Assembly (NCBI RefSeq): GCF_035994185.1
Contig: NZ_CP108538.1
Span: forward strand, 8,187,501 to 8,251,500
DNA from: Streptomyces sp. NBC_01217
GTDB lineage: Bacteria > Actinomycetota > Actinomycetes > Streptomycetales > Streptomycetaceae
DNA length: 64,000 bases
Direction: 5' to 3'
Shown here: one piece after another, positions 1 to 64,000 of the stretch
How the letters are laid out: every line of letters starts with the position of its first letter
Numbering within the stretch: position 1 is the first letter of the stretch
Translations under genes and position numbers: made by a program
The notes under the pieces: generated by a model
Databases searched by the model: none
What the model was told of the DNA's origin: nothing
What the model saw: the letters and a program-made list of their open reading frames with translations, nothing else

Positions 1-1
1 C

Positions 2-172
2 GCAGAGATACCTCCCTTCAGCGGATGCGGTGTCACCGAGGATCTGGACAGCCTGTTCACCGCCTCGGTGTCCGGTAAGGGGAACTACGTGAAAATGACG
101 CAGGCTCCGCTGTGTGTGGAGGGCAATGCGAATACGCCCTGCCCGCCTCCCAAGCCCACCCCCGAACGCTGA
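2..172 (+). CDS. Secreted protein, C-terminal fragment (cut by window edge)
   Basis: An open frame runs from the left edge to TGA at 170-172 and encodes about 56 residues. It contains the stretch FSGCGVTEDLDSLFTAS and ends in a Pro-rich tail after two further Cys residues. The SGCG motif and layout resemble the C-terminal part of the next gene, which also reads PSVSGCG before a beta-rich tail. The two are therefore probably tandem paralogues of a Streptomyces exported protein. The start, signal peptide and most of the fold lie outside the window. No function can be assigned. Confidence 0.6.
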   Translation, partial: AEIPPFSGCGVTEDLDSLFTASVSGKGNYVKMTQAPLCVEGNANTPCPPPKPTPER

Positions 173-222
173 ACCACGCGCACCCGCACGCCCTGCCATC
201 GATCCGAAAGGCTGGACCATCA

Positions 223-1182
223 ATGAGTGCTGCCCAAAAACGTGTCAGACCCGCTCTCCTCGGCGCGCTGGTGGCGGTGGCCGTCGGTATTCCGCTGAGC
301 ACCTCGCCGGCGGGCGCCGCCTCTGCCCAGGAGATGAACGGCAACTGGGCGCCGTTCACCCGGTGTCCTGTCGACGACCCGGCCATGCTGGCCGCGGACG
401 GTAGGACGGACATCGCGATATGCGTGGCCTCGCACTCCGAGAGCGGTTCCATCAAGCTCGGCAACACCACGGCGACGACCGGCGCGAACGACCTCCAGTT
501 CGGCGTGGTCCGCAACGCCTCGACGGGTGTGTCCAGGATCGTGGCGCCCGAGGGCGGGGCGATCGTCGGAGCCCCGACGGAGGTTCCCGGCGGACTGCTC
601 GGCCTGATGTGCCCCAACGGGATTCCGCTGATCTCCGGGATCTGTGAGCAGTTGACGGACAACAGCCTCAACCGGGTCGTCGCCACCGTGCAGTCGGCGG
701 GCACCCCCAGCAACTTCGACCTGACCGCGGGGATGCAGAGCGGCAGGCCGATCGTCGACGTTCCGGTGCGGATCCATCTGGAGAACCCGTTCCTGGGGTC
801 CAAGTGCTACATCGGCACCACCTCCAACCCGGTCGTGCTGCGTCCGCAGAACCTCACGGCACCGGCCCTGGCCAGCCAGCGCTTCGATGCCGATGGCACG
901 GCGAACACCAGGGGTGTGCTGAACAGGGTCGCGCTGACCGGCAACGCCCAGGGGGACGCCGCCTTCGCCGTCCCCTCGGTGAGCGGCTGCGGCCCCCTGG
1001 GCCTCGGTGAGCTGAACTGGGCGGTCAACCTGAAGACCGCGCTCCCGTCGGCGTCCGGAAACAACAACCTCGTGCTCAACGACACCGCCACCTACACGGC
1101 GGGCCTGACCTCCCCGGGCTCGGCCGTTCCCGACGCGGGCCGGCTGCTCGCGGAGAACTGGCACGCCGGAGTCGTGCGCTAG
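223..1182 (+). CDS. Secreted hypothetical protein next to mce operon
   Basis: A 319-residue protein starts at ATG 223, preceded by a GAAAGG ribosome site; an in-frame start at 112 would lie before the signal peptide and is less likely. Residues 1-33 form a classical signal peptide (basic N-terminus, hydrophobic core, then PAGAASA). The mature part is rich in Gly, Ala, Thr and Val, has a few paired Cys, and carries an SGCG motif shared with the fragment upstream. I recognise it only as a conserved actinobacterial exported protein. Its position before the Mce operon suggests a role in handling extracellular lipid, but the sequence does not prove this. Confidence 0.75.
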   Translation: MSAAQKRVRPALLGALVAVAVGIPLSTSPAGAASAQEMNGNWAPFTRCPVDDPAMLAADGRTDIAICVASHSESGSIKLGNTTATTGANDLQFGVVRNASTGVSRIVAPEGGAIVGAPTEVPGGLLGLMCPNGIPLISGICEQLTDNSLNRVVATVQSAGTPSNFDLTAGMQSGRPIVDVPVRIHLENPFLGSKCYIGTTSNPVVLRPQNLTAPALASQRFDADGTANTRGVLNRVALTGNAQGDAAFAVPSVSGCGPLGLGELNWAVNLKTALPSASGNNNLVLNDTATYTAGLTSPGSAVPDAGRLLAENWHAGVVR

Positions 1183-1300
1183 GCACCTCTCCGGTTCGGA
1201 CCATTCCCGTGATGCAGGGGAATTCTCTTTGCATTCCGCCCCGGCCGGAGCGCATTTCCGGGCGGGGCGGGAGCATGCGCGACGGTTCATCGAACGACTC

Positions 1301-1314
1301 ACTTGTCGACAAGT
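1301..1314. promoter_or_regulatory. Perfect 14-bp palindrome, operator candidate
   Basis: ACTTGTCGACAAGT reads the same on both strands. A weak TTGTCG (1303-1308) and TTACTC (1327-1332) pair with 18-base spacing overlaps it and could be a promoter. The GACAAGT half site returns at 1576-1582, close to the operon. Confidence 0.45.
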
Positions 1315-1543
1315 ACGCGATACCCGTTACTCACTCGCGTACAAAAACAATGTGCCGGTCGAGCACCGTACAAAAAGTTCAGGAACCGCTATTGCGGAGG
1401 AAGGTTACCGAGCCGTAGCGTCCCGGTTGAGCAGCGCGGAAACACATCCGTAACTGCCAGTTCGGTGCACCTGGAGTCGTCGTGGCTCCGCCCCCATCGG
1501 CCCGCGACCCCGGTGCGCACACCGGAGACCTTGCGCAGTTTCC

Positions 1544-1580
1544 GACAAAGCCGCCCCACGGCTTTGTCACTCGGTGACAA
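1544..1580 (+). promoter_or_regulatory. Two overlapping, mutually exclusive inverted repeats
   Basis: GACAAAGCCG (1544-1553) pairs perfectly with CGGCTTTGTC (1559-1568) around a 5-base loop. TTGTCAC (1564-1570) pairs perfectly with GTGACAA (1574-1580) around TCG. The two stems share bases 1564-1568, so only one can form in RNA. They could be an attenuator-like switch or two overlapping protein operators. The position, 176 bases before mceG, fits control of the operon. Confidence 0.5.
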
Positions 1581-1755
1581 GTGATCCGCGCCGAGCACCC
1601 GGTTCGTCGATTTTCGCTGTTCAACGGCTTGTCCTGGCGGTTTCGACGGACCTAACGTGCGCCCCCTGGCGCATGTGTGACGAGCCGCCATTGAATTTCT
1701 CAGAGCCGGAGCGCTGACAGATGACTTCGTTCACGACAACTTCGAAGGAGGGCGG

Positions 1756-2751
1756 ATGGGAATCGAAGTAGTAGTCGAAGGCCTCACGAAGTCCTTCGGC
1801 AAGCAGAACATCTGGCAGGACGTCACTCTCACACTGCCCGCCGGCGAGGTGAGCGTCATGCTCGGCCCTTCCGGCACCGGAAAGACCGTCTTCCTGAAAT
1901 CCATCATCGGTCTGCTGAAGCCCGAGCAGGGGCGCGTCCTCATCAACGGCGTCGACATGGTGAACAGTTCCGAGCGCGAGATCATGGAGACCCGTAAACT
2001 CTTCGGGCTCATGTTCCAGGACGGCGCCCTCTTCGGGTCGATGTCCCTCTTCGACAACATCGCCTTCCCCTTGCGTGAGCACACCCGCAAGAAGGAATCG
2101 GAAATCCGCCGGATCGTCATGGAGCGGATCGACATCGTCGGTCTCCTCGGTGCCGAGGAGAAGCTGCCGGGCGAGATATCCGGCGGCATGCGCAAGCGCG
2201 CCGGACTGGCCCGCGCCCTCGTCCTGGACCCGCAGATCATTCTCTGCGACGAGCCAGACTCCGGACTCGACCCGGTCCGCACCGCCTACATCTCCCAGCT
2301 GCTCATCGATCTCAACGCGCAGATCGACGCGACGATGCTCATCGTCACCCACAACCTCGACATCGCGGCCACCGTCCCGGACAACATGGGGATGCTGTTC
2401 TGCCGCAACCTCGTCACCTTCGGGCCGCGCGAGGTGCTGCTGACCAGCGATGTGCCGGTCGTCTCCCAATTCCTCGCGGGGCGCCGCGAAGGCCCCATCG
2501 GAATGGCCGAGGAGAAGGACGCCGCGACCCTCGCCGCCGAGGAGGTGAACGGCTACGGGACCGGCATCAGCTCCGCCAACGCCCCGCGCACCGTCGTACC
2601 GCAGCTGGAGCCGTCGCCGGGCATGCCCGTACGACAGGCCGCCCTGCGCCGCCGGGAACGGGTCCTGTCGATGATGGGCCAGCTGCCCGAGGCCGCCCGT
2701 ACGGCCATCACGAACAGCTACACCCCGGCCGCGGGCGGTGGACGTCCGTGA
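1756..2751 (+). CDS. mceG: Mce-system ABC ATPase (MceG/Mkl type)
   Basis: This 331-residue cytoplasmic ATPase should power lipid import by the YrbE/Mce complex encoded downstream. The Walker A motif GPSGTGKT is at 37-44. The signature ISGGMRKRAGLARAL lies near 141, Walker B ILCDEPDSG near 162, and the H-loop VTHN near 197. This is the MlaF/Mkl pattern. A C-terminal extension of about 80 residues past the ATPase core is usual for actinobacterial Mkl proteins. The start ATG has a strong GGAGGG site. The stop overlaps the next start as GTGA. Mycobacterial genomes usually keep this gene apart from mce loci; here it leads the operon. Confidence 0.92.
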   Translation: MGIEVVVEGLTKSFGKQNIWQDVTLTLPAGEVSVMLGPSGTGKTVFLKSIIGLLKPEQGRVLINGVDMVNSSEREIMETRKLFGLMFQDGALFGSMSLFDNIAFPLREHTRKKESEIRRIVMERIDIVGLLGAEEKLPGEISGGMRKRAGLARALVLDPQIILCDEPDSGLDPVRTAYISQLLIDLNAQIDATMLIVTHNLDIAATVPDNMGMLFCRNLVTFGPREVLLTSDVPVVSQFLAGRREGPIGMAEEKDAATLAAEEVNGYGTGISSANAPRTVVPQLEPSPGMPVRQAALRRRERVLSMMGQLPEAARTAITNSYTPAAGGGRP

Positions 2752-3608
2752 CGGCCCCCATGCCGGTGCGGCCCCCCGAGCCGCCCACGGCCGGCCCGGC
2801 CGACGCGACCCGCCCGAAGCCACCGCAGCAGCGGCCCCCGACGCGGCTGCTCGCCCCGCTGCGCGAGACCGGAAAGCTGTTCGCCCTCGCCGGGACGGTG
2901 AGCCGCGACATCTTCCGCAGGCCCTTCCAGGTACGGGAGTTCATCGAACAGTTCTGGTTCGTCGCCAGCGTCACCATCCTGCCCGCCGCGCTCGTCTCCA
3001 TCCCGTTCGGCGCGGTCATCGCCCTGCAGGTCGGCTCGCTGACCCAGCAGCTCGGCGCCCAGTCGTTCACCGGCGGCGCCAGCGTCCTCGCCGTCATCCA
3101 GCAGGCCAGCCCGATCATCGTGGCGCTGCTGATCTCCGGCGCGGCGGGCTCGGCCATCTGCGCGGACCTCGGCTCGCGGAAGATCCGTGAGGAACTCGAC
3201 GCGATGGAGGTCATGGGCGTCTCGCCCATCCAGCGTCTCGTCGTGCCGCGCGTACTGGCCACCATGCTGGTGGCCGTCCTGCTGAACGGACTGGTCTCCG
3301 TCGTCGGCACGCTCGGCGGCTACTTCTTCAACGTGGTCCTGCAGCACGGCACCCCCGGCGCCTATCTGGCCAGCTTCTCCGCCCTCGCCCAGCTCCCCGA
3401 CCTGTACATCAGCGAGGTGAAGGCGCTGATCTTCGGCTTCATCGCGGGCATCGTCGCCGCCTACCGTGGTTTGAACCCGCGCGGCGGCCCCAAGGGCGTC
3501 GGCGACGCGGTGAACCAGTCCGTCGTCATCACCTTCATGCTGCTGTTCTTCGTGAACATGGTCCTCACGGCGATCTACCTCCAGATCGTCCCCGCGAAGG
3601 GGAGCTGA
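2748..3608 (+). CDS. yrbEA: YrbE-type (MlaE family) permease, first subunit
   Basis: A 286-residue inner-membrane permease of the MlaE family. A Pro-rich cytoplasmic N-terminus (about 45 residues) is followed by several hydrophobic helices and the conserved EELDAMEVMGVSPIQRLVVPR cytoplasmic segment typical of these subunits. It should pair with the next gene product to form the channel energised by MceG. The start GTG 2748 overlaps the mceG stop; ATG 2760 is an alternative. A 3-base gap separates it from the second permease gene, so the genes are surely co-expressed. Confidence 0.92.
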   Translation: MTAPMPVRPPEPPTAGPADATRPKPPQQRPPTRLLAPLRETGKLFALAGTVSRDIFRRPFQVREFIEQFWFVASVTILPAALVSIPFGAVIALQVGSLTQQLGAQSFTGGASVLAVIQQASPIIVALLISGAAGSAICADLGSRKIREELDAMEVMGVSPIQRLVVPRVLATMLVAVLLNGLVSVVGTLGGYFFNVVLQHGTPGAYLASFSALAQLPDLYISEVKALIFGFIAGIVAAYRGLNPRGGPKGVGDAVNQSVVITFMLLFFVNMVLTAIYLQIVPAKGS

Positions 3609-3611
3609 CCG

Positions 3612-4415
3612 ATGTCGATGCTCAGCCGGCTCGATCGATCGGGCGAACAACTCACCTTCTACATACGCGCGTTGGTCTGGATCCCGCGGACCCTGCGCCG
3701 CTATCTGCGCGAGGTCCAGCGGCTGCTGGCCGAAGTGGCCTTCGGCAGTGGAGGTCTCGGTGTCATCGGCGGCACCATCGGCGTGATGATCGCGATGACC
3801 CTCTTCACCGGCACGGTCGTCGGACTCCAGGGGTACGCGGCCCTGAACCAGATCGGGACCTCCGCCTTCACCGGATTCATCTCCGCCTACTTCAACACCC
3901 GGGAGATCGCCCCGCTCGTCGCCGGACTCGCGCTCTCCGCGACCGTCGGCGCCGGATTCACCGCCCAGCTCGGCGCGATGCGGATCAACGAGGAGGTCGA
4001 CGCCCTGGAGGCGATGGGCGTGCGGTCCATGCCCTACCTCGTCACCACCCGGATCATCGCCGGAGTCGTCGCGATCATCCCGCTGTACGCGATCGGACTG
4101 CTCTCCTCGTACCTCGCGTCCCGCTACATCACGATCCTGTTCAACGGGCAGTCCGCGGGCACCTACGACCACTACTTCAATCTCTTCCTCTCCCCGGACG
4201 ACGTGCTGCTGTCGGTGCTCAAGGTGCTGATCTTCAGCGTGATGGTGATCCTCGCCCACTGCTACTACGGCTTCCACGCCACGGGCGGGCCCGCCGGAGT
4301 GGGGGTGGCGGTCGGCCGGTCGGTGCGCAACGCCATCGTGCTCATCAGCGTCACCGACTTCTTCCTCTCCCTCGCCATCTGGGGCGCCACGACCACGGTG
4401 AAGGTGGCCGGCTGA
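3612..4415 (+). CDS. yrbEB: YrbE-type (MlaE family) permease, second subunit
   Basis: A 267-residue MlaE-family permease and partner of the preceding subunit. It carries the equivalent motif INEEVDALEAMGVRSMPYLV at about 120-140, between hydrophobic helices. Paired YrbE subunits followed by six Mce proteins is the standard actinobacterial layout. The stop at 4413-4415 overlaps the mceA start by one base (TGATG), which implies translational coupling. Confidence 0.92.
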   Translation: MSMLSRLDRSGEQLTFYIRALVWIPRTLRRYLREVQRLLAEVAFGSGGLGVIGGTIGVMIAMTLFTGTVVGLQGYAALNQIGTSAFTGFISAYFNTREIAPLVAGLALSATVGAGFTAQLGAMRINEEVDALEAMGVRSMPYLVTTRIIAGVVAIIPLYAIGLLSSYLASRYITILFNGQSAGTYDHYFNLFLSPDDVLLSVLKVLIFSVMVILAHCYYGFHATGGPAGVGVAVGRSVRNAIVLISVTDFFLSLAIWGATTTVKVAG

Positions 4416-5743
4416 TGAATTCGCACCGGACGCAGACCGTCCGCCGCAGACTCGCCGGAGTCACCTTCCTCCTCGTGCCCGCCGTGCTCGTGTGGGTGTC
4501 CGTCTCGGTGTACGAGAAGGACTTCACCGACGACGCCACCGTGACCGTACGCACCGGCAGCGTCGGCAACGAGATGCACGACAACGCGGACGTGAAGCTG
4601 CGCGGAGTCGTCGTCGGACAGGTCCGCGACATCTCGGCCGACGGCGACGGGGCCCGGCTCACCCTCGCCATCCAGCCCGACAAGCTCGACCGGATCCCGG
4701 CCGACGTGACCGCCCAGATGCTCCCCACCACGCTCTTCGGGGAACGGTTTGTGGCGCTCGTACCGCCCGGGATGCCGTCCGCGCAGCCCCTGCGGGCGGG
4801 GGCCGTCATCCCGCAGGACCGTTCCAGCAACGCCATCGAGCTGGAGGAGGTCCTCGACAACGTCCTGCCGCTGCTGACCGCGGTCAAGCCGGAGAAGCTC
4901 GCCGCCACCCTTGGCGCGGTCTCCCAGGCGCTCGAAGGACGCGGCGAGAAACTCGGTGACACACTCCTCGCGCTCGACGCCCATCTTGAGAAGTTCAACC
5001 CCCAACTCCCCACGCTCAACGCCGACATCAAGGAACTCGTCAAGGTGAGCAAGGTGTACGAGGACGCCGCCCCCGACGTCCTCGACGCGCTCACCGACTT
5101 CACCACCACCAGCGGCACCATCGCCGAGCAGCAGGCGCAACTCGCTGACCTGTACGGGTCCACGACCGCCTCCGCCCAGGACATCACCTCGTTCCTCCAG
5201 GAGAACAAGGACAACCTGATCCGGCTCTCCGCCACGGGCCGCCCGACGCTGGAACTGCTGGCGCGGTACTCGGACGAATTCCCCTGCACCCTGCGGACCC
5301 TGGCCGGCTTCGTCCCCGCCATGGACAAGGCGCTCGGCAAGGGCACCGACCAGCCCGGACTCCACGTCTCCGTCAAGTCCGTCAAGTCCAAGGGCAAGTA
5401 CGTGCCCGGCCGGGACGCCCCGGTCTACGACGCGACCGGCGGACCGCACTGCTACTCCGTGCCGTACGTGGGCCGGACCGCGCCGACCGCCGACGTCCGT
5501 ACGGCCGAGGCGGTCACCCCGGCCGGAAGTGCTCCCACGGACACGGGCATGGGCGCGGACACGGGTACGGGTACGGGTACGGACACAGACCCCGGTCTCG
5601 GCATGCCCAACTCCCCGCAGGAGAGCCAACTCGTCAACGAACTGGTCGCTCCCTCACTGAAAGTCCAGCCGCAGACCCTGCCCGACTGGAGCAGCGTGCT
5701 CATCGGTCCGGCTTTCCGCGGTGCGGAGGTGAAGCTCAAGTGA
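4415..5743 (+). CDS. mceA: Mce family protein A (MlaD domain)
   Basis: A 442-residue membrane-anchored protein. One N-terminal helix (about residues 15-33) is followed by an MlaD/Mce domain (about 40-118, with DVKLRGVVVGQV), then a long helical region with coiled-coil character that in related systems forms the periplasmic lipid tunnel. Two Cys follow the helical part (FPCTL and PHCYS). Residues near 375-395 are a low-complexity Thr/Gly/Asp stretch. The stop overlaps the mceB GTG start as GTGA. It should be one of six chains in a hetero-hexameric Mce tube; the transported lipid is unknown. Confidence 0.9.
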   Translation: MNSHRTQTVRRRLAGVTFLLVPAVLVWVSVSVYEKDFTDDATVTVRTGSVGNEMHDNADVKLRGVVVGQVRDISADGDGARLTLAIQPDKLDRIPADVTAQMLPTTLFGERFVALVPPGMPSAQPLRAGAVIPQDRSSNAIELEEVLDNVLPLLTAVKPEKLAATLGAVSQALEGRGEKLGDTLLALDAHLEKFNPQLPTLNADIKELVKVSKVYEDAAPDVLDALTDFTTTSGTIAEQQAQLADLYGSTTASAQDITSFLQENKDNLIRLSATGRPTLELLARYSDEFPCTLRTLAGFVPAMDKALGKGTDQPGLHVSVKSVKSKGKYVPGRDAPVYDATGGPHCYSVPYVGRTAPTADVRTAEAVTPAGSAPTDTGMGADTGTGTGTDTDPGLGMPNSPQESQLVNELVAPSLKVQPQTLPDWSSVLIGPAFRGAEVKLK

Positions 5744-6771
5744 AGCGCCGCTCCCTCGCGGGTCCGCTCGCGAAATCGATCGTCTTCATCCTGGTGACCG
5801 TTCTCGCCACCACCGTCCTGGCCCTGTCCATCGCCAATACGGGCGTCGGCGACACCACCGCCTACAAGGCCAGGTTCACCGACGTCACCGGACTGATCGT
5901 CGGTGACAGCGTCCGGATTGCCGGGGTCAAGGTCGGACAGGTCGAGTCCATCGAGGTCGCCGACAAGCGCCTCGCCGAGGTCGGCTTCGCCGTACGCAAG
6001 GGGCGCAAGCTCCCCGCCTCGGTGACCGCCTCGATCAAGTACCTCAACATGGTCGGTCAGCGATACATCGACCTCGACCAGGGCGCCGGGCCGGTCGGCC
6101 ACAGCTTCGCCGCCGGAGCGACCATTCCGCTCTCCCGCACCACTCCGGCACTCGACCTCACCCAGCTCTTCAACGGCTTCCAGCCGCTCTTCGAAGGGCT
6201 CTCCCCGCCGGACGTCAACCAGCTCGCGGGCTCCATCGTCCAGGTGCTCCAGGGCGAGGGCGGCACCGTCGACAGCATCCTCCAGCACGTCGGCTCGCTG
6301 ACCGGCACGGTCGCCGCCAAGGACAAGGTGATCGGCGAGGTGATCAAGAATCTCAACACGGTCCTGAAGACCGTCAACGACCGCGAGGCCGGCTTCAACG
6401 ACCTCGTCGTCACCCTCCAGAAGCTCGTCACAGGCTTCTCCGGCGACCGTAAACCACTCGGTGAGGCCGTCACCGCTATGGGCGCGCTCACCACCGTCAC
6501 CGCGGACCTCCTCGACGACGGCCGCAAGCCCCTCAAGGAGGACATCAGGCAACTGGGCCGCCTGTCGGACCAGTTGGGCAAGGGAACCCCGCAGATCGAG
6601 AACTTCCTGCGCAAGACCCCGGCCAAGATGGAGGCGATCAGCCGCCTCGCCTCGTACGGCTCCTGGCTCAACCTCTACCTCTGCGAGGCCAGGGTCAGCG
6701 CAGTGACGACCGAGGACGGCAGCGCCCCGCCCACCGGCATCGCGATCACCCAGCCGAGGTGCCTGGCATGA
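5740..6771 (+). CDS. mceB: Mce family protein B
   Basis: A 343-residue Mce protein with an N-terminal membrane helix (about 10-30) and an MlaD domain (about 37-115, with SVRIAGVKVGQV). A helical domain and a short C-terminal part with Cys residues follow. The GTG start overlaps the mceA stop. The mceC start overlaps its stop as ATGA. Its place as second Mce chain rests on gene order. Confidence 0.9.
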   Translation: MKRRSLAGPLAKSIVFILVTVLATTVLALSIANTGVGDTTAYKARFTDVTGLIVGDSVRIAGVKVGQVESIEVADKRLAEVGFAVRKGRKLPASVTASIKYLNMVGQRYIDLDQGAGPVGHSFAAGATIPLSRTTPALDLTQLFNGFQPLFEGLSPPDVNQLAGSIVQVLQGEGGTVDSILQHVGSLTGTVAAKDKVIGEVIKNLNTVLKTVNDREAGFNDLVVTLQKLVTGFSGDRKPLGEAVTAMGALTTVTADLLDDGRKPLKEDIRQLGRLSDQLGKGTPQIENFLRKTPAKMEAISRLASYGSWLNLYLCEARVSAVTTEDGSAPPTGIAITQPRCLA

Positions 6772-7787
6772 GAATCAGACCCGTACGGGAACGCAACCCC
6801 GTGGCCGTCGCCGTCGTTGGGCTGCTCGTCCTCGCCCTCGTCTCCCTCGCCGCCTACCGCGCCGACTCGCTGCCCTTCAGCGGCGGCGGCACCACCTACA
6901 GCGCCGACTTCACCGAGTCCGCCGGACTCGGCGAGGGCGACGAGGTGCGCGTCGCCGGAGTGAAGGTCGGCGAGGTCACCGGCGTCTCGCTCGACGGCGC
7001 CAAGGTGAAGGTCGCCTTCAGGGTCAAGGACGTCTGGATCGGCAACTCCTCCACCGTGGGCATCGCCATCAAGACCCTCCTCGGTGAGAAGTACCTCGCC
7101 GTCGACCCGCTGGGCGAGGCCCCGCAGGACCCGCACGAACGCATCACGGCGAGCCGCACCACATCCCCGTACGACGTCACCCAGGCGTTCAACGGACTCG
7201 GCGAGACCATCGCGGAGATCGACACCCGACAGCTCGCCAAGAGCTTCGAGACGATCTCCGCCACCTTCAAGGACTCCCCGCCCGACGTGAAGAGCGCGGC
7301 CGACGGACTGTCCGCCCTCTCCAGGACGGTCTCCGAGCGGGACGCCCAGCTCGCCACTCTCCTCAAGGGCAGCAAGCAGCTCACCAAGACGCTCGCCGGC
7401 AAGAAGAGCAGCTTCGAGACCCTGCTGGAGGACGGCAATCTGCTCCTCGGCGAGATCCAGGCCCGCCGCGACTCCATCCACCTGCTGCTCACCGGCACCC
7501 GGGACCTCGGCACCCAGCTCACCGGCCTCGTCGAGGACAACAACAAGCAGCTGAAGCCCACCCTGGACTCCCTCGGCCGGGTCACCGCGGTACTGGTGAA
7601 GAACCGCAAGAGCCTCGACAAGGTGCTGTCGCTCGCGGGTTCGTACAACCGGCTCGTCGGCAACACCCTGGGCAGCGGACGCTGGTTCGACAACTACGTC
7701 TGCGGGGTCGTCCCGAAGAACTACCTGCCCGCCGGCACACCTCCGGCGACCGGATGCATGCCACCCCAGCAGCAAGGCGGCCGCTGA
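6768..7787 (+). CDS. mceC: Mce family protein C
   Basis: A 339-residue Mce protein. ATG 6768 is chosen because it overlaps the mceB stop (ATGA), like other junctions here; GTG 6759 is an upstream alternative adding three residues. It has an N-terminal helix, an MlaD domain with EVRVAGVKVGEVTGV, a long alpha-helical tail, and a C-terminal Cys pair around VCGVVPKNYLP. Together with the neighbouring Mce chains it should line the lipid passage outside the membrane. Confidence 0.9.
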   Translation: MRIRPVRERNPVAVAVVGLLVLALVSLAAYRADSLPFSGGGTTYSADFTESAGLGEGDEVRVAGVKVGEVTGVSLDGAKVKVAFRVKDVWIGNSSTVGIAIKTLLGEKYLAVDPLGEAPQDPHERITASRTTSPYDVTQAFNGLGETIAEIDTRQLAKSFETISATFKDSPPDVKSAADGLSALSRTVSERDAQLATLLKGSKQLTKTLAGKKSSFETLLEDGNLLLGEIQARRDSIHLLLTGTRDLGTQLTGLVEDNNKQLKPTLDSLGRVTAVLVKNRKSLDKVLSLAGSYNRLVGNTLGSGRWFDNYVCGVVPKNYLPAGTPPATGCMPPQQQGGR

Positions 7788-7788
7788 C

Positions 7789-8907
7789 ATGAGACTCACG
7801 CGCATCGTCGGCATCGGCGCCGGACTCGCCGTCGTGGCCGTCGCGGCCACCAGTGGTGTGATGGCCATGGGCGAGGAGGGAACGACCACCATCACCGCCT
7901 ACTTCGACCGGGCCACCGGCGTATACGCCGGATCGGACCTGCGGATCCTCGGCGTGAAGGTCGGCCGCGTCGAATCGGTCACGCCGCGGGGCGACGAGGT
8001 CAGGGTCACCCTGCGGGTCGACAAGGGCATCAAGGTCCCCAAAAAAGCCCATGCCGTGGTCGTCGCCCCCAGCCTCGTCGCCGACCGCTACGTACAACTC
8101 GCCCCCGTCTACGACGGGGGAGCGGTGATGGCGGACGATGCCGTACTGCCGGCCGCGGACAACGCCACACCCGTCGAGGTCGACCAGCTGTACGACTCCA
8201 TCACGGAACTCTCCACGGCCCTCGGCCCGGACGGAGCGAACGCCGACGGAGCGCTCTCCGCGCTCCTGGACACCGGCGCCGAGAACCTCGACGGCAACGG
8301 AAAGGCCATCGGGAACTCCATCGAACAGTTCGGCAAGGCCACCAAGACCCTCGACAGGAGCAGCGGGAACCTCTTCGACACCCTGGCCTACCTGCAGACC
8401 TTCACCACCGTGCTGAAGGAGAACGACGGCAATGTGCGCGCCGCCGAACAGCAGCTCAACTCCGTCACCGGCTTCCTCGCCGACGACAAGGAGAACCTCA
8501 GCGCGGCACTGAAGGAGCTGGGCACCGCCCTCGGCCAGGTCAAGAGCTTCATCCAGAAGAACCGCGGCGCCCTGAAGGCGAACGTGGACGCCCTGGTGCC
8601 GCTCACCCAGACCCTGGTCGACCAGCGCGCCTCGCTCGCCGAGTCGATGGACACGCTGCCGCTCTCCGCGGGAAACGTGATCAACGCCTACGACCCGGTG
8701 AACCGCACCCTCAACGGCCGTACGAACCTCAACGAGCTGTCCATGGGCGGACCGCTCACCGAGGGCCCGGCCGCCGGACTCGCGGGCCTCACACCGGTGG
8801 ACGGCACACGGCAGAAGGCGCTGCCCGCCCTGCCGCTCCCGCCCGTCGGCACGGTCTACGGCACCCCGGCGAAGACCGCCACGCAGAAGAAGGGGGCGAA
8901 CCGATGA
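7789..8907 (+). CDS. mceD: Mce family protein D
   Basis: A 372-residue Mce protein starting one base after the mceC stop. An N-terminal helix (about 8-28) precedes an MlaD domain with DLRILGVKVGRVESV, then a helical region of about 200 residues. The C-terminus is Pro- and Lys-rich. The stop overlaps the mceE start as ATGA. The assignment as D follows operon order. Confidence 0.9.
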   Translation: MRLTRIVGIGAGLAVVAVAATSGVMAMGEEGTTTITAYFDRATGVYAGSDLRILGVKVGRVESVTPRGDEVRVTLRVDKGIKVPKKAHAVVVAPSLVADRYVQLAPVYDGGAVMADDAVLPAADNATPVEVDQLYDSITELSTALGPDGANADGALSALLDTGAENLDGNGKAIGNSIEQFGKATKTLDRSSGNLFDTLAYLQTFTTVLKENDGNVRAAEQQLNSVTGFLADDKENLSAALKELGTALGQVKSFIQKNRGALKANVDALVPLTQTLVDQRASLAESMDTLPLSAGNVINAYDPVNRTLNGRTNLNELSMGGPLTEGPAAGLAGLTPVDGTRQKALPALPLPPVGTVYGTPAKTATQKKGANR

Positions 8908-10058
8908 GCCGAGCCCTCCGCGCACCCGGAGCCCGCACGACCGGCGTCGTCGCAGTACTGGCCGCGGGCGTCGGTCTGGCCCTGGTCGTCACCGGGCCGG
9001 GGCTGGCGACCTTCACCGGCATCGACCAGGTGCCGCTGCCCGGCGGGGCCGACCTCGGCGACCACCCGTACGAGATCACCGCGGAATTCGCGGACGTGCT
9101 CAGCCTCGCCCCGCAGTCCTCGGTGAAGGTCAACGACGTCGCCGTCGGCCGGGTCACCAAGATCTCCCTGAACCCGGGCAACTGGAACGCCAAGGTCACC
9201 ATGCGGGTCAACGGCAAGGTCGAACTGCCCGAGAACGCCTACGCCCACCTCGAACAGTCCAGCCTCCTCGGCGAGAAGTACATCCAGCTGGCCCCACCGG
9301 CGACCGGCACCGCCCGGGGCAGACTCGCCGACGGAGACCGGATCCCGCTGATGCGGACCAACCGCAACCCCGAGGTCGAAGAGGTCTTCGGCGCCCTGTC
9401 GATGCTCCTCAACGGCGGCGGCATCAACCAGCTCAAGACCATCACCACCGAGCTCAACAAAGCACTCGCCGGACAGGAACCCCAGGTCCGCTCCATGCTC
9501 AGCAGGGTCAACACCCTCGTCACGAACCTGGACGGCCACAAGGACGACATCACCGACGCACTCGACGGGGTCAACCGGCTCTCCGCCACCCTCGCCACCC
9601 GCAAACAGGACGTCGGCACCGTCCTCACCGGGCTCAGCCCCGGACTGAAAGTCCTGGAGAAACAGCGCGGCTCGCTCCTCACCATGCTGCGCTCGCTCGA
9701 CACCCTCTCCACCGTCGCCGTCGACACGATCAACAAGAGCAAGGCCGACATGATCGCCGACCTCAGAGCCATCGCCCCCAGCCTCAAGGCGCTCGCCGAC
9801 TCCGGCAGCGACCTGCCGGACTCCCTCCAGGTGCTGCTCACCTACCCGTTCACGGACGAGGTGCTGCGCGGAGTGAAGGGCGACTACCTCAACGTCTACC
9901 TGGATGTGACGGCCATGCCCGGCACACAGATCATCCCGCCGCTCGACCCGGACGCCACCGTGCCTCCCGCAATCTCCACGCCTGCGAAATCCGGCTCGGC
10001 GCTGCCGCTGCCGCTTCCCCCGGTCCCGACGGCGGGCACGAAGGGGAGCAGCCGATGA
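8904..10058 (+). CDS. mceE: Mce family protein E, lacking the usual lipobox
   Basis: A 384-residue Mce protein with an N-terminal hydrophobic segment, the IDQVPLPGGAD region typical of the E/LprN branch, and an MlaD domain. In many actinobacterial MceE proteins a Cys lipobox lies just before the PLPG motif. Here that place reads GPGLATFTG, and no Cys was found anywhere in the protein. It is therefore probably held by an uncleaved helix or secreted, not lipidated. The C-terminus is Pro-rich. The stop overlaps mceF as ATGA. Confidence 0.9.
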   Translation: MSRALRAPGARTTGVVAVLAAGVGLALVVTGPGLATFTGIDQVPLPGGADLGDHPYEITAEFADVLSLAPQSSVKVNDVAVGRVTKISLNPGNWNAKVTMRVNGKVELPENAYAHLEQSSLLGEKYIQLAPPATGTARGRLADGDRIPLMRTNRNPEVEEVFGALSMLLNGGGINQLKTITTELNKALAGQEPQVRSMLSRVNTLVTNLDGHKDDITDALDGVNRLSATLATRKQDVGTVLTGLSPGLKVLEKQRGSLLTMLRSLDTLSTVAVDTINKSKADMIADLRAIAPSLKALADSGSDLPDSLQVLLTYPFTDEVLRGVKGDYLNVYLDVTAMPGTQIIPPLDPDATVPPAISTPAKSGSALPLPLPPVPTAGTKGSSR

Positions 10059-11317
10059 TCACCCTCGCCATCCGGCTCAAGAACATCGCCTTCCTGATCG
10101 TCGCGGTGCTCGTCCTCGGCTATCTCGGGGTGCGGTACGCCGACCTCGGCCACTACCTCGGCCTGCGCAGCTACTACACCGTCACGGTCCAACTCCCGCG
10201 TACGGGAGGGCTGTACACCCACTCCAACGTCTCCTACCGAGGTGTGTCCGTGGGCCGGGTCGGACCGATCGAGCTCACCGACGACGGAGTCGAGGCCGAA
10301 CTGCGCATCGAGAAGGACGCCGCACCCATCCCGGACGGCCTCAAGGCCGTCGTCGCCAACCTGTCCGCGGTCGGCGAGCAGTACGTGGATCTGCGGCCCA
10401 CCCGCACCGGCGGCCCGTACCTGGAGAACGGCTCGGTCATCGACCAGGCCGACACCACCGTCCCGGCCCCCGTCACCGATGTCCTCACCAGCGTCAACGA
10501 CCTGGCGGGCTCCGTCGATCAGGAGTCCCTGCGCACGGTCGTCGAGGAGTTCGGCGCCGCGTTCGAGGGGCGCGGTGACGACCTCCAGGTGCTGCTGGAC
10601 ACCGGGAGCGACTTCGTCCAGGCGGCCGACGACGCTCTGCCGGTCAACACCAGGCTGATGGTCGACGGCGAGACCGTGCTGCGCACCCAGGCCGAACAGG
10701 GCGAGGCGCTCAAGGGATTCGCCTCCGGCGCGAAGGAACTGGCCGCAGAACTCAAGGGATCCGACACCGACCTGCGCAAGCTGATCGCGGTCGCCCCCGA
10801 TGCGACCGGCCAGATCAGCGGACTGCTGCGGGACATCGACCCCAGCTTCGGCGTCGTCGTCGCAAACCTTCTCACCACCTCCGAGGTTGCCGTCACCCGA
10901 CAGCGCGGACTGGAGGAACTCCTGGTGAAACTACCCGCGGTGGCGGCCGCGGGGTCGAGCGCCGTGGACCAGAACGGGGCCCGGTTCGGCATGTCCGTCA
11001 CCTTCTTCGAACCGTTGCCCTGCACCGCCGGATACGGCTCGACCGTCTACCGCAACGGTCTGGACACCTCGGCGGGCCCGCCGGTCAACACCAAGGCCCG
11101 CTGCGCCTCGTCGCCCGGCACCGGCATCAACGTGCGGGGCAGCGCCAACGCGCCGAAGGGCGGCCCGGTCCCCGAGCCCGCCAAGCCCGGCTCGATGCTC
11201 CTCGGGCCCGGTTCGGCGGACCGGCTCCCCGGTGCACTCGGCGTCACCGGGGACGCCTCGCCACCGGCCGACGGCATGGCCGGCCTGCTGGGGCTCGGAC
11301 AGGGAGGCGGCGCATGA
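10055..11317 (+). CDS. mceF: Mce family protein F
   Basis: A 420-residue Mce protein and the last of the six. An N-terminal helix (about 8-28) and an MlaD domain with SNVSYRGVSVGRVGPI precede the helical tail. A Cys-containing segment (LPCTAGYGS and RCASSPGTG) and a Pro/Gly-rich C-terminus follow. The stop overlaps the next start as ATGA, so the associated proteins are made from the same message. Confidence 0.9.
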   Translation: MITLAIRLKNIAFLIVAVLVLGYLGVRYADLGHYLGLRSYYTVTVQLPRTGGLYTHSNVSYRGVSVGRVGPIELTDDGVEAELRIEKDAAPIPDGLKAVVANLSAVGEQYVDLRPTRTGGPYLENGSVIDQADTTVPAPVTDVLTSVNDLAGSVDQESLRTVVEEFGAAFEGRGDDLQVLLDTGSDFVQAADDALPVNTRLMVDGETVLRTQAEQGEALKGFASGAKELAAELKGSDTDLRKLIAVAPDATGQISGLLRDIDPSFGVVVANLLTTSEVAVTRQRGLEELLVKLPAVAAAGSSAVDQNGARFGMSVTFFEPLPCTAGYGSTVYRNGLDTSAGPPVNTKARCASSPGTGINVRGSANAPKGGPVPEPAKPGSMLLGPGSADRLPGALGVTGDASPPADGMAGLLGLGQGGGA

Positions 11318-11835
11318 CGTCCCGTGCGAAGGCCCTGAGCGGCTGGGCGGTGCTGCTCGCCGCCGTACTGATCTGCGCACTCGGCGGCTGGTCCTACGCC
11401 CAGGCGCGCGGCGACGAGGACCTGTCGTACGCGAAGAGCCGCGACGCCGCGCTGGCCGACGGGAAACGCCACCTCGCCCGGCTCAACAGCCTCGACGGCA
11501 AGGATGCCAGGAGCGTCGGTGCGGGCCTCGGCACCTGGCTCGACTCCTCGACCGGCCCGTTGCACGACCAGCTGAAGCGCACCCGGACCAAGGACGCGGG
11601 CGAGCTGACGAAGTCCGGTTCCACCGCGCGCGGCAAGGTCACGGACTCGGCACTCACCGCGCTCGACGAGCGGACCGGTACGGCGCAGATGATCGCGACC
11701 GTCGACGTCGAGGTCACCCCGCGCACCGGCAAGGGCGGCACCGAACGCAAACGCTTCGAGGCCACGCTCGCCAGGACCGCGGACGGCTGGAAGGTCAAGG
11801 CGCTCACAGCGATTCCGGTCGGGGGCGGCGCATGA
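11314..11835 (+). CDS. Mce-associated membrane protein 1
   Basis: A 173-residue protein with one N-terminal helix (about 9-30) and an extracytoplasmic domain of about 140 residues. Its layout, with a WSYAQARGDEDLSYAKSRD region and a C-terminal beta-rich part ending in DGWKVKAL, matches Mce-associated (Mas) proteins, which have an NTF2-like fold. It resembles the product at 12679-13209, so the two are probably duplicates. Overlaps on both sides place it firmly in the operon. A scaffold role for the Mce complex is known for some relatives and is inferred here. Confidence 0.8.
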   Translation: MTSRAKALSGWAVLLAAVLICALGGWSYAQARGDEDLSYAKSRDAALADGKRHLARLNSLDGKDARSVGAGLGTWLDSSTGPLHDQLKRTRTKDAGELTKSGSTARGKVTDSALTALDERTGTAQMIATVDVEVTPRTGKGGTERKRFEATLARTADGWKVKALTAIPVGGGA

Positions 11836-12596
11836 AGCAGCGGGGAGGGACAACGGTCGTGAGCACGGACATGGCAGCAAAGGACGCGAAAGACGTCGAT
11901 GAAGCCGAAGCCGAAGCCGAGGCCGAAGCCGAGGCCGAAGCCGAAGCCGAAGCCGAAGCCGAAGCCGAAGCCGAAGCCGAAGCCGAAGCCGAGATCGAAT
12001 CCGAATCCGAATCCGAATCCGAAACCGAGGACGTCGAGGAACGCGATGCGGCCGCCGGTGAGGACCCGCCCGATCCCGCGGCCCCGCCCGGCGACGGCCG
12101 CCGATGGCCCGGCATCGTGGCAGCGGTACTCGTCGTCGCACTGCTCGCGGCCGGCGGCGCACTCTTCGCCAAGGGCAGGCAGTTGCGCGACGCCCCCGCC
12201 GCGTCGAACCGCGCACTGACAGACAGCGAGGCGACCACCCGGGTCGCGGGCGATGTCAGCAACGCGCTCGGCAAGGTCTTCTCCTACAGCCCGCAGGCGA
12301 CGGACGTCACCAAGGAGTCGGCGAAACAACTCCTGGCGGGCAAGGCGCTCCAGCAGTACGCGGCCCTGTTCGGCCAGGTCGAGAAGCAGGCCGCCGACCA
12401 GAAGCTGACGCTCACGACCCATGTCGTACGGGCCGGAGTGACCCGGCTGACGCACAGCAGCGCCCACCTGCTCGTCTTCCTCGATCAGGTCTACGAGCGC
12501 GAGGGCAGGCCGGCCACCACGGCGGCTGCTCAGCTCTCCGTCACGGCCCGGCTCCAGGACGGCCACTGGACCGTCGTCGAGATCACCGCCAGATAG
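11832..12596 (+). CDS. Mce-associated membrane protein 2 with Glu-Ala repeat tail
   Basis: A 254-residue protein starting at ATG 11832, which overlaps the previous stop. Residues 24-54 are an almost pure Glu-Ala dipeptide repeat and about 56-66 are Glu-Ser repeats. They give a highly acidic cytoplasmic N-terminus before a single membrane helix (about 94-115). The external domain (about 120-254) matches the Mce-associated/NTF2-like family and ends in DGHWTVVEI. The repeat comes from a GAAGCC hexanucleotide tract, so its length could vary between strains without shifting the frame. It is paired with the protein at 13254-13976, which has the same domain order. Confidence 0.8.
   Translation: MKQRGGTTVVSTDMAAKDAKDVDEAEAEAEAEAEAEAEAEAEAEAEAEAEAEAEIESESESESETEDVEERDAAAGEDPPDPAAPPGDGRRWPGIVAAVLVVALLAAGGALFAKGRQLRDAPAASNRALTDSEATTRVAGDVSNALGKVFSYSPQATDVTKESAKQLLAGKALQQYAALFGQVEKQAADQKLTLTTHVVRAGVTRLTHSSAHLLVFLDQVYEREGRPATTAAAQLSVTARLQDGHWTVVEITAR
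11901..12020 (+). repeat. Hexanucleotide repeat tract (GAAGCC, then GAATCC)
   Basis: About fifteen and a half copies of GAAGCC, with occasional GAG for GAA, occupy 11901-11993. Four copies of GAATCC follow at 11997-12020. The unit is a multiple of three, so slippage changes protein length only. The tract also opens long artificial reading frames in other phases (Lys-Pro on the plus strand, Phe-Gly on the minus strand). Confidence 0.9.
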
Positions 12597-12598
12597 GA

Positions 12599-12626
12599 CA
12601 GCCACAGCCACAGCCACAGCCACAGC
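12599..12626 (+). repeat. CAGCCA hexamer repeat between two operon genes
   Basis: Four full copies of CAGCCA plus a partial fifth lie 2 bases after the stop of the Glu-Ala protein and 52 bases before the next start. No coding role is visible. Confidence 0.85.
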
Positions 12627-12678
12627 TCACACGCGAGCCCGACTCAGCACGGATCGGCCGGCAGGGGAGAGACAGCAG

Positions 12679-13209
12679 ATGGCACGGGTACGGATGACGA
12701 GGAACCCGCTGGTGGCGGTGGCGACCGCGCTGACCGTCGCGGCGGCCGTCGCGACGGTCTGGGGCGGAGTGTCCCGCTACGACGCGACGCACGACGAATC
12801 GGCGGCGTATGCACAGGTCCGCGACGACGCGCTGGCCGCGGGCGAGCAGGCCGTGCAGAACATGAACACGCTCGACCACCGGAAGCTGGAGAAGGGGCTC
12901 GACAGCTGGGAGGACTCCACCACCGGTGATCTGCACCAGCAACTCGTCGATGGACGCGACGCGTTCGTGAAGCAGATTCAGCAGGCGAGGACCGTCAGCA
13001 CGGCTCAGGTCCTGTCCGGGGCGGTGACCGAACTCGACGACCGGGCCGGCAGGGCCGGGGTCATGGTGGCGCTGCGGGTCACCGTCACCGCGCCGAAGGG
13101 CGAGCCCGCGGTGAAGGAGAGCCGGATGCTCGGCCAGCTCACCCGTACCTCCGAGGGGTGGAAGCTCAGCGCCCTCGGCCAGGCACCCGTCGGCAACACG
13201 GCCGGCTGA
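12679..13209 (+). CDS. Mce-associated membrane protein 3
   Basis: A 176-residue protein starting at ATG 12679 behind an AGGGGAGA ribosome site. It has one N-terminal helix (about 11-32) and an external domain with AYAQVRDDALAAG and a C-terminal TSEGWKLSAL. These features parallel the first Mce-associated protein (SYAKSRDAALADG and DGWKVKAL), which suggests duplication of a two-gene block. The 82-base gap before it, holding a hexamer repeat, is the largest in the operon after mceG. Confidence 0.8.
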   Translation: MARVRMTRNPLVAVATALTVAAAVATVWGGVSRYDATHDESAAYAQVRDDALAAGEQAVQNMNTLDHRKLEKGLDSWEDSTTGDLHQQLVDGRDAFVKQIQQARTVSTAQVLSGAVTELDDRAGRAGVMVALRVTVTAPKGEPAVKESRMLGQLTRTSEGWKLSALGQAPVGNTAG

Positions 13210-13253
13210 CGCCGCCGACTGCCGCCCCGCCGCCACCCGAGAGGACCCCGGAC

Positions 13254-13976
13254 ATGTCGACGACCCGTCACCTCGTCAACCGCCGACGCCGCCTGGCCAC
13301 CGTCGCCGCGGAACGCTCCACCGCCACTACTACCGCCCCGCCGCTCAAGCCCACGAACGACCACGCAATCACGGACGACGCCGAGACGAGGGATGCAGCG
13401 GACTCAACGGATACGACGGAGAAGACGGAGAAGACGCAACCGCGACGCAAGCGGCCACCCCGGCTCCGCATCCGGCTGCCTGCCGTTCTCTGCGCCCTCA
13501 CCGTGCTCCTCGGTGCCTTCGCCGCCTGGGCGTTCGCTTCGGCCGCGAGCCTGCGCGACGACCCGTCCCGGCAGAACACCGCCCTCACCGACATCAGCCG
13601 CACCAGCGAGGTGAAGGGCCAGATCTCCGAGGCGGTCGGTGCGGTGTTCTCGTACAACTACGCCGCTACCGCCAAGTCCGATCAGGCGGCGAGAACATAC
13701 CTGGTCGGCAAGGCCGTTCAGCAGCACAAGGACATGCTCGCGCAGGTACGGGCCCAGGGGCAGAAGCAGAAGCTCGTGCTGACCACGACCGTCACGGACA
13801 GCGGCGTCGAACTCCTCGACGGCGACCGGGCCAGGCTGCTGATCTACGCCGACCAGAGCAACACCCGTACCGGCAAGGCGGACGAGACGACCTACGCGGC
13901 GGCCATGTTCGCCGTGGACGCCGTTCGCCGCGGTGACACCTGGCGGATCTCCGCCATCGATACGTTCACCCAGTGA
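13254..13976 (+). CDS. Mce-associated membrane protein 4
   Basis: A 240-residue protein starting at ATG 13254, preceded by GAGAGGA. The cytoplasmic N-terminus (about 80 residues) is charged and Thr/Asp/Arg-rich. A membrane helix (about 83-104) and an NTF2-like external domain follow, with the same SLRDDP/LTDI and SEVKGQISEAVGAVFSYN layout as the product at 11832-12596. It lacks the Glu-Ala tract of that paralogue. It is in line with the operon and probably part of the Mce assembly. Confidence 0.78.
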   Translation: MSTTRHLVNRRRRLATVAAERSTATTTAPPLKPTNDHAITDDAETRDAADSTDTTEKTEKTQPRRKRPPRLRIRLPAVLCALTVLLGAFAAWAFASAASLRDDPSRQNTALTDISRTSEVKGQISEAVGAVFSYNYAATAKSDQAARTYLVGKAVQQHKDMLAQVRAQGQKQKLVLTTTVTDSGVELLDGDRARLLIYADQSNTRTGKADETTYAAAMFAVDAVRRGDTWRISAIDTFTQ

Positions 13977-13998
13977 CCCGGGGGAGAGGGGAGCACGC

Positions 13999-15228
13999 AT
14001 GAGGTTCAACGGCACCATGCGCCGCGGGCTCGGTGGCACGGCAGCCGCGGTCGCCGCCATGGCCGCGCTCACCGCGTCCCAGGCACCGGGACTCGCCCGC
14101 CACGAGCCGACCGCGAAGGAGCGCCAGGAGGCCGACGAGGTCAGGTGGTCCCAGATACCCAATGACGACTCGTACCACACCGAACTGCCGCCGCTGCAGT
14201 CTCCGAAGCCGCCGAAGACCGGTGTGAAGCAGAGCCCGGCCGTCGCCCGCTCGTGGGCCGAGGCGGGCATCCCGGCCACCGTGCTCGCCGCCTACCGCAA
14301 GGCACAGAGCGCACTCGGGCGCACCGACTCCGAATGCCGTCTGCCGTGGCAGTTGCTCGCGGCGATCGGCAAGGTCGAATCCGGCCAGGCCGGCGGGGGA
14401 CGGGTCGACGCCCACGGCACGACGACCGTCCCGATCCTCGGGCCGGTGCTCAACGGCGCGGGCTTCGCCAACATCCCGGACACCGACAACGGCGCGTACG
14501 ACGGTGACAGGCGGTACGACCGGGCGGTCGGCCCCATGCAGTTCATCCCGTCCACCTGGGCCCATTGGGGCAGGGACGGGAACGGCGACGGCCGCCGCGA
14601 CCCGAACAACGTCTACGACGCCGCCCTGGCCGCCGGGTACTACCTCTGTGCCGGGCCCCGTGATCTGTCCGTGAAGGCCGATCTGGACCGGGCGATCCTC
14701 AGCTACAACCACTCGGACACGTATCTGCGCACCGTGCTGTCCTGGCTGGAGTTCTACCGCAAGGGCATCCATCCGGTGGCCGACGGCAAGGGCCCCGTAC
14801 CGAAGAGCCCCGGCGCGGGCGGCCCCAACAAGCCGACACACCCGGTCGGCGGTCCCGGCGCCCCGGGCGGCGGCATCATCGTGGGCCCGCAGCCCGGCGG
14901 TTCGCCCGGGCCCTCGTCATCGGCGTCCCCGGAGCCATCCGACTCGCCGACCGGTTCCCCGGACCCGAGCGGCTCCACCGACCCGACCGACCCCACGGGC
15001 TCCCCCGATCCGACCGACAGCGGATCAGCCACCCCGGACCCCGGCACGAGCCCCGACCCGGACCCAAGCACCTCGGAACCCGACCCGGGCCCCGACCCCG
15101 GCTGTCCCACGGATTCCGCATCCCCCGACCCGACCGACTCGGCCGGCACCACCGAGTCCCCGTCGCCCGACCCCACCACGAGCGAGGACCCGTGCGCCAC
15201 GCCGTCGGGCTCAGAGTCCGCCGCCTGA
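13999..15228 (+). CDS. Secreted lytic transglycosylase (SLT) with Pro/Ser/Asp-rich tail
   Basis: A 409-residue exported enzyme predicted to cleave peptidoglycan. The start ATG 13999 follows a GGGGAG site. A signal sequence (about 1-35) precedes a linker and a transglycosylase domain (about 110-265). This contains the catalytic-type Glu127 in GKVESG, the VGPMQFIPSTWA motif, and the helix NNVYDAALAAGYYLC. From about 275 onward the protein is a Pro/Gly/Ser/Asp-rich tail typical of cell-wall-embedded proteins. It lies 22 bases after the last Mce-associated gene, so it may open the wall for the Mce tube. Its last 18 bases overlap the convergent ligase gene. Confidence 0.88.
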   Translation: MRFNGTMRRGLGGTAAAVAAMAALTASQAPGLARHEPTAKERQEADEVRWSQIPNDDSYHTELPPLQSPKPPKTGVKQSPAVARSWAEAGIPATVLAAYRKAQSALGRTDSECRLPWQLLAAIGKVESGQAGGGRVDAHGTTTVPILGPVLNGAGFANIPDTDNGAYDGDRRYDRAVGPMQFIPSTWAHWGRDGNGDGRRDPNNVYDAALAAGYYLCAGPRDLSVKADLDRAILSYNHSDTYLRTVLSWLEFYRKGIHPVADGKGPVPKSPGAGGPNKPTHPVGGPGAPGGGIIVGPQPGGSPGPSSSASPEPSDSPTGSPDPSGSTDPTDPTGSPDPTDSGSATPDPGTSPDPDPSTSEPDPGPDPGCPTDSASPDPTDSAGTTESPSPDPTTSEDPCATPSGSESAA

Positions 15229-16278
15229 CAGCACCTCGGCCAGGTCGTACCGCACCACCTCTTCCAGCTGCGCGTACGTGCAGCTCGCGGGGGTGCGGTC
15301 CGGCCGCCACCGGCGGAACTGGGCGGTGTGCCGGAAACGGTCGCCCTCCATGTGGTCGTACGCCACCTCGCACACCCGCTCCGGACGCAGCGCCACCCAC
15401 GACTGGTCCTTCTTCCCGGACCAGCGGCTCGGCGTTCCGGGCAACCGGGCGCGCTCATGCGCCTCGGCGTCCGCCCAGGCCGCCCACGGATGGCCGGTGA
15501 AATCGATCCGCAGCGGCTCCAGCTCCGCGATCAGCTCCTCACGGCGCTTCATCGAGAAGGCGGCGCAGACTCCGACGTGCTGCAAGACGCCCTCGGAGTC
15601 GTACAGGCCGAGCAGCAGCGAGCCGACGACGGGGCCGCTCTTGTGGAAGCGGTACCCCGCCACCACACAGTCCGCGGTCCGCTCGTGCTTGATCTTGTAC
15701 ATCACCCGGGTGTCGGGGCGGTACGGCAGATCGAGCGGTTTGGCGACGACGCCGTCCAGCCCCGCGCCCTCGTACCGTTCGAACCACTCCTGGGCGAGGG
15801 CCGGATCCGTGGTCGCCGGTGCGAGGTGGACCGGGGCCGACGCACCGGACAGAGCCGCCTCCAGCACGGTGCGCCGGTCGGACTGCCTGGTGGAGAGCAG
15901 CGAGTCGTCGCCCACCGCCAGGATGTCGAAGGCGACCAGACTGGCCGGGGTCTGCTCGGCGAGCAGCCGCACCCGGGAATCGGCGGGGTGGATGCGCTCA
16001 CTGAGCCGGTCGAAGTCCAGCCGGCCCTCGTACGCGATCACGATCTCGCCGTCGATCACACAGCGCGGCGGCAGATTGTCCCGGACGGCGGTGACCAGCT
16101 CGGGGAAGTAGCGGGTGAGCGGCTTTCCGGTGCGGCTGCCGATCACCACCTCGTCGCCGTCGCGGTGCACGATCGCGCGGAATCCGTCCCACTTGGCCTC
16201 GTACTGCATACCGGGCGGGATCTTCGAGACGGACTTCGCGAGCATCGGCTTCACAGGCGGCATCACCGGCAGATCCAT
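15211..16278 (-). CDS. ATP-dependent DNA ligase (LigC/LigD-ligase type)
   Basis: A 355-residue stand-alone ligase. The nucleotidyl-transfer Lys is K29 in YEAKWDGFRA. Further motifs include VIDGEIVI, LVAFDIL, GVVAKPLD and MYKIKHER, the usual adenylation set. The C-terminal half is the OB domain. The length and lack of other domains fit the LigC branch used in backup or end-joining repair. It is divergent from a LigD-type polymerase gene, and together they look like a LigD split into separate chains. The gene is probably leaderless or has a very short leader, since only 77 bases separate it from the polymerase start. Confidence 0.9.
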   Translation of the reverse strand: MDLPVMPPVKPMLAKSVSKIPPGMQYEAKWDGFRAIVHRDGDEVVIGSRTGKPLTRYFPELVTAVRDNLPPRCVIDGEIVIAYEGRLDFDRLSERIHPADSRVRLLAEQTPASLVAFDILAVGDDSLLSTRQSDRRTVLEAALSGASAPVHLAPATTDPALAQEWFERYEGAGLDGVVAKPLDLPYRPDTRVMYKIKHERTADCVVAGYRFHKSGPVVGSLLLGLYDSEGVLQHVGVCAAFSMKRREELIAELEPLRIDFTGHPWAAWADAEAHERARLPGTPSRWSGKKDQSWVALRPERVCEVAYDHMEGDRFRHTAQFRRWRPDRTPASCTYAQLEEVVRYDLAEVLSGGGL

Positions 16279-16317
16279 GGCCCCGATTCTTGCCCACGGG
16301 TGGACATACGTCTCCCG

Positions 16318-16330
16318 ATATGCGGCATAT
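16318..16330. promoter_or_regulatory. Palindrome in the divergent ligase/polymerase promoter
   Basis: ATATG and CATAT form an inverted repeat around CGG, midway between the ligase start (16278) and the polymerase start (16356). It is AT-rich against its surroundings. It may overlap the -10 regions of both genes or be a shared operator. Confidence 0.35.
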
Positions 16331-16355
16331 GTGAGTCCGGCCTACCGTGACCGTC

Positions 16356-17387
16356 ATGGGCGCAGTGGGAAAAGCGGTGGAACTGGAAGCCGACGGACGG
16401 GTCGTACGGCTGTCCAGTCCGGACAAGCTGTACTTCCCGGAGAAGGGCTACACGAAGAGGGACGTGGCCGAGTACTTTCTGGCCGTCGGCCCCGGCATCA
16501 CGCGCGCCCTGCGCAACCGGCCGACCACCCTGCAGCGCTTCGTCGACGGTGTCGAAGGCGAGTTCTTCTACCAGAAGCGCGCCCCGAAGAACCTCCCCGA
16601 CTGGATCCCCACCGCCCGGATCGCGTTCCCCAGCGGCCGCCCGGCCGACGAGATCTGCCCCACCGAACTCGCCGCCGTGATCTGGGCGGCCAACCTGGGC
16701 ACCCTCACCTTCCACCCCTGGCCGGTCCGCAGCACCGACACCGACCACCCGGACGAACTGCGCATCGACCTCGACCCACAGCCCGGAACGGACTACGCCG
16801 ACGCGGTGAGGGCCGCCCACGAGCTGCGGTCCGTACTCGACGAGCACGGTCTGCGCGGCTGGCCCAAGACCTCCGGCGGCCGGGGCATCCATGTCTTCGT
16901 CCCCGTCGAGCCGCGCTGGACCTTCACCGAGGTCCGGCGCGCCGCCATCGCCGCCGGGCGCGAACTGGAACGCCGGATGCCGGACCGGGTGACCACCGCC
17001 TGGTGGAAGGAGGAGCGCGGCGAGCGGATCTTCGTCGACTTCAACCAGACCGCCCGCGACCGCACGATCGCCTCCGCCTACTCCGTACGCCCCTTTCCGC
17101 ACGCCCCGGTCTCCGCCCCGCTGCGCTGGGAGGAGATCGACGACGCCCGGCCGGGCGACTTCGACATCAGGACCATGCCCAAGCGCTACGCCGAGGCCGG
17201 CGACGTGCACGCGGACATGGACGAACACGCCTTCCGGCTCGACGGACTGCTGGAACTGGCGGACCGCGACGAGCGGGAGCGCGGCCTCGGAGACCTGCCG
17301 TACCCGCCGGAGTACCCGAAGATGCCCGGCGAACCGAAGCGGGTCCAGCCGAGCCGCGCCCGGAACGACGAGGACGGCGATGCATGA
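16356..17387 (+). CDS. LigD-type polymerase/primase (PolDom)
   Basis: A 343-residue protein of the archaeo-eukaryotic primase-like polymerase family found in LigD. The metal-binding pair is D138 and D140 in RIDLDPQ. Other family marks are SSPDKLYFPE near the N-terminus, the KTSGGRGIHVFVP phosphate-binding segment, and the C-terminal DFNQTARDRTIASAYSVR. Such proteins fill or extend DNA ends during non-homologous end joining. ATG 16356 is used; GTG 16347 in the same frame is possible. The stop overlaps the next gene as ATGA. No ku gene is in the window. Confidence 0.88.
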   Translation: MGAVGKAVELEADGRVVRLSSPDKLYFPEKGYTKRDVAEYFLAVGPGITRALRNRPTTLQRFVDGVEGEFFYQKRAPKNLPDWIPTARIAFPSGRPADEICPTELAAVIWAANLGTLTFHPWPVRSTDTDHPDELRIDLDPQPGTDYADAVRAAHELRSVLDEHGLRGWPKTSGGRGIHVFVPVEPRWTFTEVRRAAIAAGRELERRMPDRVTTAWWKEERGERIFVDFNQTARDRTIASAYSVRPFPHAPVSAPLRWEEIDDARPGDFDIRTMPKRYAEAGDVHADMDEHAFRLDGLLELADRDERERGLGDLPYPPEYPKMPGEPKRVQPSRARNDEDGDA

Positions 17388-18463
17388 GCGCATCCGACCC
17401 GGAGCCCGTCACCCCGCACGGGGAACACGCCCGGCCCCTGGCCCGCGGTGACCGATGGGCGGCGTTCAAGGAGTCCCCGTATCTGCCCGCCGTCGTGCTC
17501 CTGTTCATCATCGCGGCCGCGGCCGGTCTCTTCGCCGGCTCCTATACGTACGCGATGGCCAACCCGACCCCGCGCAACATCCCGGCCGCCGCGGTCGACT
17601 ACCCCGACACCCCGCGCGACAAGGTCTTCCTCGACCGGCTGGAGGGCACGCTCGACACCTCGCTGGTGCTGCACGAGTACGCCACCGAGGCCGAGGCCCG
17701 CACAGCGCTGGAGGAGCAGAAGGTCTTCGCCGTCCTGCGGTCCCAGAACGGCGGGGTCGGCCTGGACATCGCGAGCGCGTCCGGAGCCTCGGTCGCCCAA
17801 CTGCTCGCCGAGTCCACGCTGAAGGCGGGGGAAGCGGCCCGTGTGCCGGTCAAGGTCACGGACGTGAAGCCCCTGCAGCGGGGCGACCCGCGCGGCCTCG
17901 CCCTCTTCTACATCTCGCTCGCCGCGGTGATCATCGGATTCGTCGGCGCGATCCAGCTGAGTGTGCACGCCAAGGGGCTGGAGCCGCTGGAGCGGGTCGG
18001 GTTCACCATCGCCTACGCCCTGCTCGGCGGGTTCGCGATCGCCGCTGTGGTGGACTGGCTGCTCGGCTCCGTCGACCTGCCGTTCGTCCAGTCGTGGATG
18101 ATCCTCGCCCTCACCATGTTCACCACGGGCATGGTCTTCACCATGTTCAACACCCTGATCGGGCGCTGGGCGATGATCCCCACCTGGGGACTGATGGTGA
18201 TGCTCGGCAACCCGTCCTCCGGCGGTGCGGTGTCCTGGCCGCTGCTGCCGTCGCTGCTCGGCTTCATCGGCCGCTGGCTCCCTCCGGGCGCCTCGGTCAA
18301 CGCCCAGCACGCCGCCGTCTACTACCAGGGTCACCAGCGGGTCTTCCCGTACCTGGTGCTCGCCGGATGGCTGCTGGTCTCCTGCGCCGTGTTCTGGACA
18401 CTGCGCCACCGGCACCCGGGAGGCCGCGACCACATGCCTCAGCATGCGGCCGCGGCCACCTGA
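17384..18463 (+). CDS. Integral membrane protein (YhgE/DUF3533-like)
   Basis: A 359-residue membrane protein coupled to the polymerase gene by an ATGA overlap. One N-terminal helix (about 32-52) is followed by an extracytoplasmic domain (about 55-160), then five hydrophobic helices (about 165-345). This topology is shared with YhgE/Pip and ABC-2-permease-like proteins, which I use as the nearest description. The C-terminal tail is His-rich. No ATPase partner is adjacent and the substrate is unknown. A role in DNA repair is not evident despite the coupling. Confidence 0.75.
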   Translation: MSASDPEPVTPHGEHARPLARGDRWAAFKESPYLPAVVLLFIIAAAAGLFAGSYTYAMANPTPRNIPAAAVDYPDTPRDKVFLDRLEGTLDTSLVLHEYATEAEARTALEEQKVFAVLRSQNGGVGLDIASASGASVAQLLAESTLKAGEAARVPVKVTDVKPLQRGDPRGLALFYISLAAVIIGFVGAIQLSVHAKGLEPLERVGFTIAYALLGGFAIAAVVDWLLGSVDLPFVQSWMILALTMFTTGMVFTMFNTLIGRWAMIPTWGLMVMLGNPSSGGAVSWPLLPSLLGFIGRWLPPGASVNAQHAAVYYQGHQRVFPYLVLAGWLLVSCAVFWTLRHRHPGGRDHMPQHAAAAT

Positions 18464-18475
18464 TGCCGGACCCGG

Positions 18476-20710
18476 CTACAGCTCCTTGATACGGATGTCG
18501 CGGTAGGAGATCACATCCGAGGTGCTGTGGACCTGGAGTCCGATGTAGCCGGACGAGTACCGCCTGCCGTCGGTGCCCGGGTCGTCGCCCCGCGGCGGCT
18601 CGAAGACCTGGCCGCCGTTGTTGTCGAACTCGTTCAGCAGGACACCGTTGCGGTAGATCGAGTAGTGCTGGTCCACCACCCGGATCTCGTAGTCGTTCCA
18701 GGTGCCCTTGGGCGTGACCCCGGCGCCGGCCAGACCGATCCGGTCGAATCCGTAGATCGAGCCGGTCTTGTACATGTCGCCGTCCGGCTTGTCGAGGATC
18801 TGCACCTCATGGCCGTACTTGATGGCGACCCACTCCGGGCGGGACTCCTCCGGGTTGTCGTGGACGTTCGGGAAGCGGACGAAGACACCTCCGTTGGCGT
18901 TGCCCGTGCCGGGGGCGTCGTCGCGCCACTGGAGCTTGAGCGAGAAGTCGCCGTACTGCCGTCCTGGGAACCAGAGCATCCCCATGCCGTCCACGGTCGT
19001 GGAGCTGGTGATCGAGCCGTCGGCGTTGAGCCCGAACTTGCCACCGCCGACCTGCTGCCACTTGGCGAGCGAGGCCGCCGTGCCGTCGAAGAGCTTCTTG
19101 TACCCCTCGTCCTGGCCCGGCTTGCCGATGCCCGACTGCTTGGCCGCCCGGTAGATCTTCTTGTGCTCGCGGGCGTCGATCACCCCGTCGGCGAGAAGCT
19201 TGTCGAGAACCTTGTCGACGTGCTTGAGGAACAGCGCGTGCGACGACCAGTCCTTCTCGTCCTCGATCAGCTCATTGATGGTGCAGCGGTTGCCCGTGAT
19301 GCGGTTGGGTACCCCGGTGTCGACGGTGCCGACGATGACGGTGAGCCGCTCGTCGAACTCCGGGCAGTTCGGCGCGGGTACGCCCCCGCTCTCCGCGACG
19401 GTGAACGACACCTGCTTGGCCTCGGAGGTGTTGCCGGCCTTGTCCGTCGCCCGGTGGGCGACGGTGTGGTAGCCGACGCGGTCGACGATGACGGTGGTGG
19501 TGTACGCGAGGTACGGGCCGCCGTCGAGCGAGTACTCGACCTTGTCCACGCCCGATTCGGCGTCGGTCGCGGTGACCGTCACCCTGGCGCTGGTGATGTA
19601 GGCGTTGTCGGAGTTCTTGTCGCCCTCGACCTTCGCGGAGGTCACCGGCGGCGTCTTGTCCTGCGTCGGCGGTGCGACGACGGTGAAGTCGACCGACTTC
19701 CCGGCCGCCGCGTTGCCCGCCTTGTCGGTGGCCCGGTAGCGGACCTGATGCGTGCCGGTCTCATGCACCATCACGGGTGCGGTGTACGGCTGCCAGGCGC
19801 CGTCCGCCCCGATCGCGTACTCGATGGTGTTGACGCCGGAACCGGTGTCGGAGGCGGTCACGGTGACCGTCGCCATCCCCAGGTACTGACCCTGGTCGTC
19901 CTTCTCACCGGAGACGGTCGCCGAGGTCTCCGGCGGTGTCGTGTCGTTTGTCGGCGGCGGGGCGACCGCGAAGCCGACCGACTTCTCGGCCGCCGCGTTG
20001 CCCGCCTTGTCGGTGGCGCGGTACCGGATGGTGTGCGTCCCGACCTCGTTCACCACGATCGGTGTGGTGTACGGCTGCCAGGCGCCGTCCGCCCCCACCG
20101 CGAACTCGACGGTGCCGACACCGGAGCTGTCATCGGTCGCGGAGACGGTGACCGTCGCCTGACCGATGTACGCGCCGTCGGCGTTCCTGTCGCCGTCCAC
20201 CTTCGCGGAGGTCTCGGGCGCGGTGGTGTCATCGCCGCCCCCGTCCTCGGTCACGGTGAGAATGCCCTGCATCGCCTCGTGGCCCGGCATGGTGCAGTGG
20301 TAGAAGTACCGGCCGGGCGAGAGCGTGACCTCGGCGGTGTGCCTGCCGCCCTGGTCGTCGGCCGGGTTGGCCAGGATGTTCAGCGTGACGTCGTTGTTGA
20401 ACTCCGGGTCCGAGACGCTGAAGGTGAGGGTGTGCGGCATCCCCGTGGTGTTGCCGGTCGCCGCGCTGTTCTCGAAGACGATGGTCGCCTTGCCGGCCAC
20501 CGCGGTCTTCGGAGCCGACAGATAGTGGTCGATCGGGTCGCCCGCCGTCCAGGTGAGGACCTGGTCCGCCGCCGCGGCGGCGGGAGCCGCCGTACGGCCG
20601 TACGCCGCCGTCGAGGTCAGCCCCAGCACCATCAGGAACGAACCCAGCAGGGCGAGCCACAACCGGGCGGGACGGTACCGCTGTCGCGAGAGGATCGAAC
20701 GGTGTCTCAC
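18476..20710 (-). CDS. Secreted cupredoxin / OmpL47-repeat / 3-keto-disaccharide hydrolase-like protein
   Basis: A 744-residue exported multidomain protein. GTG 20710 is chosen because it overlaps the upstream gene's TGA (GTGA) and is followed at once by a signal sequence. A cupredoxin-like domain (about 45-150) has a plausible copper site in FYHCTMPGHEAM. Three OmpL47-type beta repeats follow (starting near 165, 255 and 350), each with DxSGVxxVEYxxxxGxW and YRATDKAGN. After an Asp/Lys-rich linker comes a DUF1080 / 3-keto-disaccharide hydrolase-like domain (about 533-744), with LKLQWRDDAPGTGNGG-type beta-sandwich sequence. Some relatives of this last domain act on 3-keto-glycosides. It is probably produced with the ThuA/dehydrogenase protein and works on the same sugar. 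Confidence 0.85.
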   Translation of the reverse strand: MRHRSILSRQRYRPARLWLALLGSFLMVLGLTSTAAYGRTAAPAAAAADQVLTWTAGDPIDHYLSAPKTAVAGKATIVFENSAATGNTTGMPHTLTFSVSDPEFNNDVTLNILANPADDQGGRHTAEVTLSPGRYFYHCTMPGHEAMQGILTVTEDGGGDDTTAPETSAKVDGDRNADGAYIGQATVTVSATDDSSGVGTVEFAVGADGAWQPYTTPIVVNEVGTHTIRYRATDKAGNAAAEKSVGFAVAPPPTNDTTPPETSATVSGEKDDQGQYLGMATVTVTASDTGSGVNTIEYAIGADGAWQPYTAPVMVHETGTHQVRYRATDKAGNAAAGKSVDFTVVAPPTQDKTPPVTSAKVEGDKNSDNAYITSARVTVTATDAESGVDKVEYSLDGGPYLAYTTTVIVDRVGYHTVAHRATDKAGNTSEAKQVSFTVAESGGVPAPNCPEFDERLTVIVGTVDTGVPNRITGNRCTINELIEDEKDWSSHALFLKHVDKVLDKLLADGVIDAREHKKIYRAAKQSGIGKPGQDEGYKKLFDGTAASLAKWQQVGGGKFGLNADGSITSSTTVDGMGMLWFPGRQYGDFSLKLQWRDDAPGTGNANGGVFVRFPNVHDNPEESRPEWVAIKYGHEVQILDKPDGDMYKTGSIYGFDRIGLAGAGVTPKGTWNDYEIRVVDQHYSIYRNGVLLNEFDNNGGQVFEPPRGDDPGTDGRRYSSGYIGLQVHSTSDVISYRDIRIKEL

Positions 20711-23199
20711 TGCACTGCCGCCTTCCTGGCCAGATCCTCGGCGGCCGGGGTCGGACCGCCGCCCTTGTACGTCACACGCCACAGCGCGGACTTGGAGTCG
20801 GAGGTGAAGAAGCCGCGCCCGTAGTCCAGGACGTACAGCGAACCGTCCGGGGCGAACTTCCAGTCCATCAGGTTGCGGATGCCGTCGGCCCCCACCGGGA
20901 TGATCTTCTTCAAGGACTCGGCGTGCGTGGGCAGACCGCCCCTTCCGGCCGTCTTCGGGTCGGTGAGCACGGCGTGCCGCGGTTGGGTGTCGTCGTAGAA
21001 GTCGCCGACGAACCACTTGCCGTCCCAGTAGGAGGGCCACTTGTCGGCGCTGGTGCTCGCCGCGTCGTACCGGTAGACCGGGCCGTTCATCGTCGCCTGA
21101 CCGCCGCCCTTGAGCCACGGCAGCAGCTGCTTCTGGTCCTCCACCTTGTAGCTCGGGATGCCGTTCGCGTCGCGCGGGTAGTCCACGCCACCGCCCTGCG
21201 GCGAGTACCAGATGGTGTTGGAGGTGATCGGCGGCAGATTCACCAGGCCGTCGTTGTTCGGCGACTCGTTCCTGGGGTGGTCGCAGTCGTACCAGCCGAG
21301 CGGCTTGCCCGGGTCCGGCAGATTGCGGTCCCGGTAGGGCTGCTTGTTGCCCATGCAGTACGGCCAGCCGTGGTTGCCCGCCTTGGTGATCGCGGCGAAC
21401 GTGTCGTACTTCGCCGGACCCCAAGTGGTGCTCGGCGCGCCCGCGTCGGGGCCGACCCAGCCCGCGTACAGAGTGTCGGTCGCCCTGTCGACTGAGATCC
21501 GGGCCGGGTTGCGCACACCCATCACATAGATCTCGCCGCGGGTCTTGCCACCGCCCTCGTCCGGTTCCTGGCCGGTGAAGAGATTGCCCTCGGGCAGTGT
21601 GTACGTGCCGTCGTCCTCGGGGTGGATCCGCAGGATCTTCCCGTTGAGGTTGTTCGTGTTGCCCGCGGTGCGCCGGGCATCGGCGAACGAGACGCCCTTG
21701 TAGTTCGGCTGCGGGTTGTTGCCGGAGTAACCGTCGCTGAAACCGGAGGAGTTGTTGTCACCGGTCGCGATGTACAGGTTGCCCTTGGAGTCCCAGGCCA
21801 TCCCGCCGCCCGCGTGGCAGCAGCTGTGGATCTGGACCGGCCAGTGCAGCAGCACCTTCTCGGAGGCGAGATCGAGCTTGTTGGTGGCCAGGTCCAGGGT
21901 GAACCGGGAGACCTGACGCACCGCCATCTGCTTGTCGCGGTCGATCTTCGAGTGGGGTGTGTAGTGCAGATACACCCAGCCGTTCTTCTCGAAGTCCGGG
22001 TCCAGCTCGATGCCGAGCAGCCCCTCCTCGACCTTGACCAGTTCGTCGCCGCCGCCCTTGTTGCCGAAGATGGTCAGCTCTCCGGCGAGAGTGACCTTCT
22101 TGGTCCCGGGGTCGTAGACATGGATCTGTCCCAGACCCTTGCCGATCTCCGGGTTGTTCCAGTCGGTGACGACCGGCTTGCTGTTGTCGGCGCCACCGCG
22201 CCCGATGTACAGCACCCGCCCGTCGGGGGCGACGACCAGCCCGTGCGGCTCGCCGATCTGGTCGTTGCGGCCCGGCTGGTTGGGCTGGGTGACGCGCTCG
22301 GCCTTGTAGTTGGAGGTGATCGTCGCACTGCAGTCGGCCTGCGATATCCGCGTCGTCCAGTCCAGCGCGCCGCGCAGATGGTCGCGGAAGTCGGTCTCCG
22401 CGAAGCTGTCGACCGTGCCGCCCATCGCCGTGTAGAAGGACCTGCCGCCGTCGTAGTCCCGGCACCAGGAGACCGGGTGGTCCCAGCCGTTGGCGCTCGC
22501 GCCCGGCTTGTACGTGATCTCCCGGACGCGCGCCACGGTGTGCACCTCACCGGACGGATTCTTCGTCCAGTTCAGCCACTTGTCGGGGCGCTTCCACTCC
22601 AGCGGGAGCTTCTTCGTCGCCGGGTGCTGCCGGTCGCCGATCTCAACCGTCGCGCGCTGTACGTTGCTTGGGCTGTCAGCGGCCGGGCGCGCCCCGACCA
22701 GAGCGGTGAACCAGTCCGAGTACGGTTCGGTGCGTGCCGCGTCATGGATGCCGAGGAAGCCGCCGCCGGCCTCCATGTACGCCTCCAGACCCGCCTCCTG
22801 CTCCGGGTCGAGGACGTCGCCGCCACCGGTCAGGAAGACGACGGCGTTGTACTTGCCGAGCTGCTTGCCGTTGGTGAAGACGGCCGGGTCGTCGGTGGCA
22901 ACGGTCCGGAACCGGCCGGCTTCCGGCCCGGTCAGCCCGATCCTCTCGATCGCCGCGATCCCGGCGTCGACGGTCGGGGACTCCTCGGTGGCGGAGGCGT
23001 GGAACACCAGCACCTTGACGTTGGCGCCGCCCGGTGGCGACGGCAGGGACAACGTTGTCCTGATGCTGTTCGGTGGATCCGGATAGGGCCTCGCGCTGGC
23101 GGCGTTGCCGCCGAGTAAGGAAGCGGTCAGTGCGCCGGCGGCCAGGGCCGCCGCGAGACCGCGTCGCGATCTGGACCTGTGATGTGGTGTGCGCTTCAT
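20707..23199 (-). CDS. Secreted ThuA-domain / PQQ-type sugar dehydrogenase protein
   Basis: An 830-residue exported protein starting at ATG 23199 behind GAGGGGTGGG; GTG 23211 sits too close to that site. A signal peptide (about 1-40, basic and Arg-rich) precedes a ThuA-like domain (about 50-265, with VVFLTGGGDVLD and FLGIHDAA). A six-bladed propeller of the glucose/sorbosone dehydrogenase family follows (about 285-820, with PHGLVVAPDGRVLYIGRGG, HSCCHAGGGMAWD and NGKILRIHPEDDG). ThuA proteins are linked to 3-keto-sugar metabolism. The propeller type uses PQQ or acts as a lactonase-like enzyme. No PQQ synthesis genes are in the window. The stop overlaps the next gene. Confidence 0.87.
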   Translation of the reverse strand: MKRTPHHRSRSRRGLAAALAAGALTASLLGGNAASARPYPDPPNSIRTTLSLPSPPGGANVKVLVFHASATEESPTVDAGIAAIERIGLTGPEAGRFRTVATDDPAVFTNGKQLGKYNAVVFLTGGGDVLDPEQEAGLEAYMEAGGGFLGIHDAARTEPYSDWFTALVGARPAADSPSNVQRATVEIGDRQHPATKKLPLEWKRPDKWLNWTKNPSGEVHTVARVREITYKPGASANGWDHPVSWCRDYDGGRSFYTAMGGTVDSFAETDFRDHLRGALDWTTRISQADCSATITSNYKAERVTQPNQPGRNDQIGEPHGLVVAPDGRVLYIGRGGADNSKPVVTDWNNPEIGKGLGQIHVYDPGTKKVTLAGELTIFGNKGGGDELVKVEEGLLGIELDPDFEKNGWVYLHYTPHSKIDRDKQMAVRQVSRFTLDLATNKLDLASEKVLLHWPVQIHSCCHAGGGMAWDSKGNLYIATGDNNSSGFSDGYSGNNPQPNYKGVSFADARRTAGNTNNLNGKILRIHPEDDGTYTLPEGNLFTGQEPDEGGGKTRGEIYVMGVRNPARISVDRATDTLYAGWVGPDAGAPSTTWGPAKYDTFAAITKAGNHGWPYCMGNKQPYRDRNLPDPGKPLGWYDCDHPRNESPNNDGLVNLPPITSNTIWYSPQGGGVDYPRDANGIPSYKVEDQKQLLPWLKGGGQATMNGPVYRYDAASTSADKWPSYWDGKWFVGDFYDDTQPRHAVLTDPKTAGRGGLPTHAESLKKIIPVGADGIRNLMDWKFAPDGSLYVLDYGRGFFTSDSKSALWRVTYKGGGPTPAAEDLARKAAVQ

Positions 23200-23400
23200 G
23201 TGGTCACCCACCCCTCTTTGGTCACTTCAACAGCGCACGAAGCTAGACCTCTTTTTGCGGCCCGCCAATAGCTATGGCAGCAATGGCACGAACTTTGTCC
23301 TGGGTGTGGATAAACGAAGATCACCCGGCTACGGTGTGGGCCGTCCGGGCGGCACCCGCGCCCCGCCAACCCCGACAAGCTCTGAAGCCGCCTCGATCCC

Positions 23401-23427
23401 CGTAACCTCCGTAACCTCCGCAGTCTC
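23401..23427. promoter_or_regulatory. Three 9-bp direct repeats in a divergent promoter
   Basis: CGTAACCTC occurs twice head to tail (23401-23409 and 23410-23418), followed by the imperfect copy CGCAGTCTC (23419-23427). It lies between the ThuA/dehydrogenase gene and the laccase gene. A weak TTGGCA (23443-23448) and TTAGCG (23466-23471) pair with 17-base spacing follows on the laccase side. Direct repeats at this place could bind an activator. Confidence 0.4.
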
Positions 23428-23487
23428 CGCGATCCGGGCAAGTTGGCAAAAACTCCGTAAATTCCTTAGCGCAGTGGGGAGTTCGAC

Positions 23488-24552
23488 ATGGACAGAAGGA
23501 GCTTCAACCGGCGGATTCTGGTAGGCGGTGGGGTGGCGGCCGCGACGGGTGCGACATCGTTGTCGCTCGGTGCGATCGAGGCCAGCTCGGCAGAACCCCC
23601 GCCCAGGACCGCCCCGGCGGGAGGTGTGGTCCGCCATCTCAAGCTGTACGCCGAGAAGCTGGCGGACGGTCAGATGGGATACGGCCTGGAGAAGGGCAAG
23701 GCAACGATTCCGGGCCCCCTCATCGAGCTCAATGAGGGCGACACCCTGCATATCGAGTTCGAGAACACCATGGATGTTCCGGTCAGTCTTCACACACACG
23801 GCGTCGACTACGACATCGCGAGCGACGGCACCCGGCTGAACAGGAGCATCGTCGAACCGGGTGCCACCCGCACCTACACCTGGCGCACCCATGCGCCGGG
23901 CCGGCGCAAGGACGGCACCTGGCAGCCGGGCAGCGCGGGCTACTGGCACTACCACGACCATGTCGTCGGTACGGATCACGGCACCGGTGGCATCCGGAAG
24001 GGCCTGTACGGTCCGCTGGTCGTCCGGCGCAAGGGGGACATCCTGCCGGACAAGACGATCGCGATCGTGTTCAACGACATGACGATCAACAACAAGGCGG
24101 CCCATGAAGCCCCCGACTTCCAGGCCACGGTGGGGGACCGGCTCGAAGTGGTCATGATCACGCACGGCGATTACTACCACACGTTCCATATTCACGGTCA
24201 TCGCTGGGCGGACAACCGGACCGGCCTGCTCACCGGCCCGGACGACCCGAGCCGCGTCATCGATACGAAGATTGTCGGCCCGGCGGACTCCTTCGGGTTC
24301 CAGGTCATCGCGGGCGAACACGTGGGTGCCGGTGCCTGGATGTACCACTGCCATGTCCAGACTCACTCCGACATGGGCATGGCCGGGCTGCTGCTGGTCG
24401 CCAAGGCGGACGGAACGGTGCCGGGCTACGACCCGCACGACATGACGACCCACAGCACGCCGGCTCCGGGCAAGACCGCACCGGACGCGGCGGCCCCGGG
24501 CAAGACGCCAAAGGACACGGCCCCTCACGACCCGGCGGCACACGGGTCCTGA
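23488..24552 (+). CDS. slac: Two-domain small laccase (multicopper oxidase)
   Basis: A 354-residue secreted laccase that oxidises phenols or other donors and reduces oxygen to water. The N-terminus MDRRSFNRR is a twin-arginine signal. Copper ligands are visible at H102/H104 (HTHG), H154/H156/H158 (WHYHDH), H231/H234/H236 (HTFHIHG) and H287-C288-H289/H293/M298 ([13 protein letters not shown]). The C288 and M298 positions agree with those I recall for S. coelicolor SLAC. Two cupredoxin domains instead of three mean it acts as a trimer. The tail after about 315 is Pro/Lys/Thr-rich. A GGGGAG site precedes the ATG. It is divergent from a cupredoxin/dehydrogenase pair. Confidence 0.95.
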
Positions 24553-24557
24553 GGCGG

Positions 24558-26789
24558 TCAGCCCTGCGACACCGCTCCAGCCACTTCGGCCGCTCCGACT
24601 GCTCCGGCCGCTCCGGTCGCAAGGCGCAGCTGTTCCTCCTCGACGATGCGTCGGGCGAGAGCCCCGTCCGACACATCCACGGCGTCCGGCGTCGTCTCGG
24701 CGACGTCGCTGCGCCGTGCGTACAGGTCGAACAGCCGCTCCTTGCGGGCCAGGATGTTCAGCATCCGCTCGTCGACGCTGTCGGCCGCGAGGAGCCGGTG
24801 CACCTGGACGGTCCGTATCTGACCCATCCGATGGGCGCGGGCCACGGCCTGGTGCTCCATCGTCGGCTTGATCTGCGGTTCGCAGATGATGACGACCGAA
24901 GCGGCCTGCATGTTCAGTCCGACGCCACCGGCCTGGATCTGGCTCAGCAGGACGGCATGGCCCTCGACAGCGGCGAAATCGTCGATCATCTCCTGGCGCC
25001 GGGCGGCCGGGAGGCTTCCCGTGAGCGGCCCGAACACGCCCTTCCCCAGGGCCTGTCCGACCGTGAGGAGCACCTCGCGGAAGTAGGAGAACACCACGAC
25101 CTTGAGGCCGTTGTCCGCGGCCTCGGCGACCAGCTCGCGCAGCCGGTTCAGCTTCGCGGACGTGTCGGGCCGGGCGTAGGCGGCCCGGCGCATCCGCATG
25201 AACTGCCCGGCGCCCACCGCCTCGCGATAGGCGTCGAGATCGTCCTCGCTGAACGCCTCCCACTCGTCGACCTGCACCAGCGCCGGGAGTTCGGTCAGGA
25301 CGTCCGCCTGATTGCGCCGCAGATAGGCCGGGGCGACGGCCCTGCGGAAGGCGTGCGAACCGGCGGCTCCATGGGTGGTGTGGATCGAGGGGGCCAGTTC
25401 GGGCTGGAGATGGCGGACGAGGCTGCGGAACTCCTCGACCCGGTTCTCCATCGGCGTACCGGTCAGGAACAGCACCCGCTCGGTCCGCTGCGTCCAGCCG
25501 GACACCGCACGGGAGCGGCGGGTCGCGGGGTTCTTGACGTAGTGCGCCTCGTCGACCACCAGCATGCCGGGCCTCATGCCGCAGTCCCGGGGGCCCGGCA
25601 GGGTGTGCAGGGCGTCGAACGTGGTGAGGGCGACCCCGCCGCTCTCCCGCCACTCGGCGAAGGCGCCCTGCCGCTCGGGGCCGTGCACCGGCAGTGCGCG
25701 CAGGGTGGAGCGGGAACGGACCTCGCGCGCCCAGTTGATCAGCACGCTCGCCGGGCACACCACCAGAAAGTGTGTCTCGCCCCTAGCCGAGAGATGCGCG
25801 AGCGCGGCGATGGCCTGCACGGTCTTGCCGAGCCCCATCTCGTCGCCGAGGATCACCCGTTTCTGCGCGAGCGCGAAGCGGGCGCCGAACGACTGGTAGC
25901 CGCGCAGCGAGACGCGCAGATGGGCGTCGTCCAGCCGTAGACCGCGCACCCGGTCCGCGATCCCGGACGGGAGGAACCCCTCGGCCGCGTCCCGGTCGGG
26001 CCCGGTGCCCGACATCTCGGCGAGCAGGCTGTAGTACTCGGCGGAACGGAGCTCGAAGTCGACCCACGCCGCGACGTCCGACTCCGCGTCCCGCAGCAGA
26101 TCGACCGACACCTGCCCGAACAACAGGGGCAGCCCGCGCGCGGCCGCTTCGGCGACGACGGCCCGCAGCGAGGCGACGGCCTCCAGCGCCCGGGCGCGGA
26201 CCTGCCGCCGGGTGAACAGCATGCGCAGCCGCCCCCGCGCCGGTCCTGCCGCGGCCAGCAGGGGTTCGAGCCGCCCGACGAGCCGGCCCGCCGCGTCCAC
26301 GGCCCGGCGGACGTCGGGACCGGCCTCGACCAGCCGGTGCAAGGCGGTGACCAGTGCGGTCGTGGAGTCGTCCGGGGTGTCCACGTCTATCCGGACCGCG
26401 ACAGTGTCCCGTACGGCGTGGGCGATCTGCCCGGCCGCGGCCAGTGCCTGGTCGGCGGTCTGCGCGCCGACCCCGGGGATCTGGCGCAGCTCGTACCGGT
26501 TCGCCTCGTGGACCTGACCGACGGTCGTGAAGCCGGCCTGCTCGACCGCGCCGAGCCGCAGTCGGCCCTCGGTGACGTCCTTGAGCCGGGAGACCGGGAT
26601 GGCCGACAGCTCGCGACTGATGAGGGAGTCGAGCAGCGGAGCCAGCGCCGAGTGCACGGCATCGACGGCGCGGGCGTGATCGGCCCGCACCGCGCGCGCC
26701 GACTCCAGCAGCCGCTCGGCCTGCGCAAGCAGCTCCCGGGCGGCCCTTCCCGTGGGCGCCCCGTCCTCCGTCGGTCCGGCCTCTGTCAT
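24558..26789 (-). CDS. SNF2-family DNA helicase/ATPase
   Basis: A 743-residue Swi2/Snf2-type translocase. ATG 26789 is followed by a helical N-terminal region with a helix-hairpin-helix-like motif (LRQIPGVGAQTADQAL, about 105-120). The Walker A motif GDEMGLGKT lies near 311 and the DEAH box VVDEAHYVKNP near 411. The second RecA lobe has VVFSYFREVL and ends with QAVARAHRMGQ. The C-terminus carries a short Ala/Gly/Val-rich tail. Its role in DNA repair or nucleoprotein remodelling is inferred from the family. A small reading frame upstream overlaps its start as ATGA. The gene is convergent with the laccase, 5 bases apart. Confidence 0.9.
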   Translation of the reverse strand: MTEAGPTEDGAPTGRAARELLAQAERLLESARAVRADHARAVDAVHSALAPLLDSLISRELSAIPVSRLKDVTEGRLRLGAVEQAGFTTVGQVHEANRYELRQIPGVGAQTADQALAAAGQIAHAVRDTVAVRIDVDTPDDSTTALVTALHRLVEAGPDVRRAVDAAGRLVGRLEPLLAAAGPARGRLRMLFTRRQVRARALEAVASLRAVVAEAAARGLPLLFGQVSVDLLRDAESDVAAWVDFELRSAEYYSLLAEMSGTGPDRDAAEGFLPSGIADRVRGLRLDDAHLRVSLRGYQSFGARFALAQKRVILGDEMGLGKTVQAIAALAHLSARGETHFLVVCPASVLINWAREVRSRSTLRALPVHGPERQGAFAEWRESGGVALTTFDALHTLPGPRDCGMRPGMLVVDEAHYVKNPATRRSRAVSGWTQRTERVLFLTGTPMENRVEEFRSLVRHLQPELAPSIHTTHGAAGSHAFRRAVAPAYLRRNQADVLTELPALVQVDEWEAFSEDDLDAYREAVGAGQFMRMRRAAYARPDTSAKLNRLRELVAEAADNGLKVVVFSYFREVLLTVGQALGKGVFGPLTGSLPAARRQEMIDDFAAVEGHAVLLSQIQAGGVGLNMQAASVVIICEPQIKPTMEHQAVARAHRMGQIRTVQVHRLLAADSVDERMLNILARKERLFDLYARRSDVAETTPDAVDVSDGALARRIVEEEQLRLATGAAGAVGAAEVAGAVSQG

Positions 26790-27037
26790 GTACGTTCCTC
26801 TGTCCGCGCAGCCCGGCTGCCTTCCTGCCCCGGCACCTGCCCCAGGCGATTCATATCGTGCCACGCGGCTCGGACAGTGCCTTTGGCCCGGGACGCGGGC
26901 GGTCGGCGTTCCGCCGGGAAGAGCAGCAGGACCTCCAGGGCCCACACGCAGGCACCGGACCGCACCTTCACCAACTCGGCGTCGGCGCCCGTGCGCTCGG
27001 CGGGGGCCGTACCGTACGCTCCCGGCCGTGAGCCCAC
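26786..27037 (-). CDS. Possible small protein coupled to the SNF2 gene
   Basis: An 83-codon frame on the minus strand ends in a TGA that overlaps the SNF2 start as ATGA. Third positions are about 80% G/C, lower than neighbouring genes but compatible with coding. The translation contains GACVWALEVLLLFPAE and AAWHDMNRLGQVPGQ, with no motif I recognise. GTG 26971 is a possible shorter start. The first bases overlap the GTG start of the divergent S1 gene by 10 bases. It could be a short leader product that couples helicase translation, or a chance frame. Confidence 0.35.
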   Translation of the reverse strand: MGSRPGAYGTAPAERTGADAELVKVRSGACVWALEVLLLFPAERRPPASRAKGTVRAAWHDMNRLGQVPGQEGSRAARTEERT

Positions 27038-28527
27038 ACCTGGTCTGCCACCGGATCACCAAGTACGACCCTGCCGACCGCGACCAGTACGGCAGGTACA
27101 CCGGCGCCGAGGACTCGGTCAGTGACCACGGGCCGGTCGAATCCGCCTATCTGGAGGCGGTGGCCGCGTTCGCCGAGGAGAGCGGGATCCACCACCTGAC
27201 GATCCGGGAGCCGCAGATCGCCGGTTCCGTCAACTTCGGCCTGGAGGCGCCCATCGCCGGGCACGGCCTGGCCGGGTTGTTCCCACCCGACCTCACCGGC
27301 TACCACGACGGAGCGGAGGTACGCGTCGCGGTCGGACTGGAACTCCTCCGGGCCATGCTCCGTGACAACGGCGCATGGTGCCGGCTGGAGGTGGAGGACA
27401 CATTCGCCGTACATGTGGGGTACGACCAGTACGTCTACGTGGCCTGCAGCGATCCCTGCCCCGACGCCGTGGCCCGTACCCGCGCACTGGGGCTGTTCGC
27501 GGAGCGTGTGCAGGAGTCGCCTCTCATCCCGGATTTCGAGGACGAGGCGGTGGAACAGAGACCGGCGGACGACGACTTCTGGCAGCTCCTGTACCTGACC
27601 GTACCCAGGGGCGGGACACTGCTCCTCCAAGAGGGCTACGTGGGAAATGCCACCCGCTGGCACCGCGTCACCCGTGCCGGTATCGAAGACGTCCGGGCCG
27701 GACTCGCTCCTCGCGCGTGGCTGACGGTGTGGCCGGACTTCCTGTCCCATGACGTCGATGCCGTGCTCGGCGCACTTCCCGACGAGTACACCGACGAGTT
27801 CATCATGGTGGACGCGGCCGGACGGATCAGCAGCTTCATGGCCCACGAGGTGACCGAGGCCGCACTGAGAATGCGGCTGGCCGACGCACGTGCCGTGGGC
27901 ATCTTGTACGTTCTCGGCGACCAGCGGGAGCAGGAGCCGCTGTTCACCGCCGTGCTGCCGGACGAAGACGGTGTGCTCCGGGCCCGATGGAGAACGGATC
28001 CGACGCCGAGCGACATCCGCTGGGCCGTCCTTCACAAGGTGAACCGTGGCGAGATCCGCTCGGGCACTGTCACCTCGATCGCCGGCTGTGGGGTGTTCGT
28101 CGACATCGGCGAGGTGGAAGGCGTGATCAATGCCGCCGAACTGTCCTGGCAGAGCTTCGAGCAGTACACCGATGTCGTCGAAGTCGGCCAGGACATCACC
28201 GTGGAGGTCCTCGATGTGGATCCGGTCCGGGAAAGGATCTCCCTCTCCCGGAAGGCATTGCTGGAGGACCCGCTGCCACCGTTCGTTTCGCGCGTCGGTG
28301 AGATCGGCCCGGGGCGCGTCACAAGACTGGTTCCCTTCGGTGCGTTCGTCCGTATCGGCGGACAGGAGAACGGGTTCGAAGGACTGGTCCACAACTCCGA
28401 GTTGGCCGAAGGACCGGTGGAGAGGCCCGAGGACGTGGTGGCGGTCGGCGACGAGATCGTAGTGAAGATCACCGAGATCGACCGCGAGCGCCATCGCATG
28501 ACGCTGTCGCACCGACAGACTCTCTGA
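27028..28527 (+). CDS. Protein with two C-terminal S1 RNA-binding domains
   Basis: A 499-residue protein starting at GTG 27028, where the sequence becomes family-like (HLVCHRITKYDPADRDQYGRYTGAED). Residues 1-335 match no domain I recognise. They include a mixed alpha/beta region with WPDFLSHDVDAVLGALP. Two S1 domains follow, at about 340-415 (SGTVTSIAGCGVFVDIG) and 425-498 (GRVTRLVPFGAFVRIGG). They suggest binding to RNA or ribosomes. It is monocistronic: divergent from the helicase gene and closed by a strong hairpin at 28551-28592. Confidence 0.8.
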   Translation: MSPHLVCHRITKYDPADRDQYGRYTGAEDSVSDHGPVESAYLEAVAAFAEESGIHHLTIREPQIAGSVNFGLEAPIAGHGLAGLFPPDLTGYHDGAEVRVAVGLELLRAMLRDNGAWCRLEVEDTFAVHVGYDQYVYVACSDPCPDAVARTRALGLFAERVQESPLIPDFEDEAVEQRPADDDFWQLLYLTVPRGGTLLLQEGYVGNATRWHRVTRAGIEDVRAGLAPRAWLTVWPDFLSHDVDAVLGALPDEYTDEFIMVDAAGRISSFMAHEVTEAALRMRLADARAVGILYVLGDQREQEPLFTAVLPDEDGVLRARWRTDPTPSDIRWAVLHKVNRGEIRSGTVTSIAGCGVFVDIGEVEGVINAAELSWQSFEQYTDVVEVGQDITVEVLDVDPVRERISLSRKALLEDPLPPFVSRVGEIGPGRVTRLVPFGAFVRIGGQENGFEGLVHNSELAEGPVERPEDVVAVGDEIVVKITEIDRERHRMTLSHRQTL

Positions 28528-28550
28528 ACGGCCGCACTGCCGCGACGACA

Positions 28551-28592
28551 ACCGCCGGGTGACGCTCCGGCACCTCGGAGTCACCCGGCGGT
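28551..28592. terminator. Hairpin terminator between convergent genes
   Basis: A 12-bp perfect stem (28551-28562 with 28581-28592), with a further short CTCCG/CGGAG stem inside, starts 24 bases after the S1 gene stop. It also faces the end of the minus-strand gene at 28613, so it can serve both transcripts. No U-tract follows, as is common in Streptomyces. Confidence 0.7.
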
Positions 28593-28612
28593 CGTGGCGA
28601 ACGCCTGCGGTG

Positions 28613-29218
28613 CTACGCGACGAGGTCGAACACCCACCAGTCGGTGTCGTCGCGCTCCCGCAGATAGATGCGGGAGCCACGGCAGACCAGCGCGTTCTGT
28701 CTCAGCGCACCTCCGTCCGGCCGGGACGCCGGTGTCCGGTGGCCGTCCGGTTCGACGGCCGTTTCGGTGATCCGGCCGTGTTCCAGTGTCCCGTCGCCGT
28801 ACACCCCTTCATCGAAGTAGCCCACCCACAGAGCCCCCGACGCATCGGCCAGCAGATGTTCGATGGCGTCGCCCACGCGGAACGTCCACGACGGCCGTCC
28901 CAGCGCGTCGAAGACCTGCACATGCTGCTCGTCGGCCTCGCTGCGCGGATCCGCGAGGACGAATCCGCCGTCCGGCAGGGCGTCCAGTGCGGGCCGGTAC
29001 AACTGGACCGCACCGAGGTGTGTCTCGTACAGCTTGCCGTGGTCCGCGGTGACGACCACCGCGTCGTACGGATCGACCGGCCCCCGTCCCCGCTCGGGCG
29101 CGCGCCCGGTGAGCAGCCGGTGCACGCGGCCGTACACATCGACGGTGCTGTTGAACAGGTGCAGTCGTCCGCACGCGCGCGGCATGCGGGCGTACTCGGT
29201 CAGACGGATGGACTCCAT
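28613..29218 (-). CDS. Hypothetical protein (beta-rich, WD/propeller-like blades)
   Basis: A 201-residue cytoplasmic protein with a GAGGAG ribosome site six bases before its ATG. It has alternating short beta-type segments such as YDAVVVTADHG, LYRPALDALPDGGFVLAD, HVQVFDALGRPSWTF, LWVGYFDEGVYG and NALVCRGSRIYLRER. These resemble blades of a beta-propeller, although only about three to four blades would fit. There is no signal peptide or membrane segment. I do not recognise a named family. It is transcribed alone, between a terminator and a 302-base upstream gap. Confidence 0.7.
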   Translation of the reverse strand: MESIRLTEYARMPRACGRLHLFNSTVDVYGRVHRLLTGRAPERGRGPVDPYDAVVVTADHGKLYETHLGAVQLYRPALDALPDGGFVLADPRSEADEQHVQVFDALGRPSWTFRVGDAIEHLLADASGALWVGYFDEGVYGDGTLEHGRITETAVEPDGHRTPASRPDGGALRQNALVCRGSRIYLRERDDTDWWVFDLVA

Positions 29219-29520
29219 GGTGCTCCTCGGCGGATTGCGTGAACGGTCGGCTGCGGATGTCCGCAGGGACCGGCGGCGCGTTGGCCAGGGGCCGGAGCGA
29301 GGGGCGCCTACGCGGCATGAGCCTTTCTGGTGGTCACGGGGAGATCTTCCATGGAGCGGCGGTCGTGAGCGATGCAGCGGGCGGACGGAAATGGCCCCGC
29401 CCGGCGCCTCGGCCGCGGGCTGCGGTTGTCAGTGCCGGGTGCCAGACTCGGAACGTCGGGTATGACTCTGCACCGCAAGACCCCGCGCCGCGAGAACGGG
29501 CCTCATCGAAGGAGCTCGCC
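29219..29520. other. 302-base divergent intergenic region
   Basis: The gap separates the minus-strand hypothetical gene from the plus-strand VOC gene. It has no convincing reading frame and no long repeat. A possible -10 element TATGAC is at 29461-29466, about 55 bases before the VOC start, without a good -35 partner. Confidence 0.4.
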
Positions 29521-30321
29521 ATGCTCACCACCCGTTTTGTCACCGGAGCGCCCAACTGGATCGATCTGGGCACGCCCGACCTCGACGGGGCCATCGCGTT
29601 CTACACCGGCCTCTTCGGCTGGGAGTATCTGGCCGGAGGCCCGGAGACCGGCGGCTACGGAATGTTCACGCTGGGCGGGAAGAGGGTCGGCGGCGCGATG
29701 ACGGTCTCCGAGGAGCAGGCGAAGCCGTCCTGGTCGGTGTACTTCCGGTCGTCGGACGCCGATGCCACGGCGAAGGCGGTCCAGCAGGCCGGTGGCAGTG
29801 TGCCGTTCGCCCCGATGGATGTCCTGGACTTCGGGAGGATGGCCGGTTTCAAGGACCGGGCGGGGGCGTTCTTCGGGATCTGGGAGCCGAGGGAGAATCC
29901 GGGCTTCGGCGTGGTGGGCGTCGCCGGCTCCCTGTGCTGGACCGAGCTGTACACCCCGGACGTGCCGGCGGCCGCCGCGTTCTACGACACCGTATTCGGA
30001 TGGGAGACCGGCCAGACGCCGTACCCCGGAGGCGGCGGGGCCTATACGGTGATCAGGACCAAGGGCGGTGGCGCGGACGCGGGCTTCGGCGGTCTGGTGC
30101 CGCTCAATGCCGTACCGACACAAGCAGTCGCCGGACCGCACTGGCTGCCCTACTTCGAGGTCGACGACTGCGACGCCGCCGTCGCGGACGTGGAGCGGCT
30201 GGGCGGCAAACTGACGCTGGAGCCGATGGAGATGGAAGGCGTGGGCAAGTTCGCCAACGTCGCCGATCCCGACGGAGCGGAATTCGCCGTGATCAAGAGC
30301 GCACAGGCGTCGGAGAGCTGA
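29521..30321 (+). CDS. VOC family protein with two glyoxalase-like domains
   Basis: A 266-residue cytoplasmic protein with an AAGGAG ribosome site eight bases before ATG 29521. It has two vicinal-oxygen-chelate domains: about 8-125 (PNWIDLGTPDLDGAIAFYTGLFGWEY) and 138-262 (LCWTELYTPDVPAAAAFYDTVFGWE). The arrangement matches the actinobacterial CFP-30B / hydroxylase-like branch. The substrate is unknown. It lies 73 bases before the wblH gene with what looks like a separate promoter between them. Confidence 0.85.
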   Translation: MLTTRFVTGAPNWIDLGTPDLDGAIAFYTGLFGWEYLAGGPETGGYGMFTLGGKRVGGAMTVSEEQAKPSWSVYFRSSDADATAKAVQQAGGSVPFAPMDVLDFGRMAGFKDRAGAFFGIWEPRENPGFGVVGVAGSLCWTELYTPDVPAAAAFYDTVFGWETGQTPYPGGGGAYTVIRTKGGGADAGFGGLVPLNAVPTQAVAGPHWLPYFEVDDCDAAVADVERLGGKLTLEPMEMEGVGKFANVADPDGAEFAVIKSAQASES

Positions 30322-30344
30322 CCGGAAGCCAACGGCGCGCCGCA

Positions 30345-30379
30345 TTGATGACGCGTTGATCGGTCGTTTATCCCGACCG
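30345..30379 (+). promoter_or_regulatory. Putative wblH promoter with inverted repeat
   Basis: TTGATG (30345-30350) and TTATCC (30368-30373) are separated by 17 bases and lie about 20 bases before the wblH ATG. The -10 is bracketed by CGGTCG (30361-30366) and CGACCG (30374-30379), a perfect 6-bp inverted repeat that could be an operator. Confidence 0.4.
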
Positions 30380-30394
30380 GGCACTGTGTCTTCC

Positions 30395-30649
30395 ATGCTG
30401 ATCAACACCGCGGCCGACACCGCGCTCGCCTGGCAGGAGACAGCGCTGTGCGCGCAGGCGGGGCCCGAGTTCTTCTTTCCTGCTCCCGGCAGCTCCACAC
30501 GTGAGGCCAAGCAGCTCTGCAACGCCTGCGAGGGGCGCGAGGCATGCCTGGAGTACGCCCTGGCCAACGACGAGCGCTTCGGCGTATGGGGCGGCCTCTC
30601 CGAGAAGGAGCGGGACCGGCTGCGCAGAACCGGCCGCGGCCAGGCCTGA
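30395..30649 (+). CDS. wblH: WhiB-like iron-sulfur transcription factor
   Basis: An 84-residue WhiB-family protein. Four Cys ligands for a 4Fe-4S cluster are C19, C42, C45 and C51 (LCNACEGREAC), followed by the GVWGG turn at 63-67 and a basic C-terminal helix (EKERDRLRR). WhiB proteins bind the principal sigma factor and tune transcription in development or redox stress. The name wblH rests on my recollection that S. coelicolor has wblH close to the small laccase gene; other Wbl types cannot be excluded. ATG 30395 is chosen over 30356 because it begins the conserved part. Confidence 0.85.
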   Translation: MLINTAADTALAWQETALCAQAGPEFFFPAPGSSTREAKQLCNACEGREACLEYALANDERFGVWGGLSEKERDRLRRTGRGQA

Positions 30650-30661
30650 ATCCGGCCTGCC

Positions 30662-30710
30662 CGGACATCGTCCCAGGCGGGACAGGCCCGCATGCCTGGG
30701 ACGATGTCCG
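30662..30710 (+). promoter_or_regulatory. 17-bp perfect hairpin abutting the TPR gene start codon
   Basis: The arms 30662-30678 and 30694-30710 pair without mismatch around a 15-base loop. The 3' arm ends one base before ATG 30712 and 13 bases separate the wblH stop from the 5' arm. The structure can end wblH transcription. If the TPR gene is read from the same RNA, it would bury its ribosome-binding region. If that gene has its own promoter, the repeat may be an operator. Confidence 0.75.
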
Positions 30711-30711
30711 T

Positions 30712-31212
30712 ATGAATGATCACGACAGGGACGCTCGGCTCGCGGCGGCCGTGCGGCTGCGCATCGACGGCCGTCCCGAGGAGGCCCGACAGCAGCTGCT
30801 GTTCCTCGCCGCCGCCTTCCCCACGGATGCCGAAGTGGCCTACCAGACCGCCTGGGTCCACGATGTGCTCGGTCTGGAGGCCGAGGCCGTGCCGTTCTAC
30901 GAGCGCTGCCTGGACGGGACCGGGCTGTCGGACGAGGACCGCCGGGGTGCGCTGCTCGGCCTCGGCAGCACTCATCGGGTGCTGGGACAGTACGAGCGGG
31001 CCGTCGAGGTCCTGCGCGGCGGTGTCGAGCGGTTCCCCGACGACGGGGCGCTGCGGACGTTTCTGGCCATGGCCCTCTTCAACACCGGCGAGCACCATGA
31101 ATCCGTGCAGCTGCTGCTGGGAGTGCTCGCCGCCACCAGCGAGGACCCGCATGTACGCAAGTACCGAAGGGCGATCGAGCACTACGCGCAGGACCTGCAC
31201 GAAACGATGTGA
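30712..31212 (+). CDS. Tetratricopeptide-repeat protein
   Basis: A 166-residue soluble protein made almost wholly of TPR-like helical pairs, for example EEARQQLLFLAAAFPTDAEVAYQTAWVHD, repeated around 55-85 and 88-125. TPR proteins act as scaffolds; no partner domain is present. ATG 30712 is taken as start although no normal ribosome site precedes it, because the 17-bp hairpin arm occupies that place. It is convergent with the desaturase gene across a strong terminator. Confidence 0.8.
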   Translation: MNDHDRDARLAAAVRLRIDGRPEEARQQLLFLAAAFPTDAEVAYQTAWVHDVLGLEAEAVPFYERCLDGTGLSDEDRRGALLGLGSTHRVLGQYERAVEVLRGGVERFPDDGALRTFLAMALFNTGEHHESVQLLLGVLAATSEDPHVRKYRRAIEHYAQDLHETM

Positions 31213-31245
31213 GCCGGGCGCGGGGTGATGTGCCCCAGGGTCTGT

Positions 31246-31284
31246 CCGGCGGGTCGGGGCCAGATCCTCGCCCCGACCCGCCGG
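31246..31284. terminator. Bidirectional hairpin terminator
   Basis: A perfect 15-bp GC-rich stem (31246-31260 with 31270-31284) has a 9-base loop. It lies between the TPR gene (ends 31212) and the desaturase gene (ends 31292 on the other strand). Confidence 0.8.
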
Positions 31285-31291
31285 CCGGGCG

Positions 31292-32266
31292 TCACGCCAG
31301 GACGCGCGCCGCCATGCGGGCCTTGCGGGCCGCCAGCTTCTCGTCGAATTTCGACGCCTCGCTGTCCAGGCCGCCCATGTACAGGCCCAGCTCCTCCTGC
31401 GCCTTCAGGCCGTCGGGGTTCAGACCGTCGATGTCGAGGACCTTCAGGTAGCGCAGCACGGGCTGGATCACGTCGTCGTGGTGGATGCGCATGTTGTAGA
31501 TCTCGCCGATCGCCATCTGCGCGGCGGCCCGCTCGAAGCCCGGCATGCCGTGACCGGGCATGCGGAAGTTGACGACGACATCGCGCACGGCCTGCATCGT
31601 CAGGTCCGGGGCGAGCTCGAACGCCGCGCCGAGAAGGTTGCGGTAGAAGACCATGTGCAGGTTCTCGTCGGTCGCGATCCGCACCAGCATGCGGTCGCAG
31701 ACCGGGTCGCCCGACTGGTGGCCGGTATTGCGGTGCGAGACGCGGGTGGCCAGCTCCTGGAAGGCGACGTACGCCACCGAGTGCAGCATCGAGTGGCGGT
31801 TGTCGGACTCGAAGCCCTCAGCCATGTGCGCCATCCGGAACTGCTCCAGCTTGTCCGGGTCGACGGCGCGCGAGGTGAGCAGGTAGTCGCGCATCACGAT
31901 GCCGTGCCGGCCCTCCTCCGCCGTCCAGCGGTGCACCCAGGTGCCCCACGCACCGTCACGGCCGAAGAGGGTGGCGATCTCGTGGTGGTAGCTGGGGAGG
32001 TTGTCCTCGGTCAGCAGATTCACCACCAGCGCGATCTTGCCGATGTCGGTGACCTTGGACTGATCGGCCTGCCATGCCTCGCCGTCCTCGAAGACGCCCG
32101 GGAAATTCCGCCCGTCGGAGAACGGTACGTACTCGTGGGGCATCCAGTCCTTGGCGACCTTGAGATGGCGGTTGAGCTCCTTCTCCACCACCTCTTCCAG
32201 GGCGTACAGCATCTGGGCGTCGGTCCACGCCTTCGGGCTGCCGAGGTGGGGAGCGCTGATCGTCAC
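31292..32266 (-). CDS. Acyl-ACP desaturase (diiron, DesA type)
   Basis: A 324-residue soluble fatty-acyl-ACP desaturase that would introduce a double bond into a fatty acyl chain during membrane lipid synthesis. Diiron ligands appear in TEDNLPSYHHE (about 86), WTAEEGRH (about 115) and IATDENLH (about 200), the ExxH pairs of this family. There is an AGGAG site before the ATG. The 60 bases upstream carry a palindromic operator candidate and a direct repeat (32292-32326), so it is probably controlled by a TetR/DesT-like regulator responding to acyl chains, although none is adjacent. Confidence 0.92.
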   Translation of the reverse strand: MTISAPHLGSPKAWTDAQMLYALEEVVEKELNRHLKVAKDWMPHEYVPFSDGRNFPGVFEDGEAWQADQSKVTDIGKIALVVNLLTEDNLPSYHHEIATLFGRDGAWGTWVHRWTAEEGRHGIVMRDYLLTSRAVDPDKLEQFRMAHMAEGFESDNRHSMLHSVAYVAFQELATRVSHRNTGHQSGDPVCDRMLVRIATDENLHMVFYRNLLGAAFELAPDLTMQAVRDVVVNFRMPGHGMPGFERAAAQMAIGEIYNMRIHHDDVIQPVLRYLKVLDIDGLNPDGLKAQEELGLYMGGLDSEASKFDEKLAARKARMAARVLA

Positions 32267-32291
32267 GGGAACTCCTGGGGACGGGAGAATT

Positions 32292-32326
32292 ACCTACGGA
32301 TACGTAGGTTACGAGACCGTAGGTTA
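32292..32326 (-). promoter_or_regulatory. Operator candidate upstream of the desaturase gene
   Basis: ACCTACG (32292-32298) and CGTAGGT (32303-32309) form a perfect 7-bp inverted repeat with a 4-base spacer. CGTAGGTTA occurs at 32303-32311 and again at 32318-32326, 15 bases apart. The block lies 26-60 bases before the desaturase start. Confidence 0.6.
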
Positions 32327-32469
32327 AAGCGGCAGTAAGGCCTTCTCCAAGCCCGCCACCGCGATGCCCGATTACGTAACGTTATGTGCGCCGGTCGCGG
32401 GGTGTTCCGGGCCCGGCTCCGCACGGCCGGGCCGGCCCTCGCGCCGGCCGGTTCACCCCGGACGCGAGG

Positions 32470-32886
32470 TCAGCAGGGTCCGCCGAGCAGATCGGTCAGG
32501 CTCCGGTCGAGATCCAGGAACCGGTGTTCGTCGCCGGCCGGCACCAGTTCCTGCGCCCGCTCCAGAAAACGACGCAGCTCCGACGTACGGACGTGCACCA
32601 TCGCGATTCCCTCGGCGGCGTGGAACTCAAGGACCGTGCGGTCGTATCCGAACGGCCTGATGCGTACGTCCCCGACACCGGCGGCCGTGTCCACTCCCGC
32701 CGTGAGCAGCTCGCGGGAGAACTCCCAGGACACCTCGGTGCCTTCCAGGGTCGCCGTCGCCGGGAACGCCATGCGTACGGCGAACGGATCTTTCCGGTCG
32801 TAGTGCAGCGTGGCGGGAAGGGTCTCCATCCGCGGTGCGGATGCGACCATGCGGGCCTGCACGGACTGCTCGATAACGGTGGACAA
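32470..32886 (-). CDS. ssgD: SsgA-like sporulation protein
   Basis: A 138-residue SsgA-like protein (SALP). TTG 32886 is chosen because a GGAG site lies 8 bases upstream and the family-like sequence STVIEQSVQARMVAS begins there; an upstream in-frame start gives an unrelated N-terminus. Family features include LPATLHYDRKDPFAVRMAFP, VSWEFSRELLTAGV and VRTSELRRFLERA. SALPs guide cell division and cell-wall remodelling in sporulating actinomycetes. The name ssgD comes from recalled synteny with the S. coelicolor ssgD region and the general match; ssgD is linked to lateral wall integrity. Confidence 0.85.
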   Translation of the reverse strand: MSTVIEQSVQARMVASAPRMETLPATLHYDRKDPFAVRMAFPATATLEGTEVSWEFSRELLTAGVDTAAGVGDVRIRPFGYDRTVLEFHAAEGIAMVHVRTSELRRFLERAQELVPAGDEHRFLDLDRSLTDLLGGPC

Positions 32887-33070
32887 GACCTGCTCCCTTT
32901 CTCGGCCAGATGAACGGTTCCCGGCACTGATGAGGACGACGGAAATCCCTTGTTCGTGCACTGGGAGGTGGCGTGAGCTGTGTCACCGCGCGCCGCAGCC
33001 CCGATCGCGCATCCGCTCCCCTCCGGTGCGCCCTGGACGGGGCACGGCTCGTGGGCTAGCTTCCAGCGCC

Positions 33071-34171
33071 ATGAGGGCCATGGGGAAGACGAGACGACTG
33101 ATGTCATGGGGGCTCTGTGTGGCGGCGCTGACCGCAACACTGGCCACACCGGCAGCCGCGGCGACGCCGGGGGAGCGGCACCGGCCGGGCGAACGACCGG
33201 CCTGGACCCTCACCGGGACAGGGACGGATGCCCGCTTCCGCGGGCTCGCCGCCGTCAGCCGCCGCACCGCCTGGGTCGCGGGCTCGAAGGGCACGGTGCT
33301 GCGTACGCTCGACGGCGGCCGTCACTGGCGTGATGTGTCACCGCCCGGCGCGGCACAGGAGGCGCTGGAGTTCCGCGACATCGAGGCGTTCGACGCCCGG
33401 CGCGCGGTGGCCCTGGCCATCGGGGAGGGCGAGGCCTCCAGGGTCTTCCGCACGGACGACGGCGGAGCGACCTGGACGGAGTCGTTCCGTAACGCCGATG
33501 CCCGCGCCTTCTACGACTGCCTCACCTTCTTCGACAGCCGGCACGGACTCGCGATGAGCGATCCCGTCGACGGGAAGTTCCGCATCCTGTCGACCGCGGA
33601 CGGCGGCCGGAGCTGGCGGGTGCTGCCCGCCGCGGGCATGCCGGACGCCCAGGCCGGTGAGGCCGGGTTCGCCGCCAGTGGCCAGTGCCTGGTCGCATCG
33701 GGCCCCAAGGACGTCTGGCTGGCGACCGGGGGCGCCGCCACCGCACGGGTGCTGCACTCCGCGGACCGCGGGCTGACCTGGACCGTGACCGAATCGACGA
33801 TCCCGGCAGGCGACCCGGCCCGCGGTGTCTTCGGCCTGGCCTTCCGCGACCGCCACCACGGCATCGCGGTCGGCGGCGACTACCGGGCCGGTCAGCCGTC
33901 GCCGGACGCCGCGGCGCTGACGGGCAACGGCGGCCGCAGCTGGCAGTCGTCCGCCACCCCGCCCGTCTCCTACCGCTCGGGCGTCGCCTGGCTGCCGCAC
34001 AGCAGGTCGGGTGCGCTGGCGGTCGGCCCGACCGGCACGGACCTCACCGTGGACGGCGGCCGCACCTGGCGCGCGGTCGACACCGGCTCGTACGACACCG
34101 TCGACTGCACACCGGACGGCGGCTGCTGGGCCGCGGGCGAGAGCGGACGGGTGGCACGCGCGGGGTTCTAG
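33071..34171 (+). CDS. Exported YCF48/HCF136-like beta-propeller protein
   Basis: A 366-residue exported protein starting at ATG 33071; ATG 33080 is a close alternative. A signal peptide ends near ATPAAAA (about 30). The rest is a propeller with sorted Asp-box-like turns (LDGGRHW, DDGGATW, ADGGRSW, ADRGLTW, GNGGRSW and DGGRTW), the pattern of the photosystem-II-assembly/YCF48 and BNR-repeat families. In heterotrophs these are usually annotated oxidoreductase or glycosyl-hydrolase-like without proof. No catalytic residues can be claimed. It is convergent with the YciI-like gene. Confidence 0.82.
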   Translation: MRAMGKTRRLMSWGLCVAALTATLATPAAAATPGERHRPGERPAWTLTGTGTDARFRGLAAVSRRTAWVAGSKGTVLRTLDGGRHWRDVSPPGAAQEALEFRDIEAFDARRAVALAIGEGEASRVFRTDDGGATWTESFRNADARAFYDCLTFFDSRHGLAMSDPVDGKFRILSTADGGRSWRVLPAAGMPDAQAGEAGFAASGQCLVASGPKDVWLATGGAATARVLHSADRGLTWTVTESTIPAGDPARGVFGLAFRDRHHGIAVGGDYRAGQPSPDAAALTGNGGRSWQSSATPPVSYRSGVAWLPHSRSGALAVGPTGTDLTVDGGRTWRAVDTGSYDTVDCTPDGGCWAAGESGRVARAGF

Positions 34172-34178
34172 GAGGGCG

Positions 34179-34220
34179 CCGTACCGGCAGCGGTCACCCC
34201 GGCAACTGCTGCCGGTACGG
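34179..34220. terminator. Hairpin shared by convergent genes
   Basis: CCGTACCGGCAGC (34179-34191) pairs with GCTGCCGGTACGG (34208-34220), a 13-bp stem with a 16-base loop. The right arm lies inside the last codons of the YciI-like gene, so the two transcripts end across each other. Confidence 0.65.
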
Positions 34221-34493
34221 GGCGAGTTCGTCGGAGGTCTTCGTCGCGATGAACTCCGTGATCCGGTACGCGCACACGCCCTGCGCCGCGAACGGATCCT
34301 GTGCCGCGATCTCCTCGATCCGCGCGCGGTCGTCCCCGACGGCCAGGATCACCCCGCCGTCGCGCGGGTTCTTGCGGCCCGAGGCGATGAACACCCCGGC
34401 CTCGTACTGCGTGTCCAGCCAGGCGACATGATCCTGCAACAGCGCGTCGACGCGCTCGACGGGTGCGGTGTAGGTCAGCTCAAGTACGAACAT
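34194..34493 (-). CDS. YciI-like protein
   Basis: A 99-residue protein of the YciI / DGPF-like ferredoxin-fold family. It has the typical beginning MFVLELTYTAPVERVDALLQDHVAWLD with the conserved His, then FIASGRKNPRDGGVILA. Members form dimers and the role is mostly unknown. It is divergent from endonuclease V by 74 bases and probably forms a single-gene unit. Confidence 0.85.
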   Translation of the reverse strand: MFVLELTYTAPVERVDALLQDHVAWLDTQYEAGVFIASGRKNPRDGGVILAVGDDRARIEEIAAQDPFAAQGVCAYRITEFIATKTSDELAPYRQQLPG

Positions 34494-34567
34494 GACCGGC
34501 AGGTTACGGGACTCCTGGCCCGGCGCCCGGCCGGCCGCCGTGCCCGTTGCCTAGACTTGACGGCACT

Positions 34568-35245
34568 ATGACAACGCTCCCGATGCCCGCCGACGAGGCC
34601 GAAGCCCGAGCCGTTCAGGACGCCCTGCGCCCCCTGGTGGTGCTCGACGAACCCGGCCCGCCGCCAGGCACCGGCCGGGTCACGGGGGTCGACGTCGCCT
34701 ACGACGACGAGCGCGATGTCGTCGTGGCGGCGGCCGTCGTCCTCGACGAGGCGACGCTCGACGTGGTCGCCGAGGCCACCGCCGTAGGCCGGGTCACCTT
34801 CCCGTACATCCCCGGACTCCTCGCCTTCCGGGAGATCCCGACCGTGCTGGCCGCGCTGGAGTCCCTGCCGGTCGACCCCGGACTCGTGGTCTGCGACGGA
34901 TACGGCCTGGCGCATCCGCGCCGCTTCGGACTCGCCAGTCACCTCGGGGTGATCACCGGACTCCCGGTGATCGGCGTCGCCAAGAACCCGTTCACCTTCG
35001 CGTACGAGCAGCCGGGCCCCCGCAGGGGCGACTGGTCGCCGCTGCTCGACGGAGAGGAGGAGGTGGGCCGGGCGCTGCGCACCCAGGAAGGCGTCAAGCC
35101 GGTCTTCGTCTCCGTGGGACACCGGACCGGTCTGGAGAACGCCTGTGCCCACACACTGCTGCTGGCCCGCGACTTCCGCCAGCCGGAGACCACCCGCAGG
35201 GCCGACGCGCTCTGCCGCCGGGCCCTGCGGGAAGCGACCGCCTGA
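34568..35245 (+). CDS. nfi: Endonuclease V (deaminated-base repair)
   Basis: A 225-residue endonuclease V, which nicks DNA (or RNA) one phosphodiester past a deoxyinosine. Family marks include GVDVAYDD with the first metal-binding Asp, VTFPYIPGLLAFREIP, VVCDGYGLAHPRRFGLASHLG with further catalytic residues, and the Lys in VIGVAKNP. ATG 34568 is chosen; TTG/ATG codons before it belong to a short leader. A -10-like TAGACT lies about 20 bases upstream, suggesting a near-leaderless transcript. Confidence 0.93.
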   Translation: MTTLPMPADEAEARAVQDALRPLVVLDEPGPPPGTGRVTGVDVAYDDERDVVVAAAVVLDEATLDVVAEATAVGRVTFPYIPGLLAFREIPTVLAALESLPVDPGLVVCDGYGLAHPRRFGLASHLGVITGLPVIGVAKNPFTFAYEQPGPRRGDWSPLLDGEEEVGRALRTQEGVKPVFVSVGHRTGLENACAHTLLLARDFRQPETTRRADALCRRALREATA

Positions 35246-35294
35246 GTATCTGTACGGATGACGCCCGCCGATCATGACGGGCAAACTGCTTCAC

Positions 35295-35438
35295 ATGACC
35301 GAACATCGAACGTCCACACGACCAGGAACCGTCTATCTTGCCCAGCGCCGGGTCGCGGTGGGAATGACGCTCGGCATCGTCGCCGGAGCGGTCTGGACGG
35401 TCTCGATGATCTGCACGCTGGTGGCCTGGGTGCTGTGA
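35295..35438 (+). CDS. Small single-span membrane protein
   Basis: A 47-residue product starting at ATG 35295; ATG 35274 in frame would add seven residues. The first 22 residues are polar and basic (RTSTRPGTVYLAQRRVAVG). Residues 24-47 are a hydrophobic helix ending in LVAWVL. A perfect 10-bp hairpin begins two bases after the stop, which supports a real transcript end. No family is recognised. Confidence 0.6.
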   Translation: MTEHRTSTRPGTVYLAQRRVAVGMTLGIVAGAVWTVSMICTLVAWVL

Positions 35439-35439
35439 C

Positions 35440-35462
35440 CCGCGGGGTGCACCACCCCGCGG
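35440..35462. terminator. Hairpin after the small membrane protein gene
   Basis: CCGCGGGGTG and CACCCCGCGG form a perfect 10-bp stem around CAC. It lies between the small membrane protein stop (35438) and the end of the convergent reductase gene (35479). Confidence 0.65.
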
Positions 35463-35478
35463 CCGGTCGCCGGTCCGC

Positions 35479-36669
35479 TCAGCGCACCGCCGCCACCCGG
35501 AAGCGCAGTCCGGCCGCGCGCAGCCGCTCCAGCAGCGCGTCACCCATCGCGACGGCGGTCGTGACCTGCCCCGATGTCGGCGCAAGTTCGTCCAGGGCGA
35601 GACAGAGCGCGGACTCGCCGAGCATCTTCGCCGTCTCGCCGTAACCGGGGTCGCCGCCCGACACCTCGGTGAACACCCGGCGCCCACCGCCCTCGCCGAC
35701 GAAGCGCACGCTGAACCAGCTGCGCCTCCTGCGCCCGGCGTCCGGGCCCTCACCCGGCTCGTACCGGTCCATCAGCCAGGACCGCGCCGCCGGTATCTGT
35801 GCGGCACCCAGGAGCGCGCCGATCGCGGCCGTGCCGCCCAGCGCCACGGGCAGATGCCGCACCGAGGCGAAGTGGCGGTATCGGAAGTCGGGGCCGTATC
35901 GGGCCAGCCCCCGCGCCGAGCGTTCGACGACCTGCGGGTCCAGCGTGGGCAGCGGCAGCGCCCAGGTGCCGGTCTCCGCGCTGAAGTGCGGGCTGCCGAG
36001 CCGTGCGCGGGCGCGGCGCGCGACCAGTCGGGGCTCGTGCAGACGGCGTTCCTGTGCGAGCCGCAGCATCTGTGGGCCGCGGCCCATCGAGGTGAGCGCG
36101 GAGGCGAACGTACCGCCGGAGAAGGCGGCGTTGGTGCGGACGAAACCGTCGATCGTCAGCGGCACGTCCTGCGGCAGCTGCTGGACGGTGAAGTACACCC
36201 CGAGGTCGTGGGGTACGGAGTCGAAACCGCAGGCGTGCACGAGTCGTGCCCCGGTCTCGCGGGCCCGCGTGTCGTGCTCCAGGAACATCCGGTCCACGAA
36301 CTCCGCCTCGCCGGTGAGGTCCGTGTAGTCCGTCCCCGCCTCGGCGCAGGCCGCGACCAGCCGTTCGCCGTACCAGACGTACGGGCCCACCGTCGTGGCC
36401 ACCACATGGGTGGATTCGGCGAGTTCGCGCAGCGAGCGCTCGTCCTCGGCGTCGGCGTGCAGCAGCGGGAGATCCGCGCAGCGGGGATCGATCGTGGTGA
36501 GGCGTTCGCGCAGTTGCTCCAGTTTGGCCCGGTTGCGTCCGGCCACGGCCCAGCGGCAGCCGGCGGGTGCGTGGGCGGCGAGATATTCGGCGGTGAGGGC
36601 GCCCACGAAGCCGGTGGCGCCGAAGAGGACCACGTCGTAGGGGCGTTGTGCCCCGTTCTGCCTGTTCAT
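35479..36669 (-). CDS. Saccharopine-dehydrogenase-like NAD(P)-binding protein
   Basis: A 396-residue protein with an N-terminal Rossmann fold (VVLFGATGFVGALTAEYL, about 13-30) and the NRAKLEQLRERL cofactor-binding segment. Around 140-180 it has VHACGFDSVPHDLGVYF, typical of the saccharopine-dehydrogenase-like family that includes mycobacterial trans-acting enoyl reductases. It is more likely to be a lipid or polyketide enoyl reductase than a lysine enzyme, but its substrate is not known. It is divergent from the beta-oxidation operon, separated by about 200 bases. Confidence 0.85.
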   Translation of the reverse strand: MNRQNGAQRPYDVVLFGATGFVGALTAEYLAAHAPAGCRWAVAGRNRAKLEQLRERLTTIDPRCADLPLLHADAEDERSLRELAESTHVVATTVGPYVWYGERLVAACAEAGTDYTDLTGEAEFVDRMFLEHDTRARETGARLVHACGFDSVPHDLGVYFTVQQLPQDVPLTIDGFVRTNAAFSGGTFASALTSMGRGPQMLRLAQERRLHEPRLVARRARARLGSPHFSAETGTWALPLPTLDPQVVERSARGLARYGPDFRYRHFASVRHLPVALGGTAAIGALLGAAQIPAARSWLMDRYEPGEGPDAGRRRRSWFSVRFVGEGGGRRVFTEVSGGDPGYGETAKMLGESALCLALDELAPTSGQVTTAVAMGDALLERLRAAGLRFRVAAVR

Positions 36670-36873
36670 GACTGCCTCCGCAGGGGCCGGCGCCGATGTA
36701 GCAGGCAGAGGTTAGCGGAGGGGTTCGTGGCGGTGTGCGGCCGGGCGGCGATCGTGGGGGAGGATCCCGGGGAAAGTGCTAAGCGCTTGCTCGCCCCAAG
36801 GGGTTGTGCGGAGCGTGGTGCGTTCTTAGCATCATCGCTGTTACATCAGTTGTGTCACACCGCTGGGGGTTTG

Positions 36874-38016
36874 ATGGCAACGACGGAGCGCGGCCCGCTG
36901 GCAGGCGTGCGCGTGGTCGAGCTGGCGGGCATCGGACCCGGGCCGTTTGCCGCGATGCTGCTGGCCGACCTCGGCGCCGATGTCGTCAGGGTCGACCGGC
37001 CCGCCGGTCCGGGGCTCGGCATCGACCCCGCGTACGACCTCACCAACCGCAACAAGCGCTCCGTGCTCATCGACCTCAAGGCCGAGGACGGGGCGGGCCA
37101 GGTGCTCGATCTGGTCGAGCGCGCCGACATCCTGATCGAGGGCTACCGGCCGGGCGTCGCCGAACGCCTCGGTGTCGGCCCCGCCGCCGCGCTGGCCCGC
37201 AATCCGCAGCTCGTGTACGGACGGATGACCGGCTGGGGCCAGGACGGGCCGCTCGCCGAACGGGCCGGGCACGACATCGCCTACATCGCCCTCACCGGCA
37301 CGCTCTCCATGATCGGCAAGCCCGGTGAGCCGCCCACCGTCCCGGCCAATCTGCTCGGCGACTACGCGGGCGGCTCGCTCTATCTCGTCGTCGGGGTCCT
37401 CGCCGCCCTCCAGCACGCCCGCACTCCCGGCGGCCGGGGCCAGGTCGTGGACGCGGCGATCGTCGACGGCGCCGCTCATCTCGCCACGATGATCCACGGC
37501 ATGCTGGCGGCCGGGGGCTGGCAGGACCGGCGCGGCTCCAACCTCCTGGACGGCGGCTGCCCGTTCTACGGCACGTACGAGACCTCCGACGGCCAGTACA
37601 TGGCGGTCGGCCCGTTGGAACGGCGGTTCTACGACGAGTTCAGCGGGCTCCTCGGCATCGGGGACCAGGCCCCGGACCGGGGGGACATCGCCCGCTGGGA
37701 GGAACTGCGCACGCTCGTCGCCGACCGGTTCAGGAGCCGTACGCGCGCGGAGTGGAGCGAGGTGTTCGAGGGCACGGACGCCTGTGTCGCCCCCGTCCTC
37801 TCGCTCCACGAGGCGCCCCACCACCCGCACATCGCCGCCCGCTCCACCTTCGTCGAGCACGGCGGACTCACCCAGCCGGCCCCCGCACCCCGCTTCTCCG
37901 CCACCCCCGTGTCCGTACGCAGCGGGCCCGCACTGCCCGGCGCGGACACCGAGGCCGTCGCCGCCGACTGGAACGTACCCAGCATCACGAGGCCCCGGAA
38001 GGACACCACCGACTGA
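36874..38016 (+). CDS. CaiB/BaiF CoA-transferase (alpha-methylacyl-CoA racemase-like)
   Basis: A 380-residue class III CoA-transferase family enzyme. ATG 36874 follows a GGGGG run as ribosome site. The N-terminus LAGVRVVELAGIGPGPFAAMLLADLGADVVRVD is the family start. RNKRSVLIDLK (about 53), LIEGYRPGVAERLG (about 88) and GRGQVVDAAIVDG (about 186) are further marks. The compact GIGPGPF form is typical of methylacyl-CoA racemases, which let (2R)-methyl chains enter beta-oxidation. Its position as first gene of a beta-oxidation operon fits that role. Its stop overlaps the next start (TGATG). Confidence 0.88.
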   Translation: MATTERGPLAGVRVVELAGIGPGPFAAMLLADLGADVVRVDRPAGPGLGIDPAYDLTNRNKRSVLIDLKAEDGAGQVLDLVERADILIEGYRPGVAERLGVGPAAALARNPQLVYGRMTGWGQDGPLAERAGHDIAYIALTGTLSMIGKPGEPPTVPANLLGDYAGGSLYLVVGVLAALQHARTPGGRGQVVDAAIVDGAAHLATMIHGMLAAGGWQDRRGSNLLDGGCPFYGTYETSDGQYMAVGPLERRFYDEFSGLLGIGDQAPDRGDIARWEELRTLVADRFRSRTRAEWSEVFEGTDACVAPVLSLHEAPHHPHIAARSTFVEHGGLTQPAPAPRFSATPVSVRSGPALPGADTEAVAADWNVPSITRPRKDTTD

Positions 38017-39041
38017 TGGAACTCTCCCTGCCGCTGAACTACGCGGGCGACCCGCGCGAGGCCTGCGACCAGGTCGCGGCGCTGGAGTCCGCCGGACTCG
38101 ACGCCGTGTGGGTCGCGGAGGCGTACGGCTTCGACTCGCCCACGATCATGGGCTATCTGGCCGCCCGCACCGAACGCATGAAGATCGGCGCGGCCATTCT
38201 CAACGTCTACTCCCGCACCCCCGCCCTCATCGCCCAGACCGGCGCCGGACTCGATGCGGTCTCCGGCGGCCGGGCGCTGCTCGGGCTCGGCGCGTCCGGG
38301 CCGCAGGTCGTCGAGGGCTGGCACGGCAAGGCGTACGACAAGCCGCTCGGCCGGACCCGCGAGACCGTCGAACTGTGCCGCCGGATCTGGCGCCGCGAGA
38401 TCATCGACCACCACGGCATCACCGACATGCCACTGCCGAAGGAGAAGGGCGGCAGGCTCGGCAAGCCGCTGAAGATCCTCACCCGTCCGGTGCGCGAGGA
38501 GATCCCGCTCTACATCGCCTCCCTCGGCCCCGCCAATGTCCGGCTCACCGCCGAGATCGCCGACGGCTGGCTGCCGACGCTCTACCTCCCCGAGAAGGCC
38601 CGGCAGGTGTGGGGCACCGCGCTCGCCGAAGGCGCGGCGAAGCGCGATCCTGCGCGCGGACCCCTGCAGACCGTCGCAGGCGGTCTCCTCTCCATCGGCG
38701 ACGACGCGGCCGCGCTCAGGGACCTCGCCCGCCCGCAGATCGCGCTGTACGTCGGCGGCATGGGCGCCAAGGGCAAGAACTTCTACAACGACCTCGCCGT
38801 CGCCTACGGGTACGAGAAGGAAGCAGCCCTCATCCAGGAGCTCTACCTCGCCGGGAAGAAGAAGGAGGCCGAGGCCGCCGTCCCCGACGAATTCTGCGAG
38901 CTCATGTCGCTGTGCGGCCCCGAGGGCTACGTACGCGACCGCATCGAGGCCTTCCGCGAGTCCGGCGTGACGATGCTCAACGTCATTCCGGTCGGCTCCG
39001 AACCGGCCCGGCTGATCTCCACCGTCAAGAACTGGCTCTAG
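38016..39041 (+). CDS. LLM-class F420-dependent oxidoreductase
   Basis: A 341-residue luciferase-like (LLM) enzyme, starting at ATG 38016 within the stop of the previous gene. The barrel fold is recognisable by ALESAGLDAVWVAEAYGFDSPT, RMKIGAAILNVYSRTPALIAQT, GGRALLGLGASGPQVVEGWHG and IYIASLGPANVRL-type segments. Close relatives use cofactor F420 rather than FMN. In acyl-CoA operons they probably oxidise or reduce a CoA-bound intermediate. The exact reaction cannot be told from sequence. Confidence 0.88.
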   Translation: MELSLPLNYAGDPREACDQVAALESAGLDAVWVAEAYGFDSPTIMGYLAARTERMKIGAAILNVYSRTPALIAQTGAGLDAVSGGRALLGLGASGPQVVEGWHGKAYDKPLGRTRETVELCRRIWRREIIDHHGITDMPLPKEKGGRLGKPLKILTRPVREEIPLYIASLGPANVRLTAEIADGWLPTLYLPEKARQVWGTALAEGAAKRDPARGPLQTVAGGLLSIGDDAAALRDLARPQIALYVGGMGAKGKNFYNDLAVAYGYEKEAALIQELYLAGKKKEAEAAVPDEFCELMSLCGPEGYVRDRIEAFRESGVTMLNVIPVGSEPARLISTVKNWL

Positions 39042-39051
39042 GAGGCTTGCA

Positions 39052-40194
39052 GTGCAGCGGCAGATCTTCAGCGAAGACCACGACGCGTTCCGCGAGACCG
39101 TCCGCACCTTCCTCACCAAGGAGGTCCTCCCGCACTACGAGCAGTGGGAGAAGGACGGCATCGTCTCGCGCGAGGTCTGGCTCGCGGCCGGCCGGCAGGG
39201 GCTGCTCGGCCTCGCCGTCCCCGAGGAGTACGGCGGCGGTGGCACCCCCGACTACCGTTACAGCGCCGTCCTCTCCGAGGAGTTCACCCGGGCCGGCGCC
39301 CCCGGGCTCGCCCTCGGCCTGCACAATGACATCATCGGCCCCTACCTCACCGGCCTCGCCACCGAGGAGCAGAAGCGGCGCTGGCTGCCCGGCTTCTGCA
39401 GCGGCGAGATCGTCACCGCCATCGCGATGACCGAACCCGGCGCGGGCTCCGACCTCCAGGGCATCCGCACCACCGCCGAGGACAAGGGCGACCACTGGCT
39501 GCTGGGCGGCTCCAAGACGTTCATCTCCAACGGCATCCTCGCCGACCTGGTGGTCGTCGTCGCCAAGACCACCCCGGAGGGCGGTGCGAAGGGGCTCTCG
39601 CTGATCGTCGTCGAACGCGGCACGGAGGGCTTCGAGCGGGGCCGCAACCTCGACAAGATCGGCCAGAAGTCCCAGGACACCGCCGAGTTGTTCTTCAACG
39701 ACGTCCGCGTCCCCAAGGAGAACCTGCTCGGTGAGCGCGACGGCGCGTTCATCCATCTGATGACCAACCTGGCGCAGGAACGGCTGGGCATAGCTGTCGC
39801 CGGAATCGCCGCCGCCGAACATCTGCTGGAGATCACCACGCAGTATGTCAAGGAGCGCGAGGCCTTCGGACGGTCGCTCTCCAAGCTCCAGCACATCCGG
39901 TTCGAGATCGCCGAGATGGCCACCGAGTGCGCCGTCACCCGCACCTTCATCGACCGGTGCATCGTCGACCACTCGGACGGGAAGCTCGACGCCGTACACG
40001 CCTCGATGGCCAAGTGGTGGGCCACCGAACTGCAAAAGCGCGTAGCCGACCGCTGCCTCCAACTCCACGGCGGCTACGGCTACATGACGGAGTACCCGGT
40101 GGCGAAGGCGTTCACCGACGGCCGCATCCAGACCATCTACGGCGGCACGACCGAGATCATGAAGGAGATCATCGGGCGCTCGCTGCTCGCCTGA
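39052..40194 (+). CDS. Acyl-CoA dehydrogenase
   Basis: A 380-residue flavoprotein that makes the trans-2 double bond in acyl-CoA. GTG 39052 follows a GGAGG site by seven bases. Signatures include [20 protein letters not shown] (about 123-142), [13 protein letters not shown], the [17 protein letters not shown] helix, and the C-terminal [33 protein letters not shown]. The catalytic Glu should be in the ERLG/TEYP region by family alignment but is not verified here. It is the third gene of the beta-oxidation operon. Confidence 0.92.
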
Positions 40195-40229
40195 CCCCGA
40201 CGCACAACCACCCTCGAAAGGCTGCTGTC

Positions 40230-41444
<1,215 letters not shown>

Positions 41445-41482
41445 CCGTCCCCAGCCACCCCTTGCTTACGGAGAACACAGCA

Positions 41483-43654
41483 ATGACCGAGAGCACGACC
41501 ATCCGCTGGGAACAGGACGAGACCGGCGTCGTCACCCTCGTACTCGACGACCCCAACCAGTCCGCCAACACGATGAACCAGGCATTCAAGGACTCCATCG
41601 CGGCCATCGCCGACCGCGCCGAGGCCGAGAAGGACTCCATCCGCGGCATCATCTACACCTCCGCGAAGAAGACCTTCTTCGCGGGCGGCGACCTCAAGGA
41701 CATGATCAGGGTCGGTCCCGAGAACGCCCAGCAGGCCTTCGACACCGGCACCGCCATCAAGAACTCGCTGCGCCGCATCGAGACCCTCGGCATCCCCGTC
41801 GTCGCCGCCATCAACGGTGCGGCGCTCGGCGGTGGTTACGAGATCGCGCTCGCCGCGCACCACCGCATCGCCCTCGACGCCCCCGGCTCCCGCATCGGCC
41901 TGCCCGAGGTCACCCTCGGCCTGCTGCCCGCGGGCGGCGGCGTCACCCGCACCGTACGCCTCATGGGCATCGCCGACGCGCTGCTCAAGGTCCTCCTCCA
42001 GGGCACCCAGTACACCCCGCAGCGCGCGCTGGAGAACGGCCTCGTCCACGAGGTCGCGGCCACGCCCGAAGAGATGCTCGACAAGGCCCGCGCCTTCATC
42101 GACGCCCACCCCGAGTCCCAGCAGCCCTGGGACGTCAAGGGCTACAGGATCCCCGGCGGCACTCCGTCCCACCCCAAGTTCGCCGCGAACCTGCCCGCCT
42201 TCCCGGCCAACCTGAAGAAACAGCTCGCAGGCGCCCCGATGCCCGCACCCCGTAACATCCTGGCCGCCGCCGTCGAGGGCTCGCAGGTCGACTTCGAGAC
42301 CGCGCTCACCATCGAGGCCAGGTACTTCACCGAGCTGGTCACCGGCCAGGTCGCGAAGAACATGATCCAGGCGTTCTTCTTCGACCTCCAGGCCGTCAAC
42401 TCCGGCGCCAGCCGCCCCAAGGGCATCGAGGAGCGCCAGGTCACGAAGATCGCCGTCCTCGGCGCCGGGATGATGGGCGCGGGCATCGCGTACTCCTGTG
42501 CCCGCGCCGGCATCGACGTCGTCCTCAAGGACGTCTCCACGGAGGCGGCCGCCAAGGGCAAGGCGTACAGCGAGAAGCTCCTCGACAAGGCGCTCTCGCG
42601 CGGCCGTACCACCGAGGCGAAGCGCGAAGAGCTGCTGGCCCGCATCACCCCGACCGGCGACCCGGCCGACCTGGCGGGCTGCGACGCCGTCATCGAGGCG
42701 GTCTTCGAGGACACCGCGCTCAAGCACAAGGTGTTCCAGGAGATCCAGGACATCATCGAGCCGGACGCCCTGCTCTGCTCCAACACCTCGACCCTGCCCA
42801 TCACGGTCCTCGCCGAAGGAGTCGCACGCCCCGCGGACTTCATCGGGCTGCACTTCTTCTCACCTGTGGACAAGATGCCGCTGGTCGAGATCATCAAGGG
42901 TGAGAAGACGGGCGACGAGGCCCTGGCCCGCGCCTTCGACCTGGTCCGCCGGATCAAGAAGACGCCGATCGTCGTCAACGACTCCCGCGGCTTCTTCACC
43001 TCGCGTGTCATCGGCCAGTTCATCAACGAGGGCGTCGCCATGATCGGCGAGGGCGCCGAGCCGGCGTCGGTCGAGCAGGCCGCGGCACAGTCCGGCTACC
43101 CGGCCAAGGTGCTCTCCCTGATGGACGAGCTGACCCTCACCCTGCCCCGTAAGATCCGCAACGAGACGAAGCGCGCGGTCGAGGAGGCGGGCGGCACCTG
43201 GGCCGGGCACCCCGCGGACGCGGTCATCGACCGGATGGTCGACGAGTTCGGACGTACCGGACGCAGCGGCGGCGCGGGCTTCTACGAGTACGACGAGGCG
43301 GGCAAGCGCACCCGCCTGTGGCCGGGGCTGCGCGAGCACTTCACGAAGGCCGACACCGACCTCCCCTTCATCGACATGAAGGAACGGATGCTGTTCTCCG
43401 AGGCCCTGGACAGCGTCCGCTGCCTGGAGGAGAACGTCCTCGTCTCCGTCGCCGACGCCAACATCGGCTCCATCATGGGCATCGGCTTCCCGCCGTGGAC
43501 CGGCGGCGTGCTCCAGTACATCAACGGGTACGAGGGCGGCCTGCCCGGCTTCGTGGCCCGCGCCCGGGAGCTCGCCGAGAAGTACGGCGACCGCTTCCTG
43601 CCGCCCCCGCTGCTCCTGGAGAAGGCCGAGAAGGGCGAGACCTTCCACGACTGA
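41483..43654 (+). CDS. fadB: Fatty-acid oxidation multifunctional protein (enoyl-CoA hydratase / 3-hydroxyacyl-CoA dehydrogenase)
   Basis: A 723-residue fusion. The N-terminal crotonase domain (about 1-200) has AAINGAALGGGYEIALAAHHRIA and LPEVTLGLLPAGGGVTR with the catalytic Glu. The NAD-binding domain starts near 322 (IAVLGAGMMGAGIAYSCARAG). The dehydrogenase His is within GLHFFSPVDKMPLVEII. The C-terminal helical domain ends near 715. It catalyses the hydration and second oxidation steps of beta-oxidation. The last gene of the operon, it ends 21 bases from the convergent MerR gene. Confidence 0.93.
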   Translation: MTESTTIRWEQDETGVVTLVLDDPNQSANTMNQAFKDSIAAIADRAEAEKDSIRGIIYTSAKKTFFAGGDLKDMIRVGPENAQQAFDTGTAIKNSLRRIETLGIPVVAAINGAALGGGYEIALAAHHRIALDAPGSRIGLPEVTLGLLPAGGGVTRTVRLMGIADALLKVLLQGTQYTPQRALENGLVHEVAATPEEMLDKARAFIDAHPESQQPWDVKGYRIPGGTPSHPKFAANLPAFPANLKKQLAGAPMPAPRNILAAAVEGSQVDFETALTIEARYFTELVTGQVAKNMIQAFFFDLQAVNSGASRPKGIEERQVTKIAVLGAGMMGAGIAYSCARAGIDVVLKDVSTEAAAKGKAYSEKLLDKALSRGRTTEAKREELLARITPTGDPADLAGCDAVIEAVFEDTALKHKVFQEIQDIIEPDALLCSNTSTLPITVLAEGVARPADFIGLHFFSPVDKMPLVEIIKGEKTGDEALARAFDLVRRIKKTPIVVNDSRGFFTSRVIGQFINEGVAMIGEGAEPASVEQAAAQSGYPAKVLSLMDELTLTLPRKIRNETKRAVEEAGGTWAGHPADAVIDRMVDEFGRTGRSGGAGFYEYDEAGKRTRLWPGLREHFTKADTDLPFIDMKERMLFSEALDSVRCLEENVLVSVADANIGSIMGIGFPPWTGGVLQYINGYEGGLPGFVARARELAEKYGDRFLPPPLLLEKAEKGETFHD

Positions 43655-43675
43655 CGGGCAGCCCGCGGGCGGCGT

Positions 43676-44407
43676 TCACTGTGCCGTGAACGCGGCCCGC
43701 AGCTCCTCCTTCAACGACCGCTGGAACGCGGTCACCAGTGCCTGCAGCACCATTGGCTGCATATGGGCCGACAGCGACTTCATCGCCGCCACATGCTCCG
43801 GATCGGACTCCCGCTCCCGGTACGGCCCCCAGACCTCGTCCCGGAACAGCCGGGTCAGCTCCTGCGCGGCGGACCGGGAGTGCTCCAGCAGCACCGTGCG
43901 CGCGGCCAGGATCGTCTCGTGCGCGATCGGTACGCCCAGCAGCTCGACCCCGAGCCGCAGCAGGCCCGGATCCACCCGGTAGGTGCCGTCAGCCGGCTCC
44001 GCCCGCTCCAGCACCCCCATCGCGGCCAGCCGCGCTATGTCCTGCTCGGTCAGCGCCCGGCCCGCACGTCGCTCCAGCTCCCCCCGCGTCGCGTCCTCCG
44101 CCGAATCCGGCGCCCAGGACGCCACCAGCGCCCGGTGGATCGCCAGATCGTGCGCGCTCAGATCCGGCGGCAGCTGCTCCAGATAGCGTTCGATCGCCGC
44201 CAGCGTCATCCCCTGGTGCTGAAGCTCCTCGATGAGCGCGAGCCGGGACAGATGCTCGTGCCCGTAGTGCCCGACGCGACGCGGCCCGATCACCGGCGGC
44301 GGCAGCAGACCCCGGGTGCTGTAGAAACGAACGGTGCGTACGGTGACACCGGCACGCGCCGCCAGCTCGTCGACGGTGAGCGTCGGGTCCTCGGTCCCGG
44401 TCGCCAT
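43676..44407 (-). CDS. MerR-family transcriptional regulator
   Basis: A 243-residue regulator starting at ATG 44407, with a GAGGAG site nearby; a longer start at 44467 lacks a good ribosome site. The N-terminal winged helix is LTVDELAARAGVTVRTVRFYSTRGLLPPP (about 10-38), followed by the HLSRLALIEELQHQGMTLAAIE helices. The C-terminal 130 residues are helical and might sense an acyl ligand. It is convergent with the beta-oxidation operon, so control of that operon is plausible but unproved. An inverted repeat sits just upstream. Confidence 0.85.
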   Translation of the reverse strand: MATGTEDPTLTVDELAARAGVTVRTVRFYSTRGLLPPPVIGPRRVGHYGHEHLSRLALIEELQHQGMTLAAIERYLEQLPPDLSAHDLAIHRALVASWAPDSAEDATRGELERRAGRALTEQDIARLAAMGVLERAEPADGTYRVDPGLLRLGVELLGVPIAHETILAARTVLLEHSRSAAQELTRLFRDEVWGPYRERESDPEHVAAMKSLSAHMQPMVLQALVTAFQRSLKEELRAAFTAQ

Positions 44408-44464
44408 GGCTGCTCCTCGCGTCACGACCCAGCGGCGAACTGCTGCGTCTGCACCAATCAGGTC

Positions 44465-44492
44465 CAACAGTATTGCTGTCTCACCACTGTTG
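44465..44492 (-). promoter_or_regulatory. Inverted repeat upstream of the MerR gene
   Basis: CAACAGT (44465-44471) and ACTGTTG (44486-44492) form a perfect 7-bp inverted repeat with 14 bases between. ACAG and CTGT also pair around TATTG within the left half. MerR operators lie between promoter elements, and this one is 58 bases before the start codon. Confidence 0.5.
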
Positions 44493-44561
44493 TGAAAGTC
44501 TCCGGCGGCATCCGAGCACGGTCCCGGCAGCGCTGTCGGTGGTGGCGCCTACGCTGGGTTC

Positions 44562-45050
44562 ATGTCGGAGATCACTTACGTACGGGGGGATGCCACCGCC
44601 CCACAGGGCAAGGGCGTCAAGCTGATCGCGCATGTCTGCAACGACCTGGGCGGCTGGGGCAAGGGCTTCGTCCTGGCCGTCTCACGCCGCTGGCCCGAAC
44701 CGGAGACGGCCTACCGCCACTGGCACCGGAATCGTGCGGACAACGACTTCGCCCTGGGCGCGGTCCAGTTCGTCCAGGTGAGCCCGTACCTCTGGGTGGC
44801 GAACATGGTGGGCCAGCGGGGGATGCGCACGGGCAGCAAGGGGGTGCCGGTGCGCTACGAGGCGATCGACACGGCCTTGGGGGCCGTGGCCGACCGGGCC
44901 GTCGAGCTGGGGGCCTCGGTCCACATGCCGCGGATCGGCTGCGGGCTGGCGGGCGGCAAGTGGTCCCGCATCGAGCCGCTGATAGAGCAGAGGCTGCGGC
45001 GGCGGGGCATACCGGTGACGGTGTACGACTTCGCCACCGGGAATGGATGA
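44562..45050 (+). CDS. Macrodomain protein (ADP-ribose binding/hydrolase)
   Basis: A 162-residue stand-alone macrodomain. Its fold is visible as ITYVRGDATAPQ, IAHVCNDLGGWGKGFVLAVSRRWPEPE (the phosphate-binding Gly loop) and MPRIGCGLAGGKW near the end. Proteins of this kind bind ADP-ribose and can remove it from modified proteins. I recall that S. coelicolor SCO6735, a macrodomain protein affecting antibiotic production, lies in the matching neighbourhood, so this is the likely orthologue. ATG 44562 begins the domain directly. It is divergent from the MerR gene. Confidence 0.88.
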   Translation: MSEITYVRGDATAPQGKGVKLIAHVCNDLGGWGKGFVLAVSRRWPEPETAYRHWHRNRADNDFALGAVQFVQVSPYLWVANMVGQRGMRTGSKGVPVRYEAIDTALGAVADRAVELGASVHMPRIGCGLAGGKWSRIEPLIEQRLRRRGIPVTVYDFATGNG

Positions 45051-45239
45051 GACGTCCGCCGTGATGAGGATGCCGCGGTGGCGAGCGCGGCGACCAGCGC
45101 GCCCAGGGGCATGTCCGGGGCCGAGGAGCGCGAGCACCAGCGTCGTCGCTGACCCGGAGAAGGCGGTGACCTTGGTCGTCATCCTCGGTGGTGCCGATGT
45201 CCCGGATGCCGGGACGGAATCGGAGCCCCTACGCGGTGT

Positions 45240-46379
45240 TCACCAGCTGATTCCGGCCGCCACCGGCCGGTGGTCGCTGCCGGTGGCCGGCAGCAGCCAC
45301 GAGCTCTTCGGCTCCACGCCGCGGACCAGGATCTGGTCGATCCGCGCCACCGGGAAGGGCGCCGGCCAGGTGAAGCCGAAACCGTCCCCGGCCGCGTCCT
45401 GAACCGAGCGCAGCTGCGAGGTGATGCCGGTGAACGCGCGGTCGTCCATGGTGCCGTTCAGGTCGCCGAGCAGTACCACCCGCTCGTTCTTCTCGGCGGC
45501 TACGGCCTCGCCGAGCGCCTGCGCGTTCCTGTCCCGATGGCCCGTCGAGAAGCCCTCCCTGGGGTTCACGCGTACGGACCCCAGGTGGGCCACGTACACC
45601 GCCAGCGGCCCCTTGTCCGTGGCCACCGTGGTGCGCAGCGCCCGGTTGTAGGGCAGCTTGTCCTCGGCCGACTTGGTGTCCGCCCGCGGCCCGACGTCCT
45701 GCTTGATGTCGACCGTCCGGGTGTCCGACAGCGGCAGCTTGCTCCACAGCCCGATTGTGCCCAGCACCGTGTGGTGCGGGTACGCCTTCGCCAGCTCCTT
45801 CTCGTACGTGCCCCTGGCCTGCTGGGTCAGCTCCTCCAGGGCCAGCACGTCCGCACCGGAGGCGGCCAGGTCGCGGGCGGTGCCGGCCGGGTCGGGGTTG
45901 CCGGCGCCGACGTTGTGGCTGACCACGGTGAGGTCGCCGCCCGGGTGGGACTTGTCGCTGAGCAGCCCGCCGAAGAGGTTCAGCCACACGATGACCGGCA
46001 GCAGCAGCGCGGCCACCGCGGAGGCGGAGCGGCGCCAGAGCGCCCCGGCCAACAGCACCGGGATGAACAGGCCGAACCACGGCAGGAAGGTCTCCACCAG
46101 GCTGCCGAGAGTCCGGATCCGGTTCGGGATCTCGGTGTGCAGCAGCATGAACAGGCCCAGCAGCAGCGCCGGCGCCGCGAGCGCCCGGCCGCGCCTCCAC
46201 GGCCCCGGCCGGGAGGCGGCGCTCATCGCCCGGCGAATGCCCGCGCGCCAGGTACCGGGGCCGGTATCCCGCCGGCCGGCGACGCTCTGTTTGGTCTCCG
46301 CCGTGTCCAGGGTCTCGGCGCGCTCCTCGGCTTCGACCTGCTGCCGAGCATCCGCACATTCTCGTGTTGGTTCACTCAC
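45240..46379 (-). CDS. Membrane-anchored endonuclease/exonuclease/phosphatase family protein
   Basis: A 379-residue protein with three N-terminal membrane segments (about 67-83, 92-110 and 118-136), then an EEP-fold domain (about 145-379) facing outward. Domain marks are LTVVSHNVGAG, VLALEELTQ with the metal-binding Glu, VVLLGDLNGTMDD, and TGSDHRPVAA with the catalytic Asp-His. Substrates in the family are nucleic acids, phosphoesters or phospholipids. GTG 46379 is the assumed start without a clear ribosome site; ATG 46226 (MSAAS) is another choice. It stands alone between the macrodomain and DUF3152 genes. Confidence 0.82.
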   Translation of the reverse strand: MSEPTRECADARQQVEAEERAETLDTAETKQSVAGRRDTGPGTWRAGIRRAMSAASRPGPWRRGRALAAPALLLGLFMLLHTEIPNRIRTLGSLVETFLPWFGLFIPVLLAGALWRRSASAVAALLLPVIVWLNLFGGLLSDKSHPGGDLTVVSHNVGAGNPDPAGTARDLAASGADVLALEELTQQARGTYEKELAKAYPHHTVLGTIGLWSKLPLSDTRTVDIKQDVGPRADTKSAEDKLPYNRALRTTVATDKGPLAVYVAHLGSVRVNPREGFSTGHRDRNAQALGEAVAAEKNERVVLLGDLNGTMDDRAFTGITSQLRSVQDAAGDGFGFTWPAPFPVARIDQILVRGVEPKSSWLLPATGSDHRPVAAGISW

Positions 46380-46496
46380 TGATCAAATGCCCTAATCGTG
46401 AAGTCTTGGAAAGGTTTCTTATGGAGGCCGTCGGGCCGCGTGGTTGCGGGGTGGGCAGTTGAGCGACGATCAGGGGGACGGCCGGTCGCCGCCGGT

Positions 46497-47366
46497 TCAC
46501 TGCACGTGCGGCCCGGAGACGAAGTCACCGTTCTTGTCATAGGGCCAGGCGTTGGCGATGCATCCGTGCAGACCCTTGATCTGCTGCATCATGACCGGGG
46601 CCGGTTGCCCGGGGCCCCCGCAGGCCATGTGCGAGTGGCCCAGGAAGTGCCCCATCTCGTGGTTGATGATCAGCGCCCGGTAGTCGTGGATCGGACCGTC
46701 GAACGTGGGTGAGCCCATGACCCAGCGCTTGAGGTTCACCACCACCCCGCCGGAAATCTCGCAGTTGTATTCACCTTTGGTGTCCTGGTGGATGCCCGTC
46801 CAGCACAGGGCGTCCGCCGTTCCCGCTGTCGCGATCCTCACTTTGAGGTCGTAGGGCTGCCCCGCGCTCACCAACTGGAACGAGTAGGCATCGTTGTGGG
46901 TCCAGCCCCGGGGAGCGGCAAGTATGTCGGCGATCTCGTTCGCTGCTTGGTTCGGTGAGATGTCCAGCCCGGTCTCGACATCCACCACGTAGCGGAGCGG
47001 ACGCGAACCGTGACCGACCTTCGCGCCACTGGCCTGAGCCGTGACGAACGTGCCGGGGCCTGTCTCGGGGACGTCGATCTTGGTGGGGCTCGGTGTCGGG
47101 GTCGGAGTGGGCGTGGGAGTGGTGGTGATGTGCACCGTGCTCCGCGGGTGCGGCGTGGCGCTCGACGCGTCGCTTCGTGCGCCGTCCAGGAAGAACGCCG
47201 CGGAGCTGAGCAGACCGGCGGCCACCAGCGCGCCGACCAGATAACTCCGGCCCCGGCGGCGCGGACGGTGCCGACGGCGGTGCGACCGGTGCTGACTGCC
47301 GCCCCGGTGGGAGTCAGCGGCGCTGCCGGTCGTCGGTGCGGATTCCCGCTCTTGTGCCGAATGCAT
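46497..47366 (-). CDS. Secreted DUF3152 metalloprotease-like protein
   Basis: A 289-residue exported or membrane-anchored protein. A basic His/Arg-rich N-terminus precedes a membrane segment (about 42-60). A short Thr-Pro repeat linker (TPTPTPTPTPSPTK) leads into the DUF3152 domain (about 105-289). This has a zinc-site motif HEMGHFLGHSH (about 242-252) and Cys residues likely to be disulfide-bonded. The domain is common in Streptomyces, and a protease activity is predicted from the motif. The gene is divergent from a two-component system. Confidence 0.85.
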   Translation of the reverse strand: MHSAQERESAPTTGSAADSHRGGSQHRSHRRRHRPRRRGRSYLVGALVAAGLLSSAAFFLDGARSDASSATPHPRSTVHITTTPTPTPTPTPSPTKIDVPETGPGTFVTAQASGAKVGHGSRPLRYVVDVETGLDISPNQAANEIADILAAPRGWTHNDAYSFQLVSAGQPYDLKVRIATAGTADALCWTGIHQDTKGEYNCEISGGVVVNLKRWVMGSPTFDGPIHDYRALIINHEMGHFLGHSHMACGGPGQPAPVMMQQIKGLHGCIANAWPYDKNGDFVSGPHVQ

Positions 47367-47638
47367 GGCAGCCCAGACTGGGCACGTCAGATGATCGCCA
47401 TTGGTTCAGACGGTCACGAAAGGGTAACGGGCGATTTTCCGGTGACTTTCGCCGCTTCGGACCGGACTGCCGCCAGGCGGGTCCGTCTCGGCCGGCCGGT
47501 TCGACAGGATTGTCCGCCCGGCGGTGTGCCGCCGGAAGCCGCCCGCGCATCCCTGTCCGTTGTGATCCTTCTGTAACAGCCCCCGAGGGGGCCCTCTCCC
47601 GGGACGGTCACCGAACACGATCTGTGCATACTGTCAAA

Positions 47639-48328
47639 ATGCCGCGAGTCCTCATTGTCGAAGATGACCCAGATGTCCGTAGGGCCGTCCAACTGGCGCT
47701 GCGACATCAGGGGCATGACGTGTTCGCCGCCGGAACGGGTGAAGAGGGACTGGAACAACTCCGCCTTTTCCACCCGGACGTCGTCGTGCTCGACCTCATG
47801 CTGCCCGGCATGTCCGGCCTCGATGTATGCCGACGGATAAGGGATCGCGACCAGGTGCCGATCATCATGGTGACCGCCAAGGGGGACGACATCGACGTGG
47901 TCGTCGGCCTGGAGGCCGGCGCGGACGACTATGTGGTCAAGCCCGTGCAGGCCCGGGTGCTCGACGCGCGAATACGGGCCGTACTGCGCAGACAGGACGC
48001 GTCGGTCTCCAGTGCCGTCCGCCCCAGGGCGGAGTCGCACGGCGAGCTGGTCATCGACCGGGCCGGACTCGTGGTGACACACCGTGGTGAACCCATCGCG
48101 CTCGCTCCCTCCGAGCTTCGGCTGCTGCTGACCCTGTCGGCCTCGCCGCGACAGGTGTTCAGCCGCCAGCAGCTGCTGGAAGCGGTCTGGGAGCACAGCT
48201 ACCACGGCGACATACGACTCGTGGACGCCTGTGTGAAGCGACTGCGTGGCAAGCTCGGTGAGCTGGGCGGCGACCCCCGGTACATCCAGACCGTTCGCGG
48301 CTTCGGTTACCGCTTCGGTATCCAGTGA
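47639..48328 (+). CDS. OmpR-family response regulator
   Basis: A 229-residue regulator with a receiver domain (1-120): acidic pocket D9/D10, phosphorylated D52 in VVVLDLMLPG, the Thr in VTAKGDD, and Lys in DDYVVKPV. A winged-helix DNA-binding domain follows (about 135-228, APSELRLLLTL and VDACVKRLRGKLGE). ATG 47639 has only a weak ribosome site (a CATACT -10-like element lies just upstream), so the message may be leaderless. The next gene overlaps as GTGA, so it is made with its kinase. Confidence 0.93.
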   Translation: MPRVLIVEDDPDVRRAVQLALRHQGHDVFAAGTGEEGLEQLRLFHPDVVVLDLMLPGMSGLDVCRRIRDRDQVPIIMVTAKGDDIDVVVGLEAGADDYVVKPVQARVLDARIRAVLRRQDASVSSAVRPRAESHGELVIDRAGLVVTHRGEPIALAPSELRLLLTLSASPRQVFSRQQLLEAVWEHSYHGDIRLVDACVKRLRGKLGELGGDPRYIQTVRGFGYRFGIQ

Positions 48329-49920
48329 GCAGCCAGGGATCCGTGCGGACACGAATAGGCGTACGGGAACGCGAGGCCGTCGCGGCCGGGCAGGGTTCCA
48401 GGCCGACGCGGTTTCTTCGGGCGGTCCTGGCGCAGGCACCGCTTGCGCTGCGAGGTCTGCGCTCCCGCCTGGTGGCGGCCTTCGCCCTGGTGGCCGTGGT
48501 CAGTGCCCTGAGCACCGGAGCCCTCGCCTTCCGGGAGGCGCGCACGGGGGTGCTGCAGCAGAGCCAGGACGCTGTTATCCGGCAGTTCCGGACCAGCGTC
48601 GACGCCGTGGCTGTTTACACTCCCCTGGCGCCGAGCCAGTCGGACTTGCAGGTGGCGGTGAACCAGGTGCTCCGCGCCAACCAGGCACAAGGGTGGCAGG
48701 TGATGGCCACGTACGAAGGCCTCCGCGCCTACACGTCGACGGACGTCTCCAACAAGCTGAGCCTGCAACTTCGCCTGTCCGTGGAAACCGCACGTGCCGC
48801 GGTGTTCCAGCGGGTGAACGCCGACGGGCGTCCCTACCTCGTCGTCGGAATGCCGGTCACGTACAACAGCGGCGAGGGTACGAAGTCCGAGCTCTCGGGG
48901 CTCGTGATGTACCTGGTGGTGCCGCAGAACACCGAACAGGCCTACGTCGAAGCGATGGTCAGCGCCATCGAGCACGCCACCCTGGTGGCACTGTGCCTCG
49001 CCGTCGTTCTGGCGCTGCTGGCCGCGAGCGGCGTCCTGCGTCCCGTACGGGCGTTGCGCCGGGCCACGCGCCGGATGGCCGAGGGGCACCTCGATGTCCG
49101 GCTGGCCGTCAACGGCTCCGACGAACTGGCCGACCTCTCAAGGTCCTTCAACCACACGGCGGCCGCACTGGAGGAGTCGGTCTCGGAGTTGCGCCGCCTG
49201 GAGGCCCGGGCGCGCCGCTTCGTCGCGGACGTCTCTCATGAGCTCCGGACGCCGCTGGCGGCGATGTCGGCGGTCACCGACATGCTGGACGACAAGGCGC
49301 TGCGCCTGGACCAGGAGACGGGCGAGGCGTTGCAGCTCATCAGTGAGGGAACCAGTCGGCTGAGCGTGCTGGTGAACGACCTGATGGAGATCTCCCGCTT
49401 CGACGCGGGCGCGGCCGAACTCAGCCTGGACGAGATCGACTTGGCCGAGTTCATGCAGCACACGCTCGCTTCTCGGGGGTGGGTGGGCCAGGTGGAGACC
49501 CGCTTGCCCCGACCGGGCGTGCTCAGGACGCGCGTGGATCCGCGCCGACTCGACGTGGTGGTGGCCAATCTGGTCGGCAACGCGCTGCGGCACGGTGCGC
49601 CGCCGGTGCGGCTGACCATGGGCGTGCGGGAGGAGCGAGCGGACGTGGCGTGGGCCGTCATCGAGGTGACCGACAATGGACCGGGGATTGCCGAGGAAGC
49701 CATGCCGCACATTTTCGAACGCTTCTACAAGGCGAGCACCACACGGACCAGAAGTGAGAGCAGCGGGCTGGGTCTGGCCATCACGGCGGAGAACGTGTAC
49801 CTGCACGGAGGACGCATCAGTGCCGCGAATCCGCCCGGGGGCGGCGCGGCGTTCACGGTCGAACTCCCCCTGCACCGCGACTCCGCAGCCGCCGACGACG
49901 TCACTGGGAGCGCCTGGTGA
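48325..49920 (+). CDS. Sensor histidine kinase
   Basis: A 531-residue membrane kinase. A cytoplasmic leader is followed by a helix (about 47-67), an extracytoplasmic sensor domain (about 68-210) and a second helix (about 213-237). Next come HAMP (about 235-290), a HisKA box with H305 in DVSHELRTPLAAM, and an ATP-binding domain (about 410-515, with NLVGNALRHGA, DNGPGIAEE and GLGLAI). It presumably phosphorylates the regulator encoded just before it. GTG 48325 overlaps that stop. Its own stop overlaps the lipoprotein start. Confidence 0.93.
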   Translation: MSSQGSVRTRIGVREREAVAAGQGSRPTRFLRAVLAQAPLALRGLRSRLVAAFALVAVVSALSTGALAFREARTGVLQQSQDAVIRQFRTSVDAVAVYTPLAPSQSDLQVAVNQVLRANQAQGWQVMATYEGLRAYTSTDVSNKLSLQLRLSVETARAAVFQRVNADGRPYLVVGMPVTYNSGEGTKSELSGLVMYLVVPQNTEQAYVEAMVSAIEHATLVALCLAVVLALLAASGVLRPVRALRRATRRMAEGHLDVRLAVNGSDELADLSRSFNHTAAALEESVSELRRLEARARRFVADVSHELRTPLAAMSAVTDMLDDKALRLDQETGEALQLISEGTSRLSVLVNDLMEISRFDAGAAELSLDEIDLAEFMQHTLASRGWVGQVETRLPRPGVLRTRVDPRRLDVVVANLVGNALRHGAPPVRLTMGVREERADVAWAVIEVTDNGPGIAEEAMPHIFERFYKASTTRTRSESSGLGLAITAENVYLHGGRISAANPPGGGAAFTVELPLHRDSAAADDVTGSAW

Positions 49921-50507
49921 GGGGCTCGCGCGTGGCGGCGCTGCTGGGCGGGCTCACGGCCGCGCTCACGCTGGCGGCGTGCGGAGTCCCCCCGTCCGAC
50001 GTCATCCAGGCCGGCGAACCGGCGAGCGGCATGTTCTCTCCCAGCGCGAAGCCCCAGGTGCCGACCGTCATCCCCTTCTATTTCCTGCACAACGGTGATC
50101 TGACGCCTTATCCCCGCAAGATCGGCAACCCTCAGGACTTCGTGACCGTCGTGCGCCTGCTGTTCGACGGACCGACCACGAGCGAGGCCGCGACGGCCAC
50201 CTCAAAGCTGCCCCGCCTGGCGGATACACCGGACGTGACGATCGAACGCGACCACACCGTCTCCATCCAGCTCCCCAAAGGTGTCCCTCCTCTCAGCCGG
50301 CTGGCCATGCGGCAGTTGGCGTGCACAGTGGCTCACGTGACTCTGCCGTCTCCCGCACTGCCCGCGGACGCGAATCGGGACGGCGCCCCTGCGGCTCCTC
50401 CCGCCAATGCGCCACGCCTCCGCTCACGCACGAACGTCCATGTGCTCGGGGACGGATGGACGATGACGCAGTCGGACAGCTCGTGTCCCGACACCCCCCG
50501 GCCGTAG
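49917..50507 (+). CDS. Lipoprotein with GerMN-like domain, two-component partner
   Basis: A 196-residue exported lipoprotein. The lipobox LAAC places the lipid on C22. The mature part (VPPSDVIQAGEPASG, then FYFLHNGDLTPYPR and LLFDGPTTSEAATATSKLP) resembles the GerMN domain seen in LpqB, the lipoprotein partner of the MtrAB system. It is far shorter than LpqB, so it looks like a minimal sensor accessory for the kinase upstream. GTG 49917 overlaps the kinase stop, giving one transcriptional unit. Confidence 0.8.
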   Translation: MRGSRVAALLGGLTAALTLAACGVPPSDVIQAGEPASGMFSPSAKPQVPTVIPFYFLHNGDLTPYPRKIGNPQDFVTVVRLLFDGPTTSEAATATSKLPRLADTPDVTIERDHTVSIQLPKGVPPLSRLAMRQLACTVAHVTLPSPALPADANRDGAPAAPPANAPRLRSRTNVHVLGDGWTMTQSDSSCPDTPRP

Positions 50508-50668
50508 GCGGAGCCCAGGCACCCTGGTCCGGGCGGCATACGGCGCCTCCGGTTCCCGGTGGTCCTACTCGTCCTCGACAACGCCTTCAGCACCGCGCAG
50601 ATTGCATACTGGATCACACAAGGGTCGGGCACCGAGCCGCACGCCCCGCCGACCGCCGGGAGCACCCC

Positions 50669-51586
50669 ATGAGCACCGAAGCAGCCAGAGGCGACAGCCC
50701 CGTCCCGCCTCCGCCCGGCGGTGTGCTCTGGAGCCTCTCCGGCGACATCCGCGCCCTGCTGATGCTGCCCGCAGCCCTCACCCTCCAGGTCGCCCACCCG
50801 GCGGTCGGTGCGGGCGTCGACGAACACTCCGTCTTCCGTACGGACCCGTGGGGGCGCGGCGAGCGCTCACTGCGCTCGCTCCAACTCTGGGTGTACGGGG
50901 GTGAGGCAGCCGCCGAGGAGGGCCGCAGGCTCCGCAGGCTGCACCGCACCATCCAGGGCACCGACACCCGGGGGCGCCGCTACCACGCGTTGTCGCCCGC
51001 GAACTACGCGTGGGTGCATGCCACGGGATTTCCCGTCTATCAGCACGCCGCGCGCTATCTCGTCCGCCCGCTCACCGACGCGCAGGAGCGGGCCCTGTAC
51101 CGCGAGTGGCTCCAGGTCGGCCGGGTTCTGGGCATCCACGACCGGGACATGCCGCAGACGATCGAGGAGTTCTGGCCGTACTTCCGCAAGGTGCTCGCCG
51201 ACGAGATCGAGCTGACCGTCGTCGTCGAGGAGCTGATCGCCACCGATCGCCCCGTACCGCCACCGGACCGTGGGCCGCTGCCGGTCCGGCTGCTGTTGAA
51301 GGCCCTGTGGCCGGTGCTGTTTCCGCCGCTGGCCGGGTTCCGCCGTTTCGTCACCATCGGGCTGACGCCGCCGGACGCACGGGCGGCCATCGGGCTGGAG
51401 TGGACGGACGCGCAGGAGCGCAAGCTGCGGCGGCTGTGCGCGGTGGTGCGGCGTGTCGTGCCCGTGCTGCCCGAGCGGCTGCGCTATCTGCCGTACGCGC
51501 GCAGGGCACGGGCGGCGCACCGCGAGGCCGTCCGGGGCGACGGGAGGCTCAGGCGGAGGCCCGGCGCACCAGCTCGGTCGGCGTGA
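50669..51586 (+). CDS. MpaB-family (DUF2236) oxygenase-like protein
   Basis: A 305-residue cytoplasmic protein of the MpaB/DUF2236 family, which includes latex-clearing and related haem oxygenases. Family elements are ALLMLPAALTLQVAHPAVGAGVDEHSVF (about 29-56), LRRLHRTIQG, RYHALSPANYAWVHATGF and MPQTIEEFWPYF. A distal His candidate is in QVAHPAV. ATG 50669 follows GGGAG by six bases. The gene ends inside the last codons of the convergent LacI gene, overlapping it by 38 bases. Confidence 0.85.
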   Translation: MSTEAARGDSPVPPPPGGVLWSLSGDIRALLMLPAALTLQVAHPAVGAGVDEHSVFRTDPWGRGERSLRSLQLWVYGGEAAAEEGRRLRRLHRTIQGTDTRGRRYHALSPANYAWVHATGFPVYQHAARYLVRPLTDAQERALYREWLQVGRVLGIHDRDMPQTIEEFWPYFRKVLADEIELTVVVEELIATDRPVPPPDRGPLPVRLLLKALWPVLFPPLAGFRRFVTIGLTPPDARAAIGLEWTDAQERKLRRLCAVVRRVVPVLPERLRYLPYARRARAAHREAVRGDGRLRRRPGAPARSA

Positions 51587-52598
51587 TCACCGATTCGAGT
51601 TCCTCGCCCTCGCTCTCGCCGTTCAGTCGGCGCATCAGCATCCGTACCATCAACCGGCCCATGCCCTCCACATCCTGACGGACCGTCGTCAGCGGGGGAT
51701 CGGTGGCCTCGGCTATCGACACCATGTCGTCGAAGCCGACCAGGGCCACCTCCTGCGGCACTCTGCGACCGTGCTCGCGCAGCACCCGCAGCGCACCCGA
51801 GGCCATCAGGTCGTTGGAGGCGAAGACCGCGTCGAGACCGGGGTCCTGCTCAAGGAGTCGCGTCATCGCCCGCGCGCCGCCCTCGACGGTGAAGTCACCC
51901 TCCACGAGCAGCGCCGGATCGGCGTCCGGCAGCACGTCGCGGTAGCCGTCGATCCGGTCGAGCGCCGAGGTCTGGTCGCGCGGTCCGGCGATGTGCGCGA
52001 TCCGCCGCCGGCCGAGGGAGACGAGATGGCGTACGGCCTCGGCCGCGCCGCCCCGGTTGTCGCAGTCGACGTACGGGACGGCCTGCTCGGACGCGGCGCC
52101 CGGCCGGCCGGGGCGTCCGCCGTAGACCGTGGGCACCCGGAACCGGCGGATGATCGCGGGGAGTTCGTCGTCCATGTGCAGCGAGAAGGCCAGCACGCCG
52201 TCCACATGGCCGCCGGCCAGATAGCGGGCGACGCGGTCGAAGTCTCCGCTGCCCTCCACCAGGAGCAGCACCAACTGGGCGTCGTATGCATTCAGTTCAC
52301 GGCTGATGCCACGGATCTGCTGGGAGAAGAACGGGTCGGAGAAGATCCGGAACTCCGGCTCGTCGATGATCACGGCGACCGCGCCGTTGCGCCGGGTGAC
52401 CAGGGTCCGCGCGGCGTGGTTCGGTACGTAACCGAGTTCGTCCACCGCCCTGCGCACCTGCTCCACGAGCGGCTGCCGCACACCCGCCCCGCCGTTCACC
52501 ACCCGGGAGGCCGTGGCCCTCGATACCCCGGCGAGGGCCGCCACGGCCTCCAGCGTGGGACGGGCATCGCGAGGGGAACCGGGGGTCGGACCGGACAA
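51549..52598 (-). CDS. LacI-family transcriptional regulator
   Basis: A 349-residue repressor. TTG 52598 is chosen because GAGGAG lies seven bases upstream. The N-terminal helix-turn-helix is LEAVAALAGVSRATASRVVNG, and the hinge includes LGYVPNHAARTL. The C-terminal periplasmic-binding-protein-like fold (about 75-345) has VDGVLAFSLHMDDELPAIIRR, VDCDNRGGAAEAVRHLVSLGRRRIAHIAGP and FASNDLMASGALRVL. Such regulators usually sense sugars; no sugar operon is adjacent. A terminator-like hairpin separates it from the M1 peptidase gene. Confidence 0.9.
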   Translation of the reverse strand: MSGPTPGSPRDARPTLEAVAALAGVSRATASRVVNGGAGVRQPLVEQVRRAVDELGYVPNHAARTLVTRRNGAVAVIIDEPEFRIFSDPFFSQQIRGISRELNAYDAQLVLLLVEGSGDFDRVARYLAGGHVDGVLAFSLHMDDELPAIIRRFRVPTVYGGRPGRPGAASEQAVPYVDCDNRGGAAEAVRHLVSLGRRRIAHIAGPRDQTSALDRIDGYRDVLPDADPALLVEGDFTVEGGARAMTRLLEQDPGLDAVFASNDLMASGALRVLREHGRRVPQEVALVGFDDMVSIAEATDPPLTTVRQDVEGMGRLMVRMLMRRLNGESEGEELESVITPTELVRRASA

Positions 52599-52695
52599 GG
52601 GACGCTCCTCGTACGCGCGGGATCGGCCCGGAATCGGCCGGGGCCGGCCGGACAACGCCGACGCCACCAGCCTAACCGGCGTTCCGGGCCGCCCG

Positions 52696-52740
52696 CCGGG
52701 CACCGTCGCCCCGCCGAGGAGAGGGAGCGACGGTGCCCGG
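52696..52740 (-). terminator. Hairpin after the M1 aminopeptidase gene
   Basis: CCGGGCACCGTCGC (52696-52709) and GCGACGGTGCCCGG (52727-52740) pair over 14 bases around a 17-base loop. It starts 19 bases past the aminopeptidase stop and precedes the LacI gene on the same strand. Confidence 0.7.
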
Positions 52741-52758
52741 ACCCGGTCCGCGGAGCCG

Positions 52759-54259
52759 TCAGTGGTGGTCGTGAATCGTGTTCGTGGCCGCGATCTGCTT
52801 CCACGACGCGGGCCGTGCGGGCTGCGCGGTCGCGCGCAGCGAGCGCGCCCCGGCCGCCGCCGGTTCCTGCGGCCGCGTCGGCTGGAACAGCCAGGTGTCG
52901 AAGAGCCCGGCGAGCGGCCTGTCGGAGACCCGTTCCGCGTACCGCACGAAGTCCCCCACGCTCGCGTTCCCGTACGCGTGCTCGGCCGGCCAGCCCTTCA
53001 GGATCTCGAAGAACGTCTCGTCGCCCACCTCGTTGCGCAGCTCCTGGATCGCCAGCGCCCCCCGGTCGTAGACGGCCGCGTCGAACTGGTTGTCGGGGCC
53101 GGGGTCGCCCGGCTTCACCGTCCAGAAGGCGTCGTCCGCCGGATGCTGGGCGTAGGTGTAGTCGGCCAGCTCCTGCGCGGTGCCCTCGCCCTCCTTCTCC
53201 GACCACAGCCACTGGCTGTAGCGGGCGAAGCCCTCGTTGATCCAGATGTCCTTCCAGCCCTTGACGGACACACTGTCGCCGTACCACTGGTGCGCCAGCT
53301 CATGGACGACGACCGAGACGTTCGCACCGTTCGCGAACTGCCGCGGGCCGTAGAACGGCCTGGTCTGGGTCTCCAGCGCGAACCCGCTGGTCACGTTGGG
53401 GGAGTAACCGCCGAGCGCGTCGAAGGGATACGGTCCGAACACCTCCGTCAGCCACTCGGCGACCTCGGTCGTGCGCTCGATGCTGGCGCGTGCCGCACCG
53501 CCGTTGGCGCCGAGGTCCTTGCTGTACGCGTTGACGACCGGCAGCCCGTCCGACGTGGTGTCCGTCGTGATGTCGAACCTGCCGATCGCCAGCGTCGTCA
53601 GATACGTCGCCTGCGGCTTGCCGGAGCGCCAGTTGTACCTGGTCCAGCCGAGCTTGGAACTCTGCGACTGGAGCACGCCGTTGCTGATCGCCTGGATGCC
53701 GTCCGGCACGGACACCGAGATGTCGTACGTGGCCTTGTCCAGCGGGTGGTCGTTGCTGGGGAACCACCACACGGCCGAGTCCGGCTCCTGCGCGGCCACC
53801 GCGCCGTCCGGGGTGCGGGCCCAGGAGGTCCAGCCGTTGATCTTCAGCCCGGAGGGCTTCCCGGCGTACCGCACGACCACGACCACTGATATGGCCTTGC
53901 CCTTCGCCAGTGCTGCCGCCGGGGTGATCTCCAGCTCCTGGTCGCCGCTCCTTGCGTAACGGGCCTTCTTGCCGTTCACCCGCACCTCGGAGACCTCCAG
54001 CCCGAAGTCGAGGTCGAAACGGGAGAGTTGCTGGGTCGTCGTGGCGAGGATCGTCGCCGTTCCCTCCTGCAGGTCGGTCGCGGGCCGGTATTTCAGCCGC
54101 AGGTCGTAGTGGGACACGTCGTAGCCGCCGTTGCCGCTGGCCGGGTAATAGGGGTCGCCTATGCCCGGGGCGCCCACGGTGCCTTCGGCGGCCAAGGCCG
54201 GGATCGGCCGGCAGCAGGGAGGCCGCGAGTGCGCTCGGGACGATGAATCTGCGGTGCAC
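52759..54259 (-). CDS. Secreted M1-family aminopeptidase, apparent frameshift in signal peptide
   Basis: This gene encodes a zinc aminopeptidase of about 500 residues. The catalytic site HELAHQWYGD with the distal Glu in WINEGFARY is intact, as are GFALETQTRP and the N-terminal beta domain. The signal peptide, starting at GTG 54259 (CGGAGC nearby), reads VHRRFIVPSALAASLLPA in one frame. The continuation IPALAAEGTVGAP, which would be its cleavage site, lies in the next frame. Removing one base near 54205 would join them into a normal secreted protein. It may be a sequencing error, a slippage site or a real mutation. Without the shift, only an unsecreted or shortened product would be made. Confidence 0.78.
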
Positions 54260-54471
54260 GAATGCTCCGAGGTCGTCGGGGCGAATGATCTTTCGAACCG
54301 TCGTGTCGACACTATTCAGCGACTGCCGCATCAGTCGTGTCCATGGCCGCTGCTGTCACACGATCGCCATTCGGCCGACATGGCACACGACCCCTGTTAC
54401 GACATGGGCACGCCACGTTCATCGACAATCGCCCCCTGTCGCACAGGAGTTGACCGGGGTACCTTCCGCCC

Positions 54472-56484
54472 ATGGCGACACGTGTGCGGGGCACCCGCTT
54501 GACGTACAGAACGCTGGTGGTGGCGGCAGTCGCCGCCCTGACGGCCGTCCTGCTCTCACCGGCAGGAGCACAGGGCGCCGCGAGGCCCCCGGGGAGCGGC
54601 GCCCGGGAATCCGGGCCTCCGGAGAGCCGGCCCGTCTACTCGTACGAGAACGCCGTGCGCGAATCCGTCTGGGTCGACACCGGACTTGACGGCGACGGAA
54701 ACGGGAGGAGCGACCGCGTCGCCGTCGACATCGTCCGCCCGCGCGAACCCGCCCACCAGGGCCGGAAGATCCCCGTGATCATGGACGCCAGCCCGTACTA
54801 CGCCTGCTGCGGACGCGGCAACGAGAGCCAGCTCAAGACGTACGACGCCGACGGCCGGCCCGTTCGGTTCCCCCTCCACTACGACAACTACTTCGTGCCG
54901 CGCGGCTACGCCTTCGTCGCTGTAGATCTGGCCGGTACCAATCGCTCCGACGGCTGTGTCGACGTCGGCGGCCGCTCCGATGTCCAGTCCGCGAAGGCCG
55001 TCATCGACTGGCTGAACGGCCGCGCCCGCGGCTATACCACCCGCACCGGAGGCGACCGCGCCACCGCGGGCTGGTCCAACGGCCGCACCGGAATGATAGG
55101 CAAGAGCTACGACGGCACCGTCGCCAACGGCGTCGCGGCGACCGGAGTGGACGGGCTGCGCACCATCGTGCCGATCGGCGCCATCTCCTCGTGGTACGAC
55201 TACTACTTCGCCCAGGGCGCCCCCCTCTACAACAGCGGCCCCGACTGGCTCTCCGGCTACGTCGAGAGCCCCGAGGCACGCGACCGCTGCGCCGCCGTCC
55301 AGCAGAAACTGATCGACCAGGCGCCGCGCACCGGCGACTGGACGAGGCTGTGGAGCGAGCGAGACTACGTGAAGGACGCCCGCAAGGTGCGGGCCAGCGT
55401 CTTCGCCGTACACGGCATGCAGGACCTCAACGTCCGCACCAAGCACCTCGGCCAGTGGTGGGACGCCCTCGCGGAGCAGGGCGTGGAGCGCAAGATCTGG
55501 CTCTCGCAGACCGGACACGTCGACCCGTTCGACTACCGGCGCGCCGAGTGGGTCCACACGCTGCACCGCTGGTTCGACCACTACCTCCTCGGCTACGACA
55601 ACGGCATCGACCGTGAACCGATGGCCGACATCGAACGCCACCCCGACCAGTGGTCCACCGACCGGGTCTGGCCGCCCCGCACCACGCACACCACCACCGT
55701 GCGCCCCACCGCCGGCAGCGCGCCCGGCGTCGGCGCCCTCACCCTGAAGCCCGCCCGCCCCGGCGCCACCGAGACGTTCACCGACGATCCGGCGCAGAGC
55801 GAGACACAGTGGGCCGCCGACCTGGACCGGACCACGGACGCCAAGACCGGATTCCGCACCGCGCCGCTCACCGGGGACCTGCGGCTGGCCGGATCGTCCT
55901 CGGTGACCGTCACCGCGACCCCGAGCACATCGACCGCCCATCTCTCCGCGGTCCTCGTGGACATCGGACCCGACACCATCCGCGACTACGGCGCGTCCGG
56001 AGAAGGCATCACCACCCTCGACGACCGCACCTGCTGGGGCGCGAGCACGACCGGGGACAGCTCCTGCTTCAAGGAGACCCTGGCCGACACGGCCGACGTC
56101 GACCGGACCGTTATCAGCCGCGGCTGGGCCGACCTCGGCACCTACGCCACCGCCGGACACGGCCGCCCGCTCACCCCGGGCAGGGCCTACACGATCACCA
56201 TCGACCTCGCGGCCACCGACCATGTCGTCCCGGCCGGACACCGGCTCGCCCTGATCGTCGCAGGCACCGACCGCGACCTCATCGACCCGCCGGACTCCAT
56301 GCCCACGATCGCCCTCGACCTGGCCCGTACGTCCGCGAAGCTGCCGTTCGTCGGCGGCGCCGGAGCCTTCGTGCGCGCCACCGCGGGCTCGGCGCCCGCG
56401 ACAGCCACCCCCCTTGCAGACCGCTTCGAGGGCGTGGCACCGCCGCGTCCCGCCCATCGCATCCCGGGAGGCAGCCGCTCATGA
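54472..56484 (+). CDS. Secreted Xaa-Pro dipeptidyl-peptidase (S15, CocE/NonD)
   Basis: A 670-residue exported serine peptidase that releases X-Pro dipeptides. A signal peptide covers residues 1-36. The alpha/beta-hydrolase part (about 50-370) has nucleophile S212 in GKSYDG, Asp318 in HGMQDLN and His349 in TGHVDPF. The C-terminal jelly-roll domain (about 400-645) is typical of PepX. The upstream promoter region holds GGGGTACC just before the start. It overlaps the next gene as ATGA, so it is made with the M14 peptidase. It is divergent from the M1 aminopeptidase. Confidence 0.9.
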   Translation: MATRVRGTRLTYRTLVVAAVAALTAVLLSPAGAQGAARPPGSGARESGPPESRPVYSYENAVRESVWVDTGLDGDGNGRSDRVAVDIVRPREPAHQGRKIPVIMDASPYYACCGRGNESQLKTYDADGRPVRFPLHYDNYFVPRGYAFVAVDLAGTNRSDGCVDVGGRSDVQSAKAVIDWLNGRARGYTTRTGGDRATAGWSNGRTGMIGKSYDGTVANGVAATGVDGLRTIVPIGAISSWYDYYFAQGAPLYNSGPDWLSGYVESPEARDRCAAVQQKLIDQAPRTGDWTRLWSERDYVKDARKVRASVFAVHGMQDLNVRTKHLGQWWDALAEQGVERKIWLSQTGHVDPFDYRRAEWVHTLHRWFDHYLLGYDNGIDREPMADIERHPDQWSTDRVWPPRTTHTTTVRPTAGSAPGVGALTLKPARPGATETFTDDPAQSETQWAADLDRTTDAKTGFRTAPLTGDLRLAGSSSVTVTATPSTSTAHLSAVLVDIGPDTIRDYGASGEGITTLDDRTCWGASTTGDSSCFKETLADTADVDRTVISRGWADLGTYATAGHGRPLTPGRAYTITIDLAATDHVVPAGHRLALIVAGTDRDLIDPPDSMPTIALDLARTSAKLPFVGGAGAFVRATAGSAPATATPLADRFEGVAPPRPAHRIPGGSRS

Positions 56485-57788
56485 CACCCCGTACTCCGAC
56501 CGCGCACCGGACCGTCGGCCGCAACCTGTTCCTGACGGCTGCGGCCGCCGTCCTGGCCGTCCCCCTGGTCACCGTGCCCGCCGAGGCCGCGCACCTGGAG
56601 CCCCGTACCGGTTTCGAGATCAGCAACGGCGCCCGCTGGACCGGCCAGCCCGAGGAACAGTCCTTCCTGGCAGCCGTCGACCGGGGCAGCGACCGCGTCT
56701 CCATCGACCGGATCGGCACGACGAAACAGGGCCGCCCGCTCCAGCTCGTCCGTATCGGCAGCCACCGCCCCACCGCGAACACGATGCTGCTGATCTGCAG
56801 CCAGCACGGCAACGAACCCTCCGGCCGCGAAGCGTGTCTGACGACCATCCGCGATCTGGCCCACGCCCGGGACCGCTGGACCCGGGCCTTCCTCTCCCGC
56901 ACCACCGTCCTCGTCCTGCCCACCGCCAACCCCGACGGACGCGCCGCCGACACCCGCGGCAACTCCGACGGCGTCGACATCAACCGCGACCACATCGCGC
57001 TGCAGACCGCCGAGGCCCGTGCCATGGCGGGGGTCATCCGTGACCGGAAGCCCGATGTGATCTACGACCTCCACGAGTACGGAGCCACCCCGCCCTACTA
57101 CGACAAGGACCTCTTCGTCCTGTGGCCCCGTAACCTCAACGCCTCCGACCGGGTGCACGACGAATCGCACACCCTCGCCGAAGGCTATGTACGGCCCACC
57201 GCCAAGGAAGCCGGCTACAGCAGCGGCCTCTACGGCATCTGGACCGACCCGGTCACCGGCGACCCGATCAAGCAGACCGCGGGCGACGGACAGGAACGCA
57301 TCCTGCGCAACACCTCCGGCATCAAGCACGCCGTCGGCCTGCTCATCGAATCCCGTGTGGACGCGCTCACCGACGCCGAGAAGGCCGACCCGGCACTCAA
57401 CAGCCGACGCCGCGTCCACTCACAACTCGCCGCACTCGACGGCCTGTTCGCCTTCACCGGCGAACGCCGCGGCCGGATCGAGGCCGCCACCGCCGCATCC
57501 CGTGCCGCCGGGTCGAAGGACCGCGGCCCCGTCTATCTCGGCGGCGCCGACAACGAGACGCCCGCAGACGGCCAGGTCCTCCAGGACCCGCCGTGCGGAT
57601 ACCGGCTCACCGGGGCCCAGTTCGCCGACGTCAAGGACGAACTCGCCCTGCACGGCGTCACCTCCCGGCCCGACGGTGATGGGGCGTACGTACCGCTGCG
57701 GCAGTCGGCCCGGAATCTGATCCCGCTACTCCTGGACGGGCGGGCGACCTATCACCTCACGACCGGTCAGGCCGATACCACTTGTTGA
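56481..57788 (+). CDS. Secreted M14-family zinc carboxypeptidase
   Basis: A 435-residue exported metallopeptidase with a signal peptide (about 1-37, ending in EAAHLEP). The zinc site is H109 and E112 (SQHGNEPSG) with H198 (DLHEYG). E290 (LLIESR) is a candidate catalytic Glu. The fold is that of the M14 carboxypeptidase family, with a C-terminal extension after about 300. ATG 56481 overlaps the S15 stop. Together with the S15 and M1 enzymes it forms an extracellular peptide-degrading set. Confidence 0.88.
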   Translation: MTPRTPTAHRTVGRNLFLTAAAAVLAVPLVTVPAEAAHLEPRTGFEISNGARWTGQPEEQSFLAAVDRGSDRVSIDRIGTTKQGRPLQLVRIGSHRPTANTMLLICSQHGNEPSGREACLTTIRDLAHARDRWTRAFLSRTTVLVLPTANPDGRAADTRGNSDGVDINRDHIALQTAEARAMAGVIRDRKPDVIYDLHEYGATPPYYDKDLFVLWPRNLNASDRVHDESHTLAEGYVRPTAKEAGYSSGLYGIWTDPVTGDPIKQTAGDGQERILRNTSGIKHAVGLLIESRVDALTDAEKADPALNSRRRVHSQLAALDGLFAFTGERRGRIEAATAASRAAGSKDRGPVYLGGADNETPADGQVLQDPPCGYRLTGAQFADVKDELALHGVTSRPDGDGAYVPLRQSARNLIPLLLDGRATYHLTTGQADTTC

Positions 57789-57953
57789 TCCCATGAGGTG
57801 AGCACCATGGACGGTGCCGGATACGGAGAGTGAGGAAGGTGTGGGCGTCGGGGGGATCCGCCGGTGACGGCGGGCCTCCCGGCGACTTGGACCGGCACCG
57901 GGATGGCCGGGCTGCCCGGACCTGCCCGGTCGCCGTTTAGGATCGACACCCTG

Positions 57954-59591
57954 ATGACTGCCACTCTCGTCGCCAAAGACCTCGCCGCCGGACATGGCGA
58001 CCGCACGCTCTTCGCCGGACTCGACCTCGTCGTCGCGCCCGGTGATGTGATCGGTCTCGTCGGAGTCAACGGCGCCGGTAAATCGTCCCTGCTCCGGCTG
58101 CTCGCCGGACTCGACCGGCCGGAGGAGGGCGAGCTGCGGCTCTCCCCGCCCACCGCCACCGTCGGCCACCTCCCGCAGGAGCCCGAGCGCCGCCCCGAGG
58201 AGACCGTGCGGGAGTTCCTGGCCCGCCGCACCGGCGTCGCCGACGCACAGACCGCGATGGACGCCGCGACGCAGGCCCTCGTCGACGGGGCGCCGGGCGC
58301 CGACGACGCGTACTCCGAGGCGCTCGAACGCTGGCTGGCCCTCGGCGGCGCGGACCTCGACGAGCGCGCCGAGGAGGTCGCCGCCGACCTCGGACTGACC
58401 GTCGGCCTCGACCTGCCGATGACCGCACTCTCCGGCGGCCAGGCAGCCCGCGCGGGTCTGGCCTCCCTCCTGCTCTCCCGCTACGACGTCTTCCTGCTCG
58501 ACGAGCCCACCAACGACCTCGACCTCGACGGCCTGGAGCGGCTGGAGCGCTACGTCTTTGGGCTGCGCGCGGGCACGGTCGTCATCAGCCACGACCGCGA
58601 GTTCCTGATGCGCACGGTCACCAAGGTCCTCGAACTGGACCTGGTCCAGCAGCAGATCAACCTGTACGGCGGCGGGTACGCGGCCTATCTGGAGGAGCGC
58701 GAGAGGGCCCGCAGGCACGCCCGCGAGGAGTTCGAGGAGTACGCCGACAAGCGCTCCGCCCTCGAAGGGCGTGCTCAGATGCAGCGCTCCTGGATGGACA
58801 AGGGCGTCAAGAACGCCCGCCGCAAGGCGACCGACAGCGACAAGCTCGGCCGCAAGTTCCGCAGCGAGTCGAGCGAGAAGCAGGCCGCGAAGGCCCGGCA
58901 GACCCAGCGCATGATCGAACGGCTCGACGTCGTCGACGAACCGCGCAAGGAGTGGGAACTGCGGATGGAGATCGCCGCCGCACCCCGCTCCGGCTCGGTC
59001 GTGGCCACCCTGCGCGAGGCGCAGGTCGTACGCGGCGACTTCACCTTCGGCCCGGCGTCCCTGCAGATCGACTGGGCGGACCGGATCGCCATCACCGGCG
59101 CCAACGGGGCGGGCAAGTCCACCCTCCTTGCCGCGCTCCTCGGCCGCCTCCCGCTGGATTCCGGGCACGCGACGCTCGGCTCGGGCGTGGTGGTCGGCGA
59201 GGTCGATCAGGCGCGCAAGCTGTTCCACGGCTCGGAGTCGCTCCTGGAGGCGTTCTGCGCGGCCGTTCCCGACACCGAACCGGCCGAAGTCCGCACGCTG
59301 CTCGCCAAGTTCGGCCTGCGCGCGGACCATGTGATGCGCCCCGCGACGACCCTCTCGCCCGGCGAGCGCACGAGGGCGGCACTCGCCCTGCTCCAGGGCA
59401 GGGGAGTGAACCTGCTGGTGCTGGACGAGCCGACGAACCACCTCGACCTGCCCGCGATCGAGCAGCTGGAATCGGCGCTGGAGTCGTACACGGGGACGCT
59501 GCTGCTGGTGACGCACGACCGGCGGATGCTCGACGTCGTGCGCACCACGCGCATGCTGCGGGTGGACGGGGGCAGGGTCACCGAGAGCTGA
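57954..59591 (+). CDS. ABC-F family ATPase
   Basis: A 545-residue cytoplasmic protein with two ATPase domains and no membrane part, the ABC-F pattern of ribosome-associated factors. The first Walker A is GVNGAGKSS (about 38) with LSGGQAARAG and FLLDEPTNDLDL. The second is GANGAGKST (about 382) with a variant signature LSPGERTRAAL and LLVLDEPTNHLDLPA. Between them lies a Lys/Arg-rich helical linker (about 240-335). A TTTAGGAT element lies just upstream. Some ABC-F proteins protect ribosomes from antibiotics; no biosynthetic cluster is adjacent, so a housekeeping role is more likely. Confidence 0.9.
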   Translation: MTATLVAKDLAAGHGDRTLFAGLDLVVAPGDVIGLVGVNGAGKSSLLRLLAGLDRPEEGELRLSPPTATVGHLPQEPERRPEETVREFLARRTGVADAQTAMDAATQALVDGAPGADDAYSEALERWLALGGADLDERAEEVAADLGLTVGLDLPMTALSGGQAARAGLASLLLSRYDVFLLDEPTNDLDLDGLERLERYVFGLRAGTVVISHDREFLMRTVTKVLELDLVQQQINLYGGGYAAYLEERERARRHAREEFEEYADKRSALEGRAQMQRSWMDKGVKNARRKATDSDKLGRKFRSESSEKQAAKARQTQRMIERLDVVDEPRKEWELRMEIAAAPRSGSVVATLREAQVVRGDFTFGPASLQIDWADRIAITGANGAGKSTLLAALLGRLPLDSGHATLGSGVVVGEVDQARKLFHGSESLLEAFCAAVPDTEPAEVRTLLAKFGLRADHVMRPATTLSPGERTRAALALLQGRGVNLLVLDEPTNHLDLPAIEQLESALESYTGTLLLVTHDRRMLDVVRTTRMLRVDGGRVTES

Positions 59592-59594
59592 GGG

Positions 59595-60164
59595 TCAGCG
59601 GGCGCGGACGCCGTCCAGGGCGATCTCCAGGACGCGGTCGCGCTGCTCGGTCGTGGGGTACGAGGCCCCCGTGACGCCCGCGACCATGCGGATCAGGTCG
59701 TCGAAGGACATGTCGGGCCGGATCTCGCGGGCCTCCTGGGCGCGGGCGAACAGCGGGCCGCCCGCCTCGTACATCGAGGCGCGGCAGGAGACGAACACGT
59801 CGGACTCGCCGTCCATGGCCTCGCGGATCGCCCGCTTGGTGACCATGTACTCGACGAAGCGGCGCAGCCAGATGGTCAGCGCCTGCCACGGCGGCTCGTC
59901 CGCGACCTCGTCGGCGACCTTGCACAGCGCGTCGACCTCGTCCGCGTAGACGACCTCGAATAGCTGGACGCGGGTCGGGAAATTGCGGTACAGCGTGCCG
60001 ATCCCGACGCCCGCGCGGCGCGCGATGTCCTCCAGGGATGCCTCGGCACCCTGCTCGGCGAAGGCCTCACGGGCGGCCTTCAACAGCGCGTCGTAGTTGC
60101 GCCGCGCGTCGGCGCGGCGCGGGCGCCGGGCCTCGACGATCTCGCTCACAGGGGTGTGCGCCAC
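59595..60164 (-). CDS. TetR-family transcriptional regulator
   Basis: A 189-residue repressor with an N-terminal helix-turn-helix (SLEDIARRAGVGIGTLYRNFPTR, about 43-65) and a helical ligand domain (about 80-185). GTG 60164 is the start, with GAGG seven bases upstream. It is divergent from a drug-type MFS transporter gene. The shared promoter holds three GGAGG-type palindromes, so it very probably represses the transporter and itself. It ends 3 bases from the convergent ABC-F gene. Confidence 0.9.
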   Translation of the reverse strand: MAHTPVSEIVEARRPRRADARRNYDALLKAAREAFAEQGAEASLEDIARRAGVGIGTLYRNFPTRVQLFEVVYADEVDALCKVADEVADEPPWQALTIWLRRFVEYMVTKRAIREAMDGESDVFVSCRASMYEAGGPLFARAQEAREIRPDMSFDDLIRMVAGVTGASYPTTEQRDRVLEIALDGVRAR

Positions 60165-60187
60165 CGTGTTGCCTCACTGACTTGAAC

Positions 60188-60239
60188 CGGAGGTGCGCCT
60201 CCGCTAATCTGGAGGCTCTCCTCCACTTTACCAGTGGAG
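60188..60239. promoter_or_regulatory. Tandem palindromic operators between tetR and MFS genes
   Basis: CGGAGG-N4-CCTCCG (60188-60203) and TGGAGG-N4-CCTCCA (60210-60225) are perfect 6-bp inverted repeats centred 22 bases apart, two helical turns. CTCCACT-N5-AGTGGAG (60221-60239), a perfect 7-bp inverted repeat, overlaps the second by five bases. The divergent TetR protein is the likely binder. Confidence 0.7.
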
Positions 60240-60372
60240 CAGCGTCCGGCGTCGGCTGTGTCCGACGACTCCCATCCTTCCAGACGCGGCAGCGAGGCCG
60301 CGCCCGCGTCCGTGCCCCCGGGCACCCCGCACCGGGACGTACGCCTGTGCTCCGCTGTTCCGCAGAACGGGT

Positions 60373-61854
60373 ATGCCCGCATGCCCGAGAGAGAAGCCGA
60401 CTTTGTCCGCTCCATCCCGACCGCGTTCCTCGAACCGGGTCACCTTCGCCGTCCTCGCGACCGGTGCGGGTGTGTTCTCCCTCCTCCAGTCGCTGATCGC
60501 GCCGGCCCTGCCCACCGTCCAGCATGCGATGCACACCTCGCAGGCGACCGTGACCTGGGTGATGACGGCCTATCTCCTCTCCGCCTCGATCTTCACCCCG
60601 ATCCTCGGCCGCGTCGGCGACCTGATCGGCAAGAAGCGCACGCTCGTCGCCTCGCTGGTCGCCGTACTCGTCGGCTGTCTGCTCGCCGCGCTCGCGCCCA
60701 GCATCGGAGTCCTGATCGTCGCGCGGGTCGTCCAGGGCATCGGCGGCGCCCTCTTCCCGCTGTCCTTCGGCATCATCCGCGACGAGTTCGACGCCTCCCG
60801 GGTCGGCGCCAGCATCAGCAACCTGTCCGCGGTTATCGCCGCGGGCGGCGGCCTCGGCATGGTTCTCGCCGGGCCCATCGTCGCCACGCTCGACTACCGC
60901 TGGCTGTTCTGGCTGCCGGTGGCGGTGGTCGCGCTGACCGCCGTGATCGCCTTCTGGTACGTGCCCGAGTCGCCGCGGCGCGCCGAGGGCCGGGTCAACT
61001 GGGCCGGCGCGATTCTGCTCTCCGGCTGGCTGGTGGCGCTGCTGCTGCCGCTGAGCGAGGCGAGTTCGTGGGGCTGGGGCTCGGCCCGGGTCCTCGGCCT
61101 GTTCGGTGTGGCCGTCGTGCTGTTCGCCGCGTGGCTGGTCGCGGAGTCGCGGGCCGAACACCCGCTGATCGATCTGCGCATCATGCGGCTGTACCCGGTG
61201 TGGACGACCAACGCGGCCGCACTGCTCTTCGGGGCGGGCATGTTCGCGGTGTGGTCGTTCCTGCCGGGCTTCGCGCAGACCCCGTCGGCCGCCGGGTACG
61301 GGTTCGGCTCCAGTGTCACCGGGGCCGGACTGCTGATGCTGCCCATGCTGGTCGCCATGTTCGCCTCCGGTGTGCTCAGCGGCCGCCTCGCTCCCGTGGT
61401 CGGCGCGAAGAACCTGCTCGTCGCCGGTGCGGTTCTCGGCGCGGTGTCCTGCGGGCTGCTCACCGTCTGGCACGGGCAGGCCTGGCAGGTCGCTGTGGCC
61501 GCCGGAGTGTTCGGCCTCGGCATCGGACTGGCGTTCGCCTCCATGGCCACCCTCATCGTGCACAGCGTCCCGGCCGAGCAGACCGGCGCTGCGACCGGAA
61601 TGAACGCCAACATCCGCACCATCGGCGGCTCCATCGGCGCCGCGGTCACCGGCATCCTGGTCACCGGCCGGCTCCAGCCGAGCGGGCTCCCGTACGAATC
61701 CGGCTACACCCACGGCTTCGCCCTGCTCACTGTCGTATGCCTTGCCGCGGCCCTCGTGGCTCTGCTGATTCCGGCCCACCGCGCGTCGCTGAAGCTCCGC
61801 GCGGCAGGGGGAAGTGCGGACCGGAAGGAGACGGCGGGGGTGGCCGGGGAGTAA
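60373..61854 (+). CDS. MFS transporter (DHA2/EmrB-QacA type)
   Basis: A 493-residue multidrug-type exporter with around 14 hydrophobic segments. Motif A-like GRVGDLIGKKR follows the second helix. Motif C-like GGGLGMVLAGPIVATLDYRWLFWL lies near 155-178, and the IGGSIGAAVTGILV segment near 418. These fit the proton-driven DHA2 family. ATG 60373 is the assumed start; TTG 60403 is a possible shorter one. Expression is probably released when a ligand binds the divergent TetR. It is followed by a strong terminator. Confidence 0.9.
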   Translation: MPACPREKPTLSAPSRPRSSNRVTFAVLATGAGVFSLLQSLIAPALPTVQHAMHTSQATVTWVMTAYLLSASIFTPILGRVGDLIGKKRTLVASLVAVLVGCLLAALAPSIGVLIVARVVQGIGGALFPLSFGIIRDEFDASRVGASISNLSAVIAAGGGLGMVLAGPIVATLDYRWLFWLPVAVVALTAVIAFWYVPESPRRAEGRVNWAGAILLSGWLVALLLPLSEASSWGWGSARVLGLFGVAVVLFAAWLVAESRAEHPLIDLRIMRLYPVWTTNAAALLFGAGMFAVWSFLPGFAQTPSAAGYGFGSSVTGAGLLMLPMLVAMFASGVLSGRLAPVVGAKNLLVAGAVLGAVSCGLLTVWHGQAWQVAVAAGVFGLGIGLAFASMATLIVHSVPAEQTGAATGMNANIRTIGGSIGAAVTGILVTGRLQPSGLPYESGYTHGFALLTVVCLAAALVALLIPAHRASLKLRAAGGSADRKETAGVAGE

Positions 61855-61924
61855 CGGCCGATCCCGCGCGCGGCGGGCGCGTGCCGGGCCGTAGCCCCGC
61901 AGGGCTCCCGGTCCCGCGACACCG

Positions 61925-61968
61925 GACGGGCGGCCTGCGCCGGAGAGTTTTGGCGCAGGCCGCCCGTC
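61925..61968. terminator. Strong bidirectional terminator
   Basis: A perfect 17-bp stem (61925-61941 with 61952-61968) encloses the 10-base loop GGAGAGTTTT. It lies between the convergent MFS (ends 61854) and tex (ends 62076) genes. The rest of the 221-base gap is GC-rich without a gene. Confidence 0.85.
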
Positions 61969-62075
61969 GTCCGGATCGTTGACACCCTTGCGGGCCCGGC
62001 CCCAGCGGCGAATTCCGGGCGGGTACCCGGGGCCGGGCCGGGCATTGCCGCCCGGCCCGGTGGACCCCGGCCTCG

Positions 62076-64000
62076 TCAGCGCCTGCCGCGGCGGTCCGTG
62101 GCACCGCCGCCGTCCGCCAGGCCCGCGCGGCGCAGGGCGTCGGCCATCGCACTGTTCGCGGGAGCCGGCGTCGCCGCCTGCCGGGCGCCGCCGCCGTCGC
62201 GTCGCTCGCGCGGGGCGCGCTGCTGGGGCGGGCGGGCACCCTGGCCGCGCTCACGGCGCTGACCCTGGCCGCCGCCGGAGGCCTGCGGCGCGGACTCGTC
62301 GTCCAGCCGCAGCGTCAGCGAGATGCGCTTGCGCGGGATGTCGACATCCATGACCTTGACCTTCACGATGTCGCCCGGCTTCACGACATCCCGCGGGTCC
62401 TTCACGAACGTGCGCGACATCGCCGACACATGCACCAGGCCGTCCTGGTGCACACCGATGTCCACGAACGCACCGAACGCCGCGACATTGGTGACGACAC
62501 CCTCCAGCACCATCCCGGACGCCAGATCACCGATCTTCTCGACGCCTTCCTTGAAGGTCGCCGTCTTGAACGCGGGTCGCGGGTCACGGCCCGGCTTCTC
62601 CAGCTCCCGCAGGATGTCGGTGACCGTCGGCAGACCGAACTTCTCGTCCACGAAGTCATCGGCCCGCAGCGACCGCAGCACACCCGTGTTGCCGATCAGC
62701 GAGGCGACGTCGCCGCCCGTCCGCTTCACCATCGCCCGCACGACCGGGTACGCCTCCGGGTGCACGCTGGAGGCGTCCAGCGGATCGTCGCCCCGGATGC
62801 GCAGGAAGCCCGCGCACTGCTCGTACGCCTTCGGGCCCAGCCGCGCCACATCCTTCAGTGCCCTGCGCGACCGGAAAGGACCGTTCGTGTCACGGTGCGC
62901 GACGATGTTCTCGGCGAGCCCCGAGCCGATCCCCGAAACCCGTGAAAGCAGCGGCGCCGACGCGGTGTTGACGTCGACACCGACGCCGTTCACACAGTCC
63001 TCGACGACCGCGTCCAGCGAGCGCGACAGCTTCACCTCGGACAGATCGTGCTGGTACTGGCCGACGCCGATCGACTTCGGGTCGATCTTCACCAGCTCGG
63101 CCAGCGGGTCCTGCAGGCGCCGCGCGATCGACACCGCGCCGCGCAAGGACACGTCCATGTCCGGGAGTTCCTGCGAGGCGAAGGCCGAGGCCGAGTAGAC
63201 CGAGGCGCCCGCCTCGGACACCATCACCTTGGTGAGCTTCAACTCGGGGTGTTTGTCGATGAGTTCGCCCGCGAGCTTGTCGGTCTCGCGGGACGCGGTG
63301 CCGTTGCCGATCGCGATCAGATCGACGGAGTGGGCCTTCGCCAACTGCTCCAGCTTGGCCAGCGCCTGGTCCCACTTGTTCGCCGGGACGTGCGGGTAGA
63401 TGACGTCCGTCGCGACGACCTTGCCGGTCGCGTCGACCACGGCCACCTTCACACCCGTACGGAAACCGGGGTCGAGCCCCAGCGTGGCCCGGGTCCCGGC
63501 CGGCGCGGCGAGCAGCAGATCGCGCAGGTTCGATGCGAAGACGCGTACCGCCTCGTCCTCCGCCGCCGTGCGCAGCCGCAGTCGCAGATCGATCCCGAGG
63601 TGCACCAGGATCCGGGTCCGCCAGGCCCAGCGCACCGTGTCGCCGAGCCACTTGTCGCCGGGGCGGCCGCGGTCGGCCACGCCGAAGCGCCGGGCGACCA
63701 TGTTCTCGTACGTCGAAGGGCCGGGCGTCTCGGAAGGCTCCTCCGGCTCCAGGACCAGATCGAGCACATCCTCCTTCTCGCCCCGCAGCATCGCGAGCAC
63801 CCGGTGCGAGGGCAGCGCGGTGAACGGCTCGGCGAAATCGAAGTAGTCGGCGAACTTCGCCCCCGCCTCCTCCTTGCCGTCCCGCACCTTGGCGGCCAGC
63901 CGCCCGCGCGACCACATGCGCTCACGCAGTTCACCGATCAGATCGGCGTCCTCCGAGAACCGCTCGGTGAGGATGGCGCGGGCCCCCTCCAGAGCCGCCG
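62076..64000 (-). CDS. tex: Tex-family RNA-binding protein, N-terminus beyond window edge
   Basis: About 641 residues of Tex, a transcription/RNA-binding factor, are present. The frame is open to the window edge, through ALEGARAILTERFSEDADL, so the start is outside. Visible domains are a helical N-terminal part, a YqgF/RNase-H-like domain (LGLDPGFRTGVKVAVVD), helix-hairpin-helix repeats (ASAPLLSRVSGIGSGLAENIV), and a C-terminal S1 domain (GMVLEGVVTNVAAFGAFVDIGVHQDGLVHVS). After the S1 domain comes a Gly/Arg/Gln-rich tail of about 75 residues, common in actinobacteria. ATG 63917 is internal and not the true start. Confidence 0.93.
   Translation of the reverse strand, partial: AALEGARAILTERFSEDADLIGELRERMWSRGRLAAKVRDGKEEAGAKFADYFDFAEPFTALPSHRVLAMLRGEKEDVLDLVLEPEEPSETPGPSTYENMVARRFGVADRGRPGDKWLGDTVRWAWRTRILVHLGIDLRLRLRTAAEDEAVRVFASNLRDLLLAAPAGTRATLGLDPGFRTGVKVAVVDATGKVVATDVIYPHVPANKWDQALAKLEQLAKAHSVDLIAIGNGTASRETDKLAGELIDKHPELKLTKVMVSEAGASVYSASAFASQELPDMDVSLRGAVSIARRLQDPLAELVKIDPKSIGVGQYQHDLSEVKLSRSLDAVVEDCVNGVGVDVNTASAPLLSRVSGIGSGLAENIVAHRDTNGPFRSRRALKDVARLGPKAYEQCAGFLRIRGDDPLDASSVHPEAYPVVRAMVKRTGGDVASLIGNTGVLRSLRADDFVDEKFGLPTVTDILRELEKPGRDPRPAFKTATFKEGVEKIGDLASGMVLEGVVTNVAAFGAFVDIGVHQDGLVHVSAMSRTFVKDPRDVVKPGDIVKVKVMDVDIPRKRISLTLRLDDESAPQASGGGQGQRRERGQGARPPQQRAPRERRDGGGARQAATPAPANSAMADALRRAGLADGGGATDRRGRR

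Follow-up and report, generated by a model that had tools for sequence, protein, structure and literature searches.

Three neighbouring genes in the 64,000-nucleotide stretch of Streptomyces DNA analysed here (the window), encoding a ThuA-GSDH protein (A), a cupredoxin protein (B) and a two-domain laccase (C), form a genuine conserved unit, and their neighbourhood is kept far beyond chance. All elements named in a preliminary description of this DNA were recovered within positions 18476-24552. We propose, at slightly under even confidence, that A, B and the laccase act as one secreted, copper-dependent, sugar-processing oxidase system, which would be ROK-induced and would carry electrons from A through the cupredoxin and the laccase to O2. 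A limited literature search found no description of the three-gene set as one system.

Domain architecture of the three proteins

Gene A (20707..23211, minus strand) encodes a secreted-looking protein of 830 aa from the ATG at 23199, or 834 aa from the GTG at 23211. Its ThuA domain (22354..23016, minus strand; PF06283, E 7.9e-59, above the Pfam cut-off) has the fold of the family and is joined to a six-bladed GSDH propeller of the sGDH/AA12-like type (20755..22323, minus strand; PF07995, E 5e-25, above the Pfam cut-off; range 293-815 in the model). The sequence IHSCCHAGG surrounds the active-site-type histidine, H462, and CCHxGG was found in 115/115 related GSDH domains. His462, Arg563 and Asn564 aligned to active-site positions of sGDH (1c9u), and all three were invariant in 35 rows; we take them to be equivalent to H144 and R228-N229 of sGDH. 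Structure alignments for A drew on 34 of the 80 named loci. A Pfam scan for a LacABC-like dehydrogenase revealed no further dehydrogenase family in A, B or C.

Gene B (18476..20710, minus strand; 744 aa) overlaps A, the stop codon of A and the start codon of B sharing GTGA at 20707-20710, and its secreted-looking product combines a cupredoxin domain, three OmpL47 repeats and a PF06439 domain. The cupredoxin domain (20246..20578, minus strand) matched the plastocyanin/azurin family PF00127 with 18.3 bits (E 0.003), below the cut-off of 21.2; all ligands of a type-1 copper site (H...C-x4-H-x2-M) are nonetheless present, the domain was modelled with a pLDDT of ~97, and the cupredoxin of the homologue L022 scored 23.4, above the cut-off. 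The His, Cys, His and Met copper ligands were intact in 107/107 homologues, which bears out the preliminary description on this point. Three OmpL47-type beta-sandwich repeats, a probable spacer or scaffold, follow (19376..20230, minus strand; NF047446, three stretches, E 1.3e-78, above the cut-off), and then the 3-keto-disaccharide-hydrolase-type PF06439 domain (18485..19105, minus strand; E 7.8e-34, above the cut-off). Structure-based alignments for B comprised 23 cupredoxin and 20 PF06439 stretches. A structure search with the B model, whose PF06439 part was poor, retrieved mainly Ig-type repeats, and a PDB sequence search with B alone as query gave no match. In other families PF06439 is fused to A rather than to B, and genome G036 carries a B without it; an essential role of this domain is not supported.

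Gene C (23488..24552, plus strand; 354 aa) encodes a laccase of the SLAC family with two cupredoxin-type domains (Cu-oxidase_3 and Cu-oxidase_2) and, by eye, an RR-containing signal. Its closest solved relative is the laccase 3cg8 (E 8e-174), and the first 50 of the best 60 of 134 PDB matches were small laccases or such copper oxidases, mutants included. The copper-site motif HCHxxxHxxxxM is present in the window laccase and kept in 114/115 sources, the exception (L030) having Val in place of Met. The genome holds no second close copy, the next match having an E value of 1.8e-5.

Conservation of the three-gene unit

The survey covered 150 genomes of the genus, taken as Streptomyces from the close similarity of the laccase to the enzymes of that genus, and the genome searches scored the best first-pass candidates only (e.g. 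13/28). The laccase and A were found together in 90 genomes and were both missing from 56; three genomes (G056, G113 and G144) retained the laccase without A and B, and one (G071) had A without the laccase, its contig ending beside A. Co-occurrence is thus clearly not rare, the outcome that the preliminary description had said would count against a common system. In all 90 genomes with both, the two genes were divergent neighbours, 170-451 bp apart. On an rpoB tree of 100 of the 150 genomes (59/59 A-negative and 41/91 A-positive, SH-aLRT support only; G071 omitted from the counts because of its contig end), the laccase and A changed jointly in ~12/12 independent contrasts.

The association extends to more distant loci. 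A laccase lay alongside 75 of 80 related dehydrogenase loci in nine families with reshuffled domains, and the trio was kept through rearrangement, refusion and altered orientation; the A-type genes of loci L197, L218 and L228 had no laccase within the stretch examined. When neighbouring genes were clustered, the widest non-module cluster reached 14/85 loci.

An operator-like repeat in the spacer and at sugar genes

The spacer between A and the laccase contains a new inverted repeat, TTTGTCC-N7-GGATAAA (23294..23314, no strand assigned), a candidate ROK operator. It was found, with ≤2 mismatches to the perfect repeat, in the spacer of 25/25 module loci examined (the window and 24 fetched loci of the genus, out of 91 A-positive genomes); the fetched loci, 364,716 bases together, held no other site at this threshold, and the window holds one additional weak match at 5309. 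The repeat overlaps the -35 element of a candidate laccase promoter (GTGGAT, 18 nt, TACGGT; 23306..23335, plus strand) in the conserved spacer, the conserved core of which also holds a candidate promoter of A (TTGGCG, 17 nt, TAGCTT; 23240..23268, minus strand). Both promoters were picked by eye; a generic promoter scan found none.

Elsewhere in this genome the repeat recurs before two PF06439 genes and before a ROK regulator gene that heads a sugar-uptake operon, ~130 kb from the module, with an ABC importer, a Gfo/Idh/MocA dehydrogenase and an isomerase. The repeat is thus common to a ROK gene and to sugar genes, as in a ROK-controlled sugar regulon, and the sugar context put forward in the preliminary description is supported by it at the sequence level. 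The laccase seems to be switched on together with a sugar-breakdown pathway. The repeat is clear in Streptomycetaceae only: among 82 other loci, seven had a site with ≤3 mismatches near the laccase start, two of these with 2 mismatches.

Proposed electron path and its significance

In the proposed mechanism, a ROK-family repressor would leave its operator in the divergent promoter when a sugar or glycoside is present, and both arms would be expressed together with the importer and 3-keto-sugar-type catabolic enzymes. An extracellular carbohydrate would supply electrons to the GSDH domain of A and, once oxidised, would be remodelled or cleaved by the ThuA and PF06439 domains. Single electrons would then move via the tethered cupredoxin of B to the type-1 copper site of the laccase, which would reduce O2 to water. 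Judged from the sequences, this path from dehydrogenase to cupredoxin, laccase and O2 is plausible, and the near-constant neighbours and apparent co-induction suggest that in nature the laccase transfers electrons released by sugar oxidation to O2. A broader version is offered more tentatively: across actinomycetes, the two-domain laccase could be the terminal oxidase of an extracellular membrane-free chain that glycosides induce via a ROK repressor and that supplies an importer pathway with sugars in 3-keto or another oxidised form; its dehydrogenase may use a non-PQQ cofactor.

Few bacterial oxidases are structurally as well characterised as the small laccases, yet for the Streptomyces enzyme a review, in its accessible part, lists only speculated roles, among them morphogenesis, pigmentation and lignocellulose degradation (PMC7036934). 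Given near-obligate partners, the cupredoxin as a candidate donor and a repeat that also occurs at sugar genes, the natural reductant can be sought by direct experiment. If the proposal is true, secreted ThuA-GSDH fusions gain a function, and extracellular sugar oxidation is linked to O2 without a membrane chain.

Alternative explanations and the cofactor of A

An unlikely alternative is the breakdown of phenolic glycosides, in which the ThuA, PF06439 and GSDH domains would free or modify the sugar. The laccase would then act downstream on the aglycone, oxidising the released phenol rather than accepting the electrons of A, and the cupredoxin would be a scaffold or mediator. The repeat common to the module and sugar genes is in keeping with this as well, and so are three reports, as far as the excerpts go: SLAC oxidised 12 of 23 compounds tested, plant phenolics included (PMC3918160); 3-keto disaccharides are substrates of DUF1080 proteins, and the phenolic glucoside 3-ketosalicin is suspected to be another (PMC9007349); and 3-keto-C-glycoside lyase chemistry is described on polyphenols (PMC13273386). 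However, the invariably intact copper ligands of the cupredoxin would be left unexplained, and no aromatic-catabolism gene was found among the 9 neighbour clusters classified (of 25 listed).

The preferred path, from sugar to O2 through A, raises the matter of the cofactor. The preliminary description regarded A as a PQQ enzyme, a view that fared poorly. No match to PqqC was found in this genome (G000) at E 1e-10, and PqqC above the cut-off was present in 32/150 genomes, 18/91 A-positive and 14/59 A-negative, showing no association with the module, so that PQQ would have to be external or the cofactor something else. In the alignment, the sGDH contact residues Asp143 and Gln246 were replaced by Cys and by Trp/Leu, respectively. 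Of the further PQQ contacts (Q246, K377, R406 and R408), the two arginines appeared by eye to be replaced in A; the C-terminal region of A did not align to sGDH in the alignments shown. PQQ is thus a doubtful cofactor, and A may hold another beside its conserved CysCysHis. Oxidation of the sugar at C3, also part of the preliminary description, found no support; PQQ GSDH enzymes are known to oxidise C1.

The same extracellular chain could operate with an A that is not a quinoprotein at all, its propeller binding another cofactor or only the substrate and the redox step lying elsewhere, for example in the laccase acting via a mediator. We consider this improbable: the invariant His462, Arg563 and Asn564 at sGDH active-site positions argue against it, and in E. 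coli, which does not synthesise PQQ, Asd is nevertheless a PQQ enzyme.

A role in copper handling, with the laccase as a Cu(I) oxidase, the cupredoxin as a copper store and the sugar domains as wall anchors, is more improbable still. By its numbering, SCO6710 is perhaps B, and one paper, in the portion available, includes SCO6710 among the putative copper targets of CsoR, in line with copper handling as well. Nevertheless, with the consensus given in the accessible text of PMC3902906, no CsoR-type operator was found at 18-25 kb of the window with ≤3 mismatches, nor was TACC-N4-9-GGTA found in 23 spacers, and CsoR control was rejected. Copper handling would also give ThuA and GSDH no role, and the conserved repeat is also found at sugar genes.

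Passive linkage, with neighbours co-inherited without a common function, can be set aside as very improbable: adjacent genes are easily lost jointly, and LigD-pol and other flanks are likewise syntenic among close relatives, but the LigD-pol flanking gene, used as a control, stayed in 59/59 A-negative genomes where the trio is gone, the trio survives reorganisation in nine families, and the repeat is shared across module loci. At the LigD-pol locus of 14 of the 59 A-negative genomes, where an empty site was sought, LigD-pol was present with no match (E up to 1e-10) to the flanking membrane gene, the SNF2 gene or the other queries; as only LigD-pol matched there, precise excision is not demonstrated.

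Comparison with known systems

The laccase is close by sequence to SLAC of S. coelicolor (SCO6712) and its relatives and keeps their copper motifs, whereas the SLAC literature, in the excerpts available, treats the enzyme alone and on phenols and mentions neither partner genes nor sugar regulation. Compared with the PQQ enzymes sGDH, aldose sugar dehydrogenase and AA12 pyranose dehydrogenase, A differs in being joined to ThuA, in its vicinal CysCys before the His, in the apparent loss of PQQ arginines and in a genome where no PqqC was found. The periplasmic 3-keto-lactose pathway of Caulobacter, described in part of PMC9007349, likewise couples extracytoplasmic sugar oxidation to a PF06439 (DUF1080) protein, but its LacABC is a three-component dehydrogenase, in place of which GSDH, cupredoxin and laccase stand here. 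The repeat-sharing operon, with its importer, dehydrogenase and isomerase, resembles the ThuA/ThuB trehalose-utilisation operons, with which the module has the ThuA domain in common; unlike there, ThuA in the module is secreted-looking and GSDH-fused, and the importer operon is distant. Finally, as in Cu nitrite reductase with its cupredoxin donor (TIGR02376 match, E 1.7e-7), the proposed donor is a cupredoxin, but here it is encoded by a separate gene and tethered on OmpL47 repeats, and O2 rather than nitrite would be reduced.

Co-occurrence of laccase, A and B within the genus

The preliminary description had grouped a two-domain laccase with two genes divergent from it, A and B. The laccase is of the SLAC type, A is a secreted-looking ThuA-GSDH propeller protein, and B comprises a cupredoxin, three OmpL47 repeats and PF06439. 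Conservation of this neighbourhood was borne out in 150 genomes of the genus, which we take to be Streptomyces, where sequence searches with E limits of 1e-80, 1e-130 and 1e-100 detected laccase, A and B in 93, 91 and 90 genomes, respectively. Laccase and A occurred together in 90 genomes, always on the same contig as divergent neighbours, with 170-451 bp (median 232) between the matches. A without laccase was found only in G071, whose contig stops just past A, and laccase without A in G056, G113 and G144. In G113 and G144, A and B are gone and the laccase still lies between the usual flanking genes; since these genomes are sisters on the rpoB tree, the loss may be a single event. The A-positive genome outside the B list, G036, has a B with cupredoxin and OmpL47 repeats, without the PF06439 domain. 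In genome G141, a second laccase (locus L053, 7309-8238) adjoins the LigD primase-polymerase gene (LigD-pol) without A or B, and the full module lies elsewhere (L052).

The rpoB tree covered 100 of the 150 genomes, namely every A-negative one (59) and 41 A-positive ones. The presence of A required 19 changes on this tree, at least 13 of them forced by well-supported branches. Across 12 independent pairs differing in laccase, taken on supported branches, A differed likewise in 11.8 on average and never in the opposite direction (median p 0.0005). Such paired changes alone are not proof, because one deletion can remove adjacent genes. LigD-pol, which flanks the module, was found in 143/150 genomes, and the seven without a match are all A-positive; therefore, all 59 A-negative genomes retain it. 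Around LigD-pol in 14 of these 59, no other query was matched, so no clean empty site is demonstrated. LigD-pol (16347-17387 in the window) is followed by a 359-aa membrane-type protein (17384-18463) with no Pfam match, for which hits next to the module or laccase turned up in just some of the fetched loci.

Rearrangement of the module in other lineages

A class survey of 296 genomes, with A-type matches counted to E 1e-110, detected laccase in 45 and A-type matches in 51. Outside the genus, 23 of 24 laccase genomes carried their best A-type match (<1e-200) on the same contig, a few kb away; in the exception, G163, a cupredoxin adjoins the laccases at a contig end. The remaining seven A-type genomes outside the genus gave weaker matches, taken as paralogues, and only G163 among them has laccase. 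A laccase-independent GSDH profile scan of named genomes gave 541 relatives, and the best 80 included 75 loci with laccase and 72 with laccase and cupredoxin. Of the five without laccase, L211 and L213 start at a contig edge, and L197, L218 and L228 have none within the stretch covered.

The 80 loci come from Jiangellaceae, Pseudonocardiaceae, Streptomycetaceae, Micromonosporaceae, Streptosporangiaceae, Promicromonosporaceae, Allobogoriellaceae, Ruaniaceae and Nocardiaceae. In other lineages, PF06439 mostly follows GSDH in one fused protein, the cupredoxin and OmpL47 repeats form their own gene, and orientation is variable; the fusion at L022 also carries a PKD domain and, as an insertion within ThuA, a sugar-binding domain of the F5/8 type. 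The parts are rearranged across lineages yet kept together. Paired adjacent laccase genes were seen at four modules (L019, L021, L027 and L212), and a DUF1996 and F5/8-type C protein lies near the module at L230 (14813-16222), its cluster covering six loci from two families.

Copper and propeller site residues

Among 121 sources, the cupredoxin ligands were complete in 107/107 domains found. The laccase HCH...M motif was complete in 114/115, with Val in place of Met in the remaining one, and CysCysHis-x-Gly-Gly was present in 115/115 GSDH domains. The invariant vicinal CysCys stands directly before the active-site-type His (A residues 460-462; propeller at 20755-22323) and is reminiscent of the CysCys ring that lies over the PQQ of methanol dehydrogenases. 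Aligned to sGDH 1c9u, the motif places its His on the sGDH active-site His and its second Cys on the sGDH Asp. CCHxGG also occurs in two own-genome GSDH paralogues (L005 and L008); the remaining paralogues gave no match to the search pattern. In the 15-16 kb fetched around four of the own-genome paralogues, no cupredoxin or laccase was matched.

PqqC was not found in this genome and exceeded the cut-off in 32/150 genus genomes (18/91 A-positive, 14/59 A-negative; Fisher p 0.68). In E. coli and others, PQQ enzymes are supplied by outside PQQ. For this reason, and because the title of 3das describes the structure of an S. coelicolor aldose dehydrogenase with PQQ, the PqqC pattern only weakens PQQ as the cofactor of A.

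An inverted repeat shared with sugar genes

The conserved core of the A-laccase spacer contains an inverted repeat, TTTGTCC-N7-GGATAAA (23294-23314), a proposed ROK operator; this repeat and its sharing with sugar genes are new observations. In all 25 genus module loci examined, which are the window and 24 fetched loci, the spacer carries it at no more than 2 mismatches from the perfect repeat. Outside the spacers, the 24 fetched loci, together 364,716 bases long, contain no sites at ≤2 mismatches and three at 3. The lone-laccase loci L034, L035, L036 and L053 have no repeat in the laccase spacer. A further weak match (2 mismatches) lies at 5309-5329, with a chance expectation of 0.05 for the window.

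A scan of this genome allowing one mismatch found five places (nine strand hits), versus two hits for the reversed control. Besides the spacer, these are 8065785, ~110 bp upstream of a ROK gene (PF00480 E 2.6e-58; start picked by eye) heading a sugar ABC operon with a Gfo/Idh/MocA dehydrogenase and a xylose-isomerase-like TIM barrel; 8073394, upstream of a GSDH-PKD-CBM6-ThuA-PF06439 gene adjoining this operon; 374473, upstream of a PA14-CBM-PF06439 gene; and 4938260, where a pyridine-nucleotide-disulphide oxidoreductase gene begins, possibly a chance match. Fetched stretches L262 (11019-15790) and L251 (741-9334) form a single locus, 8065018-8077333, with two repeat copies, encoding GntR/FCD, ROK, a sugar ABC importer, Gfo/Idh/MocA, an isomerase and the 1244-aa GSDH-PKD-CBM6-ThuA-PF06439 protein. 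Three further paralogue regions (L252-L254) have no site at ≤3 mismatches.

Ten loci of other Streptomyces and Peterkaempfera show a second form, in which the cupredoxin gene is divergent from laccase and a fused ThuA-GSDH-PF06439 comes next. In 7/10 fetched stretches the module has a ROK gene as neighbour, being 82-84% identical to the own-genome ROK at L174, L176, L180, L182 and L185 and present too at L189 and L195; none was found within the stretch covered at L175, L204 and L206. All ten carry a related site (2 mismatches) between laccase and cupredoxin genes, ~290-340 bp before the laccase match. The 80 named loci held 12 sites at ≤2 mismatches versus 1 for the control pattern. The repeat is weak or absent in 82 loci outside Streptomycetaceae: at ≤3 mismatches, seven sites lie near the laccase start (control 2), and the 1.47 million bases also contain 13 sites away from it (control 8). 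Two of the seven have 2 mismatches, and the seven come mostly from one group, g15/Microbispora.

Concerning copper control, SCO6710 is listed in the literature among putative CsoR copper targets and, to judge from its numbering next to SCO6712, the S. coelicolor SLAC, may be B. No CsoR operator was found near the module in the window with the consensus of PMC3902906.

Proposed mechanism and relation to known systems

The best reading is that sugar would induce an extracellular oxidase chain, in which electrons would pass from A through the cupredoxin to the laccase and O2, and ThuA and PF06439 would act on the oxidised sugar. This electron path is plausible. Bacterial laccases have low type-1 potentials (<460 mV; PMC7036934), which would suit a cupredoxin as donor. 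The main rival, that the laccase oxidises phenols released from glycosides, is less likely; it has the unit and its regulation in common with the sugar-induced chain and differs only in the electron path. Oxidation of the sugar at C3 is a tentative reading of the ThuA and PF06439 family names and of the repeat in common with sugar genes, against which stands that GSDH enzymes are known for C1 oxidation.

All protein families of the module are already known, and no description of it as one system was found in the literature searched. By sequence profile match, the laccase is related to copper nitrite reductase, whose donors are cupredoxins; a cupredoxin donor is a feature of the nitrite reductase and is here proposed for its laccase kin.
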